Assembly (NCBI RefSeq): GCF_917563915.1
Contig: NZ_CAKJTI010000019.1
Span: 1 to 64,000, forward strand
Reading direction: 5' to 3'
Length of the DNA: 64,000 nucleotides
DNA from: Bacillus rhizoplanae
GTDB lineage: Bacteria; Bacillota; Bacilli; Bacillales; Bacillaceae_G
Part shown: positions 1-64,000 of the stretch, piece after piece
Position numbering within the stretch: position 1 is the first letter of the stretch
Layout: each line of letters opens with the position of its first letter
Program-made: the position numbers and the translations under genes
Notes under the pieces: generated by a model
Told to the model about the DNA's origin: nothing
What the model saw: the letters and a program-made list of their open reading frames with translations, nothing else
Databases searched by the model: none

Positions 1-26
1 CTTATAATCTTAAAGGAGTGAGTTGT

Positions 27-1874
27 GTGAAGTTAGAAAAAGTGATTATAAAAAACTTTCGTTAGTATGACACATATACAGAGATAAAATTTGATGATTT
101 AACGACTATTGTGGGAAAAAATGACGTAGGTAAATCAACTGTTTTGGAAGCTTTAGAGATTTTCTTTAATAATAGTACAGTAAAAATTGATGCAAAAGAT
201 TATTGTGTAAAAACAGGTAATCCTAATGTATTGATTGGATGTGTTTTTTCTGGATTTGCAGAAGAAATTATTTTAGATGAGACTGCACCTACAACTTTTA
301 AAGATGAATTTTTACTTAACGAATACGGAATGTTAGAAGTTCATAAAATATATGATTGTTCTAAAAAAACAATTAAACCAGAAATTTATTTAAAAGCATT
401 GTATCCTAATGAGGCTATAGAGAAGGATAAAGCTTTAATTCAGTTAACACAAACCGAATTGCAACGAAAAGTAAAGTCTATAGATTTAGAAAATGGACCT
501 ACAGATTTACGGACAAATCATTTAATGAGAAAAGATATTTTTAGTTCGATAGACTTAACGAATTTAGCTATTCGTCTTATAGCCTTAAATAAGGGAGATA
601 GTGGTACAGTTTGGGAAAAAATAAATCCAACGTTACCTATTTTTACTTTGTTCCAATCAGATAGACCAAGTTTAGATGGAGATTCGGAAGTTCAAGACCC
701 TATGAAAGTGGCTATAAAGGAAGCCTTGGAAGATGTTCGGGAACAATTAGAAGATATTGAGAAAATGGTTCAAGAAAAAGCGATGAATGTTGCTAACTTA
801 ACATTAGAAAAATTAAAAGAAATGGACCCTTTATTAGCAAATGAATTAACACCTAGTATCTCGGAAACCCCAAAATGGTCGAATGTATTTAAATTAACAC
901 TAGAAGGGGATGAGGGGATTCCTATAAATAAACGAGGAAGTGGAGTAAGAAGGTTAATTCTTTTGAATTTCTTTAGGGCTGCTGCTGAAAAGCAAGATAG
1001 TAGTACAGGCAGGAATATAATTTATGCAATCGAAGAACCTGAAACTGCACAACATCCGTCTAATCAAATTATGTTGGCAGAGGCATTATTGAAATTAAGT
1101 AAAAAAGAAAACACACAAGTTATATTAACAACGCATGTCCCTGCATTTTCCAGCTTATTACCAACAGATTCTTTAAGGTTAATTGTAAATACGGAACAAG
1201 GTAAAAGTATTTTAAGTTCTAATACTAATGAATCAGTATTAGAAAAAATAGCTGAAACTCTAGGTGTATTTGCATCACCTATTAGTAGAGGAGTAAAAGT
1301 GGCTGTTTTTGTTGAGGGACCTAATGATTTAAGTATACTAAAAATATTAAGTTCAATAATTGCCCGAGAAAATCCTCAAATTGTAGATTTATCTACTTCT
1401 GATGATGTAGTGATTATTCCTTGTGGAGGGGATACATTAAGAGGTTGGGTTGAAAATCAATATTTGAAACAATTGAATGTACCCGAGATACACATTTATG
1501 ATAGAGATATTGTGGAAGAGGGTAAAGAACCGAAGTATGAAAAGTGGTGTAAAAAAGTAAGGGAAAGAAATGATGGTTCGGTAGCTTATTTAACGACAAA
1601 AAGAGAGATTGAAAACTATATTCATCCAGATGCAATAAAAGAGTTTTATGGATTAACTGAATTGATGTTTGGTCCCCATGATGATGTGCCTAATTTGGTG
1701 GCTGGTCTAACTCCATATGGGGAGAGTAACGTAAAGAAGAAATTGAATAATCATGTTGCTAGACGCTTAACATATGAACAAATTAAAGAAATGGATACTG
1801 AAAATGACATTGAGGGAAAATGGCTTTTATTTATTAGTCAATGTGTTAACGGTATAGTTGTTGAAACGATTTAG
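27..1874 (+). pseudogene. OLD-family ATP-dependent nuclease, interrupted by an early in-frame stop
   Basis: OLD-family proteins join an ABC-type ATPase to a TOPRIM nuclease and mostly act in phage or plasmid defence. The natural start is GTG at 27 behind AAAGGAG (12-18). Reading from it gives MKLEKVIIKNFR, then TAG at 63-65, then YDTYTEIKFDDL leading into the Walker A motif GKNDVGKST. The rest is open for 587 codons from GTG 111. An ABC signature-like GSGVRRL, a Walker B-like YAIEEPE, a switch-like TTHVP and TOPRIM motifs VEGPND and YDRD are visible. Starting at 111 would remove the first beta strand and the residues preceding the P-loop, so function is doubtful unless the stop is read through. 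No UvrD-like helicase gene follows, so it is not an evident Gabija pair. It lies in the accessory element that interrupts comGA. Confidence 0.75.
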
Positions 1875-2098
1875 GATTAAGCCATTCTAAAACTAGATCT
1901 CCGAACCAAGTTCGTGAATATGTAATACTACCTAGTAGAAAAAATCGTTAAATATAGAAGTATGGAATATATTTCGAGTCCTTACAGTAGTATTGGCATA
2001 ATGCTGTGTGAAACCACATAAGTAAGATAAATGCATAGAAACTTGAGTACTAGAGTTTTTGGACACGGGTTCAAATCTCTTTAATATTTTACATAAGT

Positions 2099-2138
2099 CA
2101 TCCAACATCTTGAATTGAAGGTGTTGGATTTTTTTTAT
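2099..2138 (+). terminator. Rho-independent terminator
   Basis: An inverted repeat, ATCCAACATCTT pairing with AAGGTGTTGGAT around a short loop, is followed directly by a run of eight T. It is well placed to end a transcript coming from the OLD gene or from an RNA in the preceding 200 bases. Confidence 0.8.
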
Positions 2139-2789
2139 TTGAAATAAAAAAAGCGTATGTACCCTTGTAGTAAATATATAATTTAACATGGATTTTAAAT
2201 TATACATATTTTCAATCAAAACTCAACACTACTGATTGAGGCTACACAGCACCGCAATGACACAGGATTCCCTTCAATCATATGTGTCAATCAAAAACGT
2301 ATTGCTAGAACGTAGATAAGGAAGGACTGTATAATACCAATACTGGACCGTACTATATACCCTACTATCAGTGGCAAGAATACCAGTAGTAAGTGACAAG
2401 CATAGCACACAACAAGAGGCGAGGACAACAGCAAGGAAAGAACAACGAAAGAAGAACAAACAAACGAATGAAGAAAGAACGATGAACAAGTCATCAATGA
2501 ATGAGTAATAAACGAGATCAGCGAGGACGTTATGCGGTGCATTGTGACGTCCTTAATATTCTTATATATAGATACTGTACCCTATGGGGGCGACCCCCTA
2601 TAGTATGGCTGTCTACCTCTTGCTAAAAATTCGCACCAAATTTTAAAGCTGTTTCATGCACAATCACTCTAATAGCGTTCCCTGAGGCGATTAACTTTTG
2701 ATTTGTGAACAATGCCCTTACTTTCTTTGCTGTATTGCAATCTAGGAAAGGGGTGTCCTCACTGTTTGTACTGATCTTTCCATTTCGAA

Positions 2790-2819
2790 CCCCCTCAAAA
2801 AAATTGGGGGATTTTTCGG
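2790..2819 (+). terminator. Possible terminator hairpin
   Basis: CCCCC and GGGGG are separated by ten mostly A/T bases and followed by ATTTTT. The stem is short but GC-only. It sits upstream of the promoter of the small coiled-coil gene at 2888. Confidence 0.45.
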
Positions 2820-2847
2820 AAACCCTTTTCGGCACAACTGGTGTTGC

Positions 2848-2853
2848 TATAAT
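2848..2853 (+). promoter_or_regulatory. Perfect -10 box upstream of the small coiled-coil gene
   Basis: TATAAT lies 35 bases before the ATG at 2888. No good -35 match is visible at the usual spacing, so activity is uncertain. Confidence 0.4.
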
Positions 2854-2887
2854 TGTTATAAAACTTATTTTAGGAGGTCTAGCTACA

Positions 2888-3127
2888 ATGACAGAAAATG
2901 AAAAGAAAATGATTGAGAAGATATATGAAAAGGTAACAGCAATGGAGAAGAAAGTAACTAAGTTAGAGGACAGTGTAACGAAATTAGAGGGTAGTTTTAA
3001 AGGATTAAGAAAAACATACGAACAGGGCTTTAGTGATGTGCGTAATAAGTTAGATGAAATCATTGAATTAAATAACAATAGGAAATCTGCAAGGGAGATT
3101 GTTGAGGGAATCACTGGGAAGGGTTAA
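2888..3127 (+). CDS. Small coiled-coil protein of the accessory element
   Basis: This encodes 79 residues, starting at an ATG with AGGAGG (2872-2877) ten bases upstream. A longer reading frame exists upstream, but it runs through the terminator-like hairpin and has no ribosome binding site, so the short form is chosen. The protein is charged and heptad-rich (MEKKVTKLEDSVTKLEGS), with two near-repeats of a VTKLE unit, predicting a helical coiled coil with no membrane segment. Proteins of this look are common in Bacillus prophages and plasmids as hypothetical or chaperone-like proteins. No function can be assigned. It lies between the OLD gene and the end of the element at comGA. Confidence 0.65.
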   Translation: MTENEKKMIEKIYEKVTAMEKKVTKLEDSVTKLEGSFKGLRKTYEQGFSDVRNKLDEIIELNNNRKSAREIVEGITGKG

Positions 3128-3221
3128 AGCAAGTTTTAAAAATAAACTTTTAAAATAAATGTCCTATTTCAGTCCTTATTTGCAAGTACCTAACTGACAA
3201 GACAAATTCAGTGAGGTACTT

Positions 3222-3353
3222 ATGAAAATGGAGAAAGTGATAGTTAAGAAAAAGAAACCAGTTAAAATAATCGTACAAGTTTTAAACGAACCATCTAAAG
3301 AAGCAATCATAAATACAGCAAAAATTTTAAGGACTTTAGGCACTTCTGCTTAG
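3222..3353 (+). CDS. Small basic protein at the element end
   Basis: A 43-codon ORF starts at ATG 3222, with GTGAGG upstream as a modest ribosome binding site. The N-terminus is lysine-rich (VIVKKKKPVKIIVQVLNEP), followed by a helical stretch with SKEAIINTAKIL. Short proteins of this type are often found near recombinase genes in Bacillus mobile elements, but that is recollection, not a match. The 3' end of the ORF overlaps the stem of a terminator. It is the last ORF before the junction with comGA. Confidence 0.5.
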   Translation: MKMEKVIVKKKKPVKIIVQVLNEPSKEAIINTAKILRTLGTSA

Positions 3354-3366
3354 AGTCCTTTTTTTA
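3327..3366 (+). terminator. Terminator at the end of the accessory element
   Basis: AGGACTTTAGGC pairs with GCTTAGAGTCCT (two wobble pairs) across a six-base loop, followed by seven T. It overlaps the stop codon region of the small ORF at 3222 and would shield the comG side from transcription out of the element. Confidence 0.75.
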
Positions 3367-3396
3367 TTTCAAAGATTCTACCTAAAAACTTAACAA

Positions 3397-4005
3397 ACTG
3401 GGTCAGGAAAAACAACAACGATGTATGCTCTTTTAGAAGTAGCGAAGAAGGAACAGACTCGCCGGATTGTTACGCTTGAAGATCCAGTTGAAAAGAAAAA
3501 GGACGGGTTATTACAAATTCAAATTAATGAAAAAGCTGGTATTACGTATGCAACTGGATTAAAAGCAATTTTACGTCATGACCCGGATATTATTTTAGTA
3601 GGAGAAATTCGAGATGAAGAAACGGCAAAGGTGGCGGTTCGAGCAAGTTTAACAGGCCATTTAGTTATGACGACATTGCATACAAATGATGCGAAGAGTG
3701 CAGTATTGCGCTTAATGGATTATGGTATTACCCTTCAAGAAATTGAACAGTCGTTATTAGCAGTAGCGGCACAACGACTAGTGGAATTGAAATGTCCATT
3801 TTGCAAAGGAAATTGCTCACCGTTATGTAAAGAAATGCGTCATGTACACCGAGCGAGCATTTATGAATTATTGTACGGTTATGAACTGAAAGAAGTAATT
3901 CGAGAAGCGAATGGAAAACAAGCGATGTACCAATATACAACGCTTCAAGATGAATTAAGAAAAGGATATGCACTAGGGTTTATTGAAGAAGATGTCTATG
4001 TTTAA
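3397..4005 (+). pseudogene. comGA: comGA, 3' part only (competence ATPase), cut at the Walker A motif
   Basis: ComGA is the GspE/PilB-type ATPase that drives assembly of the competence pseudopilus at the inner face of the membrane. The readable frame begins with TGSGKTTTMYALLEV, the P-loop. It continues through LEDPVE, the Asp-box region RHDPDIILVGEIRDEETA, the His-box TTLHTND and a metal-binding-like CPFCKGNC. The codon before TGSGK is CAA, preceded by an in-frame TAA at 3391, so the N-terminal half (about 140 residues in other Bacillus) is not contiguous. Everything left of here looks like a mobile element, so comGA is split by an insertion. The 5' half is presumably beyond the left window edge. 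Excision of the element could restore the gene. Confidence 0.9.
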
Positions 4006-5032
4006 ACATGAGAGATGGCGGTTACATGAACAAGCTTTATTGCTGCGAAGGCTTGGCGAGCTCTTAGAGAAAGGGTATTCTTTATTACATGCATTAGAAT
4101 TTCTTCATTTCCACTTAAATCCCCATAAACAAATACAGCTTCAAGATGCTGCTGAAGAATTTAAAAAAGGAAGTAGCCTGCATGATGTGTTTTATAAACT
4201 TGCATTTCACCCAGACATTTTAAGTTATTTATTTTATGCAGAGCAGCATGGTGACATTTCCTTTGCATTGCAACAAGGAAGCTCACTACTCAGCAGAAAA
4301 GATAAACATCAAAAAAATATGATGAAGGTATTGCGTTATCCACTTTTTCTTTCCTTGTTTCTATTAGGAATCCTTCTCGTATTTAATATGGTTCTTCTTC
4401 CGCAGTTTTCAACTTTATATGGTTCACTTCGCGGGTCTTCTTCTTCGTTTACAGACGATATTTTAACGTTTATTCAAGTGCTTCCGTATGTGATGGGTGG
4501 AGTTGCTTTGGCAATTGGTATTGCAGTGCTTATATACATGGTGTATGTAAAGAGGTTGCACCCAGTTAGGAGAATGAATATTTTTATACGAATGCCTCTT
4601 ATAAAACAGTTTTTTATGTTAACAAACTCACACTATTTTGCAATCCAATTAAGTGGCCTTTTGCAAGGCGGGTTATCTATACTAGAAGCGCTCACATTAA
4701 TGAAAGAACAAAAGCATCATCCATTTTTTCAATGCGAAGCTCTCGAAATACAGAAATTATTAACGATAGGCGAACATCTTGATTTCATTATGATGAATCG
4801 GCCTTACTACGAACGGGAGCTTTCTTATATTATTAAACATGGACAAGCAAATGGGAATTTAGCAGCTGAGCTGGCCGATTATAGTGAGATGACAATAGAA
4901 AAGATGGAAGAGAAAATTAATCGTATTTTATTTGTTGTGCAACCTCTTTTATTTGCATGTATCGGAATGGTTGTTATTCTTATGTATTTGGCGATGATTA
5001 TGCCGATGTTTCAAATGATGGATTCTATTTAG
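3983..5032 (+). CDS. comGB: ComGB, competence pseudopilus membrane platform protein
   Basis: This is a GspF/PilC-family polytopic inner-membrane protein, the platform for the ComG pseudopilus used in DNA uptake. It has about 349 residues. The N-terminal cytoplasmic part includes LLRRLGELLEKGYSLLHALEF; a hydrophobic segment lies near residues 120-145, another near 170-190, and a C-terminal one with LFACIGMVVILMYLAMI. It overlaps the 3' end of comGA. The start is TTG 3983 or ATG 3992, both with weak ribosome binding sites. With comGA split, its translation must depend on another promoter or on excision of the upstream element. Confidence 0.92.
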   Translation: MKKMSMFKHERWRLHEQALLLRRLGELLEKGYSLLHALEFLHFHLNPHKQIQLQDAAEEFKKGSSLHDVFYKLAFHPDILSYLFYAEQHGDISFALQQGSSLLSRKDKHQKNMMKVLRYPLFLSLFLLGILLVFNMVLLPQFSTLYGSLRGSSSSFTDDILTFIQVLPYVMGGVALAIGIAVLIYMVYVKRLHPVRRMNIFIRMPLIKQFFMLTNSHYFAIQLSGLLQGGLSILEALTLMKEQKHHPFFQCEALEIQKLLTIGEHLDFIMMNRPYYERELSYIIKHGQANGNLAAELADYSEMTIEKMEEKINRILFVVQPLLFACIGMVVILMYLAMIMPMFQMMDSI

Positions 5033-5044
5033 GAGGCTTGTTCT

Positions 5045-5350
5045 GTGAAAAACGAAAAAGGCTTTACGTTGTTAGAAATGTTGCTTGTTATGCTTGTGAT
5101 TTCTGTTTTGCTGCTTCTTATTATTCCAAATGTAGTAAAACAGCGCTCTTCTGTACAAGGAAAGGGATGCGATGCCTTTGTAAAGTCTGTTGAAGCGCAA
5201 GTACAAGCGTATCAATTAGAATATAATAAAATCCCAACAGTAGACGAGTTATACGATGGTAAATATATTACATCTAAAACTTGTCCAAAAGGTGAGAGTA
5301 TTACAATTAATGCGACAGATGGGGAAGTTACAGTTGCAGGGAAATCGTGA
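5045..5350 (+). CDS. comGC: ComGC, major competence pseudopilin
   Basis: This is the major type IV pilin-like subunit, processed by the prepilin peptidase ComC. It has 101 residues, with a GTG start behind AGGAGG. The type III signal is clear: a short basic leader, cleavage between Gly6 and Phe7 (KGFTLLEM), Glu at mature position 5, then a hydrophobic helix. Two Cys residues in the mature part are placed to form the known intramolecular disulfide. It lies 12 bases after comGB and overlaps comGD. Confidence 0.95.
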   Translation: MKNEKGFTLLEMLLVMLVISVLLLLIIPNVVKQRSSVQGKGCDAFVKSVEAQVQAYQLEYNKIPTVDELYDGKYITSKTCPKGESITINATDGEVTVAGKS

Positions 5351-5781
5351 AGAAAAATGGCTTTACGTTATTAGAAATGCTCATCGTATTAAGTGCTATC
5401 TCTATATTAAGTGTTGTAACATACTTTAATCTATCCTCAATATATGAAAAACAAAAAATTGATCAGTTTATGAATCAATTTTCTCAAGACATCCTTTTTA
5501 TGCAGCAAGCAGCGATAAGCCATCGAAATCGTCATATGTTACGATGGTTTCCTAATCAGGCAAAGTATAGCGTTACATCTTCAGGAGAAACAGATCCTGT
5601 TCTTGTTCGTTACTATTCATCTGACATACAGGTGAACCTAAATACGTTTCCAAATCCAATGACTTACGGTGCTGATGGAAATATTAATAGAGGCGGCACA
5701 ATTATTGTTTCTTATAAAACAAAAACGTATTATATCGTATTTCAGCTTGGGAGAGGAAGATTTACGTATTATGAAGTGTGA
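5347..5781 (+). CDS. comGD: ComGD, minor pseudopilin
   Basis: A minor pseudopilin of the competence machinery, 144 residues, starting at GTG 5347 within the last codon of comGC. The leader MKKNG is followed by FTLLEML with Glu5 and a hydrophobic N-terminal helix. The globular part has QQAAISHRNRH, resembling the GspH class. It is translationally coupled to comGC and overlaps comGE. Confidence 0.92.
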   Translation: MKKNGFTLLEMLIVLSAISILSVVTYFNLSSIYEKQKIDQFMNQFSQDILFMQQAAISHRNRHMLRWFPNQAKYSVTSSGETDPVLVRYYSSDIQVNLNTFPNPMTYGADGNINRGGTIIVSYKTKTYYIVFQLGRGRFTYYEV

Positions 5782-6088
5782 AAAGGGTTCTGTTATGCTG
5801 GAGATTCTTGTGTCCCTTAGTTTACTAATGATGACGGTCTCACTCTTGCTTCCGCAAACACTTCTCATTATGCAAGAACGAAAAAATATTCAACTTCGGT
5901 ACAAAGCACAGCTATTCTTAAAAGAAGCAGCGGCCGCATATATGTATCATCATGTAATTTCACCAGTAATAGAAAAACAATATGAGAATGTAACGTATAG
6001 AATTCAATGGCAGGATGAAAAGGTATGTGTACGATGGAAAGATATGAAACGACGAGAAATTGAACGGTGTCGCTATGTTAAAAAATAG
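5771..6088 (+). CDS. comGE: ComGE, minor pseudopilin
   Basis: 105 residues from ATG 5771, overlapping the end of comGD. The leader MKCEKG is followed by SVMLEILVSL, with Glu at mature position 5 and a hydrophobic helix. A longer frame starting at 5669 is open upstream, but it lies inside comGD and has no ribosome binding site, so the ATG at 5771 is chosen. Position and size match ComGE of other Bacillus. Confidence 0.85.
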   Translation: MKCEKGSVMLEILVSLSLLMMTVSLLLPQTLLIMQERKNIQLRYKAQLFLKEAAAAYMYHHVISPVIEKQYENVTYRIQWQDEKVCVRWKDMKRREIERCRYVKK

Positions 6089-6521
6089 CAAAAAAGAAAA
6101 GGGATTTACGTTGTTAGAAGTTATGATGTGCTTTCTATTGTTATCGGTATTCTTTCTTCTTCTACCTCGTCTTCACGTATTATTTATAGAAACTCCATAC
6201 TCTAAACAAGTTACGAATTGGGAATGGAATATTTTTTTAGAGCAAGTACAAATTGAGTTTCGAGAAGTAGAGGAAGGAAATAATGGCGACGGAAAATTAT
6301 TTTTGAAAACAAAGACAGGAGAACGTATTACGTATGTTATGTCTGGAAATAATGTTGTTCGAAAAGTAAATGGGGCGGGACATGAAGTTCTTTTGCAAAA
6401 AGTAGAGAATATTTCTTATGAATTAACAGCGCATACATTGATAATACGCGTGCAGGATATAAGTGGTAAGGTATATGATGGTGTTGTTACTCGTTATTCT
6501 GCTATTGAGGTGAATAGATGA
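6075..6521 (+). CDS. comGF: ComGF, minor pseudopilin
   Basis: 148 residues. ATG 6075 gives the leader MLKNSKKEKG followed by FTLLEVM, a canonical prepilin site with Glu5. An upstream ATG at 6060 is also in frame. The hydrophobic helix CFLLLSVFFLLLP follows. It overlaps comGE and ends four bases into comGG. Confidence 0.9.
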   Translation: MLKNSKKEKGFTLLEVMMCFLLLSVFFLLLPRLHVLFIETPYSKQVTNWEWNIFLEQVQIEFREVEEGNNGDGKLFLKTKTGERITYVMSGNNVVRKVNGAGHEVLLQKVENISYELTAHTLIIRVQDISGKVYDGVVTRYSAIEVNR

Positions 6522-6895
6522 GATCAGAAAGTGGATTTACAATGCCAGGAACGATTATTCTCATATTGTTGCTCATGTCTTTCTTTGTATATGAGACAAA
6601 TATATTCTTATCAGATCAAAAGTTTTATGCAGAAGCAGAAGAATTATTTATATTAGAAGAAATAGTGGATCAAGCTATTGCAGAACTGAAACAAGAGTTA
6701 AAAACTGGAATGGAAAAAAGGGCATTTTTTTATACGTATGAAAAAGGGGAAGCGAAGGGAGATTACACAATAGTAGATGGGGATGCTTTTATTACTTTGC
6801 AGTGTATAACGAAACGAAAGCTCACATATAAAGTGAGCTTTCGTTATAATACAAATAACGAAGCGATTACGAATTGGCAAGAGGAGAGGTTATAG
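6518..6895 (+). CDS. comGG: ComGG, minor pseudopilin
   Basis: 125 residues from ATG 6518, overlapping comGF by four bases. The N-terminus is MRSESG then FTMPG and a hydrophobic stretch. As in B. subtilis ComGG, the conserved Glu5 of pseudopilins is absent. It is the last gene of the comG operon and is followed by aroK after a single base. Confidence 0.85.
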
Positions 6896-6896
6896 T

Positions 6897-7394
6897 ATGA
6901 GGGCATTATATATAACAGGTTTTATGGGAGCTGGGAAAACGACAATCGGTAAAGCATTAAGCAGTGTACTTCATATCCCGGTCATTGATACAGATCAACG
7001 TATTGAAGAAAAGACAAAGAAAATCATTCGAGATATCTTTTCTGAAGAAGGGGAGGATGTCTTTCGAAAGTATGAAAGTGAAGTGCTGCAATTACTGCCG
7101 ACAAAGGATTGTATTATTACAACAGGAGGGGGAATAGTCGAAAAAGCTGAGAATCGACAATGGATGAAAGAACATGGCACTTTAATTTACTTGTACTGTG
7201 ATCCATATGTAATCGCAGAGCGAATTGCCGGGGATACAACAAGACCATTATTTCAAAAAGAAAACATACCATCATTTATAGAGAAATTTGAAAAGCGTCA
7301 AGCCTATTATGAAGAAGCGGTATTGAAGATAGAAACGACAAATAAAAGCATTGAAACAATTGTGCAAGAAATTCAAACGCAGATTAAGGAATAA
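6897..7394 (+). CDS. aroK: Shikimate kinase
   Basis: It phosphorylates the 3-hydroxyl of shikimate with ATP, the fifth step of chorismate synthesis. It has 165 residues, the usual size. The Walker A motif [12 protein letters not shown] spans residues 8-19, the shikimate-binding Asp is in DTDQRI near 33, Arg in DVFRKYE near 58 and GGGIV near 79. The lid Arg is in DTTRPLF. GAGGAGAGG precedes the ATG. It follows comGG immediately, so it may share the comG transcript. Confidence 0.95.
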
Positions 7395-7430
7395 AAAAGT
7401 GGACATACTAATCTAGTAGGGGTGAGAGAT

Positions 7431-7631
7431 ATGTCTACAAATGATTATATAAGGTATGTGACACAACAATTCGTATCCTATATGGATGCTCCAAAAGCTG
7501 ACCGAAAACAAAAACGGCAACAGCGCCGTGAAGAGAGAGAGCCATTATTAAATCGTTGGTTTGGTATGCTGCCATTAAGTGCTGCACTATTTTACCGGCA
7601 AGTGAAGAAAAAGCGAAAGAAATCAAGTTAA
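7431..7631 (+). CDS. yqzE: YqzE family protein
   Basis: A small basic protein of 66 residues, starting with MSTNDYIRYVTQQFVSYMD and ending in a Lys/Arg-rich tail. Bacillus genomes carry yqzE at this place, after comGG/aroK; its function is not known. The ATG at 7431 is chosen because AGGGG lies about ten bases upstream; the GTG at 7422 would overlap that site. Confidence 0.85.
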   Translation: MSTNDYIRYVTQQFVSYMDAPKADRKQKRQQRREEREPLLNRWFGMLPLSAALFYRQVKKKRKKSS

Positions 7632-7734
7632 TGATTTTTGGAATAATTTACAACTAGAAAAGAATTGTATGTCATAGTACAATTTCTACGGCGAGTTGTA
7701 CTCGTCATTTATTCGACAATATAACCTAAACGAG

Positions 7735-7770
7735 TAGCTCCACTGTTTACAAACAGTGGAGCTATTTGTT
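7735..7770 (+). terminator. Terminator downstream of yqzE
   Basis: A perfect 14-bp stem (TAGCTCCACTGTTT with AAACAGTGGAGCTA) around two bases, followed by TTTGTTT. The T-tract runs directly into the TTTAT that borders the adjoining bcr1 copy. Confidence 0.85.
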
Positions 7771-7926
7771 TATCCCGCATTAACGGTCAGTAAGACCCTC
7801 ACCTCAAGAATCAGAGAAAAGCAAAGAAGATAGGTGGGGAATAACTGCCCGTAAAAGCCCGATTGGTGAGAGCTTTCCATCAGTGGGGGATGAAGAAAGC
7901 CCACACTGATGGAAGTTTCACTTTAT
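7769..7926 (+). repeat. bcr1 repeat, copy 1
   Basis: A full-length element with TTTAT at both ends, beginning CCCGCATTAACGG and ending GGAAGTTTCAC. It has the usual long stem (CCCTCACCT with AGGTGGGG) and the 3' hairpin CCATCAGTGGGGG/CCCACACTGATGG. It starts in the T-tract of the preceding terminator. Confidence 0.9.
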
Positions 7927-8065
7927 CCCGCTAATTTTGGTCCTTTTGTTTGTTTCTCACTTAACTAATGCACCCGTTAGTTCCATATATTTACCTTAAA
8001 ATAAAAAGACTACCTTATGACGTTCTACTGTTAGTATCCCTAAAAACATCAGATTAAATTTGAGG

Positions 8066-8100
8066 TACAGAGGGACAGGTTAACTGTCCCATATTGTTTA
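8066..8100 (-). terminator. Possible terminator for the small minus-strand gene
   Basis: A perfect inverted repeat (GGGACAG GTTAA CTGTCCC) just beyond the stop codon of the ORF at 8102-8227. The T-tract on the minus strand is poor, so termination is only suggested. Confidence 0.4.
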
Positions 8101-8101
8101 C

Positions 8102-8227
8102 TTATTTTGGATTTTTTTGGGCTCTTAATGCTATTTTTTCAAGTCCATTTTCTCCTGAAAATTCTACATCTGCTTTTGGCTGAACATTTTTATTATTTTT
8201 AAATTGGTTATTCTTGTTTTTAGCCAT
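8102..8227 (-). CDS. Small hydrophilic protein, 41 residues, unknown
   Basis: ATG at 8227 with GGGCGGTG about seven bases upstream. The protein begins MAKNKNNQFKNNKNVQPKAD and continues VEFSGENGLEKIALRAQ. It is very rich in Asn and Lys with no hydrophobic segment, in the style of small spore-core proteins, but no family is recognised. A hairpin follows the stop, and an inverted repeat lies in its upstream region. Judged real because of the ribosome binding site and the protein-like composition. Confidence 0.5.
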   Translation of the reverse strand: MAKNKNNQFKNNKNVQPKADVEFSGENGLEKIALRAQKNPK

Positions 8228-8424
8228 TTTTTCACCGCCCTTGTAGTTTAATTTAGTTATTCCTTCAAGGATGCCAACTATTATAAATTACACTATATAA
8301 AAATACTGGAGTAATATTTTTCGTTATTGGCATCCACGATTTTAGTTTGCTTTCTTTTTTGTTGGCTATGCTATTTGATTTTCTTTAACAGAGCCAAAGA
8401 AAAAGAAACACTCTACTTTAAACC

Positions 8425-8460
8425 AATAAAAAACCCCCACTGATGGAAGTTTCACTTTAT
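8425..8460 (+). repeat. Truncated bcr1 3' end
   Basis: Only the last arm of the 3' hairpin (CCCCCACTGATGG), the conserved AAGTTTCAC and the terminal TTTAT remain. The 5' two thirds are missing. Confidence 0.8.
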
Positions 8461-8494
8461 AAGTTAAATTTCTGCTTCTGTCACTTGCTTAATT

Positions 8495-8608
8495 TTATAA
8501 CCAATTCAAAGGAAACCCAGCTCTGATGCCTATCGAAACGAACCAACCAATTTCTGTCATAATTTCTTTCATTTCTCCGCATCCATCTACTCCAAACTTA
8601 GAAATCAT
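8495..8608 (-). pseudogene. Decayed small coding remnant
   Basis: The minus strand reads MISKFGVDGCGEMKEIMTEI and then GWFVSIGIRAGF before a stop. A short piece MKQNYIALYDF lies just upstream in another frame, and GYKIKQVTEAEI lies downstream in a third. Together they look like one roughly 60-residue protein broken by frameshifts. The remnant ends next to the truncated bcr1. No family is recognised. Confidence 0.3.
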
Positions 8609-8732
8609 ATAAAGCTATATAATTTTGTTTCATCAAAGTCCTCCACGGCTTGTATTTTACGAAAAATAATTCTGAATATTAAATCTATTTAATTGATAAA
8701 TAAACTCAAATTAAAATAATTTTAATTTAATG

Positions 8733-8760
8733 TTGACTTCAATTTAATAACATGTATAAT
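8733..8760 (+). promoter_or_regulatory. Sigma-A promoter of ykuU-ykuV
   Basis: -35 TTGACT at 8733-8738 and -10 TATAAT at 8755-8760 with a 16-base spacer. The predicted start site falls inside the PerR box that follows. Confidence 0.75.
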
Positions 8761-8765
8761 ATTAA

Positions 8766-8780
8766 TTATAATCATTATAA
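8766..8780 (+). promoter_or_regulatory. PerR box
   Basis: TTATAATCATTATAA is an exact match to the 7-1-7 PerR operator consensus of Bacillus. It lies just downstream of the -10 box, where PerR would block transcription until peroxide oxidises it. Fur boxes are similar, but the arms here match PerR best, and the regulated gene is a peroxiredoxin. Confidence 0.8.
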
Positions 8781-8825
8781 AGTAAAAATAAATATTAATT
8801 AGTTTTTAGGAGGAATAATAGGGAT

Positions 8826-9368
8826 ATGACAAAACGTTTAGTAGGAAAACAAGCACCGCGTTTTGAGATGAATGCTGTGATGCCAAATAAAGAATTTAAA
8901 AAAGTTGGTTTAGAAGAAAACATGAAAAATGATAAATGGACAGTGCTATATTTCTATCCAATGGATTTCACTTTCGTTTGTCCAACTGAAATCATCGCCC
9001 TTTCTGATCGTTATGACGAATTTGAAGATTTAGACGCAGAGGTAATCGGTGTTTCTACAGATACAGTGCACACACATTTAGCGTGGATTAATACGGATCG
9101 TACGAAAAATGGTTTAGGTGATTTACGTTATCCATTAGCAGCGGATACAAATCACACTGTATCAAGTGACTATGGTGTGTTATTAGAAGAAGAAGGTATT
9201 GCACTTCGTGGATTATTCATTATAAATCCAGGTGGTGAATTAATGTATCAAGTCGTACACCATAACAATATCGGACGTGAAGTAGACGAAGTATTACGTG
9301 TTCTACAAGCACTACAAACAGGTGGACTTTGCCCAGCAAACTGGAAACCAGGGCAAGAAACGTTATAA
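8826..9368 (+). CDS. ykuU: 2-Cys peroxiredoxin YkuU
   Basis: It reduces hydrogen peroxide and organic peroxides in the cytoplasm, using a peroxidatic Cys regenerated by a thioredoxin-like partner. It has 180 residues. Peroxidatic Cys52 lies in FTFVCPTE and resolving Cys169 in GGLCPANWKPG, typical of the AhpC/Prx1 subfamily. AGGAGG lies upstream of the ATG. A perfect PerR box and promoter precede it, and the thioredoxin-like gene ykuV follows after 21 bases, its likely reductant. Confidence 0.9.
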   Translation: MTKRLVGKQAPRFEMNAVMPNKEFKKVGLEENMKNDKWTVLYFYPMDFTFVCPTEIIALSDRYDEFEDLDAEVIGVSTDTVHTHLAWINTDRTKNGLGDLRYPLAADTNHTVSSDYGVLLEEEGIALRGLFIINPGGELMYQVVHHNNIGREVDEVLRVLQALQTGGLCPANWKPGQETL

Positions 9369-9389
9369 TTTAAAGGGGGAATTAAAGTT

Positions 9390-9833
9390 ATGAAATTACG
9401 CGAGCAAATGCCATCATTAGAAGGCGCAACACAAATGTTAAATGATACAATCACACGTGAAGAGTTAATTGGCGATAAACCAACGCTTATTCACTTTTGG
9501 TCAGTAAGTTGTTATCTATGTAAAGAAGCAATGCCAGAAGTAAATGAATTACGCGATGAGTACGATGATCGTTTAAATGTTGTTGCAGTTCATATGCCTC
9601 GTTCAGAAGAAGATTTAGATTTAGTTGTGATTGAAAAAATGGCAGAGAGCCATGATATTATTCAACCGATTTTAGTGGACAGCAAGCATGTAATTACAGA
9701 TGCATTTGAAAATAAATATGTCCCTGCATATTACGTATTTGATAAAGAAGGTAAACTGCGTCATTTCCAAGCAGGTGGCAGCGGCATGCCAATGCTTCGC
9801 AAACGTCTTGAGCGTGTATTAAACGAAGAATAG
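9390..9833 (+). CDS. ykuV: Thioredoxin-like protein YkuV
   Basis: A thiol-disulfide oxidoreductase of the TlpA/ResA-like thioredoxin family, 147 residues, without a signal peptide or membrane anchor. The redox motif is CYLC (residues 41-44) after HFWSVS, with a cis-Pro in YVPAYYVF. It is cotranscribed with the peroxiredoxin and probably serves it. An AAAGGGGG ribosome binding site precedes the ATG. Confidence 0.88.
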   Translation: MKLREQMPSLEGATQMLNDTITREELIGDKPTLIHFWSVSCYLCKEAMPEVNELRDEYDDRLNVVAVHMPRSEEDLDLVVIEKMAESHDIIQPILVDSKHVITDAFENKYVPAYYVFDKEGKLRHFQAGGSGMPMLRKRLERVLNEE

Positions 9834-9914
9834 AAACAAATATCTTTTGTTTCATTGATGATTGATTGTGTATATTTTATGTTTCCTGTTTGTAAAGTAA
9901 GCAAGAATAAGAAA

Positions 9915-9956
9915 CAAAAAATGATTACCTCTAGCAGGGTAATCATTTTTGTTATA
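9915..9956 (+). terminator. Terminator after ykuV
   Basis: AAAAATGATTACC pairs with GGTAATCATTTTT around an eight-base loop, giving a bidirectional A-stem-T structure. Confidence 0.85.
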
Positions 9957-9962
9957 TAATAA

Positions 9963-9976
9963 TTAAAACGCTTTCA
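9963..9976. promoter_or_regulatory. Near-consensus cre site (CcpA operator)
   Basis: Read on the minus strand, TGAAAGCGTTTTAA matches TGWNANCGNTNWCA at 13 of 14 positions. It lies upstream of the small gene at 10139. Confidence 0.5.
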
Positions 9977-10109
9977 TTTTTTGGGATTGTTCACAAATTT
10001 GTCTAAATTACACATTAATACTGTGGCAATGTTGTTTTATAATGAAACTAATCATTAATACGTGCATACATTAATTGTGAAATAAATAACATATTGAATC
10101 TATACAAAT

Positions 10110-10123
10110 GTAAACGTTATCAA
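10110..10123 (+). promoter_or_regulatory. Perfect cre site (CcpA operator)
   Basis: TGTAAACGTTATCA fits the catabolite-response consensus TGWNANCGNTNWCA at every position. It lies immediately before the ribosome binding site of the gene at 10139, a position suited to repression in rich carbon conditions. Confidence 0.65.
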
Positions 10124-10138
10124 AAAGAGGTGGTATAA

Positions 10139-10360
10139 ATGAGTAAATTTTTCTTTGATCAAAACCCTGCAAGAGTTGAGGACGGAAAGTTGGTAGAATA
10201 TGCGGAAACGATTTATGGAAAAGGTGGGCGTTCTGTATTAGAAAATTTAATTATAAAGGCATCAATTCGACTACGTGATCGTTATCCTCATAAGTCTGAT
10301 GAGCAGATTTCTTTTCTTGTGAATCAAGGGCTGCATGATATGTTTCAAAAGTATGTGTAA
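10139..10360 (+). CDS. Small conserved-looking protein, 73 residues, unknown
   Basis: ATG with GAGGTGG six bases upstream. It begins MSKFFFDQNPARVEDGKLVE and includes YGKGGRSVLENLI and RDRYPHKSDEQISFLVNQG. The protein is soluble and mostly helical, with no membrane segment. It does not match a family I can name. Two cre-like sites upstream suggest CcpA control. It is a single-gene unit ending in its own terminator. Confidence 0.7.
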   Translation: MSKFFFDQNPARVEDGKLVEYAETIYGKGGRSVLENLIIKASIRLRDRYPHKSDEQISFLVNQGLHDMFQKYV

Positions 10361-10390
10361 GGAGAGGCCAGTGCCTCTCCTTACTTTTTT
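10358..10390 (+). terminator. Terminator after the gene at 10139
   Basis: AAGGAGAGGC and GCCTCTCCTT form a perfect ten-base stem with a four-base loop, followed by ACTTTTTT. Confidence 0.88.
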
Positions 10391-10452
10391 GCATAAGGAA
10401 AATTATGATTGCTAAAACTAATGTTGAAGTATATGTGAGTGGGGTGAACAAA

Positions 10453-10599
10453 ATGAGTAACGGAGCAGGCGGTTCAAAGAAGAATAAAGAAACAGATGCA
10501 AATCATGTGAGTGCAAAACAGAGAGAATATCAAAAGCGAATGACAAAGATTCAACAACAAGAACATAACGATGGTCGAAAATATAATGGGAAAATATAA
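10453..10599 (+). CDS. Small hydrophilic protein, 48 residues, ends in a bcr1 border
   Basis: ATG 10453 with GGGGTG eight bases upstream; an earlier in-frame ATG at 10405 lacks such a site. It begins MSNGAGGSKKNKETDANHVS and continues AKQREYQKRMTKIQQQEH. It is strongly charged and Gln/Lys-rich, like small spore proteins, but no family is certain. The stop codon TAA (10597-10599) lies inside the ATAAA border of the following bcr1, so insertion may have altered the last residues. Confidence 0.6.
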   Translation: MSNGAGGSKKNKETDANHVSAKQREYQKRMTKIQQQEHNDGRKYNGKI

Positions 10600-10750
10600 A
10601 GTGAAACTTTCATCAGTAGGGGGCTTCATCCCCCGCTGATGGTTAGTTGAACCAATCGGGCTTTTACGGGCAGTTATTCCCCACCTATCTTCTTCGATTT
10701 TCTCTGAATCTTGAGGTGGGGGTCTTACTGCCCAAAAGTAGCGGGATAAA
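10596..10750 (-). repeat. bcr1 repeat, copy 2
   Basis: A full-length element in reverse orientation, bordered by ATAAA on both sides. It begins GTGAAACTTTCATC and ends GCGGG. It fills the space between the stop codon of the small gene at 10453 and the terminator of the convergent yqhG. Confidence 0.92.
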
Positions 10751-10782
10751 AAAAGCACCTTCTAGAAGGTGCTTTTTTATGT
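10746..10782 (-). terminator. Terminator after yqhG
   Basis: On the minus strand AAAAAAGCACCTTCTAGAAGGTGC and its T-run form a strong hairpin. Its T-tract continues into TTTAT, the bcr1 border. Confidence 0.85.
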
Positions 10783-11571
10783 TAGAAAATGATTTGCTGT
10801 GACATAAAACAGTCCGCCGTTTATAATTTGCATGGTAATTCGCGGTTCATATTGTTCTTGCAATGCTTGTTTTTCTATCGCGTAGCTTTCTGGTAATTCA
10901 TCACTTTCCGCGTAAAAGCGATTTAATAGTTGTAAATCGTGATTCCAACGCACTTTTGCTTCTTCAGCCCATGTGTGATCGTCTGTCCCAATGACATTTT
11001 TCATTGCTTCTTCAATTCTAGATAACCCGCTTTGCGGTTTAATAATAGGTGTTAATGTAAAACAAAAATCAGGGATTTTTGGTGTTAGATGAAGTGTTGC
11101 TAATGCCTCATGAAAATTTGTAATCATCGTACCAGAAATAAGATGGATACCGACGGAATATAGCATATCTTTTTTTCGATCACATTGATAGGAGACTTTT
11201 ATATTGACGCCAAGCCAAGGATGAAGAGGAGTGCTTGCGTGCCCATTAGAATGAACATCTTCAAATAAGCGGATGTAAGCACCTAATTCCTTTGTAGCTT
11301 GGAAAATTTGATGTAATCGCGGAGAACCATAGTGAATGAGCTCGCCTTCTTTCTCCTCATGTTTTGGATCGGTAATGAATGTAAGTCGCATCGGATTTGG
11401 TGTACCGCCGGTTTTCTCAAGATAATGCCAGTAAAATGGACGGTTCATCAGCAGCTTGTCCATATCAATTGTTAATTGTACGTCTAGTAGATGCGGAAAA
11501 CGCTGTAAAATTTCACAGCTATTTGCCTCGAAAAAACAACTTAAATAATGATGAATTTCATGTTGCTGCAT
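10777..11571 (-). CDS. yqhG: YqhG family protein
   Basis: About 264 residues from the ATG at 11571, beginning MQQHEIHHYLSCFFEANSCE. A longer start at 11610 is in frame. B. subtilis has a gene of this type, yqhG, next to the SNF2 helicase yqhH; its function is unknown. No signal or membrane segment is seen. It overlaps the end of yqhH, so the two are cotranscribed, and it is placed between comG and gcvT as in other Bacillus. Confidence 0.82.
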   Translation of the reverse strand: MQQHEIHHYLSCFFEANSCEILQRFPHLLDVQLTIDMDKLLMNRPFYWHYLEKTGGTPNPMRLTFITDPKHEEKEGELIHYGSPRLHQIFQATKELGAYIRLFEDVHSNGHASTPLHPWLGVNIKVSYQCDRKKDMLYSVGIHLISGTMITNFHEALATLHLTPKIPDFCFTLTPIIKPQSGLSRIEEAMKNVIGTDDHTWAEEAKVRWNHDLQLLNRFYAESDELPESYAIEKQALQEQYEPRITMQIINGGLFYVTANHFLT

Positions 11572-13240
11572 AACCACGCACCTCAGTTTCATTTCGTTTT
11601 GCAAATTCAATAATGGACGTCAAGTTTTCCATTTTTATTCGGATTTCTCCTTCACTTTTGGAATGTGCAAAAATATCTTGAATGTGCGCATCGATATTTT
11701 TCATATTAATTCTTGTCAAAATTTCATCTAAATCGCCAATTACACGCTCAAATAAGTTAATTTTTTCATACAGCAATTTTAAAATATGTTCTTCTACTGT
11801 ATGTTTCGTTGCCAAATTATAAATATGAACATCATGTTTTTGTCCAAGACGATGAATACGTCCGATTCTTTGTTCAAGTCGCATCGGATTCCAAGGCAGG
11901 TCATAGTTAATCATATAATTGCAAAATTGTAAATTAATCCCTTCACCACCTGCTTCTGTCGCGATCAATACTTGTGCATGGTTTTGAAATAATTCTTTCA
12001 TCCAATCTTTTTTACCACGTTTAAATCCGCCGCGAAATGGTACAGACGAGATACCATGCTGCTTTAAAAACCATTGTAAATACATTTGAGAAGCACGATA
12101 TTCCGTAAAGATTACAACTTTATCATTAATTTCTTTAATGATTTCTAATGTTTTATTTGCTTTTGAATTGGAAGAAATACAATTAATTTTTTCTATTAAC
12201 ACATCTATGTATGGATCTAGTGTATAGTGTTCATCTTCTTTTTGCCGTTTTTCTACATGCTTTTTGAGTGAGAAATAAACAGCTTCTCGGCTGCTGCATG
12301 CCTCACGCTTTAATGTTAAAGCAGAAAATGCAGAAGTAAATGCCTCTTGCCTTTTCCACCCTTCAATCGCATCGTATAAGGCTTTCTCTTGTTCATTGAA
12401 ATCTAGAAAGAGCGTATGAACATGTCGTTTTGGCCATTCAATGCCGGTGTCATGCCGGCGATTCCGTACCATTACTTTATTGATGAGTTCTTTTAAATGT
12501 TCATCTGTTTCAGCGCTGCGATTTTTAGAAGCATAATATTCTTCAAAGTTGGATTGATTGCCGAGATGGCCAGGTTTTAATAATGAGACAAGATTAAAGA
12601 TTTCATCAATGCGATTTTGAACAGGTGTTGCTGTAAGTAATAAACAAAACTTTTTCTTTAATAGTTGCGCAAATTCATAGTTTTTCGTTTTGTTGTTTTT
12701 TAGTTTATGTGCTTCATCGATAATAATGAGGTCGTATTCTAAATTTAAAACAATATCACGGTGCGGAGAGCGCTTTGCTGTATCGATGGAAGAAACGATA
12801 ACATCAGCTTGCTCCCAGGAGTAACTTTTTCTTTGTGCGACAGCTGGAATGAAAAATTTCGTATTCAATTCATATGCCCATTGTGAAACGAGTGAAGCAG
12901 GTACAAGAATAAGTACTTTTTTCACAAGTCCGCGCACCATATATTCTTTTAAAATAAGCCCAGCTTCAATTGTCTTTCCAAGACCAACCTCATCTGCTAA
13001 GATTGCTTTTCCGTTCATTTGTTCAATGACTGTTTGTGCTACTTCTAACTGGTGTGGAAGCGGCGTGAAATTAGGTAAATGCTTGGGTGCTTGTAGCCCG
13101 TCAAATGTTGGAATGAGAAGAGACTTCTCTGTTTGATATGCTAGATGAAATAGTTCCCAATTTGTCCACGGACCATCTTCTTCTATTCGTTTTAAGAAGT
13201 TTTCTTGCCAAGAACGATCTATTGAAATTTCGACATTCAT
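11558..13240 (-). CDS. yqhH: SNF2-family helicase-like ATPase YqhH
   Basis: A DNA-dependent ATPase of the SWI2/SNF2 (RapA-like) group, 560 residues. Motif I is DEVGLGKTIEAG, motif Ia LVPASLVSQW, motif II DEAH, motif III LLTATPVQN, motif V EAGGEGINLQ and motif VI QRIGRIHRLGQ. All helicase motifs are intact. The substrate is unknown. The ATG has GAAGGTGAG upstream. It is transcribed away from gcvT, from which it is separated by 260 bases. Confidence 0.88.
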   Translation of the reverse strand: MNVEISIDRSWQENFLKRIEEDGPWTNWELFHLAYQTEKSLLIPTFDGLQAPKHLPNFTPLPHQLEVAQTVIEQMNGKAILADEVGLGKTIEAGLILKEYMVRGLVKKVLILVPASLVSQWAYELNTKFFIPAVAQRKSYSWEQADVIVSSIDTAKRSPHRDIVLNLEYDLIIIDEAHKLKNNKTKNYEFAQLLKKKFCLLLTATPVQNRIDEIFNLVSLLKPGHLGNQSNFEEYYASKNRSAETDEHLKELINKVMVRNRRHDTGIEWPKRHVHTLFLDFNEQEKALYDAIEGWKRQEAFTSAFSALTLKREACSSREAVYFSLKKHVEKRQKEDEHYTLDPYIDVLIEKINCISSNSKANKTLEIIKEINDKVVIFTEYRASQMYLQWFLKQHGISSVPFRGGFKRGKKDWMKELFQNHAQVLIATEAGGEGINLQFCNYMINYDLPWNPMRLEQRIGRIHRLGQKHDVHIYNLATKHTVEEHILKLLYEKINLFERVIGDLDEILTRINMKNIDAHIQDIFAHSKSEGEIRIKMENLTSIIEFAKRNETEVRGYAAT

Positions 13241-13500
13241 GGATAAAATCTCACCTTCTATAAATTCTAAATTATTTTTTTAGCTAGAATATTGATGAAA
13301 CGACTCGAAAAATGTTAGGATAATGGTGTGAAATGTGTGGAATCTTTCGTATTTTATCCAAGAAAGTACTTTTTTATTTGCGCTTTCATAAAAAAATAGG
13401 GCGAGATTCCGTATATCCCATCTTTTCAGAATTGAAAATGTTTAGATATGGGAAGCCAACTTTTATTGATTTGTCATAGACAGCGTAAGGGGGAGAGAAC
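13241..13500. promoter_or_regulatory. Leader between yqhH and gcvT with two inverted repeats
   Basis: Two pairings are possible on the gcvT strand: GGAATCT (13339-13345) with AGATTCC (13404-13410), and TCCCAT (near 13418) with ATGGGA (near 13452). I do not see the conserved core of the glycine riboswitch that precedes gcvT in B. subtilis. The end carries the strong ribosome binding site AAGGGGGAGAG. Confidence 0.35.
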
Positions 13501-14601
13501 ATGATTACATTACAACGTACACCGCTATTTGATGTATACGCGAAGTATGGTGGGAAGACAATTGATTTTGGTGGTTGGGAATTGCCAGTTCAATTTTCGA
13601 GCATTAAAGAAGAACACGAGGCTGTTCGCACAGCAGCAGGTCTTTTTGATGTGTCTCACATGGGAGAAGTAGAAGTAAAAGGTGCAGATAGTTTAGCATT
13701 TTTACAACGTATAGTTACAAACGACGTTTCTATCTTAAAGGTAGGCGGAGCACAATATACGGCAATGTGTTACGAAGATGGCGGTACAGTAGATGATTTA
13801 TTAATCTACAAACGCGGGGAAGAAGACTATTTATTAGTAATCAATGCATCAAATATTGAAAAAGATTACGAATGGTTAGCATCTCATGTAAGCGGTGATG
13901 TGCAAGTAGTCAACGTTTCTAGTGAAATTGCACAGCTTGCAATTCAAGGACCAAAAGCAGAAGGCATTTTACAAAAAGTTGTGTCAGAAGATTTGAAAGA
14001 AATAAAGTTCTTTAAATTTAAAGACCATGTTCTTGTAGATGGTGTAGAAGCGCTTGTATCTCGTACAGGTTACACAGGTGAAGATGGCTTTGAAATTTAC
14101 TGTAAGAGTGAAGATGCTGCAAAACTTTGGGAGAAACTTCTTGAAGCAGGAGCAGAAGACGGCTTAAAACCATGTGGCTTAGGAGCACGTGATACACTTC
14201 GCTTTGAAGCAACACTTCCGCTTTATGGTCAAGAGTTATCGAAAGATATTACACCAATCGAAGCTGGAATTGGCTTTGCGGTAAAACCAAACAAAGAAGT
14301 AGATTTCTTTGGAAAAGAAACTTTAAAGGAACAAAAAGAAAACGGTGCACCTCGTAAATTAGTCGGCATCGAAGTAATTGAGCGTGGTATCCCGCGTACT
14401 CATTATCCAGTATATGTAGGCGATGAAAAAATCGGGGAAGTTACAAGTGGTACACAATCTCCAACGTTAAAGAAAAGCATCGGTTTAGCGCTAATTGATG
14501 TAAAATATGCAGCAATTGATACAGAAGTCGAAATTGAAATTCGTAACAAACGCGTCAAAGCAATTGTCGTTCCAACACCATTTTACAAACGTTCAAAGTA
14601 A
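13501..14601 (+). CDS. gcvT: Aminomethyltransferase, glycine cleavage T protein
   Basis: It transfers the methylene of the aminomethyl-lipoyl H protein to tetrahydrofolate and releases ammonia. It has 366 residues, the normal size. The N-terminal [15 protein letters not shown], the folate-binding Asp region NDV and the [11 protein letters not shown] motif are present. It is the first gene of gcvT-gcvPA-gcvPB. The GCV H protein and Lpd are encoded elsewhere. Confidence 0.96.
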
Positions 14602-14621
14602 CGGGGAGAGGGGTAGATTTC

Positions 14622-15965
14622 ATGTTGCATCGTTATCTTCCAATGACAGAAGAAGACAAAAAAGAAATGTTACAAACGATTGGTGTACAATCGATTGATG
14701 AATTATTTTCTGATATTCCAACAAGCGTTCGTTTTCAAGGGGATTTAAATATTAAACAAGCAAAATCAGAACCAGAACTTTTAAAAGAACTGTCTGAGCT
14801 TGCTCGTAAAAATGCAAATTTAAAAGACTATGCTTCCTTCCTAGGAGCAGGTGTATATGATCATTATGCACCAGTAATTGTTGATCATGTTCTTTCTCGT
14901 TCAGAATTTTATACAGCTTATACACCATACCAACCGGAAATTTCACAAGGGGAATTACAGGCAATCTTTGAATTCCAAACAATGATTTGTGAATTAACGG
15001 GAATGGATGTAGCAAACTCTTCTATGTATGACGGAGGTACAGCGTTAGCAGAAGCGGCGATGCTAGCAGCAGGTCATACTCGTAAAAAGAAAATTCTTGT
15101 TTCTAAAGCAGTTCATCCAGAATCAAGAGCAGTTCTTGAAACATATGCAAAAGGTCAACACCTTGAGGTTGTTGAAATTGATTATAAAGATGGCATAACA
15201 GACTTAAACGAATTACAAAGCAAAGTAGATGATACAGTAGCTTGCGTAATCGTTCAATATCCAAACTTCTTCGGACAAGTAGAGAAACTAGCTGATATTG
15301 AGAAAATCGTTCATCAGCAAAAATCATTATTTATCGTTTCTTCTAACCCATTAGCATTAGGAGCGTTAACACCACCTGGTAAATTTGGAGTGGATGTTGT
15401 TGTAGGCGATGCACAGCCATTTGGTATTCCAACTCAGTTTGGTGGCCCTCACTGCGGTTATTTCGCAACAACAAAAGCGTTTATGCGTAAGATTCCAGGA
15501 CGCCTTGTTGGACAAACAGTAGATTCTGAAGGACAACGCGGTTTCGTATTAACGCTGCAGGCACGCGAACAACATATTCGCCGTGATAAAGCGACATCTA
15601 ATATTTGCTCAAACCAAGCGTTAAACGCATTAGCAGCTTCTGTTGCAATGACAGCACTTGGAAAACAAGGTGTGAAGGAAATGGCACGTCAAAATGTTTC
15701 TAAAGCACAATACGCAAAACGTCAACTTGAAGCAAAAGGCTTTACGGTAACGTTTGCTGGACCGTTCTTCAATGAATTTGTTGTAGATTGCAAACGTCCA
15801 GTACAAGAAGTAAACGATGTATTATTACAAAAAAATATTATCGGTGGTTACGATCTTGGCCGTGATTATGCAGAACTTGCAAATCATATGCTTCTAGCTG
15901 TAACAGAGCTTCGCACAAAAGAAGAAATTGACACACTTGTAAACGAAATGGGGGCTATCCAATGA
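14622..15965 (+). CDS. gcvPA: Glycine dehydrogenase (decarboxylating) subunit 1
   Basis: The first half of the split P protein, 447 residues, which with GcvPB forms the PLP-dependent glycine decarboxylase. It begins [17 protein letters not shown] and includes [14 protein letters not shown] and [10 protein letters not shown]. It starts 20 bases after gcvT and overlaps gcvPB by four bases, consistent with equimolar synthesis. Confidence 0.96.
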
Positions 15966-17437
15966 AGAATCAAGATCAAGCACTTATTTTTGAAATGAGT
16001 AGAGAAGGACGCGTAGGATATAGCTTACCCCAATTAGATGTAGAAGAAGTAAAGTTAGAGGATGTGTTTGAGAGCGATTATATCCGCGTAGAAGATGCTG
16101 AGCTTCCAGAAGTATCAGAGCTTGATATTATGCGCCATTACACAGCTCTTTCAAATCGTAACCATGGTGTTGATTCTGGGTTCTATCCATTAGGATCTTG
16201 TACAATGAAGTACAATCCAAAGATCAATGAAAATGTAGCACGTTTCCCTGGTTTAGCGCATATTCATCCGCTTCAAGATGAAAAGACAGTGCAAGGTGCA
16301 ATGGAATTAATGTACGATTTACAAGAACATTTAATCGAAATCACAGGTATGGATACTGTTACACTTCAACCAGCAGCTGGTGCACATGGAGAGTGGACAG
16401 GGTTAATGTTAATCCGTGCATACCATGAAGCAAACGGTGACTATAACCGTACAAAAGTTATTGTTCCTGACTCTGCGCACGGAACAAATCCAGCATCTGC
16501 AACAGTAGCAGGATTTGAAACAATTACGGTAAAATCAAATGAAAATGGTCTTGTTGATTTGGAAGATTTAAAACGTGTTGTGAACGAAGAAACAGCGGCA
16601 CTTATGTTAACAAATCCAAATACACTTGGTTTATTTGAAGAAAACATTTTAGAAATGGCGGAAATCGTTCATAATGCAGGTGGTAAATTGTATTATGATG
16701 GCGCAAACTTAAATGCAGTATTAAGTCAAGCGCGCCCAGGAGATATGGGATTTGACGTTGTGCATTTAAACCTTCATAAAACATTTACAGGTCCGCACGG
16801 CGGCGGTGGTCCAGGTTCTGGTCCAGTAGGTGTGAAAGCTGATTTAATTCCGTTTTTACCAAAACCAATTTTAGAGAAAACAGAAAATGGTTATCACTTT
16901 AACTACGATCGTCCACAAGCAATTGGACGCGTGAAACCATTCTATGGAAACTTCGGTATCAATGTTCGTGCTTATACGTATATTCGTTCTATGGGTCCAG
17001 ACGGACTTCGTGCAGTAACAGAATATGCAGTATTAAATGCTAACTATATGATGAGAAGATTAGCTCCATTCTATGATCTTCCATTTGATAGACATTGTAA
17101 GCATGAATTTGTTTTATCTGGTCGTCGTCAAAAGAAACTTGGCGTACGTACACTTGATATTGCAAAACGTCTGCTTGATTTCGGCTACCATCCGCCAACA
17201 ATTTACTTCCCATTAAATGTGGAAGAATGTATCATGATTGAGCCGACAGAAACAGAGTCAAAAGAAACATTAGATGGATTTATCGATACAATGATTCAAA
17301 TCGCAAAAGAGGTAGAAGAGAACCCAGAAGTGGTTCAAGAAGCGCCGCATACAACAGTAATTAAGCGCCTTGATGAAACAATGGCAGCGCGTAAGCCGAT
17401 TTTACGTTATCAAAAACCAGCTGTGGTACAAGTTTAA
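15962..17437 (+). CDS. gcvPB: Glycine dehydrogenase (decarboxylating) subunit 2
   Basis: The PLP-binding half of the P protein, 491 residues. The cofactor Lys lies in [18 protein letters not shown], a signature of glycine decarboxylases. The N-terminus carries the substrate region [13 protein letters not shown]. Last gene of the operon, followed by a terminator. Confidence 0.96.
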
Positions 17438-17459
17438 TTATCAATAATAGGTTGGAGAG

Positions 17460-17486
17460 AACTCGCTATATGCGAGTTCTTTTCAT
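17460..17486 (+). terminator. Terminator after gcvPB
   Basis: GAACTCGC TATAT GCGAGTTC followed by TTTTC. Confidence 0.8.
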
Positions 17487-17708
17487 ATATTGCCGAAGAA
17501 AGTATTATTACCTAAAAAAGATGTTATAAAATTGCAGGTTTTATGTAAGATTGTGGAATTGTCATACTTTCTCAACATTTTTGTTGAAAAAGTCCCTTTG
17601 ATAAAATTGTGTATTTTTGTTAGAATTTTAATGAAATTAAAGTAAATGAGAAGCAAAAATGTCAATTTTTCATACATATGTGAAGAAATGAACAAGGGGA
17701 TGAAAAAG

Positions 17709-17933
17709 ATGGGCTATAAGCGTTATAGGATGGTGTACCATTTAGAAAATGGTGAGATGATTAAGGATATTAAAGAATTTTATTACCAAGATACAGAAAA
17801 AATGTTAGAGAGAGTGAAACATCACGTATTAGATAATAAAAGTGTAACCGCAATCGATAGTAAAGGAACACTCATTCCAATCGCTTGTCATGATATTGTG
17901 AAAGTTGAGTTAGACCATTTACAGGAAAGTTAG
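17709..17933 (+). CDS. Small protein of unknown function, 74 residues
   Basis: It begins MGYKRYRMVYHLENGEMI and continues DIKEFYYQDTEKML. The ATG at 17709 has AAGGGG ten bases upstream; ATGs at 17688 and 17700 are also in frame but badly spaced. The alternating hydrophobic pattern suggests a small beta-alpha fold. No family is recognised. It is followed by a membrane protein gene 59 bases later. Confidence 0.65.
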   Translation: MGYKRYRMVYHLENGEMIKDIKEFYYQDTEKMLERVKHHVLDNKSVTAIDSKGTLIPIACHDIVKVELDHLQES

Positions 17934-17992
17934 TCTTGAGTCATAGGGGAGAATTCGTTACAATAAATGAGTAATTTAGAGAGGAGTTCGTT

Positions 17993-18184
17993 ATGGGTAG
18001 TCAAAGACATTTTTACATGTTTATTGTTGCTTTTTTACTTGTTACAGTATTAACGGTATATTTAATTATTGATAGTCACTGGTACAATACAGTACATCCA
18101 GCAGTTCTTATTTTTATGTATGTCGGAATTGCGGTTGTGAGCTTTGGTATGAGAGATGAGATGTTAAATCGCTTTGAGAAGTGA
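17993..18184 (+). CDS. Small two-helix membrane protein
   Basis: 63 residues with a GAGAGGAG ribosome binding site. Two hydrophobic segments are seen: FYMFIVAFLLVTVLTVYLII and HPAVLIFMYVGIAVVSFGM. The C-terminus is charged. Function unknown. Confidence 0.65.
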   Translation: MGSQRHFYMFIVAFLLVTVLTVYLIIDSHWYNTVHPAVLIFMYVGIAVVSFGMRDEMLNRFEK

Positions 18185-18189
18185 TACAT

Positions 18190-18228
18190 ATATGAAAGAC
18201 CAACAGGGAAATGTTGGTCTTTTTTAAT
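18190..18228 (+). terminator. Bidirectional terminator
   Basis: AAAGACCAACA and TGTTGGTCTTT form a long stem flanked by T on the plus strand and by A-T bases on the other. It serves the plus-strand gene at 17993 and probably the convergent small gene at 18224. Confidence 0.82.
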
Positions 18229-18382
18229 GCAACAAATTATGTACAACAAATTTATAAATTGACACCATGCTTGGTGAATAGGCAGGCACGTTATACGTAT
18301 GTAGTACGAAACTAAAAAATACAACACATACAATAAAGACAAAAAATAGTAGCAAAATATGTTTATGTACAGAAGTTTGCAT
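18224..18382 (-). CDS. Small membrane protein, 52 residues, unknown
   Basis: ATG at 18382 preceded by AAAAAAGGAG, an excellent ribosome binding site. The protein starts MQTSVHKH, then has one long hydrophobic helix ILLLFFVFIVCVVFFSFVL and a short tail with YNVPAYSPSM. It is a single-span membrane protein of unknown role. The stop codon lies within the shared bidirectional terminator. Confidence 0.6.
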   Translation of the reverse strand: MQTSVHKHILLLFFVFIVCVVFFSFVLHTYNVPAYSPSMVSIYKFVVHNLLH

Positions 18383-18427
18383 ATAATCAGCTCCTTTTTT
18401 GGTAGTATGTGCAAAGGAGGGAATTAT

Positions 18428-18470
18428 ATGAAAAAAGACAGCTACTTCTTGTCAGAAGAACTGTCTTTTA
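18428..18470 (-). terminator. Terminator after the membrane protein at 18442
   Basis: On the minus strand AAAAGACAGTTCTTCT and AGAAGTAGCTGTCTTTTTT form a strong stem with a T-run. It overlaps the last codons of the minus-strand gene. Confidence 0.75.
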
Positions 18471-18672
18471 AAAAGAATTTATTACAAAGTTTCGCGATAC
18501 TCCAAATGATGATAATTCCAATTGAAGCGATAATCGACCAAGCAACGGAAGTTACTTCAAGAGCCATGTTTGGAATAAAAGAGATGATTAAAAATGCTTT
18601 ATGAAATAACCATTCTACAATATGGAATATAGATTGCAATAAGAGTGCAATTGCAAGTACGATTCCTGTCAT
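18442..18672 (-). CDS. Small polytopic membrane protein, unknown
   Basis: 76 residues from ATG 18672 with AGAGGA ten bases upstream; an in-frame GTG at 18696 is also possible. It starts MTGIVLAIALLLQSIFHIVE and has a second hydrophobic segment SVAWSIIASIGIIIIWSIA, then a Lys/Ser tail. It is downstream of the SMR pair but separated by 39 bases or more. No family is recognised. Confidence 0.6.
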   Translation of the reverse strand: MTGIVLAIALLLQSIFHIVEWLFHKAFLIISFIPNMALEVTSVAWSIIASIGIIIIWSIAKLCNKFFLKDSSSDKK

Positions 18673-18711
18673 AATTTGTTTTCCTCTTTTTTCCACACAG
18701 CATTCACTTCA

Positions 18712-19026
18712 TTAACTCATGAGTTTTAAACCAACCGCACCGCATAAGATGCAGCTTAAGAAAGCAAGGCGGCGCCAATCAGCAGATTCGCGGAAAATGA
18801 TAATACCAAGCAGTGCGCTTCCTGCAGTTCCGATTCCCGTCCAGATTGCGTAAGCCGTTCCCATTGGCAGTGTATCCATTGCGAGAGACAGGAAAAGGAA
18901 GCTTACACCGAAGTTTGCAGCTAAAATGAGTTTTGGCATCCATCCTTTTTTTTCAGTGGCTATCTTCATAAAGATAACACCAGTAATCTCACATATACCA
19001 GCAATAATTAAAAATAACCATGCCAT
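18712..19026 (-). CDS. SMR-family efflux protein, subunit A
   Basis: 104 residues, four hydrophobic helices. The essential Glu of small multidrug resistance transporters is in AGICEITGV (residue 13), with TAYAIWTGIG in helix 3. Together with the next gene it forms a pair, as in B. subtilis YvdS/YvdR or YkkCD, which work as heterodimers exporting cationic compounds or guanidinium. The gene starts two bases after its partner ends. The TetR gene upstream likely controls both. Confidence 0.88.
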   Translation of the reverse strand: MAWLFLIIAGICEITGVIFMKIATEKKGWMPKLILAANFGVSFLFLSLAMDTLPMGTAYAIWTGIGTAGSALLGIIIFRESADWRRLAFLSCILCGAVGLKLMS

Positions 19027-19028
19027 GT

Positions 19029-19364
19029 TTATGCAGCCTCCTTCTCTACTTGTTCACCTGTTACTCGTTTTAAACCAATAACACCAACAAAAATTAAACC
19101 GATAAAAAAGATTTTTACAATCGAAAATGGTTCGCCAAAAACAAAAATTTCTGTTAGCACAATACCTCCAGCTCCGATTCCTGTGAAAACAGCATACACA
19201 GTCCCTACAGGGAGTTTTGCATAAGCTTTAAATAATAGGAAAAAGCTAATAGCGATTGCAATCGCTACACCGATCCATTCCAGTGGTGTTGTTGCATGCT
19301 TTAAACCAATTACCCAAATAATTTCAATGATTCCTGCTAAAATAACATAAATCCATTCCATCAT
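19029..19364 (-). CDS. SMR-family efflux protein, subunit B
   Basis: 111 residues, four helices, with catalytic Glu in AGIIEIIWVIGLK. The Trp after this Glu is the pattern seen in the guanidinium-export (Gdx/SugE) branch, while the partner lacks it. First gene of the two-gene unit, preceded by AAGGAG and by an operator-like motif at 19376. Confidence 0.88.
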   Translation of the reverse strand: MMEWIYVILAGIIEIIWVIGLKHATTPLEWIGVAIAIAISFFLLFKAYAKLPVGTVYAVFTGIGAGGIVLTEIFVFGEPFSIVKIFFIGLIFVGVIGLKRVTGEQVEKEAA

Positions 19365-19375
19365 TCATTCTCCTT

Positions 19376-19391
19376 CCTACCAGTCGTTAGG
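19376..19391. promoter_or_regulatory. Probable TetR operator before the SMR pair
   Basis: CCTACCAGTCGTTAGG is 13/16 identical to CCTACCGTTCGTTAGT at 20018-20033 in front of the TetR gene. The same motif at both transcription units suggests one repressor binds both. Confidence 0.6.
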
Positions 19392-19402
19392 TTTGGGACC
19401 GG

Positions 19403-19443
19403 AAAATGACGCATTGCGTATGCAATCCGTCATTTTGATAATC
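19403..19443 (-). terminator. Terminator after the TetR gene
   Basis: AAAATGACGCATTGCG and CGCAATCCGTCATTTT type arms form a nearly perfect 16-base hairpin overlapping the stop codon of the TetR gene. Confidence 0.75.
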
Positions 19444-20005
19444 CGCGCCAAAACACTTTCCAAGATGCGTGTAATCGATTTTCAAAGGGGTGTATTCCAG
19501 CAAATAAAAATTCAACCATTAATCCGTCAATTAAACACAAATAAGCTGTAACAGCTTCTGCTACTTCAATGTTACAAAGTTCTTTTTTTTCTTTTGCTTG
19601 TTCAAATATAGGTACTAGAAGCTGCCCGATGTTTTCAATGTATGCATTTGCTTTTTCTACAATTTGCTCGCGAAAAGCATCGGGTGGAAAAAATGAAGTG
19701 CGAAGCCAAAACATTGTTTCAATGCCCTCTTGAAAGCGATGACCGTAATCTTTAAGAAGGCGGAATAAAAAGTCTCCAAACGGTGTGTTTTCCGGATTCG
19801 TAACATACTGTTTAAAGAATTGTAGATCCTTTTGTAAGGCTTCTTCTAAGCAAATAAAATATAGCTCTTCTTTTCCTTTAAAATGTGCATATATTGACGG
19901 CTTCTTAATACCAACATCTTGTGCAATGTTTGCTAGTGAAGTTCCTTCATAGCCATAGCGTGCAAAGTGTGAAAGTGCTACAGATTTTATGCGGTTTGCT
20001 GTCAT
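19430..20005 (-). CDS. TetR/AcrR-family transcriptional regulator (YvdT-like)
   Basis: 191 residues from ATG 20005, which has AGGGG about six bases upstream (ATG 20011 abuts it). The N-terminal HTH reads TSLANIAQDVGIKKPSIYAHF, with the usual KGKEELY after it; the C-terminal ligand domain is hydrophobic. The arrangement tetR-smr-smr is that of B. subtilis yvdT-yvdS-yvdR. It likely represses the efflux pair and itself through the shared motif. Confidence 0.88.
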   Translation of the reverse strand: MTANRIKSVALSHFARYGYEGTSLANIAQDVGIKKPSIYAHFKGKEELYFICLEEALQKDLQFFKQYVTNPENTPFGDFLFRLLKDYGHRFQEGIETMFWLRTSFFPPDAFREQIVEKANAYIENIGQLLVPIFEQAKEKKELCNIEVAEAVTAYLCLIDGLMVEFLFAGIHPFENRLHASWKVFWRGLSK

Positions 20006-20017
20006 GTTCATCCCCTA

Positions 20018-20033
20018 CCTACCGTTCGTTAGT
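20018..20033. promoter_or_regulatory. Probable TetR operator before the TetR gene
   Basis: CCTACCGTTCGTTAGT, the partner of the motif at 19376. It lies between the start codon and the promoter region. Confidence 0.6.
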
Positions 20034-20116
20034 TAAAGTATAAGATAAAAAAAATATATAGTCAAGAAGGACAATTATACAAAATTGAACAGTGTAAAGC
20101 TCTAATAATAGGAGCT

Positions 20117-21094
20117 TTACACTGTTTCTCGTTCAATTAAACGAAACGGTAATTCTTCAGAAGTCCCTATAATCTGCTCATGTTGTACTTGTTCATAAAA
20201 TAGTGAAAAAGCACGGTTCCCCATTGCTAGTCCAGGATGTTCAATGGTGGTTATTTCTAGTGCCTCAGAAATGGGATGATTGTCAAATCCAAGAATTGCC
20301 AAATCTTCTGGGACTCGCAATCCTTGTTTTTTTGCTTCTGTTAATAAGCCAGCAGCCACTTGGTCGCTTGCAGCGAAAAGAGCGGTGGGGCGACTTTTCA
20401 TAGTTAGTATATTTTTGATTACGTTTGCGCCGTCTTGAATGTTGTAACAATGATAAAATAGCCAGTCTGTCTGTGCGCGTTTTCCAGCTGTACGAAGCGC
20501 ATCAAAGAATGCTTGCTCGCGCTGTTTTGTATTCACACTTTTTTCGCGTGCTAAACAAAATCCAATGTGTTCGTGTCCATTTTGTAATAAATATTCTGTC
20601 CCAATACGGAAGCCGTCATAATGATTGACAAACACAGAAGATATAAGAGGATGTAGCAGTTTTTCACACGAAATGATAGGAGCGAACTTTGCATAAGGTT
20701 CAATTGCATCCCATGAACTTGTTCGAGAACAAATAATCATTCCATCAAATTGTTTCATCTTCATCATTTCGAGGACACGTATTTCCTCAATACTATCGTA
20801 ATTTGTTTGACAAAGATTAATGCGATATCCTGCTTCAAGCGCCTTGTTTCCAATTCCTTCAATGATTGTACTAAAGTACGGCAGATTAATAAAAGGAAGC
20901 ATAACACCAATCGTATATGTTTTTCCTTTTAGAAGATGAACTGCATTTACATTTTTGGCGTAATTCAATTCTTCGACAGCGTCTAGGACACGTTTTCTTT
21001 TTTCTGCACTGACATATGGATGTTCATTTAAGACGCGTGAAACAGTCGTAATAGAGACTCCGGCCGTTTTCGCAATTTGTTTTATATTTACCAT
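20117..21094 (-). CDS. LacI-family transcriptional regulator
   Basis: 325 residues from ATG 21094 with GAGGTG upstream; a start at 21115 is less likely. The N-terminal HTH is MVNIKQIAKTAGVSITTVSR with the hinge NAVHLLKGK. It is followed by a periplasmic-binding-like domain (TIGVMLPF, IGFCLAREKS, LAILGFDNHPISE). The effector is unknown and no sugar gene adjoins. A perfect palindrome upstream may be its own operator. A terminator-like repeat (GCTCTAATAATAGGAGC type) follows the stop. Confidence 0.88.
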   Translation of the reverse strand: MVNIKQIAKTAGVSITTVSRVLNEHPYVSAEKRKRVLDAVEELNYAKNVNAVHLLKGKTYTIGVMLPFINLPYFSTIIEGIGNKALEAGYRINLCQTNYDSIEEIRVLEMMKMKQFDGMIICSRTSSWDAIEPYAKFAPIISCEKLLHPLISSVFVNHYDGFRIGTEYLLQNGHEHIGFCLAREKSVNTKQREQAFFDALRTAGKRAQTDWLFYHCYNIQDGANVIKNILTMKSRPTALFAASDQVAAGLLTEAKKQGLRVPEDLAILGFDNHPISEALEITTIEHPGLAMGNRAFSLFYEQVQHEQIIGTSEELPFRLIERETV

Positions 21095-21157
21095 ATGTTT
21101 CACCTCTATTTTCATTATACAGGAAAAGGATGAGGGGAATTTTATGAAACACTTGAC

Positions 21158-21173
21158 ATGAAAAGCTTTTCAT
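21158..21173. promoter_or_regulatory. Perfect palindrome, probable LacI-type operator
   Basis: ATGAAAAGCTTTTCAT is a 16-base perfect palindrome upstream of the LacI-family gene. It overlaps a TTGACA (21153-21158) on the plus strand. It could serve both this regulator and the divergent lipoprotein gene. Confidence 0.55.
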
Positions 21174-21383
21174 ACTCTATTTTGTTAATAATGCTTTCCT
21201 CTATTCGCGTAACAATCATACTTGGCGTGAGAATAGGGAAAGTATTTTTGTCAAATTGTGTGAGATAAACGAGGAAAGTTTTCAGAGGTGAAACAGGAAG
21301 AAAAAGAGAATATGAACATAACATACGAAAGCTTCAATTGTATCTTGATAGAAAAGAGAATGTTGAGAAAGGGCGGATACACA

Positions 21384-21944
21384 TTGAAAAAACGGATGAT
21401 ATGTTTCGTGTTTTCTAGTATGGTGCTAACTGCATGTTCTTTTCAACAAACGATGATTGAGGAAAGAAATTTTGCAGCAAGTTTAGAGGCAAGTGAAGAT
21501 ATGATGTCTGATCCAGTATCGGTACAAGCTGTAAAAAACGTTCTCCCGTTTTCGTTTCAAACACCATCATATTTACCGTATGAGTCAAAAGATAACCCAA
21601 AAGCAGTAGTTCGAAAAATGGGAGATAAGCGAATTGCTCTTGGTATTAAATATGAACGACGTGAAAAAAGCATGAAAGATTATATTGAATTAACAGTTGC
21701 CAATTTTTCGTATAATTTTCCTTTTATTGTAGAGCAAAATCATTTTCAGGAGCAAGTAAAGCTTGCAAATGGTATAACAGCTTATTTTAAAAATGGTGAC
21801 GGAGAAATGGATGGAGAAGACATTGCGACGCTCACTTGGAAAGAAGAGAAAGTAGAATACCAGTTGCTCTACCGAAATGTGCGTGATCAAGGTAGTGAAG
21901 ATGTAAAGAAAAATTTAATGTATATCGCTAGTAAAATGGAATGA
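21384..21944 (+). CDS. Lipoprotein of unknown function
   Basis: 186 residues from TTG 21384, chosen because AAAGGGCGG precedes it and it gives a proper signal peptide: MKKRMICFVFSSMVLTAC with lipobox LTAC. An upstream open frame to 21288 has no signal. The mature part (LPFSFQTPSYLPYES, GIKYERREKSMKDYI) resembles secreted domains that occur with sporulation or stress proteins in Bacillus, but no function is known. A strong terminator follows. Confidence 0.75.
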   Translation: MKKRMICFVFSSMVLTACSFQQTMIEERNFAASLEASEDMMSDPVSVQAVKNVLPFSFQTPSYLPYESKDNPKAVVRKMGDKRIALGIKYERREKSMKDYIELTVANFSYNFPFIVEQNHFQEQVKLANGITAYFKNGDGEMDGEDIATLTWKEEKVEYQLLYRNVRDQGSEDVKKNLMYIASKME

Positions 21945-21982
21945 AATAGCTAGCTTGTGATAAACAAGCTAGCTATTTATTA
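21943..21982 (+). terminator. Bidirectional terminator between lipoprotein and yqhL
   Basis: AAATAGCTAGCTTGT GATAA ACAAGCTAGCTATTT, a perfect 15-base stem. Confidence 0.9.
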
Positions 21983-22369
21983 TGAATCCTTCTTTTTCAC
22001 TTTACCAGACCAAGTTTTAAAGCCGCCTCGCAATTGATAAAATTCTTTGTAACCATGCTTCTTTAAAAACTGTGCTGCGCGGCCTGTTCGGAAACCGTTT
22101 TGGCAATACATATAAATCGGTTGATCAGTACGAAGTTCTTTGTAACGAAGACGTATTTGTGAAATCGGGATATTGCGCGCTCCTAAAATATGACCAGCAT
22201 TATATTCGTCCGCTTCACGAACATCGATAAGTTGTGCTTTACGATATCCAGCGCGAAATTCTTCTTCTGGAAGTGTTTTAACTAATTTTTTCTGATAGAA
22301 ATACATCCATACAGAGTAGCCGATGAATCCTACGGTTATGGCTAGTAAAATAATAACATTTGTTGACAC
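21980..22369 (-). CDS. yqhL: Membrane-anchored rhodanese-like protein YqhL
   Basis: 129 residues. An N-terminal membrane anchor (VIILLAITVGFIGYSVWMYF) precedes a single rhodanese domain: LIDVREADEYNAGHI and the active loop YCQNGFRTGRA with the catalytic Cys. It probably handles persulfide sulfur at the inner face of the membrane. Divergent from lipM as in B. subtilis. Confidence 0.9.
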   Translation of the reverse strand: MSTNVIILLAITVGFIGYSVWMYFYQKKLVKTLPEEEFRAGYRKAQLIDVREADEYNAGHILGARNIPISQIRLRYKELRTDQPIYMYCQNGFRTGRAAQFLKKHGYKEFYQLRGGFKTWSGKVKKKDS

Positions 22370-22537
22370 GATTGTATCGCTCCCTTTTTTCTTATCCTAC
22401 TTTCAATATTATAATGCCCATATGTATTTATGCAACAAGTTCATTTTGTATTAGAAGAAATTTCGTATTCTTTCACAAATTTTGTCGAATTTGATAGACT
22501 AGAGAATGTGAGAAAAATTAGTTATATGAGGTGTGGG

Positions 22538-23374
22538 ATGGAAAAGGAAAAATGGTGTTATATAAATTCTGGTAAATGCTCTCCGGCGTTTAATATGGCG
22601 TTAGATGAATGTTTATTAAATTGGCAAAGTGAAAAGAAAATGCCTCCAACAATTCGTTTTTATGAGTGGGAAGTTCCGACGTTAACAGTGGGGTATTTCC
22701 AACGTGCTTCAAAAGAAATTGATATGGATGCAGTGAATAGAAATGGTTTTGGCTTTGTACGCCGTCAAACGGGTGGCCGGGGCGTTCTTCATGATAATGA
22801 ATTAACCTATAGTGTAATTGTATCTGAAGATCATCCAAGCATGCCTAAAACAGTGACGGAAGCATATCGCGTCATTTCACAAGGTTTGTTAGATGGATTT
22901 AAAGGACTAGGTTTAGAAGCATATTTTGCAGTACCAAAAACAGCGGAGGAGCGCGATAATTTGAAAAATCCGCGTTCAGCAGTTTGTTTTGATGCTCCGT
23001 CATGGTATGAGATCGTTGTAGAAGGGCGCAAAATTGCTGGAAGTGCACAAACGCGTCAAAAGGGAGTTATTTTACAGCACGGCTCAATTCCGTTAGAAAT
23101 TGACCTAGATACGCTGTATGATTTGTTTCTGTTTTCAAATGAACGTGTGAAAGAACGTATGAAAAAAATGTTCTCTTCAAAAGCAATCGCAATTAATGAA
23201 TTAACAGATCGTACATTTACAATTCAACAACTTATCGATGCATTTCAGATTGGATTCGAGAAAGGGTTAAATGTTGAACTTGTTCCGTATCAGTTAACAG
23301 CAGAACAACTGCATGAAGTTGAAACATTAGCAAAAGAAAAATATGAAAGTGACGAATGGAATTATAAAAAATAA
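22538..23374 (+). CDS. lipM: Octanoyltransferase LipM
   Basis: It moves octanoyl groups from octanoyl-ACP to the GcvH protein, starting lipoate assembly in Bacillus. It has 278 residues from ATG 22538 (GGTGTGGG upstream); an open frame to 22430 precedes it but lacks a start signal. [18 protein letters not shown], the catalytic Cys in AVCFDAPSW and the Lys in [12 protein letters not shown] are present. It functionally fits with gcv and bkd, whose complexes need lipoate. Confidence 0.92.
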
Positions 23375-23405
23375 GGAGATGGGTGAACCATCTCCTTATT
23401 TTTTA
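23366..23405 (+). terminator. Bidirectional terminator after lipM
   Basis: AATAAGGAGATGG and CCATCTCCTTATT around a five-base loop, flanked by A6 and T6. Confidence 0.9.
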
Positions 23406-24245
23406 TAATAAGTTCAATACTTTTTCTACTTTAATGCCCTTTTGCTTTAGTGAACGTAAACGGTTTACAACATCCATAATTTCTGCATCAAATGCTACCG
23501 ATATTCCTTGTTTTTGTAATTCATTTTTTAAATTTTCGATAGAATCGTCTACATCCACACCAAGTTCGTAATCTTGACATACATCCACAGCTTGTTTTAC
23601 AAGACGAACATATTTTTCTTGTAATTCAGAGTTTGGTTGATTTGTTACAGGTTGTTTAACTGGAACTACTGGTTGTACTGGAGTTGACACAGTTGCTTTT
23701 TTTTGCACTGTAGTTGGTACAGTTACTTCTTTTTGTACAGGCGTTGGTGCAGATTTGACTACTGGTTCTGGACGCGCTGGCTTTGGAATTGATGTTGGAG
23801 TAGGTGCAACATTTACAACTGATTTTGTTACAGGTGTCACTTCTTTTGAAGTTTCAACTGCTGTCTCTTTGTTTGGAGTTTCGACAACTGATAGTGTATT
23901 GTCTTCTAGTTCTGTCGTTTCTTCTTTCGTTCCTTTACTCCACATGACGCGTTCGATCTGCAGTGAAACATTGTTTTTGTTCATTGCGCTTAATGTCACT
24001 TTACCAACTTCAGCATTGCCAGTAAAATCGACAATTTTATAAATAACGCTCTTGTTCCAATCTACGTTTCCGCTCAAAAATAATTCTTCGTTACATTTCG
24101 GCGTTAAGCCCTCGATTTTAATTTCTGCGTTTACACCGTTTTCACTATATACCATAATTAGCGAAGCATTTACATCTTCGTCTGCTAACATTAGCTCACG
24201 TACCATTTTGCCGGTGCGTACTTGCGTTTTCTTCTTAAGTGACAT
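23403..24245 (-). CDS. Protein of unknown function with Pro/Val/Thr-rich linker
   Basis: 280 residues from ATG 24245 behind GAGGGG. Residues about 1-110 look folded (SLKKKTQVRTGKMVRELML, IKIEGLTPKCNEELFLSG). Residues 115-205 form a low-complexity linker of KEVTPV, PVQKEVTVP and PVQPVVPV-type repeats. The end (ELQEKYVRLVKQAVDVCQDY) is a helical domain. There is no signal peptide. The architecture suggests two interacting domains tethered by an extended linker. No family is recognised. Confidence 0.75.
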   Translation of the reverse strand: MSLKKKTQVRTGKMVRELMLADEDVNASLIMVYSENGVNAEIKIEGLTPKCNEELFLSGNVDWNKSVIYKIVDFTGNAEVGKVTLSAMNKNNVSLQIERVMWSKGTKEETTELEDNTLSVVETPNKETAVETSKEVTPVTKSVVNVAPTPTSIPKPARPEPVVKSAPTPVQKEVTVPTTVQKKATVSTPVQPVVPVKQPVTNQPNSELQEKYVRLVKQAVDVCQDYELGVDVDDSIENLKNELQKQGISVAFDAEIMDVVNRLRSLKQKGIKVEKVLNLL

Positions 24246-24248
24246 CAA

Positions 24249-24652
24249 ATTTCCCCTCTCAAAAATTCAGTAATAATAAAAAAATCGTATAACGAAAAAT
24301 AATTGCTCACGAAGAAATATGATACCGATAATAAAAGCATCCCGTCAACAATTTACTTTAATTATTTTGTATTTTTCTTTTTTGTTTATGTTATTTTTCT
24401 TTTTGTAAATTTAGACAAACGAAAAACAGCCCTGAAAAGAGCTGTTAAAACCTTGAGGTTTTAAATAAAAATTTATATAAAACGTAGAAGAAAAGGGCTA
24501 ATACGGCACCTTGCCATATCGTTAAGTGATAGGATAGATACTCTTTTTAAAAATTGAATATTTAAGAATACAGATGAGTAAAAGTGGAAAAGTTTGAACC
24601 GCGTTTTCATCTAGTCTTTCGCTCATACTAAGAAAAGAAGGTGGAGATTACT
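24249..24652. other. Gap between the linker protein and splB
   Basis: It contains small hairpins (AACAGC/GCTGTT near 24426-24445 and TTAAAACC TTGA GGTTTTAA near 24445-24463) and a possible membrane-protein remnant on the minus strand. Otherwise it is AT-rich and I see nothing coding. Confidence 0.5.
24445..24546 (-). pseudogene. Possible C-terminal remnant of a membrane protein
   Basis: The minus-strand frame reads EYLSYHLTIWQGAVLALF then FYVLYKFLFKTSRF and a stop. There is no in-frame start, and an upstream stop lies after one more codon. It reads like the last transmembrane helix of a lost gene. Chance cannot be excluded. Confidence 0.3.
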
Positions 24653-24661
24653 CTGGAACCA

Positions 24662-24818
24662 TTTATCCCGCTATTCGCGGGCAGTAAGACCCCCACCTCA
24701 AGCTTGAGAGAGAAGCGAGGAAGATAGGTGGGGGATAACTGCCCGTAAAAGCCCGATTGGTTCAACTAACCATCAGTGGGGGATGAAAAAACCCCCACTG
24801 ATGGAAGTTTCACTTTAT
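24662..24818 (+). repeat. bcr1 repeat, copy 3, inside splB
   Basis: Full-length, bordered by TTTAT on both sides. The ends are CCCGCTATTCGCGGGCAG and GGAAGTTTCAC. The 3' hairpin is CCATCAGTGGGGG/CCCCCACTGATGG. Joining the flanks with a single TTTAT restores the splB reading frame, which proves the five-base duplication at this site. Confidence 0.95.
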
Positions 24819-25014
24819 GCCAAAGCTTGTATATTTTGAAACACAAGCATTAGAATATCCACTTGGAAAAGAATTGTATGGGAAGTTTACAAATATGGGG
24901 TTAGAAATACGTGAAACAACATCGCACAATCAAATTCGAGATTTACCAGAAGATAATGAATTACAAAAATATCGGTATGCAAAATCAACGCTTGTTGTTG
25001 GAATAAGGAGGACG

Positions 25015-26304
25015 CGTGAATAACCCCTCCTTATCCACCTTCCGGTCTGATTGAAGAAGGGACTTCCCGCTTCATAGACTGTTGCATAGTGGGGTGTCCC
25101 ACTGCGTCTTACACAGTCTCCACAGGCGAAGATTATACTGTTCGGACATAACCCTGCCCTACAGTTTGTAGACTTTAGTTTGTGGCAAACAATTCTTCTA
25201 ATCCTTTTTGTAAGCAAGCATGTTTCGAATGTTTAGATTTTCTACAACGATAACGGAATACTCTTTCGCTAGATTGTAACTGAGTTTATGAAGAAAATCT
25301 CTGCGCTGGTTCGCTACTTTTTCATGTAGCTTGCGAACAAGCTCGACTTGCTTTATGAAGTTAGCAGAACCTTTTTTCTTCCTAGAAAGTTTTCGCTGTG
25401 CTTTCTTTAGTTGTTTTTCTTTTTCACGGAGAAATCTAGGGTTTTCAAACTCTGAACCATTAGAAAGAACGGCATACTTATGTAATCCCACGTCAATTCC
25501 TATCGCACAATTGGTATCGATACCAGATGGAACCACTTGTCTTTCGACACAGAAAATAGCGTACCATCTTTTCCCTTGACGTTTGAGAATCAGTTGCTTG
25601 ATTGTTCCTTCGAGTGGTCTGTGAAGGATGATATCTATTTCTCCCAGCTTTGTATTGTATAATTTACCATTATCAGAAAAAGACATAGCATAGCGATGCT
25701 TTCCATTTCGTTTGAACCCAAATTGCGGAAATGTCATACTCGTGTAGTCTTTATACTTTTTCTGTTTTGGATACTTTGCATCTTTACGAAAGAAATTATC
25801 AAACGCTTTTTTCAGACGCGCAAAAACTTCTTGTAGCGGCTGAGAAGGCATTTCTTTTAGAAAAGGATACGTATTCTTGTCCAATGTAAGTTGTCTTTGC
25901 ATATCATAACGATTGTAATTTTCTTTATTTTGCTTATATTTCCGTTCTTTGTCTAGCAAGGCAGAATTATAGGTTTGACGACAATATTGTAGCCAACGGT
26001 CTAACACTTCTTTTTGCGCTTCTGTTGGAAAGATTTCATATTTTTGATTCAACAACATTGTCATCACCTCCCATTCGTTTTGTCCTTGTGCTTCGGTATT
26101 GTTTTAGAATTTCTAATGGTGCACTGCCTACAGCCAGCAAACAATAACTTTGAGATCAAAAGTATTCTTTCTATAATTTCTGTCTCATTTGAGGAAATTC
26201 CTTTTTCATTCCGTTGGCTTACGCCAACCAAAATTCATCCCCTCCCTACTCATTGGGCTTCACCCTTCTTATTCCTTGAGGAAGGGGAATTCTTTTGGAA
26301 GTAT
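25015..26304 (-). mobile_element. IS200/IS605-group element of IS1341 type (tnpB only), decayed
   Basis: It interrupts splB between codons ACG (25012-25014) and GTT (26305-26307) without a target duplication, as expected for IS200/IS605 elements. It carries a truncated tnpB on the minus strand and no tnpA. GC-richer, hairpin-forming sequence lies at the low-coordinate (right) end, where the omega RNA would be encoded, and at the left end near 26255-26290. Boundaries are inferred from the splB reading frame and may be off by a few bases. Confidence 0.8.
25198..26058 (-). pseudogene. tnpB: tnpB, C-terminally truncated RNA-guided nuclease
   Basis: About 286 residues from ATG 26058 behind GGGAGGTG. 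The N-terminal part has MLLNQKYEIFPTEAQ; RuvC-I is AIGIDVGLHKYAV with the catalytic Asp; RuvC-II is VIVVENLNIRNML with the catalytic Glu. The frame then stops after AYKKD, so the zinc ribbon and the RuvC-III Asp are lost. A fragment downstream in another frame (ACGDCVRR, YEAGSPFFNQTGR) resembles what lies after the zinc ribbon in full-length relatives, implying an internal deletion of about 70 or more codons. It should be inactive as a nuclease, but might still bind RNA. Confidence 0.85.
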
Positions 26305-26456
26305 GTTAAATTTAATACATCTAAGCCGTCTGCTGAATATGCAATTCCGCTTGCAACAGGGTGCATGGGGCATTGTCATTATTGTTATTTATAAACAATC
26401 AGAGGTTATATTCATAAATATTTTCCAAATGCTGAAATTCAATATCTTACATGATA

Positions 26457-26487
26457 GAACCCGCGATATGTATGTGGGTTCTTTTGT
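26457..26487 (+). terminator. Terminator after splB
   Basis: GAACCC and GGGTTC around a 13-base loop, followed by TTTTG. It directly follows the splB C-terminal remnant. Confidence 0.7.
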
Positions 26488-26580
26488 GTATTGGGAAAAT
26501 GGGCTTGTTTCCACCCTTGTCACGATATCCTTTCTGGTGTATCATTTTATTGATTGCTTAGTGCGGAATATATAAACTGA

Positions 26581-27027
<447 letters not shown>

Positions 27028-27033
27028 GAGACG

Positions 27034-27068
27034 AGAGGGAACTGAGGGTCAGTTTCCTTTTTTGTTTG
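27034..27068 (+). terminator. Terminator after mntR
   Basis: GGGAACTGA and TCAGTTTCC arms, followed by TTTTTT. Confidence 0.75.
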
Positions 27069-27132
27069 TAAAAAAGGGAGATTGGTGCACAGCGTAGAAT
27101 ATATATGTTGATTACACGAGTAGGGAGAGAAT

Positions 27133-27789
27133 ATGTTGAAAGCGATTGTGTTTGACTTTGATGGACTCATTGTAGATACAGAAACGGTATGGTTTGCAGC
27201 ATATCAGGAAATTGTACGTGAATACGGAGGAGAATTGCCACTTGAAGAGTTTGCAAAATGTATTGGAACGACAGATGAAGTGTTACATACATTTTTGCAA
27301 GGTGAGTTAAAAGAAAAATGGAATAAAGGGCATATAGAAGAAAAAGTAGAAATATTGCATCGTGAAAAAATGAAATTACCTGTGGCTCGTGAAGGGGTAA
27401 ACGAGTATTTAGAAGAAGCAAAGAAACTCAATTTGAAAATTGGTTTGGCCTCTAGTTCCTCAAGGAAATGGGTGACGAATTTTTTGAAGGAATTGGGATT
27501 ACAAAAATATTTTGAGGTTATTAAAACGAAAGAAGATGTATTACAAGTAAAACCGGACCCAGCACTATACGTGAGTGCTGTTAATGAACTTGGCGTACAT
27601 CCTTCTGAAGTAATTGCTTTTGAAGATTCCGTAAATGGAGCAAGGGCTGCAGTTGCAGCCGGGTTAAAATGTGTAATTGTGCCAAATGAGGTGACGAAAT
27701 CCTTGTCTTTTGAAGCGCATCATTTACGTTTAAACTCTATGAAAGATAAGAATTTAGCAGAGGTTATTGAATTTATTAAGCAAAAGTAA
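27133..27789 (+). CDS. HAD-superfamily hydrolase, phosphatase/phosphoglucomutase-like
   Basis: 218 residues, subfamily IA (PGMB/GPH-like). Motif I is FDFDGLIVDTE (nucleophile Asp9 and acid/base Asp11), motif II LASSSSRKW, motif III Lys in KTKEDVLQVKPDP, motif IV FEDSVNG. A helical cap sits between motifs I and II. The substrate, a small phosphorylated compound, cannot be told from sequence. AGGGAGAG precedes the ATG. Confidence 0.85.
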   Translation: MLKAIVFDFDGLIVDTETVWFAAYQEIVREYGGELPLEEFAKCIGTTDEVLHTFLQGELKEKWNKGHIEEKVEILHREKMKLPVAREGVNEYLEEAKKLNLKIGLASSSSRKWVTNFLKELGLQKYFEVIKTKEDVLQVKPDPALYVSAVNELGVHPSEVIAFEDSVNGARAAVAAGLKCVIVPNEVTKSLSFEAHHLRLNSMKDKNLAEVIEFIKQK

Positions 27790-27832
27790 AAAAGACCACG
27801 CTTCTCTAAAAGGAAGCGCGGTCTTTCTTTTT
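27788..27832 (+). terminator. Bidirectional terminator between HAD gene and yqhP
   Basis: AAAGACCACGCTTC and GAAGCGCGGTCTTT with an eight-base loop, then CTTTTT. The stem overlaps the C-terminal codons of yqhP. Confidence 0.8.
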
Positions 27833-28210
27833 GCCTTTTTTTCCTTCAATAACTGTTAAGTGAGATTGCTTTCGTTTTCGTTTTAGGAAGGAAGTATTTC
27901 CTTTTTTTCCTTTAGCATCGGAAGCATTTTTCTTTAACAAATTTTTACTTAGGGGTGTTACATTTTGTTTTCCATATTTTCGGTTCGATTGTTTCGCAGC
28001 ACGTTTGTAGGAAGAGTGTGAGTTATTAGCTGAACCGCTTGAACTCGTAAGCATCTTATAAAGTAAATAAAAGACACCGATAACAATGAGCGCTATTGCA
28101 ATGTTTTTTACAACTCCCATTGGATTTTCAATTGTGAATGATACAAGGCCAAATACTGCTAACCCAACAATTACAACAAATAGAGCGAACGTAAATGAGC
28201 GAGCCTTCAT
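27806..28210 (-). CDS. yqhP: YqhP-like membrane protein
   Basis: 134 residues from ATG 28210 behind AGGAGGTG. Two hydrophobic segments near the N-terminus (FALFVVIVGLAVFGLVSF; IAIALIVIGVFYLLYKML) are followed by a long basic tail with many Lys and Ser. Position next to yqhQ fits YqhP of B. subtilis. Function unknown. Confidence 0.75.
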   Translation of the reverse strand: MKARSFTFALFVVIVGLAVFGLVSFTIENPMGVVKNIAIALIVIGVFYLLYKMLTSSSGSANNSHSSYKRAAKQSNRKYGKQNVTPLSKNLLKKNASDAKGKKGNTSFLKRKRKQSHLTVIEGKKGKKKDRASF

Positions 28211-28291
28211 AAGGAACACCTCCTAAAAAGAAAGATATTTTAATTAGTTTATTAACGAAAGGCGAAGGAGTTGAATAATAATATGAAAAAG

Positions 28292-29215
28292 TTATTGTTG
28301 TCTCTCTTCTAGACGCAATAGTTCTTCAAAAGATGCAATTGCTACTTCAACTTGATCATCTGTTGGTTCTTTCGTTGTTAACAGCTGAAGCCATAGACCG
28401 GGATATCCTAATGCGCGGAGTACTGGAACGCTTCGTAAGCTGTTTGTAAATTGCAGTACTTCAAATGAAATACCAAGCACTACAGGAATGAGCAAAATAC
28501 GATTCATAAGACGAATCCAAAGAGGATCTGTTGGAACGAGAAAATATACAAACATCCCAATAATAACAGTAAATAAAATGAAGCTACTACCGCAACGATA
28601 ATGGAGACGAGTTTGTTTTTGTACGTTTTCTACTGTCAATGGAAGATTATTCTCATAAGCATTAATTACTTTATGTTCCGCCCCGTGATATTGAAATACA
28701 CGTTTAATAAGTGGAGTCAATGAAACAAAGTAAATGTAGCTAAGTAATAATACAAGCTTAATGATACTTTCGACAATGATTTGCCCAGCATGAGATGGGA
28801 AAACGGGTCTTGTCAGTTCTGCTAAAAGTGCAGGAACCGCAGTGAAAATCACTTTTCCAAAGATAAAGGATAAGACCCCGACTGCTGCAACGCTAAGTAT
28901 CATCGTTAGCTTCGATTGTTCTTCTTTTTTTGGTACGAATTGTTCATCATCTGCAGGATGTACATCAAAGCGTTCTGAAGCGAAGTTTAAATGCTTTGCC
29001 CCGTTTGCACTTGCATCAATAATTGCCGCGATGCCGCGTAAAAATGGAATCTTTTTAAACATCGATAACACTTTATTACGAGCACGAGGTAATCGATAAA
29101 ATTCGATAGATTTATCTTTGCGACGAATCGCTGTAACAGTATATTCTCTACCGCCAAACATAACTCCTTCTACTACTGCTTGACCGCCGTAGATTTGTTT
29201 TGTCTTCTCTGTCAT
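28292..29215 (-). CDS. yqhQ: DUF1385 membrane protein YqhQ
   Basis: 307 residues. The N-terminus YGGQAVVEGVMFGGREY and the motif FQYHGAEHKVINAYE are typical of the DUF1385 family; RLHYRCGSSFILFTVIIG follows. Several membrane segments are seen. Conserved in Firmicutes, function not established. Divergent from yqhR. Confidence 0.9.
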   Translation of the reverse strand: MTEKTKQIYGGQAVVEGVMFGGREYTVTAIRRKDKSIEFYRLPRARNKVLSMFKKIPFLRGIAAIIDASANGAKHLNFASERFDVHPADDEQFVPKKEEQSKLTMILSVAAVGVLSFIFGKVIFTAVPALLAELTRPVFPSHAGQIIVESIIKLVLLLSYIYFVSLTPLIKRVFQYHGAEHKVINAYENNLPLTVENVQKQTRLHYRCGSSFILFTVIIGMFVYFLVPTDPLWIRLMNRILLIPVVLGISFEVLQFTNSLRSVPVLRALGYPGLWLQLLTTKEPTDDQVEVAIASFEELLRLEERQQ

Positions 29216-29453
29216 GTCAACACCAACCTGTATTTGTTCTCTCTTATCAGAAAAGAGGTAGCGACTCTAGGTGTTGTCATTATATTGTATGACAACACTA
29301 CAGTTTCCTTTATTTTATCGACAAAAGTGTACTTCTGACAAGAAAAATCAGCAGGTTAGTCAGACATTTCCTATTCTTTTTATAGACAAATTCTGCAGTA
29401 TTTAAACATGCTTTAAACAAGTTTCGGACATACTAGTAGGCGGAGGTGTGGAT

Positions 29454-29939
29454 GTGAAACAAGAACAATCTGTCACGAAAAAAATAGCCCAAATTGGTGT
29501 GTTTGGAGGTTTGTTTTGGGGAGCTGTTTGGTACTTTCTCCATATTTTTTCCTTTACTGATGCGGGTCCAAATTATTTGTTGCTCCCGTTTGCACTTGGA
29601 AATTGGAAAGAAGGTGTATGGGGAAACGTAGCGGCAATTGTGTGTATGGGGATTCTTTCAATTGTTGTGGCGTTTGTATATAAGGTAGCTTTGAGTAAGT
29701 TTGAAGGCGTGATTCCAGGCATTATATATGGTCTTATTTGGTGGGGAATATTATTTTTTGTAATTGGATCTGTTGCACCTGTCATAAGAAGTGCGTTAGA
29801 AATGCCTAGGGCAACAATTGTAACGACAGCATGTATTTTTATTTTATATGGTGTTTTTATTGCATACTCTGTTTCGTTTGAGGTGAATAACGAAAAAGGG
29901 ATAGGGAATGAGGAAAAGACAAACTATTCAAATAAGTGA
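29454..29939 (+). CDS. yqhR: Conserved membrane protein YqhR
   Basis: 161 residues. GTG 29454 is chosen because GGAGGTG ends six bases earlier; the GTG at 29448 overlaps the ribosome binding site. Four hydrophobic segments are seen, with FGGLFWGAVWYFLHIFSF and PGIIYGLIWWGILFFVIG. Position before aroQ matches YqhR. Confidence 0.85.
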   Translation: MKQEQSVTKKIAQIGVFGGLFWGAVWYFLHIFSFTDAGPNYLLLPFALGNWKEGVWGNVAAIVCMGILSIVVAFVYKVALSKFEGVIPGIIYGLIWWGILFFVIGSVAPVIRSALEMPRATIVTTACIFILYGVFIAYSVSFEVNNEKGIGNEEKTNYSNK

Positions 29940-29991
29940 GAGGTATGGTAAAATGTTATATAGACATTTTTTTTATTAAGGAGTTAGGTAT

Positions 29992-30432
29992 ATGAATAAA
30001 TTGCTCCTCGTTAACGGGCCTAATTTAAACCGCCTCGGTGTGAGAGAGGTTAATGTATATGGTACGGGAACATTAGCATCGCTAGAAACAGATATGAAAC
30101 AACAAGCAGAAAATTTGGGAGTGGAGCTAGAGTGTTTCCAATCCAATCATGAAGGTGCCATTATTGATATCATTCATGAGGCTGAGGGTACATATAAAGG
30201 AATTATTCTAAATCCAGGAGCATTTACGCATTATAGCTATGCAATTCGTGATGCGATTGCGAGCGTTTCGATTCCTGTTGTTGAGGTGCATATTTCAAAT
30301 ATTCATCAGCGCGAATCGTTTCGTCATGTATCTGTTACGGCACCGGTCACAGCAGGACAAATTGTGGGATTTGGTTTGTACGGCTATCACTTAGCGTTAC
30401 TTGCATTATTGGAGAAAATCGGGGAGGCATAA
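29992..30432 (+). CDS. aroQ: 3-dehydroquinate dehydratase, type II
   Basis: It removes water from 3-dehydroquinate in the shikimate pathway. 146 residues, the normal size. NGPNLNRLGVRE, the catalytic Tyr in VYGTGTL, NPGAFTHYSYAIRDA, HISNIHQRESFRH and the C-terminal GFGLYGYHLAL are all present. Same pathway as aroK at 6897. Confidence 0.95.
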   Translation: MNKLLLVNGPNLNRLGVREVNVYGTGTLASLETDMKQQAENLGVELECFQSNHEGAIIDIIHEAEGTYKGIILNPGAFTHYSYAIRDAIASVSIPVVEVHISNIHQRESFRHVSVTAPVTAGQIVGFGLYGYHLALLALLEKIGEA

Positions 30433-30435
30433 TCA

Positions 30436-31497
30436 ATGGAGAAACTTACAAAATTAAGAAGTGCATTTGGAGAAGCTGGTATTGATGGCATTTTATTAAC
30501 GAATCAACATAGCCGTAGATATATGACAAACTTTACAGGAACGGCAGGAGTTGTATTAATTTCAAATGAACGCGCTTTGTTCATTACAGATTTTCGCTAC
30601 GTTGAACAAGCGCAAAAACAAACGGTTGGCTATGAGATCGTGCAACATACAGGTCCGATTATTGAAGAAGTTGCAAAACAAGTAAAAGACCTAGGAATCC
30701 AAAAGCTTGGTTTTGAGCAAGATACCCTTACATACAGCTCTTATGCGGCATATAAAGAAGAAGTTGATGCAGAATTTGTTGCAACTTCTGGTATTGTGGA
30801 AAAGTTACGCTTGATTAAGACTGATTCAGAGATTAAGATATTAAAGGAAGCTGCACAGATTGCAGATGCTGCCTTTGAACATATTCTATCATTTATTCGC
30901 CCGGGAGTATCTGAGATTGAAGTGTCAAATGAACTTGAATTTTTCATGAGAAAGCAAGGAGCAACTTCTTCTTCGTTTGATATTATTGTTGCTTCGGGAC
31001 TTCGTTCAGCATTGCCGCACGGCGTGGCATCTGAAAAATTGATAGAAAATGGAGATTTTGTTACATTAGACTTCGGTGCTTACTATAAAGGATATTGCTC
31101 TGATATTACTCGTACAATTGCAGTAGGTGAGCCGTCCGACAAATTAAAGGAAATTTATAATATCGTATTAGAAGCGCAGCTGCGCGGTGTAAACGGCATT
31201 AAAGTTGGTTTAACTGGCCGTGAAGCTGATGCGTTAACACGTGACTACATAACTGAAAAAGGATACGGTGAGTATTTTGGGCATTCTACAGGTCATGGAA
31301 TTGGTCTTGAAATTCATGAGGGACCAAGTTTGGCATTCCGCTCTGAAACGGTACTTGAGCCAGGAATGGTTGTGACTGTAGAACCTGGAATTTATATTCC
31401 AAATGTAGGCGGAGTTCGTATTGAGGATGATATTATAGTAACAGCTGAAGGTAATGAAGTGTTAACTAAATCTCCGAAAGAACTCATTATTTTGTAA
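30436..31497 (+). CDS. yqhT: M24-family Xaa-Pro aminopeptidase (YqhT)
   Basis: 353 residues with a creatinase N-terminal domain and a pita-bread C-terminal domain. Metal ligands are visible: Asp in [17 protein letters not shown], His in [10 protein letters not shown], Glu in EPGIYIP and Glu in VRIEDD. It probably cleaves N-terminal residues before proline. Starts three bases after aroQ and precedes efp, as in other Bacillus. Confidence 0.9.
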
Positions 31498-31517
31498 TAC
31501 ACAGGAGGATTTTTTGC

Positions 31518-32075
31518 ATGATTTCAGTAAACGATTTTCGTACAGGTTTAACAATTGCGGTGGACAATAGCCTATGGCAGGTTATAGATTTCCAACACGT
31601 AAAACCAGGTAAAGGTGCAGCGTTCGTTCGTTCTAAACTACGTAACCTTCGTACAGGTTCTGTTCAAGAAAAAACATTCCGTGCTGGTGAAAAAGTAGAA
31701 AAAGCACATATCGAAAACCGTCGTATGCAATATTTATATGCAAGCGGTGAAGCGCATGTATTCATGGATAATGGAACATACGAGCAAATCGAACTTGCTG
31801 ACAAGCAAATCGAGCACGAATTAAAATTCTTGAAAGAAAACATGGAAGTATCAATCATGACATATCAAGGCGAAGTACTTGGTGTGGAACTTCCAAACAC
31901 TGTTGAGTTAAAAGTTGCTGAAACAGAACCAGGTATTAAAGGTGACACAGCTTCTAACGTAACAAAACCAGCTACATTAGAAACTGGTCTAGTTGTACAA
32001 GTACCAATCTTCATTAATGAAGGTGAAATGCTTATTATCAACACAGGAGAATCAAAATACGTTTCTCGTGCGTAA
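31518..32075 (+). CDS. efp: Elongation factor P
   Basis: It relieves ribosome stalling at polyproline stretches. 185 residues in three OB-like domains. The tip lysine is Lys32 in [14 protein letters not shown]; in B. subtilis this residue carries an aminopentanol modification. AGGAGG precedes the ATG. Confidence 0.96.
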
Positions 32076-32079
32076 TTGA

Positions 32080-32119
32080 AAGAGGCACTCGTGGGTCATC
32101 CATGAGTGCCTCTTTTTAT
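32080..32119 (+). terminator. Terminator after efp
   Basis: AGAGGCACTC and GAGTGCCTCT around the loop, then TTTTTAT. The T-tract is continuous with the TTTAT border of the next bcr1. Confidence 0.9.
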
Positions 32120-32270
32120 CCCGCATTAACGGGCAGTAAGACCCCCACCTCAAGATTCAGAGAGAAGCAAAGAAGATAGGTGGGGGATAACTGCCCGTAA
32201 AAGCCCGATTGGTTCAACTAACCGTCAGTGGGGATGAATAAAACCCCCACTGACGGAAGTTTCACTTTAT
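32115..32270 (+). repeat. bcr1 repeat, copy 4
   Basis: Full-length with TTTAT at both ends. The 3' hairpin is CCGTCAGTGGGG/CCCCCACTGACGG: relative to the common form, A-T has changed to G-C on both arms. It lies between the efp terminator and the stop codon of the convergent membrane gene. Confidence 0.93.
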
Positions 32271-32587
32271 GTGAAATAAGGTATGTAGTAAATGACGGTA
32301 ATAATAAGACTAATCGTAAGCAGAAGGAGGGTTCCAATCATATAGGGATTCATACGAACTTGAAAAGGTGTTACTTCCCCGGTATCAACTCCTGTCCAGC
32401 TTTTTGTGATAGCACGCTCCATATTGGCGTTGCGATTCATATTTAAAAGCAATAGCCAAGTGATACTGAAAATGGCTAAACTCCCTAAAAAGAAAATTTC
32501 TATAAATGACCAATCAATAAGTTTTGTAAATAAGAAAATAGCAACTACTTCTACTGAGATAGTAAGAATAATTTTAGAAACTTTCAT
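32267..32587 (-). CDS. Membrane protein of unknown function, ends in a bcr1 border
   Basis: 106 residues. Two hydrophobic segments at the N-terminus (IILTISVEVVAIFLFTKLI; IFFLGSLAIFSITWLLLL) and one at the C-terminus (IGTLLLLTISLIITVIYY). GGGAG lies before the ATG. The stop codon TAA (32267-32269) is part of the TTTAT/ATAAA border of bcr1 copy 4. Not recognised. Confidence 0.65.
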   Translation of the reverse strand: MKVSKIILTISVEVVAIFLFTKLIDWSFIEIFFLGSLAIFSITWLLLLNMNRNANMERAITKSWTGVDTGEVTPFQVRMNPYMIGTLLLLTISLIITVIYYIPYFT

Positions 32588-32790
32588 ACTTTTCTCCCTT
32601 TTTTTTTCAGTATACCATAAATTAACAGAAAATTCTATTTATTTACGTTTGATAATTAAAAAATTACTTTTCTACTTCTGAAATAGACAACCCTTGCATA
32701 TGGTTGTACAAACGTACTCTTTCATCTTGTTTCAGCAGGATATATGTATGCTGTTAGAACGGTGTAAGGATAACGAGAGAAGGTGAGAGG

Positions 32791-33072
32791 ATGAAACAGT
32801 GGCTAGCGGCATTTGAAACGTCTGTGCTCGTGATGGCGCTTCTTAGGCTCTTCTCGGGAAGCATGGAGATTTTCGCCGCTTTGCTTATGTTGTATTTCAA
32901 TGATGTAAAAAAAGCATTGTTCGTAAATGGCATGCTTGCATTTGTTGGACCGACTGTTTTAATTGTGACGATGTCAGTTGGAATTGCGAGTGTTACGAAC
33001 GAAATTTCATTTTTGAAACTATTTTTTCTGGTGCTTGGGATTAGTTGTATTTTTATTGCAGTACTGAAATAG
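32791..33072 (+). CDS. yqhV: YqhV family membrane protein
   Basis: 93 residues, three hydrophobic stretches (SVLVMALLRLFSGSMEIFAA; FVGPTVLIVTMSVGIASV; FFLVLGISCIFIAVLK). GAGAGG precedes the ATG. Located just upstream of spoIIIAA as in B. subtilis, where it may share the mother-cell promoter. Function unknown. Confidence 0.85.
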   Translation: MKQWLAAFETSVLVMALLRLFSGSMEIFAALLMLYFNDVKKALFVNGMLAFVGPTVLIVTMSVGIASVTNEISFLKLFFLVLGISCIFIAVLK

Positions 33073-33093
33073 CGATGTGATGGGGAGAGAGCT

Positions 33094-34017
33094 ATGAAAG
33101 AAGTATTAGAGATGTTGCCAAAGCAAATCGAACGTTTTATACAAGACTGCAAAGAATATGACACATTAGAAGAAATACGGATTCGGATTGGTCGGCCGCT
33201 TGAATGTATTGCGCGCGGGGAAGCGCATTTTTATAACTATATCGTGACGGTAGAAGACGCGGCATATTTACTGAATAAATTGAGTCAATATTCACTTTAT
33301 ACGATGGAAGAAGAGCTGAAGCGAGGGTATGTCACGCTGCGTGGGGGGCACCGGGTTGGCTTAGCAGGAAAGGTAATTATGGAAAAGAGTGCAGTGAAAA
33401 TGATTCGAGATGTGGCGTCATTTAATATTCGAATTGCTCGGCAGAAAATGGGGATTGCCGAGCCTCTCTTACCGTATTTATACGAGAAGCGTTGGCTAAA
33501 TACGATGATTATTGGTCCGCCGCAAACAGGGAAAACAACATTATTGCGTGATGTAGCGCGCTGTATGAGTGCCGGTGTTCCAGGGCAACATGTTCCTTCT
33601 TGTAAAGTTGGTATCGTAGATGAAAGATCAGAAATTGCTGGATGTGTGAAAGGTGTTCCGCAATATGAGTTTGGAACAAGATTAGATGTGCTAGATGCAT
33701 GCCCAAAAGCAGAAGGTATGATGATGATGATTCGTTCCATGAGTCCCGATATATTAATCGTTGACGAAATTGGCCGGCAAGAGGATAGCGAAGCGATTAT
33801 GGAAGCTGTTCATGCTGGTGTTCAATTGTTTATTAGTGCACATGGATTTGGATACGAAGACATACTGAAACGACCTTCGCTGCGAAAAATCATAGAGCTG
33901 GGCGTGTTTGAACGTTTTATTGAACTTTCAAAAATAAAAGGACCAGGAACTATTATGAACATGAAAGATGGTAACGGAAGGCCAATGCGCCGAGGTGAGA
34001 AGGTGCTGAGCGTATGA
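33094..34017 (+). CDS. spoIIIAA: SpoIIIAA, sporulation channel ATPase
   Basis: A secretion-ATPase-like protein of the SpoIIIA-SpoIIQ channel connecting mother cell and forespore. 307 residues. Walker A is IIGPPQTGKTTLLRD, Walker B is ILIVDEIGRQED. First gene of the eight-gene operon, which is under sigma-E in B. subtilis. It overlaps spoIIIAB by four bases. Confidence 0.95.
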   Translation: MKEVLEMLPKQIERFIQDCKEYDTLEEIRIRIGRPLECIARGEAHFYNYIVTVEDAAYLLNKLSQYSLYTMEEELKRGYVTLRGGHRVGLAGKVIMEKSAVKMIRDVASFNIRIARQKMGIAEPLLPYLYEKRWLNTMIIGPPQTGKTTLLRDVARCMSAGVPGQHVPSCKVGIVDERSEIAGCVKGVPQYEFGTRLDVLDACPKAEGMMMMIRSMSPDILIVDEIGRQEDSEAIMEAVHAGVQLFISAHGFGYEDILKRPSLRKIIELGVFERFIELSKIKGPGTIMNMKDGNGRPMRRGEKVLSV

Positions 34018-34529
34018 TTAAATTCTTTGGCGCTGCACTTATTGTTGCGGTATCAACGTTTTTTGGTTTTTCACATGCGAAAAAATATAGTGAGCGCCCT
34101 CGTCAACTGCGATTGTTAAAGGCTGCCCTGCAATCGTTAGAAGCGGAAATTATGTATGGACATACTCCGTTATCTGAGGCAGCTGCACGCCTTGTGAAAC
34201 AAATGCCAAAGCCTTTGAACTGGTTTTTTCATAGCTTCCATGAGCGATTACAAATGGGAGAGCAAACTGTGCGGGAAGCATGGATGGATAGCTTACAAGA
34301 AAATTGGAAACTCACAGCACTGAAGCAAACAGAATATGAAATTTTACAGCAATTTGGAGAAACGTTAGGACAACACGATCGCGAATCACAGCAAAAGCAT
34401 ATTCGTTTATGTATTACACATCTAGAGAGAGAAGAAGGCGAAGCAAAGGAAATGCAAATCCAGTACGAAAAAATGCTGAAAAGTTTAGGGGTATTAGCAG
34501 GATTACTTATCGTTATTTTATTGTTGTAA
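34014..34529 (+). CDS. spoIIIAB: SpoIIIAB
   Basis: 171 residues, with a membrane segment at each end (FFGAALIVAVSTFFGFSHA; LGVLAGLLIVILLL) and a helical middle, resembling GspF-like platform proteins. Part of the sporulation channel. Overlaps spoIIIAA. Confidence 0.93.
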   Translation: MIKFFGAALIVAVSTFFGFSHAKKYSERPRQLRLLKAALQSLEAEIMYGHTPLSEAAARLVKQMPKPLNWFFHSFHERLQMGEQTVREAWMDSLQENWKLTALKQTEYEILQQFGETLGQHDRESQQKHIRLCITHLEREEGEAKEMQIQYEKMLKSLGVLAGLLIVILLL

Positions 34530-34541
34530 GGGGGAATGGTA

Positions 34542-34745
34542 ATGTCGATCGATGTTGGATTAATCTTTCAAATTGCAGGTATTGGTATTATTTTAGCTTT
34601 CATTCATACTGTGCTGAAAGAACTAAAGCGAGAAGATATTGCCAATTGGGTTATTCTCGTTGGTTTTGTTGTTATTTTATTCCAGGTTGCGTTTTTAATT
34701 AACAATTTGTTTGACAAGATTAAAAGCGTCTTTCTCTTTCAGTAA
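34542..34745 (+). CDS. spoIIIAC: SpoIIIAC
   Basis: 67 residues from ATG 34542 with AAGGGGG upstream. Two membrane helices: GLIFQIAGIGIILAFIHTVL and ANWVILVGFVVILFQVAFL. Conserved small channel subunit. Confidence 0.92.
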   Translation: MSIDVGLIFQIAGIGIILAFIHTVLKELKREDIANWVILVGFVVILFQVAFLINNLFDKIKSVFLFQ

Positions 34746-34754
34746 AGGGGGGCG

Positions 34755-35153
34755 ATTCGAATCGAAATATTACAAATTGTAGGACTTGGGCTTGTGGCGA
34801 CTTTTTTGGCGGCAGTATTGAATCAGCATAAATCGAGTATAACTTCATTGTTTGTTGTATTTGTCAGTAGCGTTATGTTTTTACTTGTAATCGATCAAAT
34901 TCACTCCATTTTAACGATGATTGAACGTATTGCAAATGAAGCGAAAGTGAGCAATGTGTATGTGGAAACGCTGCTGAAAATTATTGGAATTGCTTATATT
35001 GCAGAATTTGGCGCACAAATTACGAAAGATGCAGGACAAGGAGCGATTGCTTCAAAAATCGAATTAGCAGGGAAAATTTTAATTTTAGTGATGGCGATTC
35101 CAATATTAACGGTTGTAATTGAAACAATTCTCGGTTTTTTGCCAACCGGATAA
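34755..35153 (+). CDS. spoIIIAD: SpoIIIAD, with a probable ATT start codon
   Basis: 132 residues if translation begins at ATT 34755, giving MRIEILQIVGLGLVATFL. This fits the family N-terminus and sits directly behind AAAGGGGGG. No ATG, GTG or TTG occurs in frame before GTG 34788 (or 34794), and starting there would cut off the first part of the first membrane helix. Further hydrophobic segments are SSVMFLLVIDQI and ILILVMAIPILTVVIETIL. A rare start codon is the simplest reading. Confidence 0.85.
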   Translation: MRIEILQIVGLGLVATFLAAVLNQHKSSITSLFVVFVSSVMFLLVIDQIHSILTMIERIANEAKVSNVYVETLLKIIGIAYIAEFGAQITKDAGQGAIASKIELAGKILILVMAIPILTVVIETILGFLPTG

Positions 35154-35167
35154 AGGAGGGATGAATC

Positions 35168-36337
35168 GTGCGATCGTTTGGAATAAAGCTTTTGTTTGCT
35201 TTTTTCCTCTTTTTTTCTTTACCAATTATTGTACAAGCTTCTCCCTTAGAACAAAATGTTGTGGATGAACAGCTAGGAAAGCTTGGAATAGAAGATGTAA
35301 AGAAATATTGGGATGACCTTGTTGTAAAGTACGGGGGATATTTGCCGGAAAGCCAAAAGGGAAGTTTTATGGAGTTTGTAAAAGGAGAAAAAATTTTTTC
35401 AATTAAAGAGTGGATGATAGGATTACTAAAATATTTATTTCATGAATTACTGGCTAATGGAAAGCTACTTGGGACACTGATTATGCTTACTATTTTTAGT
35501 GCACTTCTTCAATCGCTTCAATCTGCTTTTGAAAAAAGCAGTATTGGGAAAATAGCAGATGCTGTTGTATATATGGTACTTATCGTTTTTGCTTTAAATA
35601 GTTTTTACGTTGTAATGACATATGCAAGAGACACCATTCAAACAATGATAGATTTTATTTTAGCGCTCCTCCCTATTTTGTTGGCACTCATTGCTACTGG
35701 AGGCGGTGTTGTATCTGTTTCCTTCTTTCATCCAATTATTGTTTTTCTTATGAATACGAGCGGGATGCTCATGAATTTCATTGTTTTACCGCTTCTTCTG
35801 CTTGCAACGATTTTAAGTATTGTAAGTACAATGAGTGATCAATATAAAGTTACAAAATTGTCCAAGCTGCTGCAAAATGTTAGCGTTAGCATCATTGGGA
35901 TTTTCTTAACAATCTTTCTCGGGGTGCTCTCTGTACAAGGAACGGCAACAGCAGTTGCGGATGGCATTGCTGTTAAAACAGCAAAATTTGTAACAGGAAA
36001 CTTTATTCCAGTTGTGGGGCGAATGTTTACCGAAGCGGCAGATACAGTACTTAGTGCATCTGCATTATTAAAAAATACAATTGGAATTGTTGGGATGGTT
36101 ATTTTATTACTTATCGTTGCTTTTCCTGCTATTCAAATTTTTTGCATTGCTTTCATTTATAAGTTTGCAGCAGCGGTGTTGCAACCTGTTGGTGGAGGAA
36201 CGATTATCCAATGCCTGGATATTATCGGGAGAAGCATTATATACGTGTTTGCTTGTTTGGCTATTGTATCGTTTATGTTTTTTTTAAGTATCACTATTAT
36301 TATCGCAGCTGGAAATATTACGTTAATGATGCGTTAG
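35168..36337 (+). CDS. spoIIIAE: SpoIIIAE
   Basis: 389 residues from GTG 35168 with AAAGGAGGG upstream. A signal-peptide-like start (LLFAFFLFFSLPIIVQAS) is followed by an extracytoplasmic helical part and at least six membrane segments toward the C-terminus. Channel component required for forespore sigma-G activity. Confidence 0.94.
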   Translation: MRSFGIKLLFAFFLFFSLPIIVQASPLEQNVVDEQLGKLGIEDVKKYWDDLVVKYGGYLPESQKGSFMEFVKGEKIFSIKEWMIGLLKYLFHELLANGKLLGTLIMLTIFSALLQSLQSAFEKSSIGKIADAVVYMVLIVFALNSFYVVMTYARDTIQTMIDFILALLPILLALIATGGGVVSVSFFHPIIVFLMNTSGMLMNFIVLPLLLLATILSIVSTMSDQYKVTKLSKLLQNVSVSIIGIFLTIFLGVLSVQGTATAVADGIAVKTAKFVTGNFIPVVGRMFTEAADTVLSASALLKNTIGIVGMVILLLIVAFPAIQIFCIAFIYKFAAAVLQPVGGGTIIQCLDIIGRSIIYVFACLAIVSFMFFLSITIIIAAGNITLMMR

Positions 36338-36349
36338 GGGGTGATCAGG

Positions 36350-36979
36350 TTGCAATTTGTAGTAGAGTGGATTCGGAATATTATTGTGTTTCTACTATTA
36401 GCGACGATGCTTCATATGTTACTTCCTAATTCAAATTTACAAAAGTATGTCAAATTTGTTGTTAGTTTGCTTCTAGTTGTTTTAATCTTAACGCCCTTAT
36501 TTAAATTGCTACAAACAGACGTTCAAGATGTAATTGCAAACGTTAGTCAAGATAAGTATGTGGCAAACGGATTAATAGAAAATCAAATTGATACAAAGAA
36601 AAAAGAAATACAAGCTTCACAACGTGCATATATTTTAGAACAGATGGCTGTCCAAATGAAAAAACAAGTTGGGAAAGAACTGGAAGAGCAATATGGCATG
36701 GCCGTTATGAGTTTGCAGATAAAAGTACCAGAAGAGAAAAAGGAAGTGAAGTCTCAGCAAGATATTCAGTCTGTTGTTGTAACGCTTCAACAAAAGGAAC
36801 GCAATCGAGAAGGAGCTATTGAAACAATTCAAAAGGTAGAAATTAATTCGAAGGAACCTCGAAAGACATCAGAACAAAACACAGCCGAAATGAAACAATT
36901 CTTCTCAACCAAATGGCAATTAGAAGAGAACAAAATTAAAGTTCAGATGGAAGGGGGGACAGGAGAAGCAAATGAATAA
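36350..36979 (+). CDS. spoIIIAF: SpoIIIAF
   Basis: 209 residues from TTG 36350 (MQFVVEWIRNIIVF), placed eight bases after TAGGGGG; an in-frame GTG at 36341 overlaps that site. Two membrane helices near the start (NIIVFLLLATMLHMLLP; FVVSLLLVVLILTPLF), then a soluble domain facing the intermembrane space. Confidence 0.9.
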   Translation: MQFVVEWIRNIIVFLLLATMLHMLLPNSNLQKYVKFVVSLLLVVLILTPLFKLLQTDVQDVIANVSQDKYVANGLIENQIDTKKKEIQASQRAYILEQMAVQMKKQVGKELEEQYGMAVMSLQIKVPEEKKEVKSQQDIQSVVVTLQQKERNREGAIETIQKVEINSKEPRKTSEQNTAEMKQFFSTKWQLEENKIKVQMEGGTGEANE

Positions 36980-37616
36980 CAAATTTCAATTTCTTCGTAA
37001 TCTTTTTAAAGGAAATGAAAAAGATGAGAAAGAGAAAAAAATAACATCAAAGTTTTTAATCATTTTACTCATACTTGGTATGCTCCTTATGTTTTCTGGC
37101 AATCTATTTCAAGCGAAAAAACCAGAAGTGCCAGTTCTCAAATCGCAAACAGGACAAGAGCAAGTAAAAGATGTCCCGACGTTTGGACAAAAAGGCAGTG
37201 ATAACAAATCTATCATTGACAAATATGAAAAAGAATATGAACAACAATTAAAAGAAGCGCTAGAAAGTATTACAGGTGTAAGAGATGTATCAATTACAGT
37301 CAATCTTGATTCATCTGAAGAAAAAATACTCGACAAAAATACGGTGAAGCGATCGCAAAGCACAGATGAAACAGATAAAGAAGGTGGAACACGAAAAGTT
37401 GAAGATGAGTCTACTGATGATAAAACGGTAATTATACGTGAAGGGGATAAAGAAACTCCTATTGTACTCAAAACAGAGAAACCGAAAGTTCGCGGTGTTC
37501 TTGTTGTTGCAAAAGGAGTGGATAATATACAAGTAAAACAAATGGTGAGAGAGGCTGTTACTCGTATGCTTGATGTCCCAAGCCACCGTGTATCTGTCTT
37601 GCCAAAAAAGAATTAG
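36972..37616 (+). CDS. spoIIIAG: SpoIIIAG
   Basis: 214 residues. One membrane anchor (FLIILLILGMLLMFSGNLF) after a basic N-terminus, then a ring-forming domain of the EscJ/PrgK type with the KEALESITGVRDVSITVNLD region. In B. subtilis SpoIIIAG forms large rings in the channel. Overlaps spoIIIAF. Confidence 0.93.
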   Translation: MNNKFQFLRNLFKGNEKDEKEKKITSKFLIILLILGMLLMFSGNLFQAKKPEVPVLKSQTGQEQVKDVPTFGQKGSDNKSIIDKYEKEYEQQLKEALESITGVRDVSITVNLDSSEEKILDKNTVKRSQSTDETDKEGGTRKVEDESTDDKTVIIREGDKETPIVLKTEKPKVRGVLVVAKGVDNIQVKQMVREAVTRMLDVPSHRVSVLPKKN

Positions 37617-37628
37617 GGAGGAAATAAA

Positions 37629-38171
37629 GTGCTAAAAAAACAAACAGTTTGGTTATTAACGATGTTAAGTTTAGTTGTTGTTCTTTCGGTATATTATGTA
37701 ATGACGCCAGATAATAAAAGTAAGGTTGTTACAACATCTCTTGAAGAAGTAACGAAAGAGAAGCAAGGATCTGAAAAAGAAACAAGTAAAAAAGAAGGGA
37801 ATGTATCTAGTCATTCTGCTAGTGATGATAGTTTCACAGCACTACGTTTAAAAATGGAGGATCAGCGCAGTGAAATGAAAGAAAAATTGCAAGATGTAAT
37901 GAACTCAACAAACGCTTCTGCTGAAGAGAGAAGTAAAGCAAAAGATGAATTTAATGCATTAAGTGATTTAGCAGCCAAAGAAACGTTATTAGAAACATTA
38001 ATTAAAACAGAAGGTGGCTATAAAGACGCACTTGTACGTGCAGATGGAAATGACATTAAAGTAACAGTGCAAGCAGCGAAGCTCTCTGCAAAAGAAGCAA
38101 ATAAAATTATGCAGCTTGTAAAAAGTGAAACGGGCTTAATGGCAGATGTTCGATTTGAAATAGCAAAGTAA
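37629..38171 (+). CDS. spoIIIAH: SpoIIIAH
   Basis: 180 residues from GTG 37629 behind GGGAGG. Single N-terminal membrane segment (TVWLLTMLSLVVVLSVYYVM), a charged linker, and a C-terminal ring-building domain that binds forespore SpoIIQ across the septal space. Last gene of the operon. Confidence 0.94.
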   Translation: MLKKQTVWLLTMLSLVVVLSVYYVMTPDNKSKVVTTSLEEVTKEKQGSEKETSKKEGNVSSHSASDDSFTALRLKMEDQRSEMKEKLQDVMNSTNASAEERSKAKDEFNALSDLAAKETLLETLIKTEGGYKDALVRADGNDIKVTVQAAKLSAKEANKIMQLVKSETGLMADVRFEIAK

Positions 38172-38203
38172 AAAGCTATCGATTTTTCGATAGCTTTTTT
38201 TGT
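38170..38203 (+). terminator. Terminator after spoIIIAH
   Basis: AAAAGCTATCGA and TCGATAGCTTTTTTT with a short loop. Confidence 0.9.
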
Positions 38204-38247
38204 TTACTAGAAGTTAGTCTAGCAATCGTAGTTCAGTTTTTTTTCCT

Positions 38248-38404
38248 TTTATCCCGCATTAACGGACAGTAAGACCCCCACCTCAAGATTCAGAGACAAG
38301 CGAAGAAGATAGGCGGGGGATAACTGTCCGTAAAAGCCCGATTGGTTCAACTAACCATCAGTGGGAGATGAAGAACCCCCCCACTGATGGAAGTTTCACT
38401 TTAT
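38248..38404 (+). repeat. bcr1 repeat, copy 5
   Basis: Full-length with TTTAT on both sides. The first stem has co-varied at one place (GGACAGT with ACTGTCC instead of GGGCAGT with ACTGCCC). The 3' hairpin is the common type. Confidence 0.93.
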
Positions 38405-38539
38405 AGGAGAAATTCGTTGTGAGCAAAAAATCATCGGTTCTTGATGAAGGTGATTACTTTGTCCGCATTTCATTTGAATAGCGAGAGCTACATCCCAAAT
38501 AATAACAGTTGGTAGAAAGAGAATAAGCCAAATGTTCAC
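38396..38539 (-). CDS. Possible small membrane protein ending in bcr1
   Basis: A 47-codon frame from GTG 38539: VNIWLILFLPTVIIWDVALA, then a Cys/His-containing tail (MKCGQSNHLHQEPMIFC). The stop TGA is inside the terminal GTGAAAC of bcr1 copy 5. The upstream frame remains open for about 30 codons without a clear start. It could be a real short gene or the end of a decayed one. Confidence 0.35.
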   Translation of the reverse strand: MNIWLILFLPTVIIWDVALAIQMKCGQSNHLHQEPMIFCSQRISPIK

Positions 38540-38997
38540 GTTTCCACACGTCACTGTATATGATTCTACTTTGACGATACTTCTTTTATATGAAGGGGAT
38601 ATGAAGAGGAGGTAAATAAACTTTGAATATTTAGTAAAAAATATATAAACTTACATAATAAGGAAGGATACGTTGTTTTTTCAGAAGTGGTCTTGCCAAT
38701 TTTGAGTGAAACTTGGTATTATTACTAGGTGATAAAATATACCATACTGTTATTTTCACAGAAGATTTTATTTATCATAAAGAAAAATAAATTGGAATGT
38801 TGAAAATATTTATCGTAAGATGGATATAGTATGAAACTTCATAGTATTTTTTTATTAAGAGTATGTGAAGTAATTTATTATTGGCTGTTATAGCAGGATT
38901 TAGTGAAACTTTCATCAGTGGCGTTTATGACTGATGGTTTGTAGAAGCAGCTGAGCTGTTGCAGCATGACAAACAAGTATATAGGAGTGGATTTTAC
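38540..38997. other. Gap upstream of accB
   Basis: AT-rich; the accB promoter must lie here, but no convincing pair of boxes was found. A bcr1 3' hairpin remnant lies at 38903-38945. The rest shows nothing recognisable. Confidence 0.5.
38903..38945 (-). repeat. bcr1 3' hairpin remnant
   Basis: TTTAGTGAAACTTTCATCAG followed by TGGCGTTTATGACTGATGG matches only the terminal hairpin of bcr1 in reverse orientation. The remainder is missing. Confidence 0.6.
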
Positions 38998-39480
38998 ATG
39001 TTTAAAATTCAGGAAGTTCGTGAATTGATTAAGTTGATTGATGATTCTAATATTGATGAATTTGAATACAAAAAAGATGGTACTACAATTAAGATGAAAA
39101 AGCGTGGCAATGAAGTAGTTGCTGTGCAATCTGCTCCTGCAGCGCAGAAACCTGTACAAGCTATAGCAACAGAAGTGGTTGCTGCGCCAGCTCAAGCTGA
39201 AACGCCAAAACAAGAGGAAAAACCAGCAGTACAAGAGGAAAACTTACAAAAGATTACTTCTCCAATGGTTGGAACGTTCTATGGATCTCCATCACCAGAT
39301 ACGCCTGCATATGTAAATGTAGGAGATCGCGTATCAGAAGGGAAAATTGTTTGTATTGTAGAGGCAATGAAACTCTTTAATGAAATTGAAGCAGAAGTAA
39401 ATGGAGAAATCGTTGAAATCCTTGTGAATAACGGTCAGCTTGTTGAATATGGACAACCGCTATTTCTTGTAAAAGCATAA
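38998..39480 (+). CDS. accB: Biotin carboxyl carrier protein of acetyl-CoA carboxylase
   Basis: 160 residues from ATG 38998 ([20 protein letters not shown]) with TAGGAGTGG upstream. A Pro/Ala-rich linker joins it to the biotinyl domain, where Lys in [14 protein letters not shown] carries biotin. It works with AccC in the first half of malonyl-CoA synthesis. Confidence 0.96.
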
Positions 39481-39497
39481 TAAGGGAGTCTTGAATT

Positions 39498-40850
39498 ATG
39501 ATTAAAAAAGTATTAATTGCGAACCGCGGGGAAATTGCTGTACGAATTATTCGTGCTTGTAAAGAAATGAATATTGAAACAGTTGCGATTTATTCTGAGG
39601 CAGATAAAGAAGCGCTTCATGTACAAGTGGCAGATGAAGCATACTGCGTTGGTCCAACTGTATCAAAGGAGAGCTATTTAAACTTAACGAACATTATTAG
39701 TGTTGCGAAATTAACAGGCTGTGATGCAATTCACCCTGGATATGGATTTTTAGCAGAAAATGCTGATTTTGCAGAGCTTTGTCGTGAATGTAATTTGATT
39801 TTTATTGGTCCAAGTCCAGAAGCTATTTCAAAAATGGGCACAAAAGACGTTGCACGTGATACAATGAAAGAAGCAGGGGTTCCGATTGTACCGGGTTCAC
39901 AAGGAATCATTAAAAATATCGAAGAAGCTGTAGCACTCGCAGAGAAAATTGGATATCCTGTTATTATTAAAGCAACAGCGGGCGGCGGCGGCAAGGGTAT
40001 TCGCGTTGCACGCACTGAAGAAGAGCTTGTGAAAGGGATTCAAATTACACAGCAAGAGGCAAGTACCGCTTTTGGAAACCCTGGTGTATATTTAGAAAAG
40101 TACATTGAAGATTTCCGTCATGTTGAAATTCAAGTGATGGCAGATAATCATGGTAATGTCATTCATTTAGGAGAGCGTGATTGTACAATTCAGCGTCGTT
40201 TGCAAAAGCTGTTAGAAGAGTCGCCTTCTCCAGCTTTAGATGCTACCGTTCGTCAACAAATGGGAGAAGCAGCAGTAAAAGCAGCGGCAGCAGTAGATTA
40301 TACAGGTGCTGGCACAGTTGAATTTATTTACGAATATAAAACGAAAAGTTTCTATTTTATGGAAATGAATACGCGGATTCAAGTCGAACATCCTGTAACT
40401 GAAATGGTAACGGGAGTAGATCTTATTAAAGAGCAGATTCGTGTTGCGTCAGGAGAGCAGTTATCGCTGCAGCAAGAAGAAGTACAATTTAACGGTTGGG
40501 CAATTGAGTGTCGAATTAATGCGGAAAACCCTGCCAAAAACTTTATGCCATCTCCAGGAAAGGTAGAAATGTATTTACCACCAGGAGGATTTGGTATTCG
40601 CGTCGATTCAGCTGTATATCCTGGATATACGATTCCACCTTATTACGATTCGATGGTTGCAAAGCTTATTGTTTACGGAAAAACACGTGAAGAAGCAATT
40701 GCAAAAATGAAGCGAGCGCTAAGTGAATTCGTCATTGAAGGTGTACATACGACGATTCCGTTTCATTTACAACTTCTTGACCATCCTGAGTTTGTACAAG
40801 GTGAATTTAACACTAAGTTTCTAGAACAGCATGATTTAACGGCGCACTGA
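39498..40850 (+). CDS. accC: Biotin carboxylase subunit of acetyl-CoA carboxylase
   Basis: 450 residues, ATP-grasp enzyme that carboxylates biotin on AccB. The ATP-binding glycine loop [12 protein letters not shown], the metal-binding [14 protein letters not shown] and the N-terminal [20 protein letters not shown] are intact. Starts 18 bases after accB. Confidence 0.97.
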
Positions 40851-40872
40851 TACATTTAAAGGAGGTTTTTTC

Positions 40873-41265
40873 ATGGCTGAACATATGTTAGACATGGGGC
40901 AAGACACAACTCTTGGTAAAGTAGAAATCGCACCGGAAGTAATTGAAGTAATTGCAGGTATTGCTGCTTCTGAAGTAGAAGGTGTAGCGGCAATGCGTGG
41001 TAATTTTGCAACAGATGTTGTTGAGAAGTTAGGGAAGAAAAATCACGGAAAGGGCGTAAAAGTAGAGTTAGCAAACGATGACATTATCGTTGATGTTTAT
41101 GTATTAATGTATTTTGGTGTAGCAATTCCAGTTGTTGCACAAAACATTCAAGATAATATTCGTCAAGCGCTTCTTACAATGACAGGCCTTGAACCGAAAG
41201 AAGTAAACGTGCATATCGTTGGTGTAACATTTGAGACACCAAAGACAGAAATTGAGCCAGTATAA
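40873..41265 (+). CDS. yqhY: Asp23/Gls24 family protein YqhY
   Basis: 130 residues. GKVEIAPEVIEVIAGIAASE, VEGVAAMRG and VYVLMYFGVAIPVVAQNIQ are typical of the Asp23 family. In B. subtilis yqhY lies after accBC, and its loss upsets acetyl-CoA carboxylase activity. AAAGGAGG precedes the ATG. Confidence 0.92.
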   Translation: MAEHMLDMGQDTTLGKVEIAPEVIEVIAGIAASEVEGVAAMRGNFATDVVEKLGKKNHGKGVKVELANDDIIVDVYVLMYFGVAIPVVAQNIQDNIRQALLTMTGLEPKEVNVHIVGVTFETPKTEIEPV

Positions 41266-41267
41266 TA

Positions 41268-41308
41268 CTAAAAAAAGGTGCCTCGTTATACAGGCACCTT
41301 TTTTTATC
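41268..41308 (+). terminator. Terminator after yqhY
   Basis: AAAAAAAGGTGCCT and AGGCACCTTTTTTT with an eight-base loop. Confidence 0.9.
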
Positions 41309-41613
41309 GTTTTGTATACCTCTATTCAAGTTCCGGAAACGTTATATTATTCAAAAAAATGAAAAATATATAAGGGTAAATACGTATTTTTGAAAAAAAC
41401 GTACATTGTGGTATGATATGGAACTTGGAGTTAATCTTTTTATTATTTTTCCATTAGGGAACTCGTGTATGAAACGATAAATTGTGGTATTATCATTGTA
41501 TTATAAGGTTGAACACTCAGCGGAAATTATAAAGAGTAAGTAATTCGACGGCTTATAAATTATAATAATATAACAAAACATAAGGAAGACTTGAAGTATA
41601 AAGGAGAGTTATA
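41309..41613. other. Upstream region of nusB
   Basis: 305 bases, AT-rich, with one good promoter at 41390-41417 and a second TATTAT-rich stretch near 41490-41505. No ORF or RNA recognised. Confidence 0.5.
41390..41417 (+). promoter_or_regulatory. Probable sigma-A promoter of nusB
   Basis: TTGAAA at 41390-41395 and TATGAT at 41412-41417, spacer 16 bases, with an upstream TG-like context. Confidence 0.5.
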
Positions 41614-41997
41614 ATGAAACGTAGGACGGCTAGAGAAAGAGCAATGCAAGCACTCTATCAAATGGATATTACCGGAGAATATAATCCGAAAGCTGCAGTA
41701 GAAAATACACTTGAAGAAGGCGAAAGTACAAATGAATTTTTAGAAACACTTGTCTTCGGGTGTGTAGAGCATAAAGAAGTGATCGATGAGCTTATTCGTC
41801 AAAATTTAAAAAAGTGGAAATTAGAGCGCATTAGCATTGTTGATCGCAGTATTTTACGACTTGCTGTGTATGAAATAAAATATATGGAAGATATTCCGCA
41901 TAGCGTATCTATTAACGAGGCAATTGAAATTGCAAAAGCATATGGGGACGAGGAATCTCGTCGTTTTATTAACGGCGTTTTATCTAGTATAAAGTAA
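41614..41997 (+). CDS. nusB: Transcription antitermination factor NusB
   Basis: 127 residues, all-helical RNA-binding protein for rRNA antitermination. [20 protein letters not shown] and the C-terminal [14 protein letters not shown] are typical. The last codons ATA AAG TAA come from the ATAAAG end of a bcr1. The stop is thus supplied by the repeat, and the tail is probably a few residues shorter than in relatives (recollection, to be aligned). AAAGGAGAG precedes the ATG. Confidence 0.95.
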
Positions 41998-42140
41998 ACT
42001 CTCATCTGCGGGGAGCTTTCCCCCACACAGATGGTTAGTTGAATCAATCGGGCGCATGCCAGCAGTTATTCCCCATCTATCTTTGTTGTTTCTTTTTAAT
42101 CTTGAAGTGGGGATCATACTGCCTGTTAGTGCGGGATAAA
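41989..42140 (-). repeat. bcr1 repeat, copy 6 (first of a tandem pair)
   Basis: Reverse orientation, bordered by ATAAA. 3' hairpin CATCTGCGGGG/CCCCCACACAGATG, different in sequence from the common form but still paired. Middle segment is of the GGGCGCATGCCAGCAG subtype. Its left end provides the nusB stop codon. Confidence 0.9.
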
Positions 42141-42287
42141 GTGAAATTTTCATCTGCGGGGAGCTTCACTCCCACAGATGATTAGTAAAACTAATTAAGC
42201 TTTTACGAGCAGTTAACCCGCACCTATCTTCTTTGATTTTTCAAACCTTTAAGGTGAGGGCCCTACTGCTCGTTAGAGCGGGGTAGA
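42136..42287 (-). repeat. bcr1 repeat, copy 7 (second of a tandem pair)
   Basis: Begins at the shared ATAAA (42136-42140) with GTGAAATTTTCATCTGCGG and ends GCGGG GTAGA, where the right border has decayed. The hairpin CATCTGCGGGAG-type/CTCCCACAGATG matches its neighbour. Same orientation as copy 6. Confidence 0.85.
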
Positions 42288-42327
42288 AGAAAAGTAGCTT
42301 TGTAATTTTTTAAGGGGGAATTTTAAC

Positions 42328-43188
42328 ATGGTAGCAGTAATCATCAAAGGAAATGAAGTTGCAGAGAAAAAGCGAGCGCAGCTAAAAGAGAAAGTTGCAG
42401 AACTAAAAGAACAAGGAATTGTACCAGGACTAGCTGTTATTTTAGTTGGGGATGATCCAGCTTCTCATTCGTATGTAAAGGGGAAAGAAAAAGGATGCGA
42501 ACAAGTTGGCATTTATTCTGAATTAATTACATTTCCCGATACAATTACACAAGATCGTTTATTAGCAGAAATCGATCGTTTAAATAACGATAATCGTATT
42601 CACGGTATTTTAGTGCAATTACCTTTGCCAAATCACGTTGAAGAAAAGGCTATCATTGAAAAAATTTCTCCTGAGAAAGATGTGGATGGTTTCCACCCAA
42701 TTAGTATCGGTCGTATGATGACAGGACAAGATACGTTCCTTCCATGTACACCGCACGGCATTTTAGAATTAGTAAAAGAAACAAACCTTGATATTACAGG
42801 GAAACACGTTGTTGTTATTGGACGAAGCAATATTGTTGGAAAACCAGTAGGACAACTGTTTTTAAATGAAAATGCGACAGTTACTTATTGTCATTCAAAA
42901 ACAGCGAATATAAAAGAATTAACGAAGCTAGCTGATATTTTAATTGTTGCAGTTGGAAGAGCAAAAATGGTAACAGCTGACTATGTAAAAGAAGGTGCGG
43001 TTGTAATCGATGTCGGAGTAAACCGTTTAGAAACAGGAAAACTGTGCGGTGATGTTGACTTTGATGATGTATTAAACGTTGCAGGCTATATTACCCCAGT
43101 ACCAAAAGGCGTAGGTCCAATGACGATTACAATGCTGCTAGAAAATACGGTACTATCTGCAGAGCGCGCAGGTGTTGTTTGTAAGTAA
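42328..43188 (+). CDS. folD: Bifunctional methylenetetrahydrofolate dehydrogenase/cyclohydrolase
   Basis: 286 residues. It interconverts methylene-, methenyl- and formyl-tetrahydrofolate, taking up the methylene-THF made by GcvT. SHSYVKGKEKGCEQVGI carries the catalytic Lys; the dinucleotide fold is VVVIGRSNIVGKPVGQLF; PGGVGPMT-like PKGVGPMTI is at the end. AAGGGGG precedes the ATG. Separated from nusB by the tandem bcr1. Confidence 0.96.
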   Translation: MVAVIIKGNEVAEKKRAQLKEKVAELKEQGIVPGLAVILVGDDPASHSYVKGKEKGCEQVGIYSELITFPDTITQDRLLAEIDRLNNDNRIHGILVQLPLPNHVEEKAIIEKISPEKDVDGFHPISIGRMMTGQDTFLPCTPHGILELVKETNLDITGKHVVVIGRSNIVGKPVGQLFLNENATVTYCHSKTANIKELTKLADILIVAVGRAKMVTADYVKEGAVVIDVGVNRLETGKLCGDVDFDDVLNVAGYITPVPKGVGPMTITMLLENTVLSAERAGVVCK

Positions 43189-43215
43189 TTGCAAAGCGGC
43201 TATGAGGAGAGAAAG

Positions 43216-44574
43216 ATGGAAAAGCAATATTTAACCGTTACAGCATTAACTCGTTATATGAAAACAAAAATAGAGTATGATCCTCATTTACAGTCTGTTT
43301 GGTTAAAAGGAGAAATTTCAAATTTTAAATATCATAGCCGCGGTCATATGTATTTCACATTAAAAGATGAAAATGCAAGAATTGCTGCGGTCATGTTTGC
43401 AAGTCATAATCGTAATATGAAATTTAGACCAGAAGACGGGATGACAGTGCTTGTAAAAGGGAAAATCTCTGTTTATGAAGCAAGTGGTTCATACCAAATT
43501 TATGTTCATGATATGCAGTCAGATGGAGTAGGGGATCTTCATTTAGCATATGAACAGTTAAAGGCCCGTTTAGAAGAGGAAGGGCTGTTTTCACAAGTAT
43601 ATAAACAACCAATTCCTGCTTATCCAACAACGATTGGTGTTATTACGTCACCAACGGGTGCGGCGATTCGGGATATTATAACGACGATTACACGTCGTTA
43701 TCCTATTGGAAATGTAATTGTATTTCCAGTACTTGTACAAGGGGAGTTCGCAGCTCCCTCGATTGTACAGGCTATTGAAAAAGCAAATGAAATGAACGAT
43801 ATGGATGTACTAATTGTTGGTCGCGGCGGAGGTTCAATTGAAGAACTATGGGCGTTTAATGAAGAAACAGTAGCTCGGGCAATCTTTACGAGTCAAGTTC
43901 CGATTATTTCTGCAGTTGGTCATGAAACAGATTTTACAATTGCTGATTTTGTTGCGGATTTAAGAGCGCCAACGCCAACAGCGGCAGCTGAATTGGCAGC
44001 GCCTCACATTCTCGAATTAGAAGAAAAAGTGATGCAACGTACACTTCGGTTAACGCGAGCGATGCGTGAGATGATGAACTATAAGCAGGAGCATCTGCAA
44101 GCATTACAAAAATCATATGCGTTTCGTTATCCAAAACAACTGTATGAGCAAAAGGAAGAACAATTGGATCGTACAATTGATAAGCTGATGCAAACGAAAG
44201 AACGTTACATAGAGAAGAAGGCGAATCAGCTTCAGCAGCTGTCATTTTATTTAGGAAAGCATCATCCTTCGCAAAAAATTGAACAAACAAAGCTTATGGT
44301 GGACGCATTGCAAAAACAACTGCAACGCGAAATGCAAACTCTTCTACAAGCGAAAGAGTTTGCTTTTACAAGAGCAGTAGAGAAGTTAGAAACGTTAAGT
44401 CCTCTTAAAGTGATGATGCGAGGCTACGGTCTTGTCTATAACAATAAAAAACAGGTGTTAAAAAGCGTGAAAGAAATTGATCTTGGAGATACGGTTGCCG
44501 TACAGCTTCAAGATGGTGTGTTAGAATGTAATGTATGGGGAATAGAGGAGCGTGAACTAGGCGATGAAAAATAA
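43216..44574 (+). CDS. xseA: Exodeoxyribonuclease VII large subunit
   Basis: 452 residues from ATG 43216 ([20 protein letters not shown]) with GAGGAGAG upstream; a frame open to 43189 is ignored. OB-fold at the N-terminus ([20 protein letters not shown]), nuclease core with [12 protein letters not shown] and [19 protein letters not shown], then a long coiled coil. Degrades single-stranded DNA with XseB, which it overlaps. Confidence 0.95.
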
Positions 44575-44794
44575 AGTGAGCTTTGAAGAAGCGATTGCAA
44601 AGCTTGAGCAAATTGTTTCTAAGCTTGAACAAGGCGATGTTCCGCTTGAAGAAGCAATTTCGTATTTCAAAGAAGGTATGGAGCTTTCTAAGCTTTGCGA
44701 TGATAAATTAAAAGATGTACAAGACCAAATGGCAGTTATACTTGGTGAAAACGGTGAACTTCGTCCTTTTACTGCCCTAGGAGATGAAGCATAA
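44564..44794 (+). CDS. xseB: Exodeoxyribonuclease VII small subunit
   Basis: 76 residues. [20 protein letters not shown] and [19 protein letters not shown] are signatures of the family. It overlaps xseA by 11 bases and its stop overlaps the ispA start. Confidence 0.95.
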
Positions 44795-45687
44795 TGGCGT
44801 ATATAGCTTTTGATGCCTTTATGAAAGAGAGCAAAGCACTTGTTGAAGAACAGCTTGTCCGTTATGCAAATACATTACAATGTCCGAATGTGCTTCGCGA
44901 GGCAATGGCATATTCATTAGAAGCGGGCGGAAAGCGTCTCCGGCCGTTACTTTTATTTGCGACGCTACAAGCGTTTGGGAAAGATAGAGATTTAGGAATA
45001 GATACAGCTTGTGCCTTAGAAATGATTCATACATATTCTTTAATTCATGATGATTTGCCTTGTATGGATGATGATGACTTACGCCGTGGAAAACCGACAA
45101 ATCATAAAGTATTTGGTGAAGCGATGGCTGTATTAGCTGGTGATGGATTGTTAACGTATGCATTCCAAGTTGTAACAGGGCAAGAGCATAAAGACATTAC
45201 TCCTGAAATAAAGATGCGCATTGCGTTAGAACTTGCAAAAGCAGCAGGACCAGAAGGAATGGTTGGAGGACAAGTTGCGGATATGGAAGCGGAAGGGAAA
45301 CAGTTAACGCTTCACGAGTTAGAATATATTCATAAGCATAAAACTGGCCGTTTATTAGAATTTGCAGTATTAGCTGGTGCGCTATTATCAGGGGCTACGA
45401 CTGAGCAACAAGAAAAACTACTTACATTTGCGAAGTATATTGGACTTGCTTTTCAAATTCGTGATGATATTCTAGATGTAGAAGGAACAGAAGAAGAAAT
45501 TGGGAAACCAGTCGGAAGCGATATGACAAATGAAAAAAGTACATATACAACGTTGTTTACACTAGAAGAAGCGAAGCAAATTTTAGAAGGAACAATTACA
45601 AAAGCAAAAGACGCAATTTCTTCTTTAAAATTACAAGATGAATATTTGTTAACAATTTGTGATTTAATTGCAAAGCGTAATCACTAG
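44794..45687 (+). CDS. ispA: Farnesyl diphosphate synthase
   Basis: 297 residues, trans-prenyltransferase that condenses IPP with DMAPP/GPP. First aspartate-rich motif HDDLPCMDDDDLRRG, second QIRDDILDVEG; KRLRPLL binds diphosphate. Directly coupled to xseB and followed by dxs, the first enzyme of the same isoprenoid route. Confidence 0.95.
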   Translation: MAYIAFDAFMKESKALVEEQLVRYANTLQCPNVLREAMAYSLEAGGKRLRPLLLFATLQAFGKDRDLGIDTACALEMIHTYSLIHDDLPCMDDDDLRRGKPTNHKVFGEAMAVLAGDGLLTYAFQVVTGQEHKDITPEIKMRIALELAKAAGPEGMVGGQVADMEAEGKQLTLHELEYIHKHKTGRLLEFAVLAGALLSGATTEQQEKLLTFAKYIGLAFQIRDDILDVEGTEEEIGKPVGSDMTNEKSTYTTLFTLEEAKQILEGTITKAKDAISSLKLQDEYLLTICDLIAKRNH

Positions 45688-45789
45688 TATCAGAACGTTT
45701 GCATTTGTTGAGCCATTGGGGATTTTATGGTATAAATGTAGACAAAGGTTTTTCTTTTCTTGTTATTGGCAAAAATATATGTAGATTAC

Positions 45790-45828
45790 ATTGCCGTTAT
45801 CACTTTGTGTTAGCGGCTCTTTTTTCAT
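45790..45828 (+). terminator. Terminator between ispA and dxs
   Basis: GCCGTTATCAC TTT GTGTTAGCGGC followed by TCTTTTTT. dxs thus probably has its own promoter within the next 120 bases. Confidence 0.7.
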
Positions 45829-45948
45829 CGTATAAAACTAAAAAGATGCTTGATTTTTGTAATACAATTAAGTACAACTATGTTTTACAGGTATTTTGTA
45901 TACTAGTTGATATGATGACAGATTATGAAACGAAAGTGAGTGATCCTT

Positions 45949-47841
45949 GTGGATCTGACGCAAATTCAAAATCCTAGTTTTTTGAAGGATATGTCTATAG
46001 GCGAACTAGAGGCATTAAGCGAAGATATTCGAAAGTTTTTAATTGAAGAGCTTTCTCAAACAGGTGGACATATTGCTCCGAACCTAGGTGTAGTAGAACT
46101 CACAATTGCTTTGCATAAAGTATTTGATAGTCCAAGAGATAAATTTTTATGGGATGTAGGACATCAATCCTATGTACATAAAATTTTAACAGGGCGTGCA
46201 AAGGAGTTTGGGACATTAAGACAATATAAAGGATTATGTGGTTTTCCAAAGCGTTGCGAAAGTGAGCATGATGTATGGGAAACTGGACATAGTTCGACTT
46301 CATTATCTGCTGCAATGGGAATGGCGCTTGCGCGTGATTTAAAGAAAACGAAAGATTATATTGTTCCGATTATTGGTGATGGTGCGTTAACAGGTGGAAT
46401 GGCACTAGAAGCACTAAACCATATTGGACATGAGCAAACAGATATGACAGTTATCTTAAATGATAATGAAATGTCAATTGCACCGAACGTTGGTGCATTG
46501 CATAACGTACTTGGACGTTTACGTACAGCAGGGAAATATCAATGGGTAAAAGACGAACTGGAATACTTATTGAAGAAAATTCCGGCAGTAGGCGGTAAAG
46601 TAGCTGCAACAGCAGAAAAAGTAAAAGATAGCTTGAAATATTTACTCGTTTCCGGTGTGTTTTTTGAAGAATTAGGATTTACATATCTAGGCCCTGTTGA
46701 TGGTCATGATTATGAAAGTTTATTTGAAAATCTTCAATATGCAAAGAAAACGAAAGGCCCTGTTCTTGTTCATGTGATTACGAAAAAAGGAAAAGGCTAT
46801 AAACCAGCTGAAAGTGATGTAGTTGGAACTTGGCATGGTACAGGACCATACAAAATTGAATCTGGTGATTTTGTGAAACCGAAGGAAGTTGCCCCGGCAT
46901 GGAGTTCTGTTGTTAGCGAAGCAGTTCGTAAATTAGCGAAGGATGACCCGCGTATCGTTACTGTGACGCCAGCAATGCCGGTCGGATCAAAACTTGAAAA
47001 ATTTGCAAAAGAATTTCCGAATCGTATGTTTGATGTAGGGATTGCTGAGCAGCATGCGGTAACGATGGCAGCCGGTTTAGCGACGCAAGATATGAAGCCG
47101 TTTTTAGCGATTTATTCTACGTTTTTACAACGTGCTTATGATCAAGTCGTTCACGATGTGTGCCGCCAAAATTTAAATGTCTTTTTCGGGATTGATCGCG
47201 CAGGGTTAGTAGGAGCTGATGGAGAAACGCATCAAGGTATATTTGATATTGCATTTTTACGCCATCTTCCGAATATCGTTCTCATGATGCCAAAAGATGA
47301 AAACGAAGGCCAACATATGGTATATACAGCCATCAATTACGAAGATGGGCCGATTGCGCTTCGCTATCCGCGTGGAAATGGGCTTGGTGTACCTATGGAT
47401 GAGGAGTTTAAAGAAATTCCAATCGGTACATGGGAAACACTTCGTGAAGGTTCACAAGCAGCCATTTTAACATTTGGTACGACAATTCCAATGGCTTTAG
47501 AGGCAGCGGAATCTCTTGAGAAAAAGGGGATATCTGTAAAAATTGTTAATGCTCGCTTTATCAAACCGATGGATGAAGAGTATTTACATGAGTTATTAGG
47601 AAAGAAAATGCCGATTTTAACGATTGAAGAAGCGTGTTTAATCGGAGGATTTGGTTCTGGTGTGTTAGAATTTGCTAGTGAGCATGGGTACCATAATGCA
47701 CTAATTGAGCGTATGGGTATTCCCGATCATTTCATCGAGCATGGCAGTGTATCTAAACTTCTTGAAGAAATTGGCTTAACAACAGATGCAGTTGTTGAAC
47801 GCATTTGTACAATGATTCCATTAAAACAAAAAAGGGCGTAA
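45949..47841 (+). CDS. dxs: 1-deoxy-D-xylulose-5-phosphate synthase
   Basis: 630 residues from GTG 45949 ([15 protein letters not shown]), eight bases after AAAGTGAG; a GTG at 45940 is in frame. Makes DXP from pyruvate and glyceraldehyde 3-phosphate with thiamine diphosphate. TPP motif [15 protein letters not shown] through [22 protein letters not shown] and RYPRGNG are intact. Confidence 0.96.
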
Positions 47842-47844
47842 CGA

Positions 47845-48684
47845 ATGAGCGGAAAAAAAGAAAGAGTAGATGTACTATTAGTAGAACGAGGACTTGTGGA
47901 AACAAGAGAAAAGGCAAAGCGGGCTGTTATGGCCGGTCTTGTATATGCTAATGAAATGCGTTTAGATAAGCCGGGTGAAAAAATACCGCAAGATACAGAG
48001 CTTACAGTAAAAGGACAAGTGATGCGGTATGTAAGCCGTGGTGGATACAAATTAGAGAAGGCATTAGAAACATTTCAAATAGATTTGCAAGATAAGGTTA
48101 TGTTAGATATTGGTTCCTCAACTGGTGGGTTTACCGATTGTGCTTTGCAAAACGGTGCGAAGTTATCATATGCGTTAGACGTAGGTTATAACCAGCTTGC
48201 ATGGAAGCTGCGTCAGGACGAGCGTGTTGTGGTAATGGAACGGACGAATTTCCGTTATGTAACACCTGCTGATTTGCAGCAGGGATTACCACAATTTGCG
48301 AGCATTGACGTATCATTTATATCTTTAAAATTAATTTTACCTGTATTGAAAACAATGTTAACTTCTGGTGGTGACGTTGCAGCGCTTATTAAGCCGCAAT
48401 TTGAAGCTGGGCGAGAGCAAGTGGGAAAAAAGGGAATTGTTCGCGACCGTAAAGTGCATGAAGCGGTTATAGAAATGATTGTCGATTTTGCATTAGAAGA
48501 GGGTTATGATGTTCAAAATTTAACATTCTCCCCAATTACAGGCGGAGATGGAAATATTGAATTTTTAATTCATTTAAAGTGGTATGGTGAGCGTGCGCAA
48601 GGGGAAAATCATTCTCCTATTCGAGTAGAGGAAGTTGTGACAGAAGCTCACGAAGCCCTGAAACAAAAAGGAAAAGAGGAATAA
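47845..48684 (+). CDS. yqxC: TlyA-family rRNA methyltransferase YqxC
   Basis: 279 residues. An N-terminal S4 RNA-binding domain (RVDVLLVERGLVETREKAKR) is fused to a FtsJ-like methyltransferase with the SAM motif MLDIGSSTGGFTDCAL. TlyA homologues methylate 2'-hydroxyls in rRNA. Starts three bases after dxs. Confidence 0.92.
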   Translation: MSGKKERVDVLLVERGLVETREKAKRAVMAGLVYANEMRLDKPGEKIPQDTELTVKGQVMRYVSRGGYKLEKALETFQIDLQDKVMLDIGSSTGGFTDCALQNGAKLSYALDVGYNQLAWKLRQDERVVVMERTNFRYVTPADLQQGLPQFASIDVSFISLKLILPVLKTMLTSGGDVAALIKPQFEAGREQVGKKGIVRDRKVHEAVIEMIVDFALEEGYDVQNLTFSPITGGDGNIEFLIHLKWYGERAQGENHSPIRVEEVVTEAHEALKQKGKEE

Positions 48685-48708
48685 CAATTGTTGTTCCTTT
48701 TTTTTAAC
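48674..48708 (+). terminator. Terminator after yqxC
   Basis: GGAATAACAATTGTTGTTCC hairpin followed by TTTTTTT; it overlaps the yqxC stop. Confidence 0.7.
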
Positions 48709-48840
48709 ATACAGCAAGCTAGAATTGTAAACACAATTGTAAAAACAACGGTGTACAAGTAACCAGTTATACGTTAACATAAAGAAGTGAAGTATAGCGA
48801 CGTTAAAACTAAGGTAAGAGATAGTGCGAGGTGCAAAAAT

Positions 48841-49290
48841 ATGAATAAAGGGCAGCGCCATATTAAAATCCGAGAAATTATTGCGAATAAAGAAATTGAA
48901 ACACAAGATGAACTAGTAGATATTTTGCGTAATGAAGGTTTTAATGTAACGCAAGCGACAGTATCACGAGACATTAAAGAATTACATTTAGTAAAGGTGC
49001 CACTTCATGACGGAAGGTATAAATATAGCTTACCAGCCGATCAACGATTTAATCCGCTTCAAAAATTAAAACGCAATCTTATCGATTCGTTTGTTAAATT
49101 AGATTCAGCTGGTCATATGCTCGTGTTAAAGACATTGCCAGGTAACGCACATGCTCTTGGTGCACTTATTGATCATTTAGAATGGGATGAAATTATTGGC
49201 ACAATTTGCGGTGATGATACGTGTTTAATTATTTGCCGTACACCTGAAGATACAGGAGTTGTATCGAATCGCTTTTTAAATATGCTGTAA
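48841..49290 (+). CDS. argR: Arginine regulator AhrC/ArgR
   Basis: 149 residues from ATG 48841 ([20 protein letters not shown]); an open frame to 48787 lacks a ribosome binding site. N-terminal winged helix with [18 protein letters not shown]-terminal arginine-binding hexamer domain with [15 protein letters not shown]. Represses arginine synthesis and activates catabolism. Confidence 0.94.
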
Positions 49291-49362
49291 CAAAAAGAAT
49301 CTTGTTTGCTTTATTGCTCAGAAGAGTGAAAAGTAAGCAAGATATTTTTGTTATGAAGAAAT

Positions 49363-49509
49363 ATAAAGTGAAACTTCCATCAGTGGGGGGATTCATCCAC
49401 CACTGATGGTTAGTTGAACCAATCGGGCGCATGCCAGCAGTTATCCCCGCCTATCCTTCTTCAGATTCCCCAAAATTTTCAGGCGGGGGGCCCGTTAATG
49501 CGGGATAAA
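49363..49509 (-). repeat. bcr1 repeat, copy 8
   Basis: Reverse orientation, bordered by ATAAA. 3' hairpin CCATCAGTGGGGGG/CCACCACTGATGG, middle segment of the GGGCGCATGCCAGCAG subtype. The first stem is partly decayed (GGCGGGGGGCCCGTT). Lies between argR and recN. Confidence 0.9.
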
Positions 49510-49713
49510 AATCCAAAATGGCACGTAAAAATACACATTTCCATATCGAAATATCATTATTGTTACATTGACCGTAAAAACAAATGTTTGGTACAATGAA
49601 GCAGATTACATAATATATTCTTCATCAAGAAAAGAATTAATAGAAGAATGTATGTGAGAATAGTTTAAGCCTCCAGTATGGAGTGTGAATTAGATAACGA
49701 GGTGAATGAGGCA

Positions 49714-51453
49714 TTGTTATCAGAATTGTCGATTAGAAACTTTGCTATTATTGAATCATTAAATATTTCTTTTCAAAAAGGGCTGACTGTTTTAAGTGGT
49801 GAAACGGGTGCAGGGAAATCCATCATTATTGATGCGATTAGTCTTCTTGTTGGAGGACGCGGTTCTGCGGAATTTGTGCGCTATGGGACAGATAAAGCTG
49901 AAATTGAAGGGTTATTTTATATTGAGGATGAAAATCATCCTTGCGTTATGAAAGCAGAAGAACTTGATATTGAAATTGAAGATGGCATGATGATTTTAAA
50001 ACGGGATATTTCTGTGAACGGGAAAAGTGTATGCCGCGTAAACGGAAAACTGGTTACATTAAGTGTATTAAAGGAAATTGGGAAAACGCTTGTTGATATT
50101 CATGGGCAACATGAAACACAAGATTTAATGAATGAAGACCGTCATTTATTTATGCTTGATCATTTTGATGGGGACCATATTTTAGTTCAGTTAGAAAAGT
50201 ATCAAAATGTTTATAGAGAATACGAGCAATTAAAAAAACAATTGCTCTCTTTAACAGAGAACGAGCAACAAATGGCCCATCGTTTAGACTTGATTCAATT
50301 TCAACATGAAGAGATTCGAAATGCAGACTTGAAAATAGATGAAGAGCAAAACTTATTAGAAGAACGATTGAAGATTTCGAACTTCGAAAAGATTTATAAG
50401 GCGTTGGGTGATTCGTATCGTTCTTTAACTGAAGACCGTTCTGGTTTAGATCATGTACGAAATGCAATGAATCAAATGGAGAGCATTACGGATTTGGATA
50501 TAGCATATCAAGAAAACTATGATGCGATTGCAAATAGTTATTATTTATTGGAAGAGGTCGCTTATCAGCTGCGTGAAAAGTTAGATATGATGGAGTATGA
50601 CCCTAATCGTTTAGATGAAATTGAAACGCGTTTAAATGAAATTCGTATGTTAAAGCGTAAATATGGAAATACTGTAGAAGAAATTTTAGCGTATGCGGAT
50701 GAAATTGAACAAGAAATATTTACTATTGAAAATAAAGATGTACACATTGAAACGACGAGAAAAAAATTAAAAGAAGTAGAACAGCTTATAGTAAAAGAAG
50801 CAAAATTATTAAGTGACATGCGTCATAATCTTGCGAACCGATTAACAACAGCAATTCATCAAGAATTAAAAGAGCTGTACATGGAAAAAACAAAATTTGA
50901 AGTAATGATAAAGAAAAAAGAAGGGACAATTGACGATCCTCTTGTCGAAGGAGCTCCTGTAAAAATGACCCAAGGTGGGTATGACTATGTGGAATTTTAT
51001 ATTTCTACAAATCCAGGAGAACCGTTAAAGCCGCTTTCTAAAGTAGCTTCAGGAGGAGAATTATCCCGTATTATATTAGCGTTAAAGAGTATTTTCTCTA
51101 AACATCAAGGTGTTGCTTCTGTTATTTTTGATGAGGTAGACACTGGAGTAAGCGGGCGTGTTGCACAGGCAATTGCTGAAAAAATCTATCGTGTTTCCGT
51201 CAATTCACAAGTGCTATGTATTACACATTTACCACAAGTCGCGTCTATGGCAGATTCTCATTTGTTTATTCGTAAACAAATTGTCAATGAACGAACAGTT
51301 ACATCTGTTACTGTACTAAGTCAGGACGAAAAAGTAACAGAAATTGCTCGCATGATCTCTGGTGTAGAAATTACTGATTTAACAACAGAGCATGCAAGAG
51401 AGTTACTCTCGCAAGCGCATCGTTTTAAACAAGCAGCAGAGGCTATCCAATAA
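49714..51453 (+). CDS. recN: DNA repair protein RecN
   Basis: 579 residues from TTG 49714 (MLSELSIRNFAIIESLNISF) with GAGGTGA upstream; an open frame to 49678 is not typical of the family. An SMC-like ATPase acting at double-strand breaks: Walker A GETGAGKSIIID, long coiled coil, signature LSRIILALKSIF after ASGGE, Walker B VIFDEVDTGVSG. Confidence 0.95.
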   Translation: MLSELSIRNFAIIESLNISFQKGLTVLSGETGAGKSIIIDAISLLVGGRGSAEFVRYGTDKAEIEGLFYIEDENHPCVMKAEELDIEIEDGMMILKRDISVNGKSVCRVNGKLVTLSVLKEIGKTLVDIHGQHETQDLMNEDRHLFMLDHFDGDHILVQLEKYQNVYREYEQLKKQLLSLTENEQQMAHRLDLIQFQHEEIRNADLKIDEEQNLLEERLKISNFEKIYKALGDSYRSLTEDRSGLDHVRNAMNQMESITDLDIAYQENYDAIANSYYLLEEVAYQLREKLDMMEYDPNRLDEIETRLNEIRMLKRKYGNTVEEILAYADEIEQEIFTIENKDVHIETTRKKLKEVEQLIVKEAKLLSDMRHNLANRLTTAIHQELKELYMEKTKFEVMIKKKEGTIDDPLVEGAPVKMTQGGYDYVEFYISTNPGEPLKPLSKVASGGELSRIILALKSIFSKHQGVASVIFDEVDTGVSGRVAQAIAEKIYRVSVNSQVLCITHLPQVASMADSHLFIRKQIVNERTVTSVTVLSQDEKVTEIARMISGVEITDLTTEHARELLSQAHRFKQAAEAIQ

Positions 51454-51468
51454 TGGATAGCTTTTTTG
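51441..51468 (+). terminator. Terminator after recN
   Basis: GCTATCC AATAAT GGATAGC followed by six T; the stem includes the last recN codons. Confidence 0.85.
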
Positions 51469-51509
51469 GTAACAACAATGATTTCTTAGGTAACAACAAT
51501 GATTTCTTA
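51468..51509. repeat. Tandem duplication of a 21-bp unit
   Basis: Two exact, adjacent copies of a 21-base unit beginning GGTAACAACAATG (51468-51488 and 51489-51509), directly after the recN terminator. Confidence 0.95.
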
Positions 51510-51593
51510 ATTCTTCCGGTTATAAAGAAAGGGTAGCAAGGGGAGATTAAAAAGTGAAGCCGCTTGGCTGAATGTGGGTTAGGAGCGAGGAGA

Positions 51594-52895
51594 GTGAAAA
51601 GATTGAAATTAGAGCAATTTCGAAAAATCATAGGAATCTGTCTCCTTGTTTCGCTTGTCTTTATTGGGTGTTATAAACCGCTTCGCGAGTTTATTTCACT
51701 TCCGAAGCAACTTGTTATGTTTCAAAATCAAGATTCACAAGTATCTTCTTTACCTGTATTTCAAACAAAGTCAACAGATGAAACGATTTTTACAATTGTT
51801 TCTCAACATGCTGGTGAAAAAACAATTGCAGTAAATCCGCATCAAAGCGGAGAAGCTGATATGGTTTATGAGCTTGCAGGATTGCCGGTGAAAAAAGTAA
51901 ATGTAAAAGTATTAAAAGATTTTAAGGTGGTTCCAGGCGGGCAATCAATAGGAGTAAAGTTAAATGCAAAAGGGGTACTTGTTGTAGGGCATCATTTAAT
52001 CCAAACAGAAAAAGGAAAAGTATCTCCGGGTGAACTTGCAGGTGTGCAAGTAGGGGATATGATTACTGAAATAAATGGTAAGACGATTGAACGAATGAGT
52101 GATATTGCACCATTTATTCATGATAGCGGGAAAACAGGGGAATCGCTTAATCTTGTTTTATTGCGAGATGGAAAATATATTCGAACAAAATTAACTCCGC
52201 AAAAAGATGGGGGAGAACAGTCATATCGAATTGGGTTGTATATTCGTGACTCAGCTGCAGGTATTGGAACAATGACTTTTATTCATCCAGAATCAATGAA
52301 GTACGGTGCACTTGGTCATGTTATTTCTGACAATGATACGAAAAAACCAATTCAAGTTGAAGATGGACAAATTGTTCGTTCGACAGTAACATCCATTGAA
52401 CGTGGTAGTAATGGTGATCCGGGTGAAAAACTAGCAAGATTTTCACCAGATCATGAAATTATTGGTAATATTACAACGAATAGTCCATTTGGTATTTTTG
52501 GTAAGTTAAATACAGGAATGAAAAATGGAATTATGGATGAAGCAATTCCAATTGCTCTTTCTTATCAAGTAAAAGAGGGACCCGCAAAAATTTTGACGGT
52601 TATTGAGCAAGATAAAGTGGAAGCATTCGATATAGAAATCGTAAGTACAGTTCCGCAAAAATTCCCTGCAACAAAAGGGATGGTTGTTAAGATTACAGAT
52701 AAACGTCTATTAGAAAAAACAGGTGGAATTGTACAAGGAATGAGTGGTAGTCCTATTGTACAAGATGGGAAATTAGTTGGAGCTGTAACACATGTATTTG
52801 TCAATGATCCAACATCTGGATATGGTGTTCATATTGAATGGATGCTGCATGAAGCGGGTATTAATATTTATACTGATCAGAAAAAAGCAAGCTGA
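51594..52895 (+). CDS. spoIVB: SpoIVB, sporulation serine peptidase
   Basis: 433 residues from GTG 51594 behind GCGAGGAG. N-terminal membrane anchor ([16 protein letters not shown]), a PDZ domain ([18 protein letters not shown]), and an S55 peptidase domain ending with the catalytic Ser in [17 protein letters not shown]. Secreted from the forespore, it triggers pro-sigma-K processing. The stop overlaps the terminator. Confidence 0.95.
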
Positions 52896-52918
52896 ATTTA
52901 TTCAGCTTGCTTTTTTTG
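52881..52918 (+). terminator. Terminator after spoIVB
   Basis: AAAGCAAGCTGAAT and ATTCAGCTTGCTTT arms with T7. The next bcr1 begins within eight bases. Confidence 0.92.
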
Positions 52919-52919
52919 A

Positions 52920-53068
52920 TCTATCCCGCATTAACGGGCAGTAAACCCCCACCTCAAGATGCAGAGAAAAGCGAAGAAGATAGATGGGGGATAACTGCCC
53001 GTAAAAGCCCGATTGGTTCAACTAACCTTTCATGAAAAAAGCGTTCATGAAAGGAGGTTTCACTTTAT
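52920..53068 (+). repeat. bcr1 repeat, copy 9, with an unrelated but paired 3' hairpin
   Basis: Left border TCTAT, right border TTTAT. The body is typical. The 3' hairpin is CCTTTCATGAA/TTCATGAAAGG instead of the usual CCATCAGTGGGGG/CCCCCACTGATGG. Both arms have changed together. It lies between spoIVB and the spo0A control region. Confidence 0.9.
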
Positions 53069-53235
53069 AAAGTCGTTGAAAAGTTACAAAAGTTTCGCAA
53101 TGGTTGTGTTTTGTTGTAAAATAAAAGTAAAGTATGTATATCCAGTTGTAATCATATGATGGAATATGTAAAAGAAAACTAAGAAATGAACGATAAAGAT
53201 GTTTTTTTGTGATTTTTTCGGAATTTAAGAAAGTT

Positions 53236-53270
53236 TTAAAGGGGATTTTCACATAATTGTCGAACAATTC
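53236..53270 (+). promoter_or_regulatory. Probable sigma-H promoter of spo0A with a 0A box
   Basis: AAAGGGGATTTT (sigma-H -35-like) and GAACAATT (-10-like) are about 12 bases apart. TGTCGAA at 53258-53264 is an exact 0A box overlapping the -10. The layout resembles the autoregulated Ps promoter of B. subtilis spo0A. Confidence 0.55.
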
Positions 53271-53329
53271 ATGTAGTCTAGAAGCTAATACTTTATGTCG
53301 GGAGAAATCATTAGTAGGGAGGAAGAGCT

Positions 53330-54124
53330 GTGGAGAAAATTAAAGTGTGTCTCGTGGATGATAATAAAGAACTTGTATCTATGTTAGAGAGTTATGTTGC
53401 CGCTCAAGATGATATGGAAGTGATTGGGGTAGCTTACAATGGTCAAGAGTGCTTAAATTTATTAAAAGAGAGACAACCGGATGTACTGGTCCTTGATATT
53501 ATTATGCCACATTTAGATGGACTCGCAGTGTTAGAAAAAATGCGTCATATTGACCGTTCCAAACAGCCAAATGTTATTATGCTAACAGCGTTTGGACAAG
53601 AGGATGTGACAAAAAAAGCTGTTGATTTAGGTGCATCATATTTTATATTAAAACCATTTGATATGGAAAACTTAACAAGTCACATTCGTCAAGTGAGTGG
53701 GAAATCAAGCACAACAATTAAACGCCCATTTTCAGCTTTTCGTTCTGTAACAACGTCTGATGGAAAACCGAAAAATTTAGATGCGAGCATTACAAGTATC
53801 ATTCATGAAATTGGTGTACCAGCTCATATTAAAGGGTATATGTATTTGCGCGAAGCAATCTCAATGGTATATAACGACATTGAGTTGCTTGGGTCAATTA
53901 CAAAAGTACTATATCCAGATATCGCAAAGAAATATAATACAACGGCAAGCCGTGTAGAACGTGCAATCCGTCATGCGATTGAAGTTGCATGGAGCCGAGG
54001 GAATATTGAATCTATTTCTTCTTTATTTGGTTATACTGTGTCCATGTCAAAAGCGAAACCTACGAACAGTGAATTCATCGCGATGGTTGCAGGTAAATTA
54101 AGGCTTGAGCATAAGGCGAGCTGA
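53330..54124 (+). CDS. spo0A: Spo0A, master regulator of sporulation
   Basis: 264 residues from GTG 53330 with GGAGGAAGAG upstream. Receiver domain with acidic pocket Asp10-Asp11 (CLVDDNKE), phosphoacceptor Asp56 ([13 protein letters not shown]), and Lys in FILKPFD. The C-terminal effector domain carries the recognition helix region [20 protein letters not shown]. Length and residues equal those of other Bacillus. Confidence 0.97.
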
Positions 54125-54332
54125 ATTAACGATATCAATAGATGAAGAGGTTTTGTTTATAAAAGTAAGTTCAGCAATAAATTTCTTTTTTAATCAATAA
54201 AACATTGATATACAAATCGATGAACATTCCTTTTATGGTAGTTTTAGATAACCATCATGAAAGGAATGTTCATTTTTATTGTTTCAGCGGGTTGAAATTT
54301 TATAAAAAAAGTCCTGTACATAACAGGACTGT
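54125..54332. other. Gap after spo0A with terminators
   Basis: Holds the strong spo0A terminator and the terminator of the convergent YycC-like gene. Nothing else seen. Confidence 0.6.
54218..54288 (+). terminator. Terminator after spo0A
   Basis: GAACATTCCTTT and AAAGGAATGTTC extended by ATGGT/ACCAT, followed by ATTTTTATT. Confidence 0.85.
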
Positions 54333-54335
54333 TTA
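54303..54335 (-). terminator. Terminator of the YycC-like gene
   Basis: On the minus strand CAGTCCTGTTATGTACAGGACT hairpin followed by seven T. Confidence 0.85.
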
Positions 54336-54479
54336 TTCTTTATCTTGATTTTGTTTTTCTAATTCAACAAGTTTTTGAATTAAAATATGCTGAGGCATAT
54401 GCATAAGCTGTTCAAGTGGAACACCGAGAGCTTTAGATAACTTAATAGCTGTGTCTGGTGAAAGTTGTAATGGTTTCAT
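54333..54479 (-). CDS. YycC-like small protein
   Basis: 48 residues from ATG 54479 behind AAAGGAGGT. It reads MKPLQLSPDTAIKLSKALG, then VPLEQLMHMPQHILIQKLVE. The MHMPQHIL core is what I remember of the Bacillus YycC family, small proteins of unknown function. It has its own terminator. Confidence 0.7.
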   Translation of the reverse strand: MKPLQLSPDTAIKLSKALGVPLEQLMHMPQHILIQKLVELEKQNQDKE

Positions 54480-54524
54480 AAAAGTACCTCCTTTTTGTAT
54501 AGTATAACATAATGAGAAGTCTCC

Positions 54525-54606
54525 ATTGGCGGGAGATTCACTAATGGTAGTAGCTCGTAAGATTTGTAACCTGCAATGATTTCTTACTAGCCGTTAGAGC
54601 AGATAA
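54525..54606 (-). repeat. Possible decayed bcr1
   Basis: CCATTGGCGGGAGATTCA followed by CTAATGG resembles the bcr1 3' hairpin in reverse, and CTAGCCGTTAGAGC near the right end resembles the other terminus. Divergence is large and no ATAAA borders remain. Confidence 0.3.
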
Positions 54607-54622
54607 GATTTGAGGTGAGAAG

Positions 54623-55351
54623 ATGACGCTTATTTTTGGACATCGCGGGGCTGCGGGAACATACCCAGAAAATACAATGGTTTCTTTTCAAGCGGCGGAG
54701 CAGTTCGGAGCGGATGGAATTGAATTGGATGTTCAGTTGACAAAAGATAGAAAAATTGTTGTTATTCATGATGAAACAGTAAATCGAACGACGAATGGAA
54801 AAGGTGCAGTTCGGAATTATTTATATGAAGATTTGCGTGCGCTAGATGCCAGTTATACATTTTATGATAAGGTCGGTGCGTGCCGCATTCCTTTATTAGA
54901 AGATGTGTTAGAATGGCTAGAAACAAACAACCTTTTTCTTAATATCGAATTAAAGAATAATAAGGTGCCGTATCGAGGGTTAGAAGAAGAGGTGATTACG
55001 CTCGTTCGAAAATATAATATGGAGGAGCGAATTATTCTATCTTCTTTTAATCATTATAGTATGAAAAAGTGTCATATGATGGCTCCTGATATTGAAACAG
55101 CAATTTTATATAAAGAAGGGCTGCATAGTCCGTGGGCTTATGCGAAAAAGATGGGAGCCAGTGCTATTCATCCGAACTATCGTTATATTTCGGATGGGAT
55201 TATAGAATTAACGATGATAAATGGTGTAGCGGTGCGTCCATATACGATTAATGATGAAGAAGTAATGAGAAAGTTTTTGAGGATGAATGTGACCGCTATT
55301 ATTACAGACTATCCAGAGCGCGTGAAAAAGCTATTGCAAGGTGAAAAATGA
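54623..55351 (+). CDS. Glycerophosphodiester phosphodiesterase (YqiK-like)
   Basis: 242 residues, cytoplasmic (no signal peptide). It hydrolyses glycerophosphodiesters to glycerol 3-phosphate and an alcohol. FGHRGAAGTYPENTMVSFQA, the metal ligands in GIELDVQLTKD and HDETVNRTT, and NIELKNNK are intact. Placement before bkdR agrees with yqiK. GAGGTGAG precedes the ATG. Confidence 0.92.
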   Translation: MTLIFGHRGAAGTYPENTMVSFQAAEQFGADGIELDVQLTKDRKIVVIHDETVNRTTNGKGAVRNYLYEDLRALDASYTFYDKVGACRIPLLEDVLEWLETNNLFLNIELKNNKVPYRGLEEEVITLVRKYNMEERIILSSFNHYSMKKCHMMAPDIETAILYKEGLHSPWAYAKKMGASAIHPNYRYISDGIIELTMINGVAVRPYTINDEEVMRKFLRMNVTAIITDYPERVKKLLQGEK

Positions 55352-55382
55352 GACCTTTCTTCAGAGAAGGTCTCATTTTTCG
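55345..55382 (+). terminator. Terminator after the phosphodiesterase gene
   Basis: AAATGAGACCTT and AAGGTCTCATTTTT with the loop TCTTCAGAG. Confidence 0.88.
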
Positions 55383-55423
55383 TATGAACGTTTGATATTG
55401 TGGAATATTTCAAGGTGAAGAAT

Positions 55424-55574
55424 TCTATTCGGTTATTCGCGAGCAGTAAGATCCACACCTCAAGATGGAGAGAGAAGCGAAGAAGATAGGTGTGGGATAA
55501 CTGCTGGCATGCGCCCGATTGGTTCAACTAACCATTCGAAGGGAAAGCGCCTTCGAATGGAAGTTTCACTTTAT
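55424..55574 (+). repeat. bcr1 repeat, copy 10, divergent but fully paired
   Basis: Borders TCTAT and TTTAT. Three paired segments differ from the common form on both arms: ATCCACACCT/AGGTGTGGGAT, GAGCAGT/ACTGCTG, and the 3' hairpin CCATTCGAAGG/CCTTCGAATGG. GCATGC subtype in the middle. Confidence 0.9.
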
Positions 55575-55804
55575 CTTCGAAAGCGAGCTTGTACTTTATT
55601 TCGTTTTCGGTCACGATATAAAACGAAGCCGCCAAAAATATAAAAACCAATCGCAAAGCAGAGTGCTCCAATTAAAAATTGTAACCATAATACAGGGATT
55701 GGAGAGAAAAGAATACCGAAGACAGTATCTCTCATCAGTTTAATGCCTACCACAGCTAGTAAAATAGGGATAACAGCTAAAAGAAGAGCGAGGTAACGCT
55801 GCAT
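55571..55804 (-). CDS. yqzF: DUF2627 membrane protein YqzF
   Basis: 77 residues. Two membrane helices (LALLLAVIPILLAVVGIKLM; WLQFLIGALCFAIGFYIFG) and a basic C-terminus. GGAG lies before the ATG. Position between the yqiK-like gene and bkdR fits yqzF. The stop TAA lies inside the ATAAA border of bcr1 copy 10. Confidence 0.82.
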   Translation of the reverse strand: MQRYLALLLAVIPILLAVVGIKLMRDTVFGILFSPIPVLWLQFLIGALCFAIGFYIFGGFVLYRDRKRNKVQARFRR

Positions 55805-55942
55805 GCGGAAAACTCCTTTTCAGACAATTTAGTATATACAAAATGATGTTATAATTTGTATTCGTTTGTCAAGAGGTTTCGGAACAAGTAAGATAGAGGT
55901 GTGAAAAATTTTGCAGAGGTGCTGCGGAAGGATTGGTGGCAT

Positions 55943-58015
55943 ATGAGACAAAGAGCATTAATTATTGGAGCAGGTGCTGGAGGTAGTGCGATTCTAGGTC
56001 TGCTGCAAAAATCGAATATATTTGAAGTGGTTGCGATTGTGGATATTGATGAAAAGGCAAAAGGTATACAACTTGCAAAGGGTCTTTATATTTCTACAGG
56101 AAGTGATTGGGAAGCGTTTATACGAGAGGATATTGATGCCATCTTTGATATGACAGGTGACTACAGTGTGTATGAAAAGGTTTTAGTGAAGAAAAAAGAA
56201 GATGTACTGCTTGTCCCGGGTGACGTTGCGAATATTGTTGTTAAGCTTGCGCATGAAAAAGAAATGTTAATTGGGCAGTTAAAAGAACAAACGCAGCAGC
56301 GTGACCTGATTTTAAATTCAACGCACGATGGTATGATTGTTGTTAATAAAGATGGGAATGTACTATTATTCAATAAAAGTGCGGAACGAATGATAGGGTA
56401 TAAAAGCGAAGATGTTGTTAATAAGTACATTTTAGAAGTAATTCCAACAAGTAAGTTACTTCGTATTGTTCGTACGAAACAAATTGAGATTAATCAAGAA
56501 TTAACATTGCATAATGGAAAGAAAATTATTTCAACGCGCATTCCAATTTTAAATGAAATTGGAGAAGTGCAAGGGGCGTTTGCGGTTTTTAAAGATATTA
56601 CCGAAATTTTAAATTTGGCTGAAGAAGTGACGAATTTAAAAGAAATTCAAACGCTGCTAGAAGCAATTATTCATTCTTCTGAAGAAGCGATTTCCGTTGT
56701 TGATGAACAAGGACGAGGGCTTGTTATTAATCCAGCCTATACAAAATTAACAGGTCTTTCTGATGAAGATATTATTGGTAAACCGGCGACAACGGATATT
56801 GTAGAAGGAGAAAGTATGCATATGAAAGTGCTTCGGACACGCAGAGCAGTGCGTGGTATTCATATGAAGATTGGTCAAAAAAAGAGAGATGTTATTGTAA
56901 ACGTAGCCCCGGTTATTGTTGATGGGATTTTAAAGGGAAGCGTTGGTGTCATTCGTGATGTATCTGAAATCCAAAAATTAACAAATGAATTAAATAGGGC
57001 AAGACAAATTATTCGTACGTTGGAGGCGAAATATTCATTCGATGATATTGTTGGGACGTCAGAAGAGATTATAGCGGCAATTGAACAAGCGAAACTAGGA
57101 GCGAATACACCAGCGACGGTACTACTGCGCGGAGAGTCAGGAACTGGAAAAGAATTATTTGCACACGCCATTCATAATGGCAGCAATCGGAAGTACAATA
57201 AGTTTGTTCGGGTAAATTGTGCAGCGATTTCCGAATCATTATTAGAAAGTGAACTATTTGGTTACGAAGAAGGAGCATTTTCCGGCGCGCGACGCGGAGG
57301 GAAGCGTGGTTTTTTTGAGGAAGCAAATAATGGAAGTATTTTCTTAGATGAAATAGGAGAACTGTCTGCGAATACACAGGCAAAATTACTCCGTGTTTTG
57401 CAAGAGAAAGAAATTGTGAGGGTCGGAGGTACGAAGCCGATTCCTATTAATGTTCGAGTCATTGCTGCAACACATGTGAACTTAGAAAAAGCAATTTTAG
57501 ATGGTGATTTTCGGGAAGATTTATATTATCGCTTAAATAAAATTCCGATTCATATTCCATCGCTCGGTCAACGTAAAGATGATATCGCTGAAATTGCTGA
57601 TCGGTTAATTCAAAAAATTAATCAAGATTATGGGCGCAATGTCGAAGGGTTAACGGAATCAGCGGTGCAGTATTTGCAGTCGTATGATTGGCCTGGAAAT
57701 GTTCGAGAGCTTGAAAATATTTTAGGACGAGCAATTATTTTTATGAATTATAATGAAATGTATATTGATGTACATCATTTACCTCCGTTACATCAAGAGG
57801 ACCAATCTGAATTGAAAGGGAGTAATTTACTTCCTGACTTAGAAGAAAAGCCTCTTGAGGATTTAGTAGCTGAATTTGAAGGGAATATTATTCATGAGTA
57901 TTTATCTAGATTTGATGGGAATAAAACGAAAACGGCTCAAGCATTAGGGGTTTCGGTTCGGAATTTATATTATAAACTAGAAAAATACGAACGTGCAAAA
58001 AATGGCATGCAATAA
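55943..58015 (+). CDS. bkdR: BkdR, sigma-54-dependent activator of the bkd operon
   Basis: 690 residues from ATG 55943 ([20 protein letters not shown]); GTG 55901 is also in frame but its AGAGGT abuts the codon. N-terminal nucleotide-binding-like domain, two PAS domains (near residues 115-230 and 235-350), and an AAA+ domain with Walker [17 protein letters not shown] and Walker [12 protein letters not shown]. The sigma-54 contact loop reads GAFSGA instead of GAFTGA. A Fis-type HTH ([18 protein letters not shown]) ends it. It senses branched-chain amino acids or their derivatives in B. subtilis. Confidence 0.95.
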
Positions 58016-58020
58016 TTTTC

Positions 58021-58047
58021 ATACCGTGCAAGAAATTGCACGGTAAA
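58021..58047 (+). terminator. Hairpin after bkdR
   Basis: ACCGTGCAA GAAA TTGCACGGT is a perfect nine-base stem with a tetraloop, but no T-run follows. It may be a weak terminator or a transcript-stabilising hairpin. Confidence 0.45.
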
Positions 58048-58108
58048 TATAATGTGACGAAATTAGACGAAATTTTTTGTTTAGTTACAAAATGTTGATT
58101 TTTCTACG

Positions 58109-58128
58109 TTTTGAATGCGTTTTCAAAA
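58109..58128. promoter_or_regulatory. Inverted repeat upstream of the sigma-54 promoter
   Basis: TTTTGAA-N6-TTCAAAA. It lies about 45 bases upstream of the -24 element and could be a BkdR site, although activator sites are usually farther away. Confidence 0.35.
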
Positions 58129-58150
58129 ACATTTGAAGGGGATATAAAAG

Positions 58151-58167
58151 TTGGCACGATATTTGCT
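58151..58167 (+). promoter_or_regulatory. Sigma-54 (SigL) -24/-12 promoter of the bkd operon
   Basis: TTGGCAC-N5-TTGCT matches the sigma-54 consensus with GG at 58153-58154 and GC at 58165-58166. Together with the adjoining bkdR it shows that ptb-bcd-buk-lpdV-bkd is under SigL control. Confidence 0.9.
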
Positions 58168-58210
58168 TTAATATAAGCGAGGGACGACGAGGAAGGGTTG
58201 ATTACAAAAT

Positions 58211-59110
58211 ATGAAGTTACAAACTTTAATTGATCAGGCAGCAGAGCAGCCGAAAAAAACAGTTGCTGTTGCAGTCGCTGAAGATCATGAAGTAATTGAA
58301 GCAGTTGCAAAGGCTGTTCAATTACAGTTAGCTCAATTTCGTCTATATGGAAATCAAGAAACGATTATGAATATGTTACAGGAACATGGATTACAGCCTT
58401 CAGAACATATTGAAGTAATCTCTGCTACATCTAATGCAGAAGCTGCTGAATTAGCAGTAAAAGCTGTAAGAGGCGGAGAAGCAGATGTACTTATGAAGGG
58501 GAATATTCCAACCGCTAGCATTTTGAAAGCAGTATTAAATAAAGAATGGGGTCTTCGTAAAGGCGGTGTGCTATCACACGTTGCAGCTTTTGAAGTACCC
58601 AATTATGATCGCTTTATCATTGTAACAGATGCAGCGATGAATATTGCTCCAGATGTGCAGCAAAAAGCGGCAATTGCACAAAATGCAGTTGAAGTTGCTC
58701 AGGCAATAGGAGTGGAATTACCGAAAGTAGCTCCGATCGCTGCTGTGGAAGTTGTAAATCCAGCAATGCAAGCAACGATTGATGCAGCAATGTTAACGCA
58801 AATGAATCGTCGAGGACAAATTAAAAATTGTATCATTGATGGACCACTTGCTTTAGATATTGCTGTTTCACAAATTGCAGCAGAGCATAAAGGAATTCAA
58901 AGTGATGTAGCTGGTAAAGCAGATATTTTACTCGTCCCAACAATTGAAGCTGGAAATGTATTATATAAATCGCTTGTATACTTTGCAAATGCAAAAGTAG
59001 GAGCGATTATTGCCGGAGCAAAAGCACCGATTGTGTTAACATCTCGCTCAGATTCAGCAGAAACAAAAGTGTATTCATTAGCATTGGCAGTTACGACTGC
59101 TTCTAAATAA
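58211..59110 (+). CDS. ptb: Phosphate butyryltransferase
   Basis: 299 residues, phosphotransacetylase superfamily. It interconverts branched acyl-CoA and acyl phosphate. GGEADVLMKGNIPTASILKA, VTDAAMNIAPDVQQK and IDGPLALDIAVS are typical. First gene after the sigma-54 promoter. Confidence 0.93.
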   Translation: MKLQTLIDQAAEQPKKTVAVAVAEDHEVIEAVAKAVQLQLAQFRLYGNQETIMNMLQEHGLQPSEHIEVISATSNAEAAELAVKAVRGGEADVLMKGNIPTASILKAVLNKEWGLRKGGVLSHVAAFEVPNYDRFIIVTDAAMNIAPDVQQKAAIAQNAVEVAQAIGVELPKVAPIAAVEVVNPAMQATIDAAMLTQMNRRGQIKNCIIDGPLALDIAVSQIAAEHKGIQSDVAGKADILLVPTIEAGNVLYKSLVYFANAKVGAIIAGAKAPIVLTSRSDSAETKVYSLALAVTTASK

Positions 59111-59214
59111 ACTTTCTTGCAGTACATGTTTTATTTTCATTAATGATTAAGGAAATGAGTCCAGTATAACGGGCTAAAATCGAAAATGTTAAACATATCA
59201 AGGGGGAAATTACA

Positions 59215-60315
59215 ATGACATTAGAAATTTTCAAATACTTAGAAACTTACGATTACGAGCAAGTAGTATTCTGTCAAGATAAAGAATCAGGATTAAAAGC
59301 AATTATTGCAATTCATGATACAACTCTTGGACCAGCTCTTGGCGGAACAAGAATGTGGACATACGATTCTGAAGAAGCTGCAATTGAAGATGCTCTTCGT
59401 CTTGCAAAAGGAATGACATATAAAAACGCAGCAGCTGGTTTAAATCTAGGCGGTGCAAAAACAGTTATTATCGGCGATCCACGCAAAGATAAGAGCGAAG
59501 CAATGTTCCGTGCATTAGGACGTTACATTCAAGGGTTAAACGGCCGTTACATCACAGCAGAAGATGTTGGTACAACTGTAGATGATATGGATATTATTCA
59601 TGAAGAAACAGATTTCGTAACAGGTATTTCACCTTCATTCGGTTCTTCTGGTAACCCATCTCCAGTAACTGCTTACGGTGTATACGTTGGTATGAAAGCA
59701 GCTGCAAAAGAAGCGTTCGGTACAGATAGCTTAGAAGGTAAAGTGATTGCTGTTCAAGGTGTAGGAAATGTAGCTTATCACCTATGTAAACATCTACATG
59801 CAGAAGGTGCAAAATTAATCGTTACAGATATTAATAAAGAAGCTGTACAACGTGCTGTAGAAGAATTTGGTGCAACTGCTGTTGAACCAAACGAAATTTA
59901 CGGTGTAGAATGTGATATCTATGCACCATGTGCATTAGGAGCAACAGTAAATGATGAAACAATTCCACAATTAAAAGCGAAAGTAATTGCTGGTTCTGCA
60001 AATAACCAATTAAAAGAAGATCGTCATGGTGATGTCGTTCATGAAATGGGTATCGTATATGCACCAGACTATGTTATTAACGCAGGTGGCGTAATTAACG
60101 TAGCGGATGAGTTATACGGATACAATAGAGAGCGTGCATTAAAACGTGTAGAAGCAATTTATGACACAATTGCAAAAGTAATCGAAATTTCAAAACGTGA
60201 TGGCGTGCCAACATATGTAGCAGCAGATCGTCTTGCTGAAGAGCGCATCGCAAGTTTAAAAAATACACGCAGCACATTTTTAAGTAACGGCCACAATATT
60301 TTAAGCCGTCGCTAA
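59215..60315 (+). CDS. bcd: Leucine dehydrogenase
   Basis: 366 residues. Oxidatively deaminates Leu, Ile and Val to keto acids with NAD. Catalytic Lys80 lies in [16 protein letters not shown], and the dinucleotide fold is [25 protein letters not shown] precedes the ATG. Supplies keto acids to the dehydrogenase complex encoded downstream. Confidence 0.96.
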
Positions 60316-60334
60316 TTGATAGAAAAAGTAAATG

Positions 60335-60380
60335 TGAAAGCAGTAGCGGCTTTATTTGGAAGTTGCTACTGTCTTTCTAA
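60335..60380 (+). other. Hairpin between bcd and buk
   Basis: GAAAGCAGTAGC and GCTACTGTCTTTC type arms around a 17-base loop. The following T content is low, so partial termination or an RNA processing element is possible. Confidence 0.4.
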
Positions 60381-60402
60381 ATAAATGGTGGAGGGAGCAG
60401 CC

Positions 60403-61506
60403 TTGTCCGTGAATCGAATTCTTGTCATTAATCCTGGTAGTACATCTACGAAGATTGGTGTTTTTGATAACGAAAGACCTGTTTTAGAAGAAACAATTCG
60501 TCATGACGAAGAACAGATTGGGAAATATAAGCGTATTATTGATCAATATGAATTTCGTAAGCAAACTATTTTAGAGGTGCTTCATTCCCATGGCATTAAT
60601 ATTTCTAAGTTAAATGCTGTATGTGGACGCGGCGGATTACTTCGCCCAATCGAAGGTGGTACGTATACAGTAAACGAAGCTATGCTAGAAGATTTAAAAA
60701 ATGGTTATAGTGGTCACCACGCTTCCAATTTAGGGGGTATTTTAGCATATGAAATCGCTTCTGGACTTAACATTCCAGCGTTTATTGTTGATCCAGTAGT
60801 TGTAGATGAGATGAATGATATTGCTCGTATTAGCGGAATAGCTGGTATGGAGCGAAGAAGTATTTTTCATGCGCTAAACCAAAAAGCAGTAGCTCGTAAA
60901 GTTGCAAAAGAACTTGATCGTAAATATGAAGATTTAAACTTATTAATTGCACATATGGGCGGCGGTATTTCAGTTGGTGCTCATAAAAAAGGAAGAGTTA
61001 TTGATGTAAATAACGGTTTAAATGGGGAAGGACCATTCAGCCCAGAACGTGCGGGAACAGTTCCGGTAGGTCAGCTTGTAGAAATGTGCTTCTCTGGTGA
61101 CTATTACCGTGATGAAATGATGAAAAAAATCGTTGGACAAGGAGGCTTAGTAAGCTTACTTGGTACAAACGATGCAATTAAAGTAGAAAAGATGGTAGAA
61201 CAAGGTGATCCAGAAGCAACGCTTGTTTATACAGCGATGGCATATCAAGTTGCAAAAGAAATTGGTGCGGCAAGTACAGTTCTTCATGGGAAAGTAGATG
61301 CCATTGTTTTAACTGGTGGACTTGCATATAGCAAAATCCTTGTTGATGAAATTAAAGAGCGCGTTCATTGGATTGCAGATGTCATTGTACATCCAGGAGA
61401 AGATGAACTGCAAGCATTAGCAGAAGGTGCGCTTCGTGTACTTCGTGAAGAAGAAGTTGCAAAAGAGTATGTTGTAAGGGAAAAAGAAACCGTAGCTAGG
61501 GGCTGA
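60403..61506 (+). CDS. buk: Butyrate kinase
   Basis: 367 residues from TTG 60403 ([20 protein letters not shown]) with GGAGGGAG upstream; an in-frame ATG at 60385 lies before that site. An ASKHA-fold acyl kinase that makes ATP from acyl phosphate. [18 protein letters not shown] and VLTGGLAYS are conserved. Confidence 0.94.
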
Positions 61507-61511
61507 AAAAT

Positions 61512-62933
61512 ATGGCAAAAGAGTACGATTTAGTTATTGTTGGCGGTGGTACAGGCGGATATGTTGCTGCTATTCGTGCATCACAATTAGGACTAACAAC
61601 AGCGCTTGTTGAAAAAGAGAACCTTGGTGGTACATGTTTACACAAAGGTTGTATCCCAAGTAAAGCGTTACTTCGTAGTGCGGAAGTATACGCAACAGCG
61701 AAAAAAGGGGAAGAATTTGGTGTTGTTACAAGCGATGTTTCATTAAACTTTGCAAAAGTACAAGAACGTAAAGAAAAAATCGTTAGCCAACTTCATAAAG
61801 GTGTTCAGCATTTAATGAAGCAAGGGAAAATCGATGTGTATGAAGGAATTGGTCGTATTCTTGGCCCATCTATTTTCTCACCGATGCCGGGAACGATTTC
61901 TGTTGAATTAGCAAGCGGTGAAGAGAATGAAATGCTTATTCCGAAAAACGTAATCGTTGCAACAGGATCACGTCCAAATTCTTTACCAGGACTTGAGCTT
62001 GATGGTGAATATGTTATGTCATCTGACCATGCTTTGAAAATGGAAGCGCTTCCTGAATCTGTTATTATTGTTGGTGGCGGTGTAATCGGTATTGAGTGGG
62101 CGTCTATGCTTGCTGATTTCGGTGTGGAAGTAACTGTACTTGAATATGCAAAACATGTTCTTCCACTTGAAGATCAAGACGTTTCTAAAGAAATGCAGCG
62201 CTTGCTTAAGAAAAAAGGTATTAAAATTGTAACTGGTGCAAAAGTATTACCAGAAACTTTAGTAAAAGATAATGGTGTTACGATTCAAGCGGAACTTAAC
62301 GGTGAAAATAAAGAATTTAAAGCTGAAAAAATGCTTGTATCTGTTGGAAGACAAGCAAACACACAAAATATCGGTCTAGAAAATACAGATATCGTTGTTG
62401 AAAAAGGTTATATTCAAACGAATGAATATTATCAAACGAAAGAATCACACATTTATGCGATTGGCGATGTAATTGGCGGCTTGCAACTTGCACACGTTGC
62501 TTCTCATGAAGGAATTGTAGCGGTTGAACATATTGCTAGAAAAGAGCCGATGCCAATTGATTACTCTATGGTATCTAAATGTGTATATAGTAGCCCAGAG
62601 GTTGCTTCTGTCGGTTTAACAGAGCAAGAAGCAAAAGAAAAAGGCTACAAATTAAAAGTAGGTAAATTCTCATTCCGTGCAATCGGTAAAGCGCTTGTAT
62701 ACGGAGAATCTGATGGTTTTGTGAAACTTGTTGTTGATGAAGAAACAAATGATATTCTTGGTGTTCATATGATTGGACCGCACGTAACAGATATGATCTC
62801 AGAAGCAGGTCTTGCAAGAGTATTAGATGCAACGCCTTGGGAAGTTGCACATACAATTCATCCGCATCCATCACTATCAGAAGCAATTGGTGAAGCTGCG
62901 TTAGCAGTTGATGGAAAAGCGTTACACGGATAA
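61512..62933 (+). CDS. lpdV: Dihydrolipoyl dehydrogenase of the branched-chain complex (E3)
   Basis: 473 residues. FAD site YDLVIVGGGTGGYVAAIRAS, redox disulfide GGTCLHKGCIPSK, NAD site IIVGGGVIGIEWASM, and the C-terminal catalytic His in AHTIHPHPSLSEA. Starts five bases after buk. Confidence 0.95.
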   Translation: MAKEYDLVIVGGGTGGYVAAIRASQLGLTTALVEKENLGGTCLHKGCIPSKALLRSAEVYATAKKGEEFGVVTSDVSLNFAKVQERKEKIVSQLHKGVQHLMKQGKIDVYEGIGRILGPSIFSPMPGTISVELASGEENEMLIPKNVIVATGSRPNSLPGLELDGEYVMSSDHALKMEALPESVIIVGGGVIGIEWASMLADFGVEVTVLEYAKHVLPLEDQDVSKEMQRLLKKKGIKIVTGAKVLPETLVKDNGVTIQAELNGENKEFKAEKMLVSVGRQANTQNIGLENTDIVVEKGYIQTNEYYQTKESHIYAIGDVIGGLQLAHVASHEGIVAVEHIARKEPMPIDYSMVSKCVYSSPEVASVGLTEQEAKEKGYKLKVGKFSFRAIGKALVYGESDGFVKLVVDEETNDILGVHMIGPHVTDMISEAGLARVLDATPWEVAHTIHPHPSLSEAIGEAALAVDGKALHG

Positions 62934-63014
62934 AAGTGAACCATTGGGAATGGATAGTGTATCGTTCTTGCTTTATAATAGAGCGGGGTAAAAAGGATTT
63001 AGGAGGGTGTTAAA

Positions 63015-64000
63015 ATGGCTGAAGTAAAAGCAAAGCGCCATGAAGAGCTTGGCTTAAGCGATGAGCAAGTATTAGAAATGTATCGCACGATGTTACTCGC
63101 ACGTAAAATTGACGAGCGTATGTGGTTATTAAACCGCGCAGGAAAAATTCCTTTTGTAATTTCTTGTCAAGGACAAGAAGCTGCACAAGTAGGCGCAGCA
63201 TTTGCACTTGATCGTGAAAAGGACTACGCATTGCCATATTATCGTGATATGGGTGTCGTGTTAGCATTTGGTATGACGGCAAAAGAGCTTATGTTATCTG
63301 GATTTGCAAAAGCAGAAGATCCAAACTCTGGCGGACGTCAAATGCCTGGACACTTTGGACAAAAGAAAAATCGTATCGTAACAGGATCTTCTCCAGTTAC
63401 AACGCAAGTACCGCACGCAGTAGGTATTGCATTGGCAGGACAGATGGAAGGCAAAGATTTAGTAACATTTGTTACATTCGGTGAAGGTTCTTCCAACCAA
63501 GGTGATTTCCATGAAGGTGCGAACTTTGCAGGAGTACACAAATTACCAGTTATTTTCATGTGCGAAAATAACAAATATGCAATCTCTATCCCAGTTGAAA
63601 AACAATTAGCATGTAAAAATGTATCTGACCGTGCAATCGGTTACGGTATGCCAGGATACACAGTAGACGGAAATGACCCGCTTGAAGTATATAAAGCTGT
63701 AAAAGAAGCGGCAGATCGTGGTCGCCGTGGTGAAGGTCCAACATTAATTGAAACGGTATCTTATCGTTTAACAGCTCATTCTAGTGACGATGATGATCGT
63801 GTGTACCGTGACAGAGAAGAAGTGGAAGAAGCAAAGAAAAAAGATCCAATCTATACATTTGCAAACTACTTAACAGAAGTAGGTATTTTAACAGAGGAAG
63901 CTGAAAAACAAATGTTAGATGACGTGATGCATATCGTAAACGAAGCAACAGAATATGCAGAGAATGCTCCGTATGCAGATCCAGAATCTGCATTAAAGCA
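63015..64000 (+). CDS. bkdA1: 2-oxoisovalerate dehydrogenase E1 alpha subunit, cut by the window end
   Basis: At least 328 residues from ATG 63015 (MAEVKAKRHEELGLSDEQVL) with AGGAGGG upstream; the frame is still open at 64000 and only the last few residues are missing. TPP-binding motif FGEGSSNQGDFHEGANFA to CENNKYAIS, and the phosphorylation-loop-like RLTAHSSDDDD. E1 alpha of the branched-chain keto-acid dehydrogenase; beta and E2 should follow outside the window. Confidence 0.95.
   Translation, partial: MAEVKAKRHEELGLSDEQVLEMYRTMLLARKIDERMWLLNRAGKIPFVISCQGQEAAQVGAAFALDREKDYALPYYRDMGVVLAFGMTAKELMLSGFAKAEDPNSGGRQMPGHFGQKKNRIVTGSSPVTTQVPHAVGIALAGQMEGKDLVTFVTFGEGSSNQGDFHEGANFAGVHKLPVIFMCENNKYAISIPVEKQLACKNVSDRAIGYGMPGYTVDGNDPLEVYKAVKEAADRGRRGEGPTLIETVSYRLTAHSSDDDDRVYRDREEVEEAKKKDPIYTFANYLTEVGILTEEAEKQMLDDVMHIVNEATEYAENAPYADPESALK

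What the first reader, a model, noticed from the sequence alone, without database searches (positions are those of the whole stretch)
1..3420. Accessory element inserted in the Walker A codons of comGA
The comGA frame starts abruptly at TGSGKTTT, with a stop codon two codons upstream. Everything to the left (OLD nuclease, small coiled-coil gene, T-poor non-coding stretch) is foreign to the Bacillus comG locus. Insertion at the P-loop uses a sequence conserved by protein function, a strategy known for elements in comK, comM or radC. It would switch off DNA uptake, and precise excision would restore it, so it could be a regulated switch. The likely core is within 3397-3420.
Basis: partly seen in the sequence, partly recalled or inferred. 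Interest (0 to 1): 0.75.

Follow-up and report, generated by a model that had tools for sequence, protein, structure and literature searches.

The report
Defence-gene element inserted in comGA
A mobile DNA element that carries anti-phage-like genes appears to sit in the ATP-binding codons of comGA, a gene needed for DNA uptake, and relatives of it sit at the same two bases in several other Bacillales genomes.

Summary
In detail: the comGA frame begins at TGSGKTTT (3397), TAA at 3391-3393. The left side is the right end of an integrative element whose left end lies outside the window. Four relatives with both junctions sit at the same codon: G129 (13.0 kb), G259 (11.3), G365 (10.2), G199 (17.7). 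Each has a comGA 5' half ending FTGPT, then an SprA-like large serine integrase, cargo, an attP arm and the comGA 3' part. G120 shows a left junction with a broken integrase, plus an intact comGA elsewhere. Arm symmetry places the crossover at the AC of the Thr codon in GP-T-GSGKT. The window shares the right arm, terminator and a 43-aa ORF with most relatives. In G383 a prophage with a phi105-like integrase uses the same AC. Cargo differs and is mostly defence-like. A counter-case: an 87% identical integrase (L117) is not in comGA. The window's own integrase and comGA 5' half are not visible; excision is untested. Prophages in competence genes are known, one in comGA (PMC7029219); this element family was not found in the paper searches made.

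The parts
1..3396 (+). Right part of the integrative element; the left boundary is outside the window
   Evidence: Right end shared with G129, G365, G259; for the missing genome
27..1874 (+). Cargo: AAA_15 ATPase resembling OLD/AriA/GajA proteins; in-frame TAG at 63-65, open part 111-1874
   Evidence: Pfam AAA_15 E 2e-58; PADLOC AriA E 8e-49, GajA 1e-19, Old 5e-19; relatives up to 56% in 12 of 397 genomes at E 1e-60; stop seen
2376..2525 (+). T-poor, unstructured stretch (14 T in 150 bases)
   Evidence: fold z +1.3 for 2380-2525
2570..2615 (+). Inverted repeat around GGGGGCGACCCCC
   Evidence: z -2.5; 5 of 200 shuffles fold as well
2888..3127 (+). 79-aa coiled-coil-like ORF, no relative found in 397 genomes
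3222..3353 (+). 43-aa right-end ORF shared with G129, G365, G259 and G401; guessed directionality factor
3329..3368 (+). Intrinsic terminator overlapping the end of the 43-aa ORF
   Evidence: 14-pair stem 3329-3360 and T-run, z -5.6
3371..3396 (+). Element arm of the right junction (attP half-site); contains the TAA 3391-3393 in the comGA frame
   Evidence: 18 of 24 identities to the G129 and G259 right arms
3397..3398 (+). Inferred crossover dinucleotide AC, first two bases of the Thr codon before GSGK
   Evidence: Mapped by arm symmetry in five relatives with both junctions; applied to the window by alignment
3397..4005 (+). comGA 3' part (TGSGKTTT to stop)
3983..6895 (+). Rest of the comG operon by gene order (comGB to comGG; names by order and recall)
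   Evidence: Open frames; only comGA was tested by a family search

Best explanation
Bases 1-3396 are the right part of an integrative, defence-carrying element of a family that inserts by an SprA-like (SPbeta YokA-type) large serine integrase at the AC of the Thr codon in the comGA Walker A motif (GP-T-GSGKT). Seen in relatives: the integrase gene directly behind the comGA 5' half on the same strand, imperfectly symmetric element arms on both sides of a shared AC, and the comGA 3' part resuming there. Seen in the window: the matching right arm, terminator, right-end ORF and comGA 3' part. Inferred: the integrase and comGA 5' half lie just left of the window; ComGA does not work and uptake is off while the element is in place; exact excision would rebuild the frame because both junctions share the AC.
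For: Same right-end ORF and terminator before the same comGA codon in G129, G365 and G259. comGA 5' half plus integrase at the left end in 5 of the 6 genomes with an integrase at 58% identity or more. Symmetry peaks at the AC in 5 of 5 genomes with both junctions, 13-18 of 26 against at most 12 elsewhere. Window arm 18 of 24 to two relatives, 0 of 3342 other positions as good. Right-end ORF blastp E about 1e-14 to G401 and G365. SprA is the closest solved relative of the integrase, E 7e-31.
Against: The window shows one junction only and no integrase. The window arm is near chance against the G199 arms, the G120 arm and one G259 arm, 11-12 of 24. L117 has an 87% identical integrase and the right-end ORF but is not in comGA, and its two ends do not show the same dinucleotide when aligned by eye. 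In G199 several bases besides AC are shared. G199 lacks the right-end ORF and a significant T-poor stretch. The nearest family has uninterrupted comGA in 19 of 19 genomes.
Confidence: 0.85

Rival explanations
1. The same kind of element, but now a fixed remnant: the left part with the integrase, or the comGA 5' half, has been lost or has decayed, so the insertion cannot leave and comGA is permanently inactive.
For: The cargo ATPase carries an in-frame TAG. Decay occurs in the family: G120 has a broken integrase and G156 a 3' fragment. G259's comGA 3' part is broken a second time.
Against: The window's right arm, terminator, right-end ORF and comGA 3' part are all intact.
Confidence: 0.35
2. 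A prophage rather than a small non-phage element, as in G383 or SpST71A: the visible 3.4 kb would be the cargo end of a larger phage.
For: Prophages do use comGA (PMC7029219) and even this codon (G383). The left end of the window's element is unseen.
Against: The right end matches the 10-13 kb elements. No phage structural family was named among the proteins scanned from those elements, though not every ORF was scanned.
Confidence: 0.08
3. An assembly join or simple deletion that places unrelated DNA against comGA.
For: The window alone shows only one side of the junction.
Against: Separate assemblies have the same element end at the same codon.
Confidence: 0.02

Closest known systems
SpST71A prophage in comGA of Staphylococcus pseudintermedius (PMC7029219, passages read)
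   Same: Interrupts the same gene and should abolish the comG pilus motor
   Different: About 44.3-kb prophage; the contig holding its published integrase primer (L127) encodes a tyrosine-type integrase (Pfam Phage_integrase). ORF split 509/479 bp; the exact codon was not readable here
Prophages and elements in comK, comYC, comFA, comM and radC (PMC4774983, passages read); prophage in comGC of Macrococcus (PMC6008420, passages read)
   Same: Mobile DNA in a transformation gene
   Different: Other genes; mostly prophages; no such defence-cargo family described in the passages seen
gin element in gerE of Bacillus cereus ATCC10987 (PMC5595907, passages read)
   Same: Non-prophage element inside a gene, serine recombinase plus a small excision factor
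   Different: Sporulation gene, excision shown by experiment; here excision is untested
G383 prophage at the same comGA codon (this work)
   Same: Same AC in the same codon
   Different: Integrase 45-47% identical to AP45, A9Y, rho14 and phi105, on the opposite strand; 35.7 kb with head, tail and lysis genes; no shared right-end ORF
SPbeta integrase SprA (YokA), PDB 9dxh
   Same: Closest solved relative of the element integrase
   Different: SPbeta-type phage integrases are only 33-36% identical over 61-69% of the query

Membership tests
comGA P-loop elements with SprA-like integrase (group defined here) | comGA 3' part resumes at the AC of the Thr codon before GSGK | tested here: met
comGA P-loop elements with SprA-like integrase (group defined here) | Right arm resembling the group's attP half-site | tested here: met
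   18 of 24 to G129 and G259, 14 to G365, 12 (near chance) to G199
comGA P-loop elements with SprA-like integrase (group defined here) | Right-end 40-43 aa ORF with overlapping terminator | tested here: met
   absent from G199, so not universal
comGA P-loop elements with SprA-like integrase (group defined here) | SprA-like integrase directly behind the comGA 5' half | not testable with these tools
   Left end outside the window and no genome held
Prophage | Phage structural genes | tested here: inconclusive
   None named at E 1e-3 for the window proteins scanned except weak coiled-coil-type matches above that, but only 3.4 kb is visible
Programmed gene-intervening element (skin, gin type) | Programmed excision that restores the gene when it is needed | not testable with these tools
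   Needs expression and excision assays; ComK-box check: G129 14/16 (13 of 500 shuffles), G365 11 (151), G199 12 (173), G259 10 (479); intact control G001 15 (1)

The most novel reading that the evidence does not exclude
The Walker A codons of comGA are a shared docking site for at least two distinct serine integrase lineages that cross over at the same two bases, and the SprA-like lineage spreads defence genes between bacterial families through it. Because the integrase gene lies directly behind the comGA 5' half on the same strand, read-through from the comG promoter would raise the integrase when cells become competent, with the right-end 43-aa protein as directionality factor, so that the element works as a reversible competence switch.
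Probability: 0.12. Interest if true: 0.85.

Novelty: new variant of a known kind. Interest (0 to 1): 0.62.

Why it matters
Mobile elements are thought to break transformation because transformation can delete them (argued in PMC4774983, passages read). Here small elements loaded with different anti-phage-like systems share one precise site in the motor of the DNA-uptake pilus, and a prophage with another integrase lineage uses the same two bases. If this holds, gaining a defence island and losing DNA uptake come in one step, which is directly testable. Codons kept by protein function would explain how one integrase lineage can serve hosts of several families. Integrases with a mapped crossover may also be useful tools.

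Tried and rejected
Window against named collections: no DNA match for 1-3420 in plasmids or phages, nor for 3391-6891 in plasmids. The cargo ATPase has only relatives below 60% identity on plasmids (375 records) and none confirmed in viral contigs. The comGA 3' part found no viral contig, and patterns from the junction and the terminator found none. The right end in phages gave 27 short weak matches. The coiled-coil ORF found nothing in plasmids or in 397 genomes.

Plasmid matches to the right end (16 records, 7-8% of the query) were judged chance: in the two I opened the match lies antisense inside an annotated gene beside transfer genes; the other 14 were not opened.

G061, flagged by a short open frame, is not an insertion: its comGA pieces overlap in two frames. 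The 43-aa ORF matches nothing in Pfam, PHROGs, PADLOC or NCBIfam or in phages, and only a chance-level row at E 2.1 in PDB. Its role as a directionality factor is a guess from place and co-occurrence; it was not compared with SprB or GirX. A class-wide draw of 309 genomes gave no integrase at E 1e-80. Competence control through ComK boxes was not supported outside G129. The second break in G259's comGA showed no recombinase that I could recognise by eye in 1.5 kb at each end.
Full report
WHAT IS IN THE WINDOW. The comGA frame lacks its first half. TAA stands at 3391-3393, then CAA, then TGSGK from 3397, open to 4005. The NCBIfam ComGA model is matched from position 145 of 267. Intact relatives read FTGPTGSGKTTT here (6 of 10 loci given printed a frame, 5 distinct places). 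The following comG frames are open. Left of the junction lie an AAA_15 ATPase resembling AriA, GajA and OLD proteins with an in-frame TAG near its start, a T-poor stretch (14 T in 150 bases, 0 of 300 block shuffles as low, chromosomal segments 22-26), a coiled-coil-like ORF, a 43-aa ORF and a strong terminator. No call identified the host. I take it to be a Bacillus near the cereus group from recall only. No genome is held for it. The best ComGA relative in genome contigs is 74% identical, and comGA is uninterrupted in 19 of 19 genomes of that relative's family.

RELATIVES AT THE SAME CODON. The comGA 3' part matched in 397 of 397 Bacillales genomes; the list of matches was cut off, so interrupted copies cannot be counted from it. 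Among the rows shown four had notably short open frames: G129, G383, G365, G061. All four were fetched. Three are interrupted at exactly the window's codon. G061 is not; its pieces overlap in two frames. In G129 and G365 the sequence before TGSGK ends in the same small ORF and terminator as in the window. The comGA 5' half lies upstream in G129, G383 and G365 and ends in FTGPT, about 13.0, 35.7 and 10.2 kb away.

THE INTEGRASE. Behind the comGA 5' half of G129 and G365, on the same strand, lies a large serine integrase with Pfam Resolvase and Recombinase domains. Its closest solved relative is SPbeta SprA (E 7e-31). In the same 397 genomes 9 match it at E 1e-60 or better. Six are at 58% identity or more: G129 (the query's own), G259 (75%), G365 (73%), G199 (58%), G120 (60%, one stop) and G156 (73%, a 3' fragment with a stop). 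In five of the six the gene lies directly behind a comGA 5' half. The G156 fragment does not, and G156 has an uninterrupted comGA. The three at 34-36% are not at comGA. Family searches gave 2 of 16, 1 of 36 and 1 of 18 genomes, all seen before; they also show that G129, G365 and G259 belong to different families. A class-wide draw gave 0 of 309. G120 also holds an uninterrupted comGA on another contig, 89.6% identical to its 5' half over 540 bases. One viral contig (L117, in G401) has an 87% identical integrase and the right-end ORF but is not in comGA. By eye its ends show AC and TA at the aligned centre, which I cannot explain.

THE SITE. I compared the element arm at the right junction with the reverse complement of the arm at the left junction for offsets from -8 to +8. 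In all five genomes with both junctions (G129, G365, G259, G199, G383) the best symmetry is at the same place: 18, 18, 14, 13 and 18 of 26, against at most 12 at any other offset. There both junctions carry AC, the first two bases of the Thr codon before GSGK. In G199 more bases than AC are shared, so there only the symmetry decides. G383 is a prophage with head, tail and lysis genes and a different integrase, 45-47% identical to phi105 and kin, on the other strand, yet it uses the same AC. The window's arm matches the G129 and G259 right arms at 18 of 24 and the G129 left arm at 17; none of 3342 other window positions does as well. Against the G365 arms it scores 14 and 15 (5 and 1 of 3342 as good). 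Against the G199 arms, the G120 arm and the G259 left arm it is near chance, 11-12.

OTHER SHARED FEATURES. The four open integrases at comGA (G129, G365, G259, G199) have TTGAGN, 17 bases, TATAAT just inside the element, and the TGA in that -35 box also ends the comGA 5' frame (read from the sequences; in G129 the script reported a neighbouring match and I read the box by eye). G120 lacks it. The right-end ORF is in the window, G129, G365, G259 and G401, 60-73% identical to the window, and not in G199. It goes with the integrases of 73% and more. Its pooled pN/pS is 0.40 over 28 codons, pairs 0.26-0.80, but its last codons also form the terminator, so this is weak evidence for protein selection. 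The T-poor stretch is strong in the window, G129, G259 and G401 (0 of 300 shuffles), weaker in G365 (2 of 300), not significant in G199 (19 of 300).

CARGO. It differs in each element: type III restriction-modification in G129, a C5 methylase with type II enzyme and Vsr in G259, a type II system in G401, an MrcB_N-HNH protein with a GHKL-type ATPase in G365 (weak PADLOC scores), pPIWI-associated nuclease, AbiC-like and HNH proteins in G199 by Pfam (the one G199 protein given to PADLOC matched nothing), and the OLD/AriA-like ATPase in the window. No phage structural family was named among the proteins scanned from these elements, but I did not scan every ORF.

HOW IT LIKELY WORKS. The integrase recombines attP with comGA at the AC; this rests on junction anatomy, not on an experiment. 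ComGA is then split before its ATP-binding loop, and a terminator stands just before the junction, so DNA uptake should be off (inferred). Both halves are otherwise open in G129, G365 and G199; G259's 3' part is broken again. Whether and when excision happens is unknown. A ComK-box pair upstream of comGA was clear in the intact control (1 of 500 shuffles), suggestive in G129 (13 of 500) and not above chance in G365, G259 and G199.

WHAT IS KNOWN. Described in the passages I read: elements in comK, comYC, comFA, comM and radC (PMC4774983), a prophage in comGC of Macrococcus (PMC6008420), and the 44.3-kb prophage SpST71A in comGA of Staphylococcus pseudintermedius (PMC7029219). The contig holding the latter's published integrase primer encodes a tyrosine-type integrase; its exact insertion codon could not be read. 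The gin element in gerE (PMC5595907) is the nearest non-prophage analogue of working style. Searches for comGA with serine integrase and for six phrases on interrupted comGA gave 0 papers. In some searches I saw the 20 listed titles and abstract starts of 24, 36, 113 and 80 papers and none described this family. The library lacks preprints and most subscription journals.

VERDICT. I rate it a new variant of a known kind.

Noticed in passing
G383: L112 and L140 (left end), L108 (right end): A prophage with a phi105-like serine integrase sits at the same AC of the comGA P-loop as the SprA-like elements.
   Followed up: yes
L139 (G120:C14) and L129 (G120:C6): G120 has a comGA 5' half with a broken integrase on one contig and an uninterrupted comGA on another, 89.6% identical over 540 bases.
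   Followed up: partly
L131 and L134 (G259:C4, about 39.6-71.7 kb): G259's comGA 3' part is broken a second time, about 110 residues past the P-loop, with some 32 kb between the pieces.
   Followed up: partly
L117 820-11600 (G401): An 87% identical integrase with the same right-end ORF sits outside comGA, and its two ends do not show the same central dinucleotide.
   Followed up: partly
window 2376-2525; L107, L137, L117: A T-poor stretch of about 150 bases on the comGA-sense strand recurs in several of the elements; its role is unknown.
   Followed up: partly
window 63-65: In-frame TAG near the start of the cargo ATPase; open homologues exist in other genomes.
   Followed up: partly
window 25198-26067: A TnpB-like ORF by eye on the minus strand of the chromosomal part; no family search was run on it.
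   Followed up: no
L124 (G079): A 36% identical integrase lies just behind what looks by eye like the end of a dipicolinate synthase gene.
   Followed up: no
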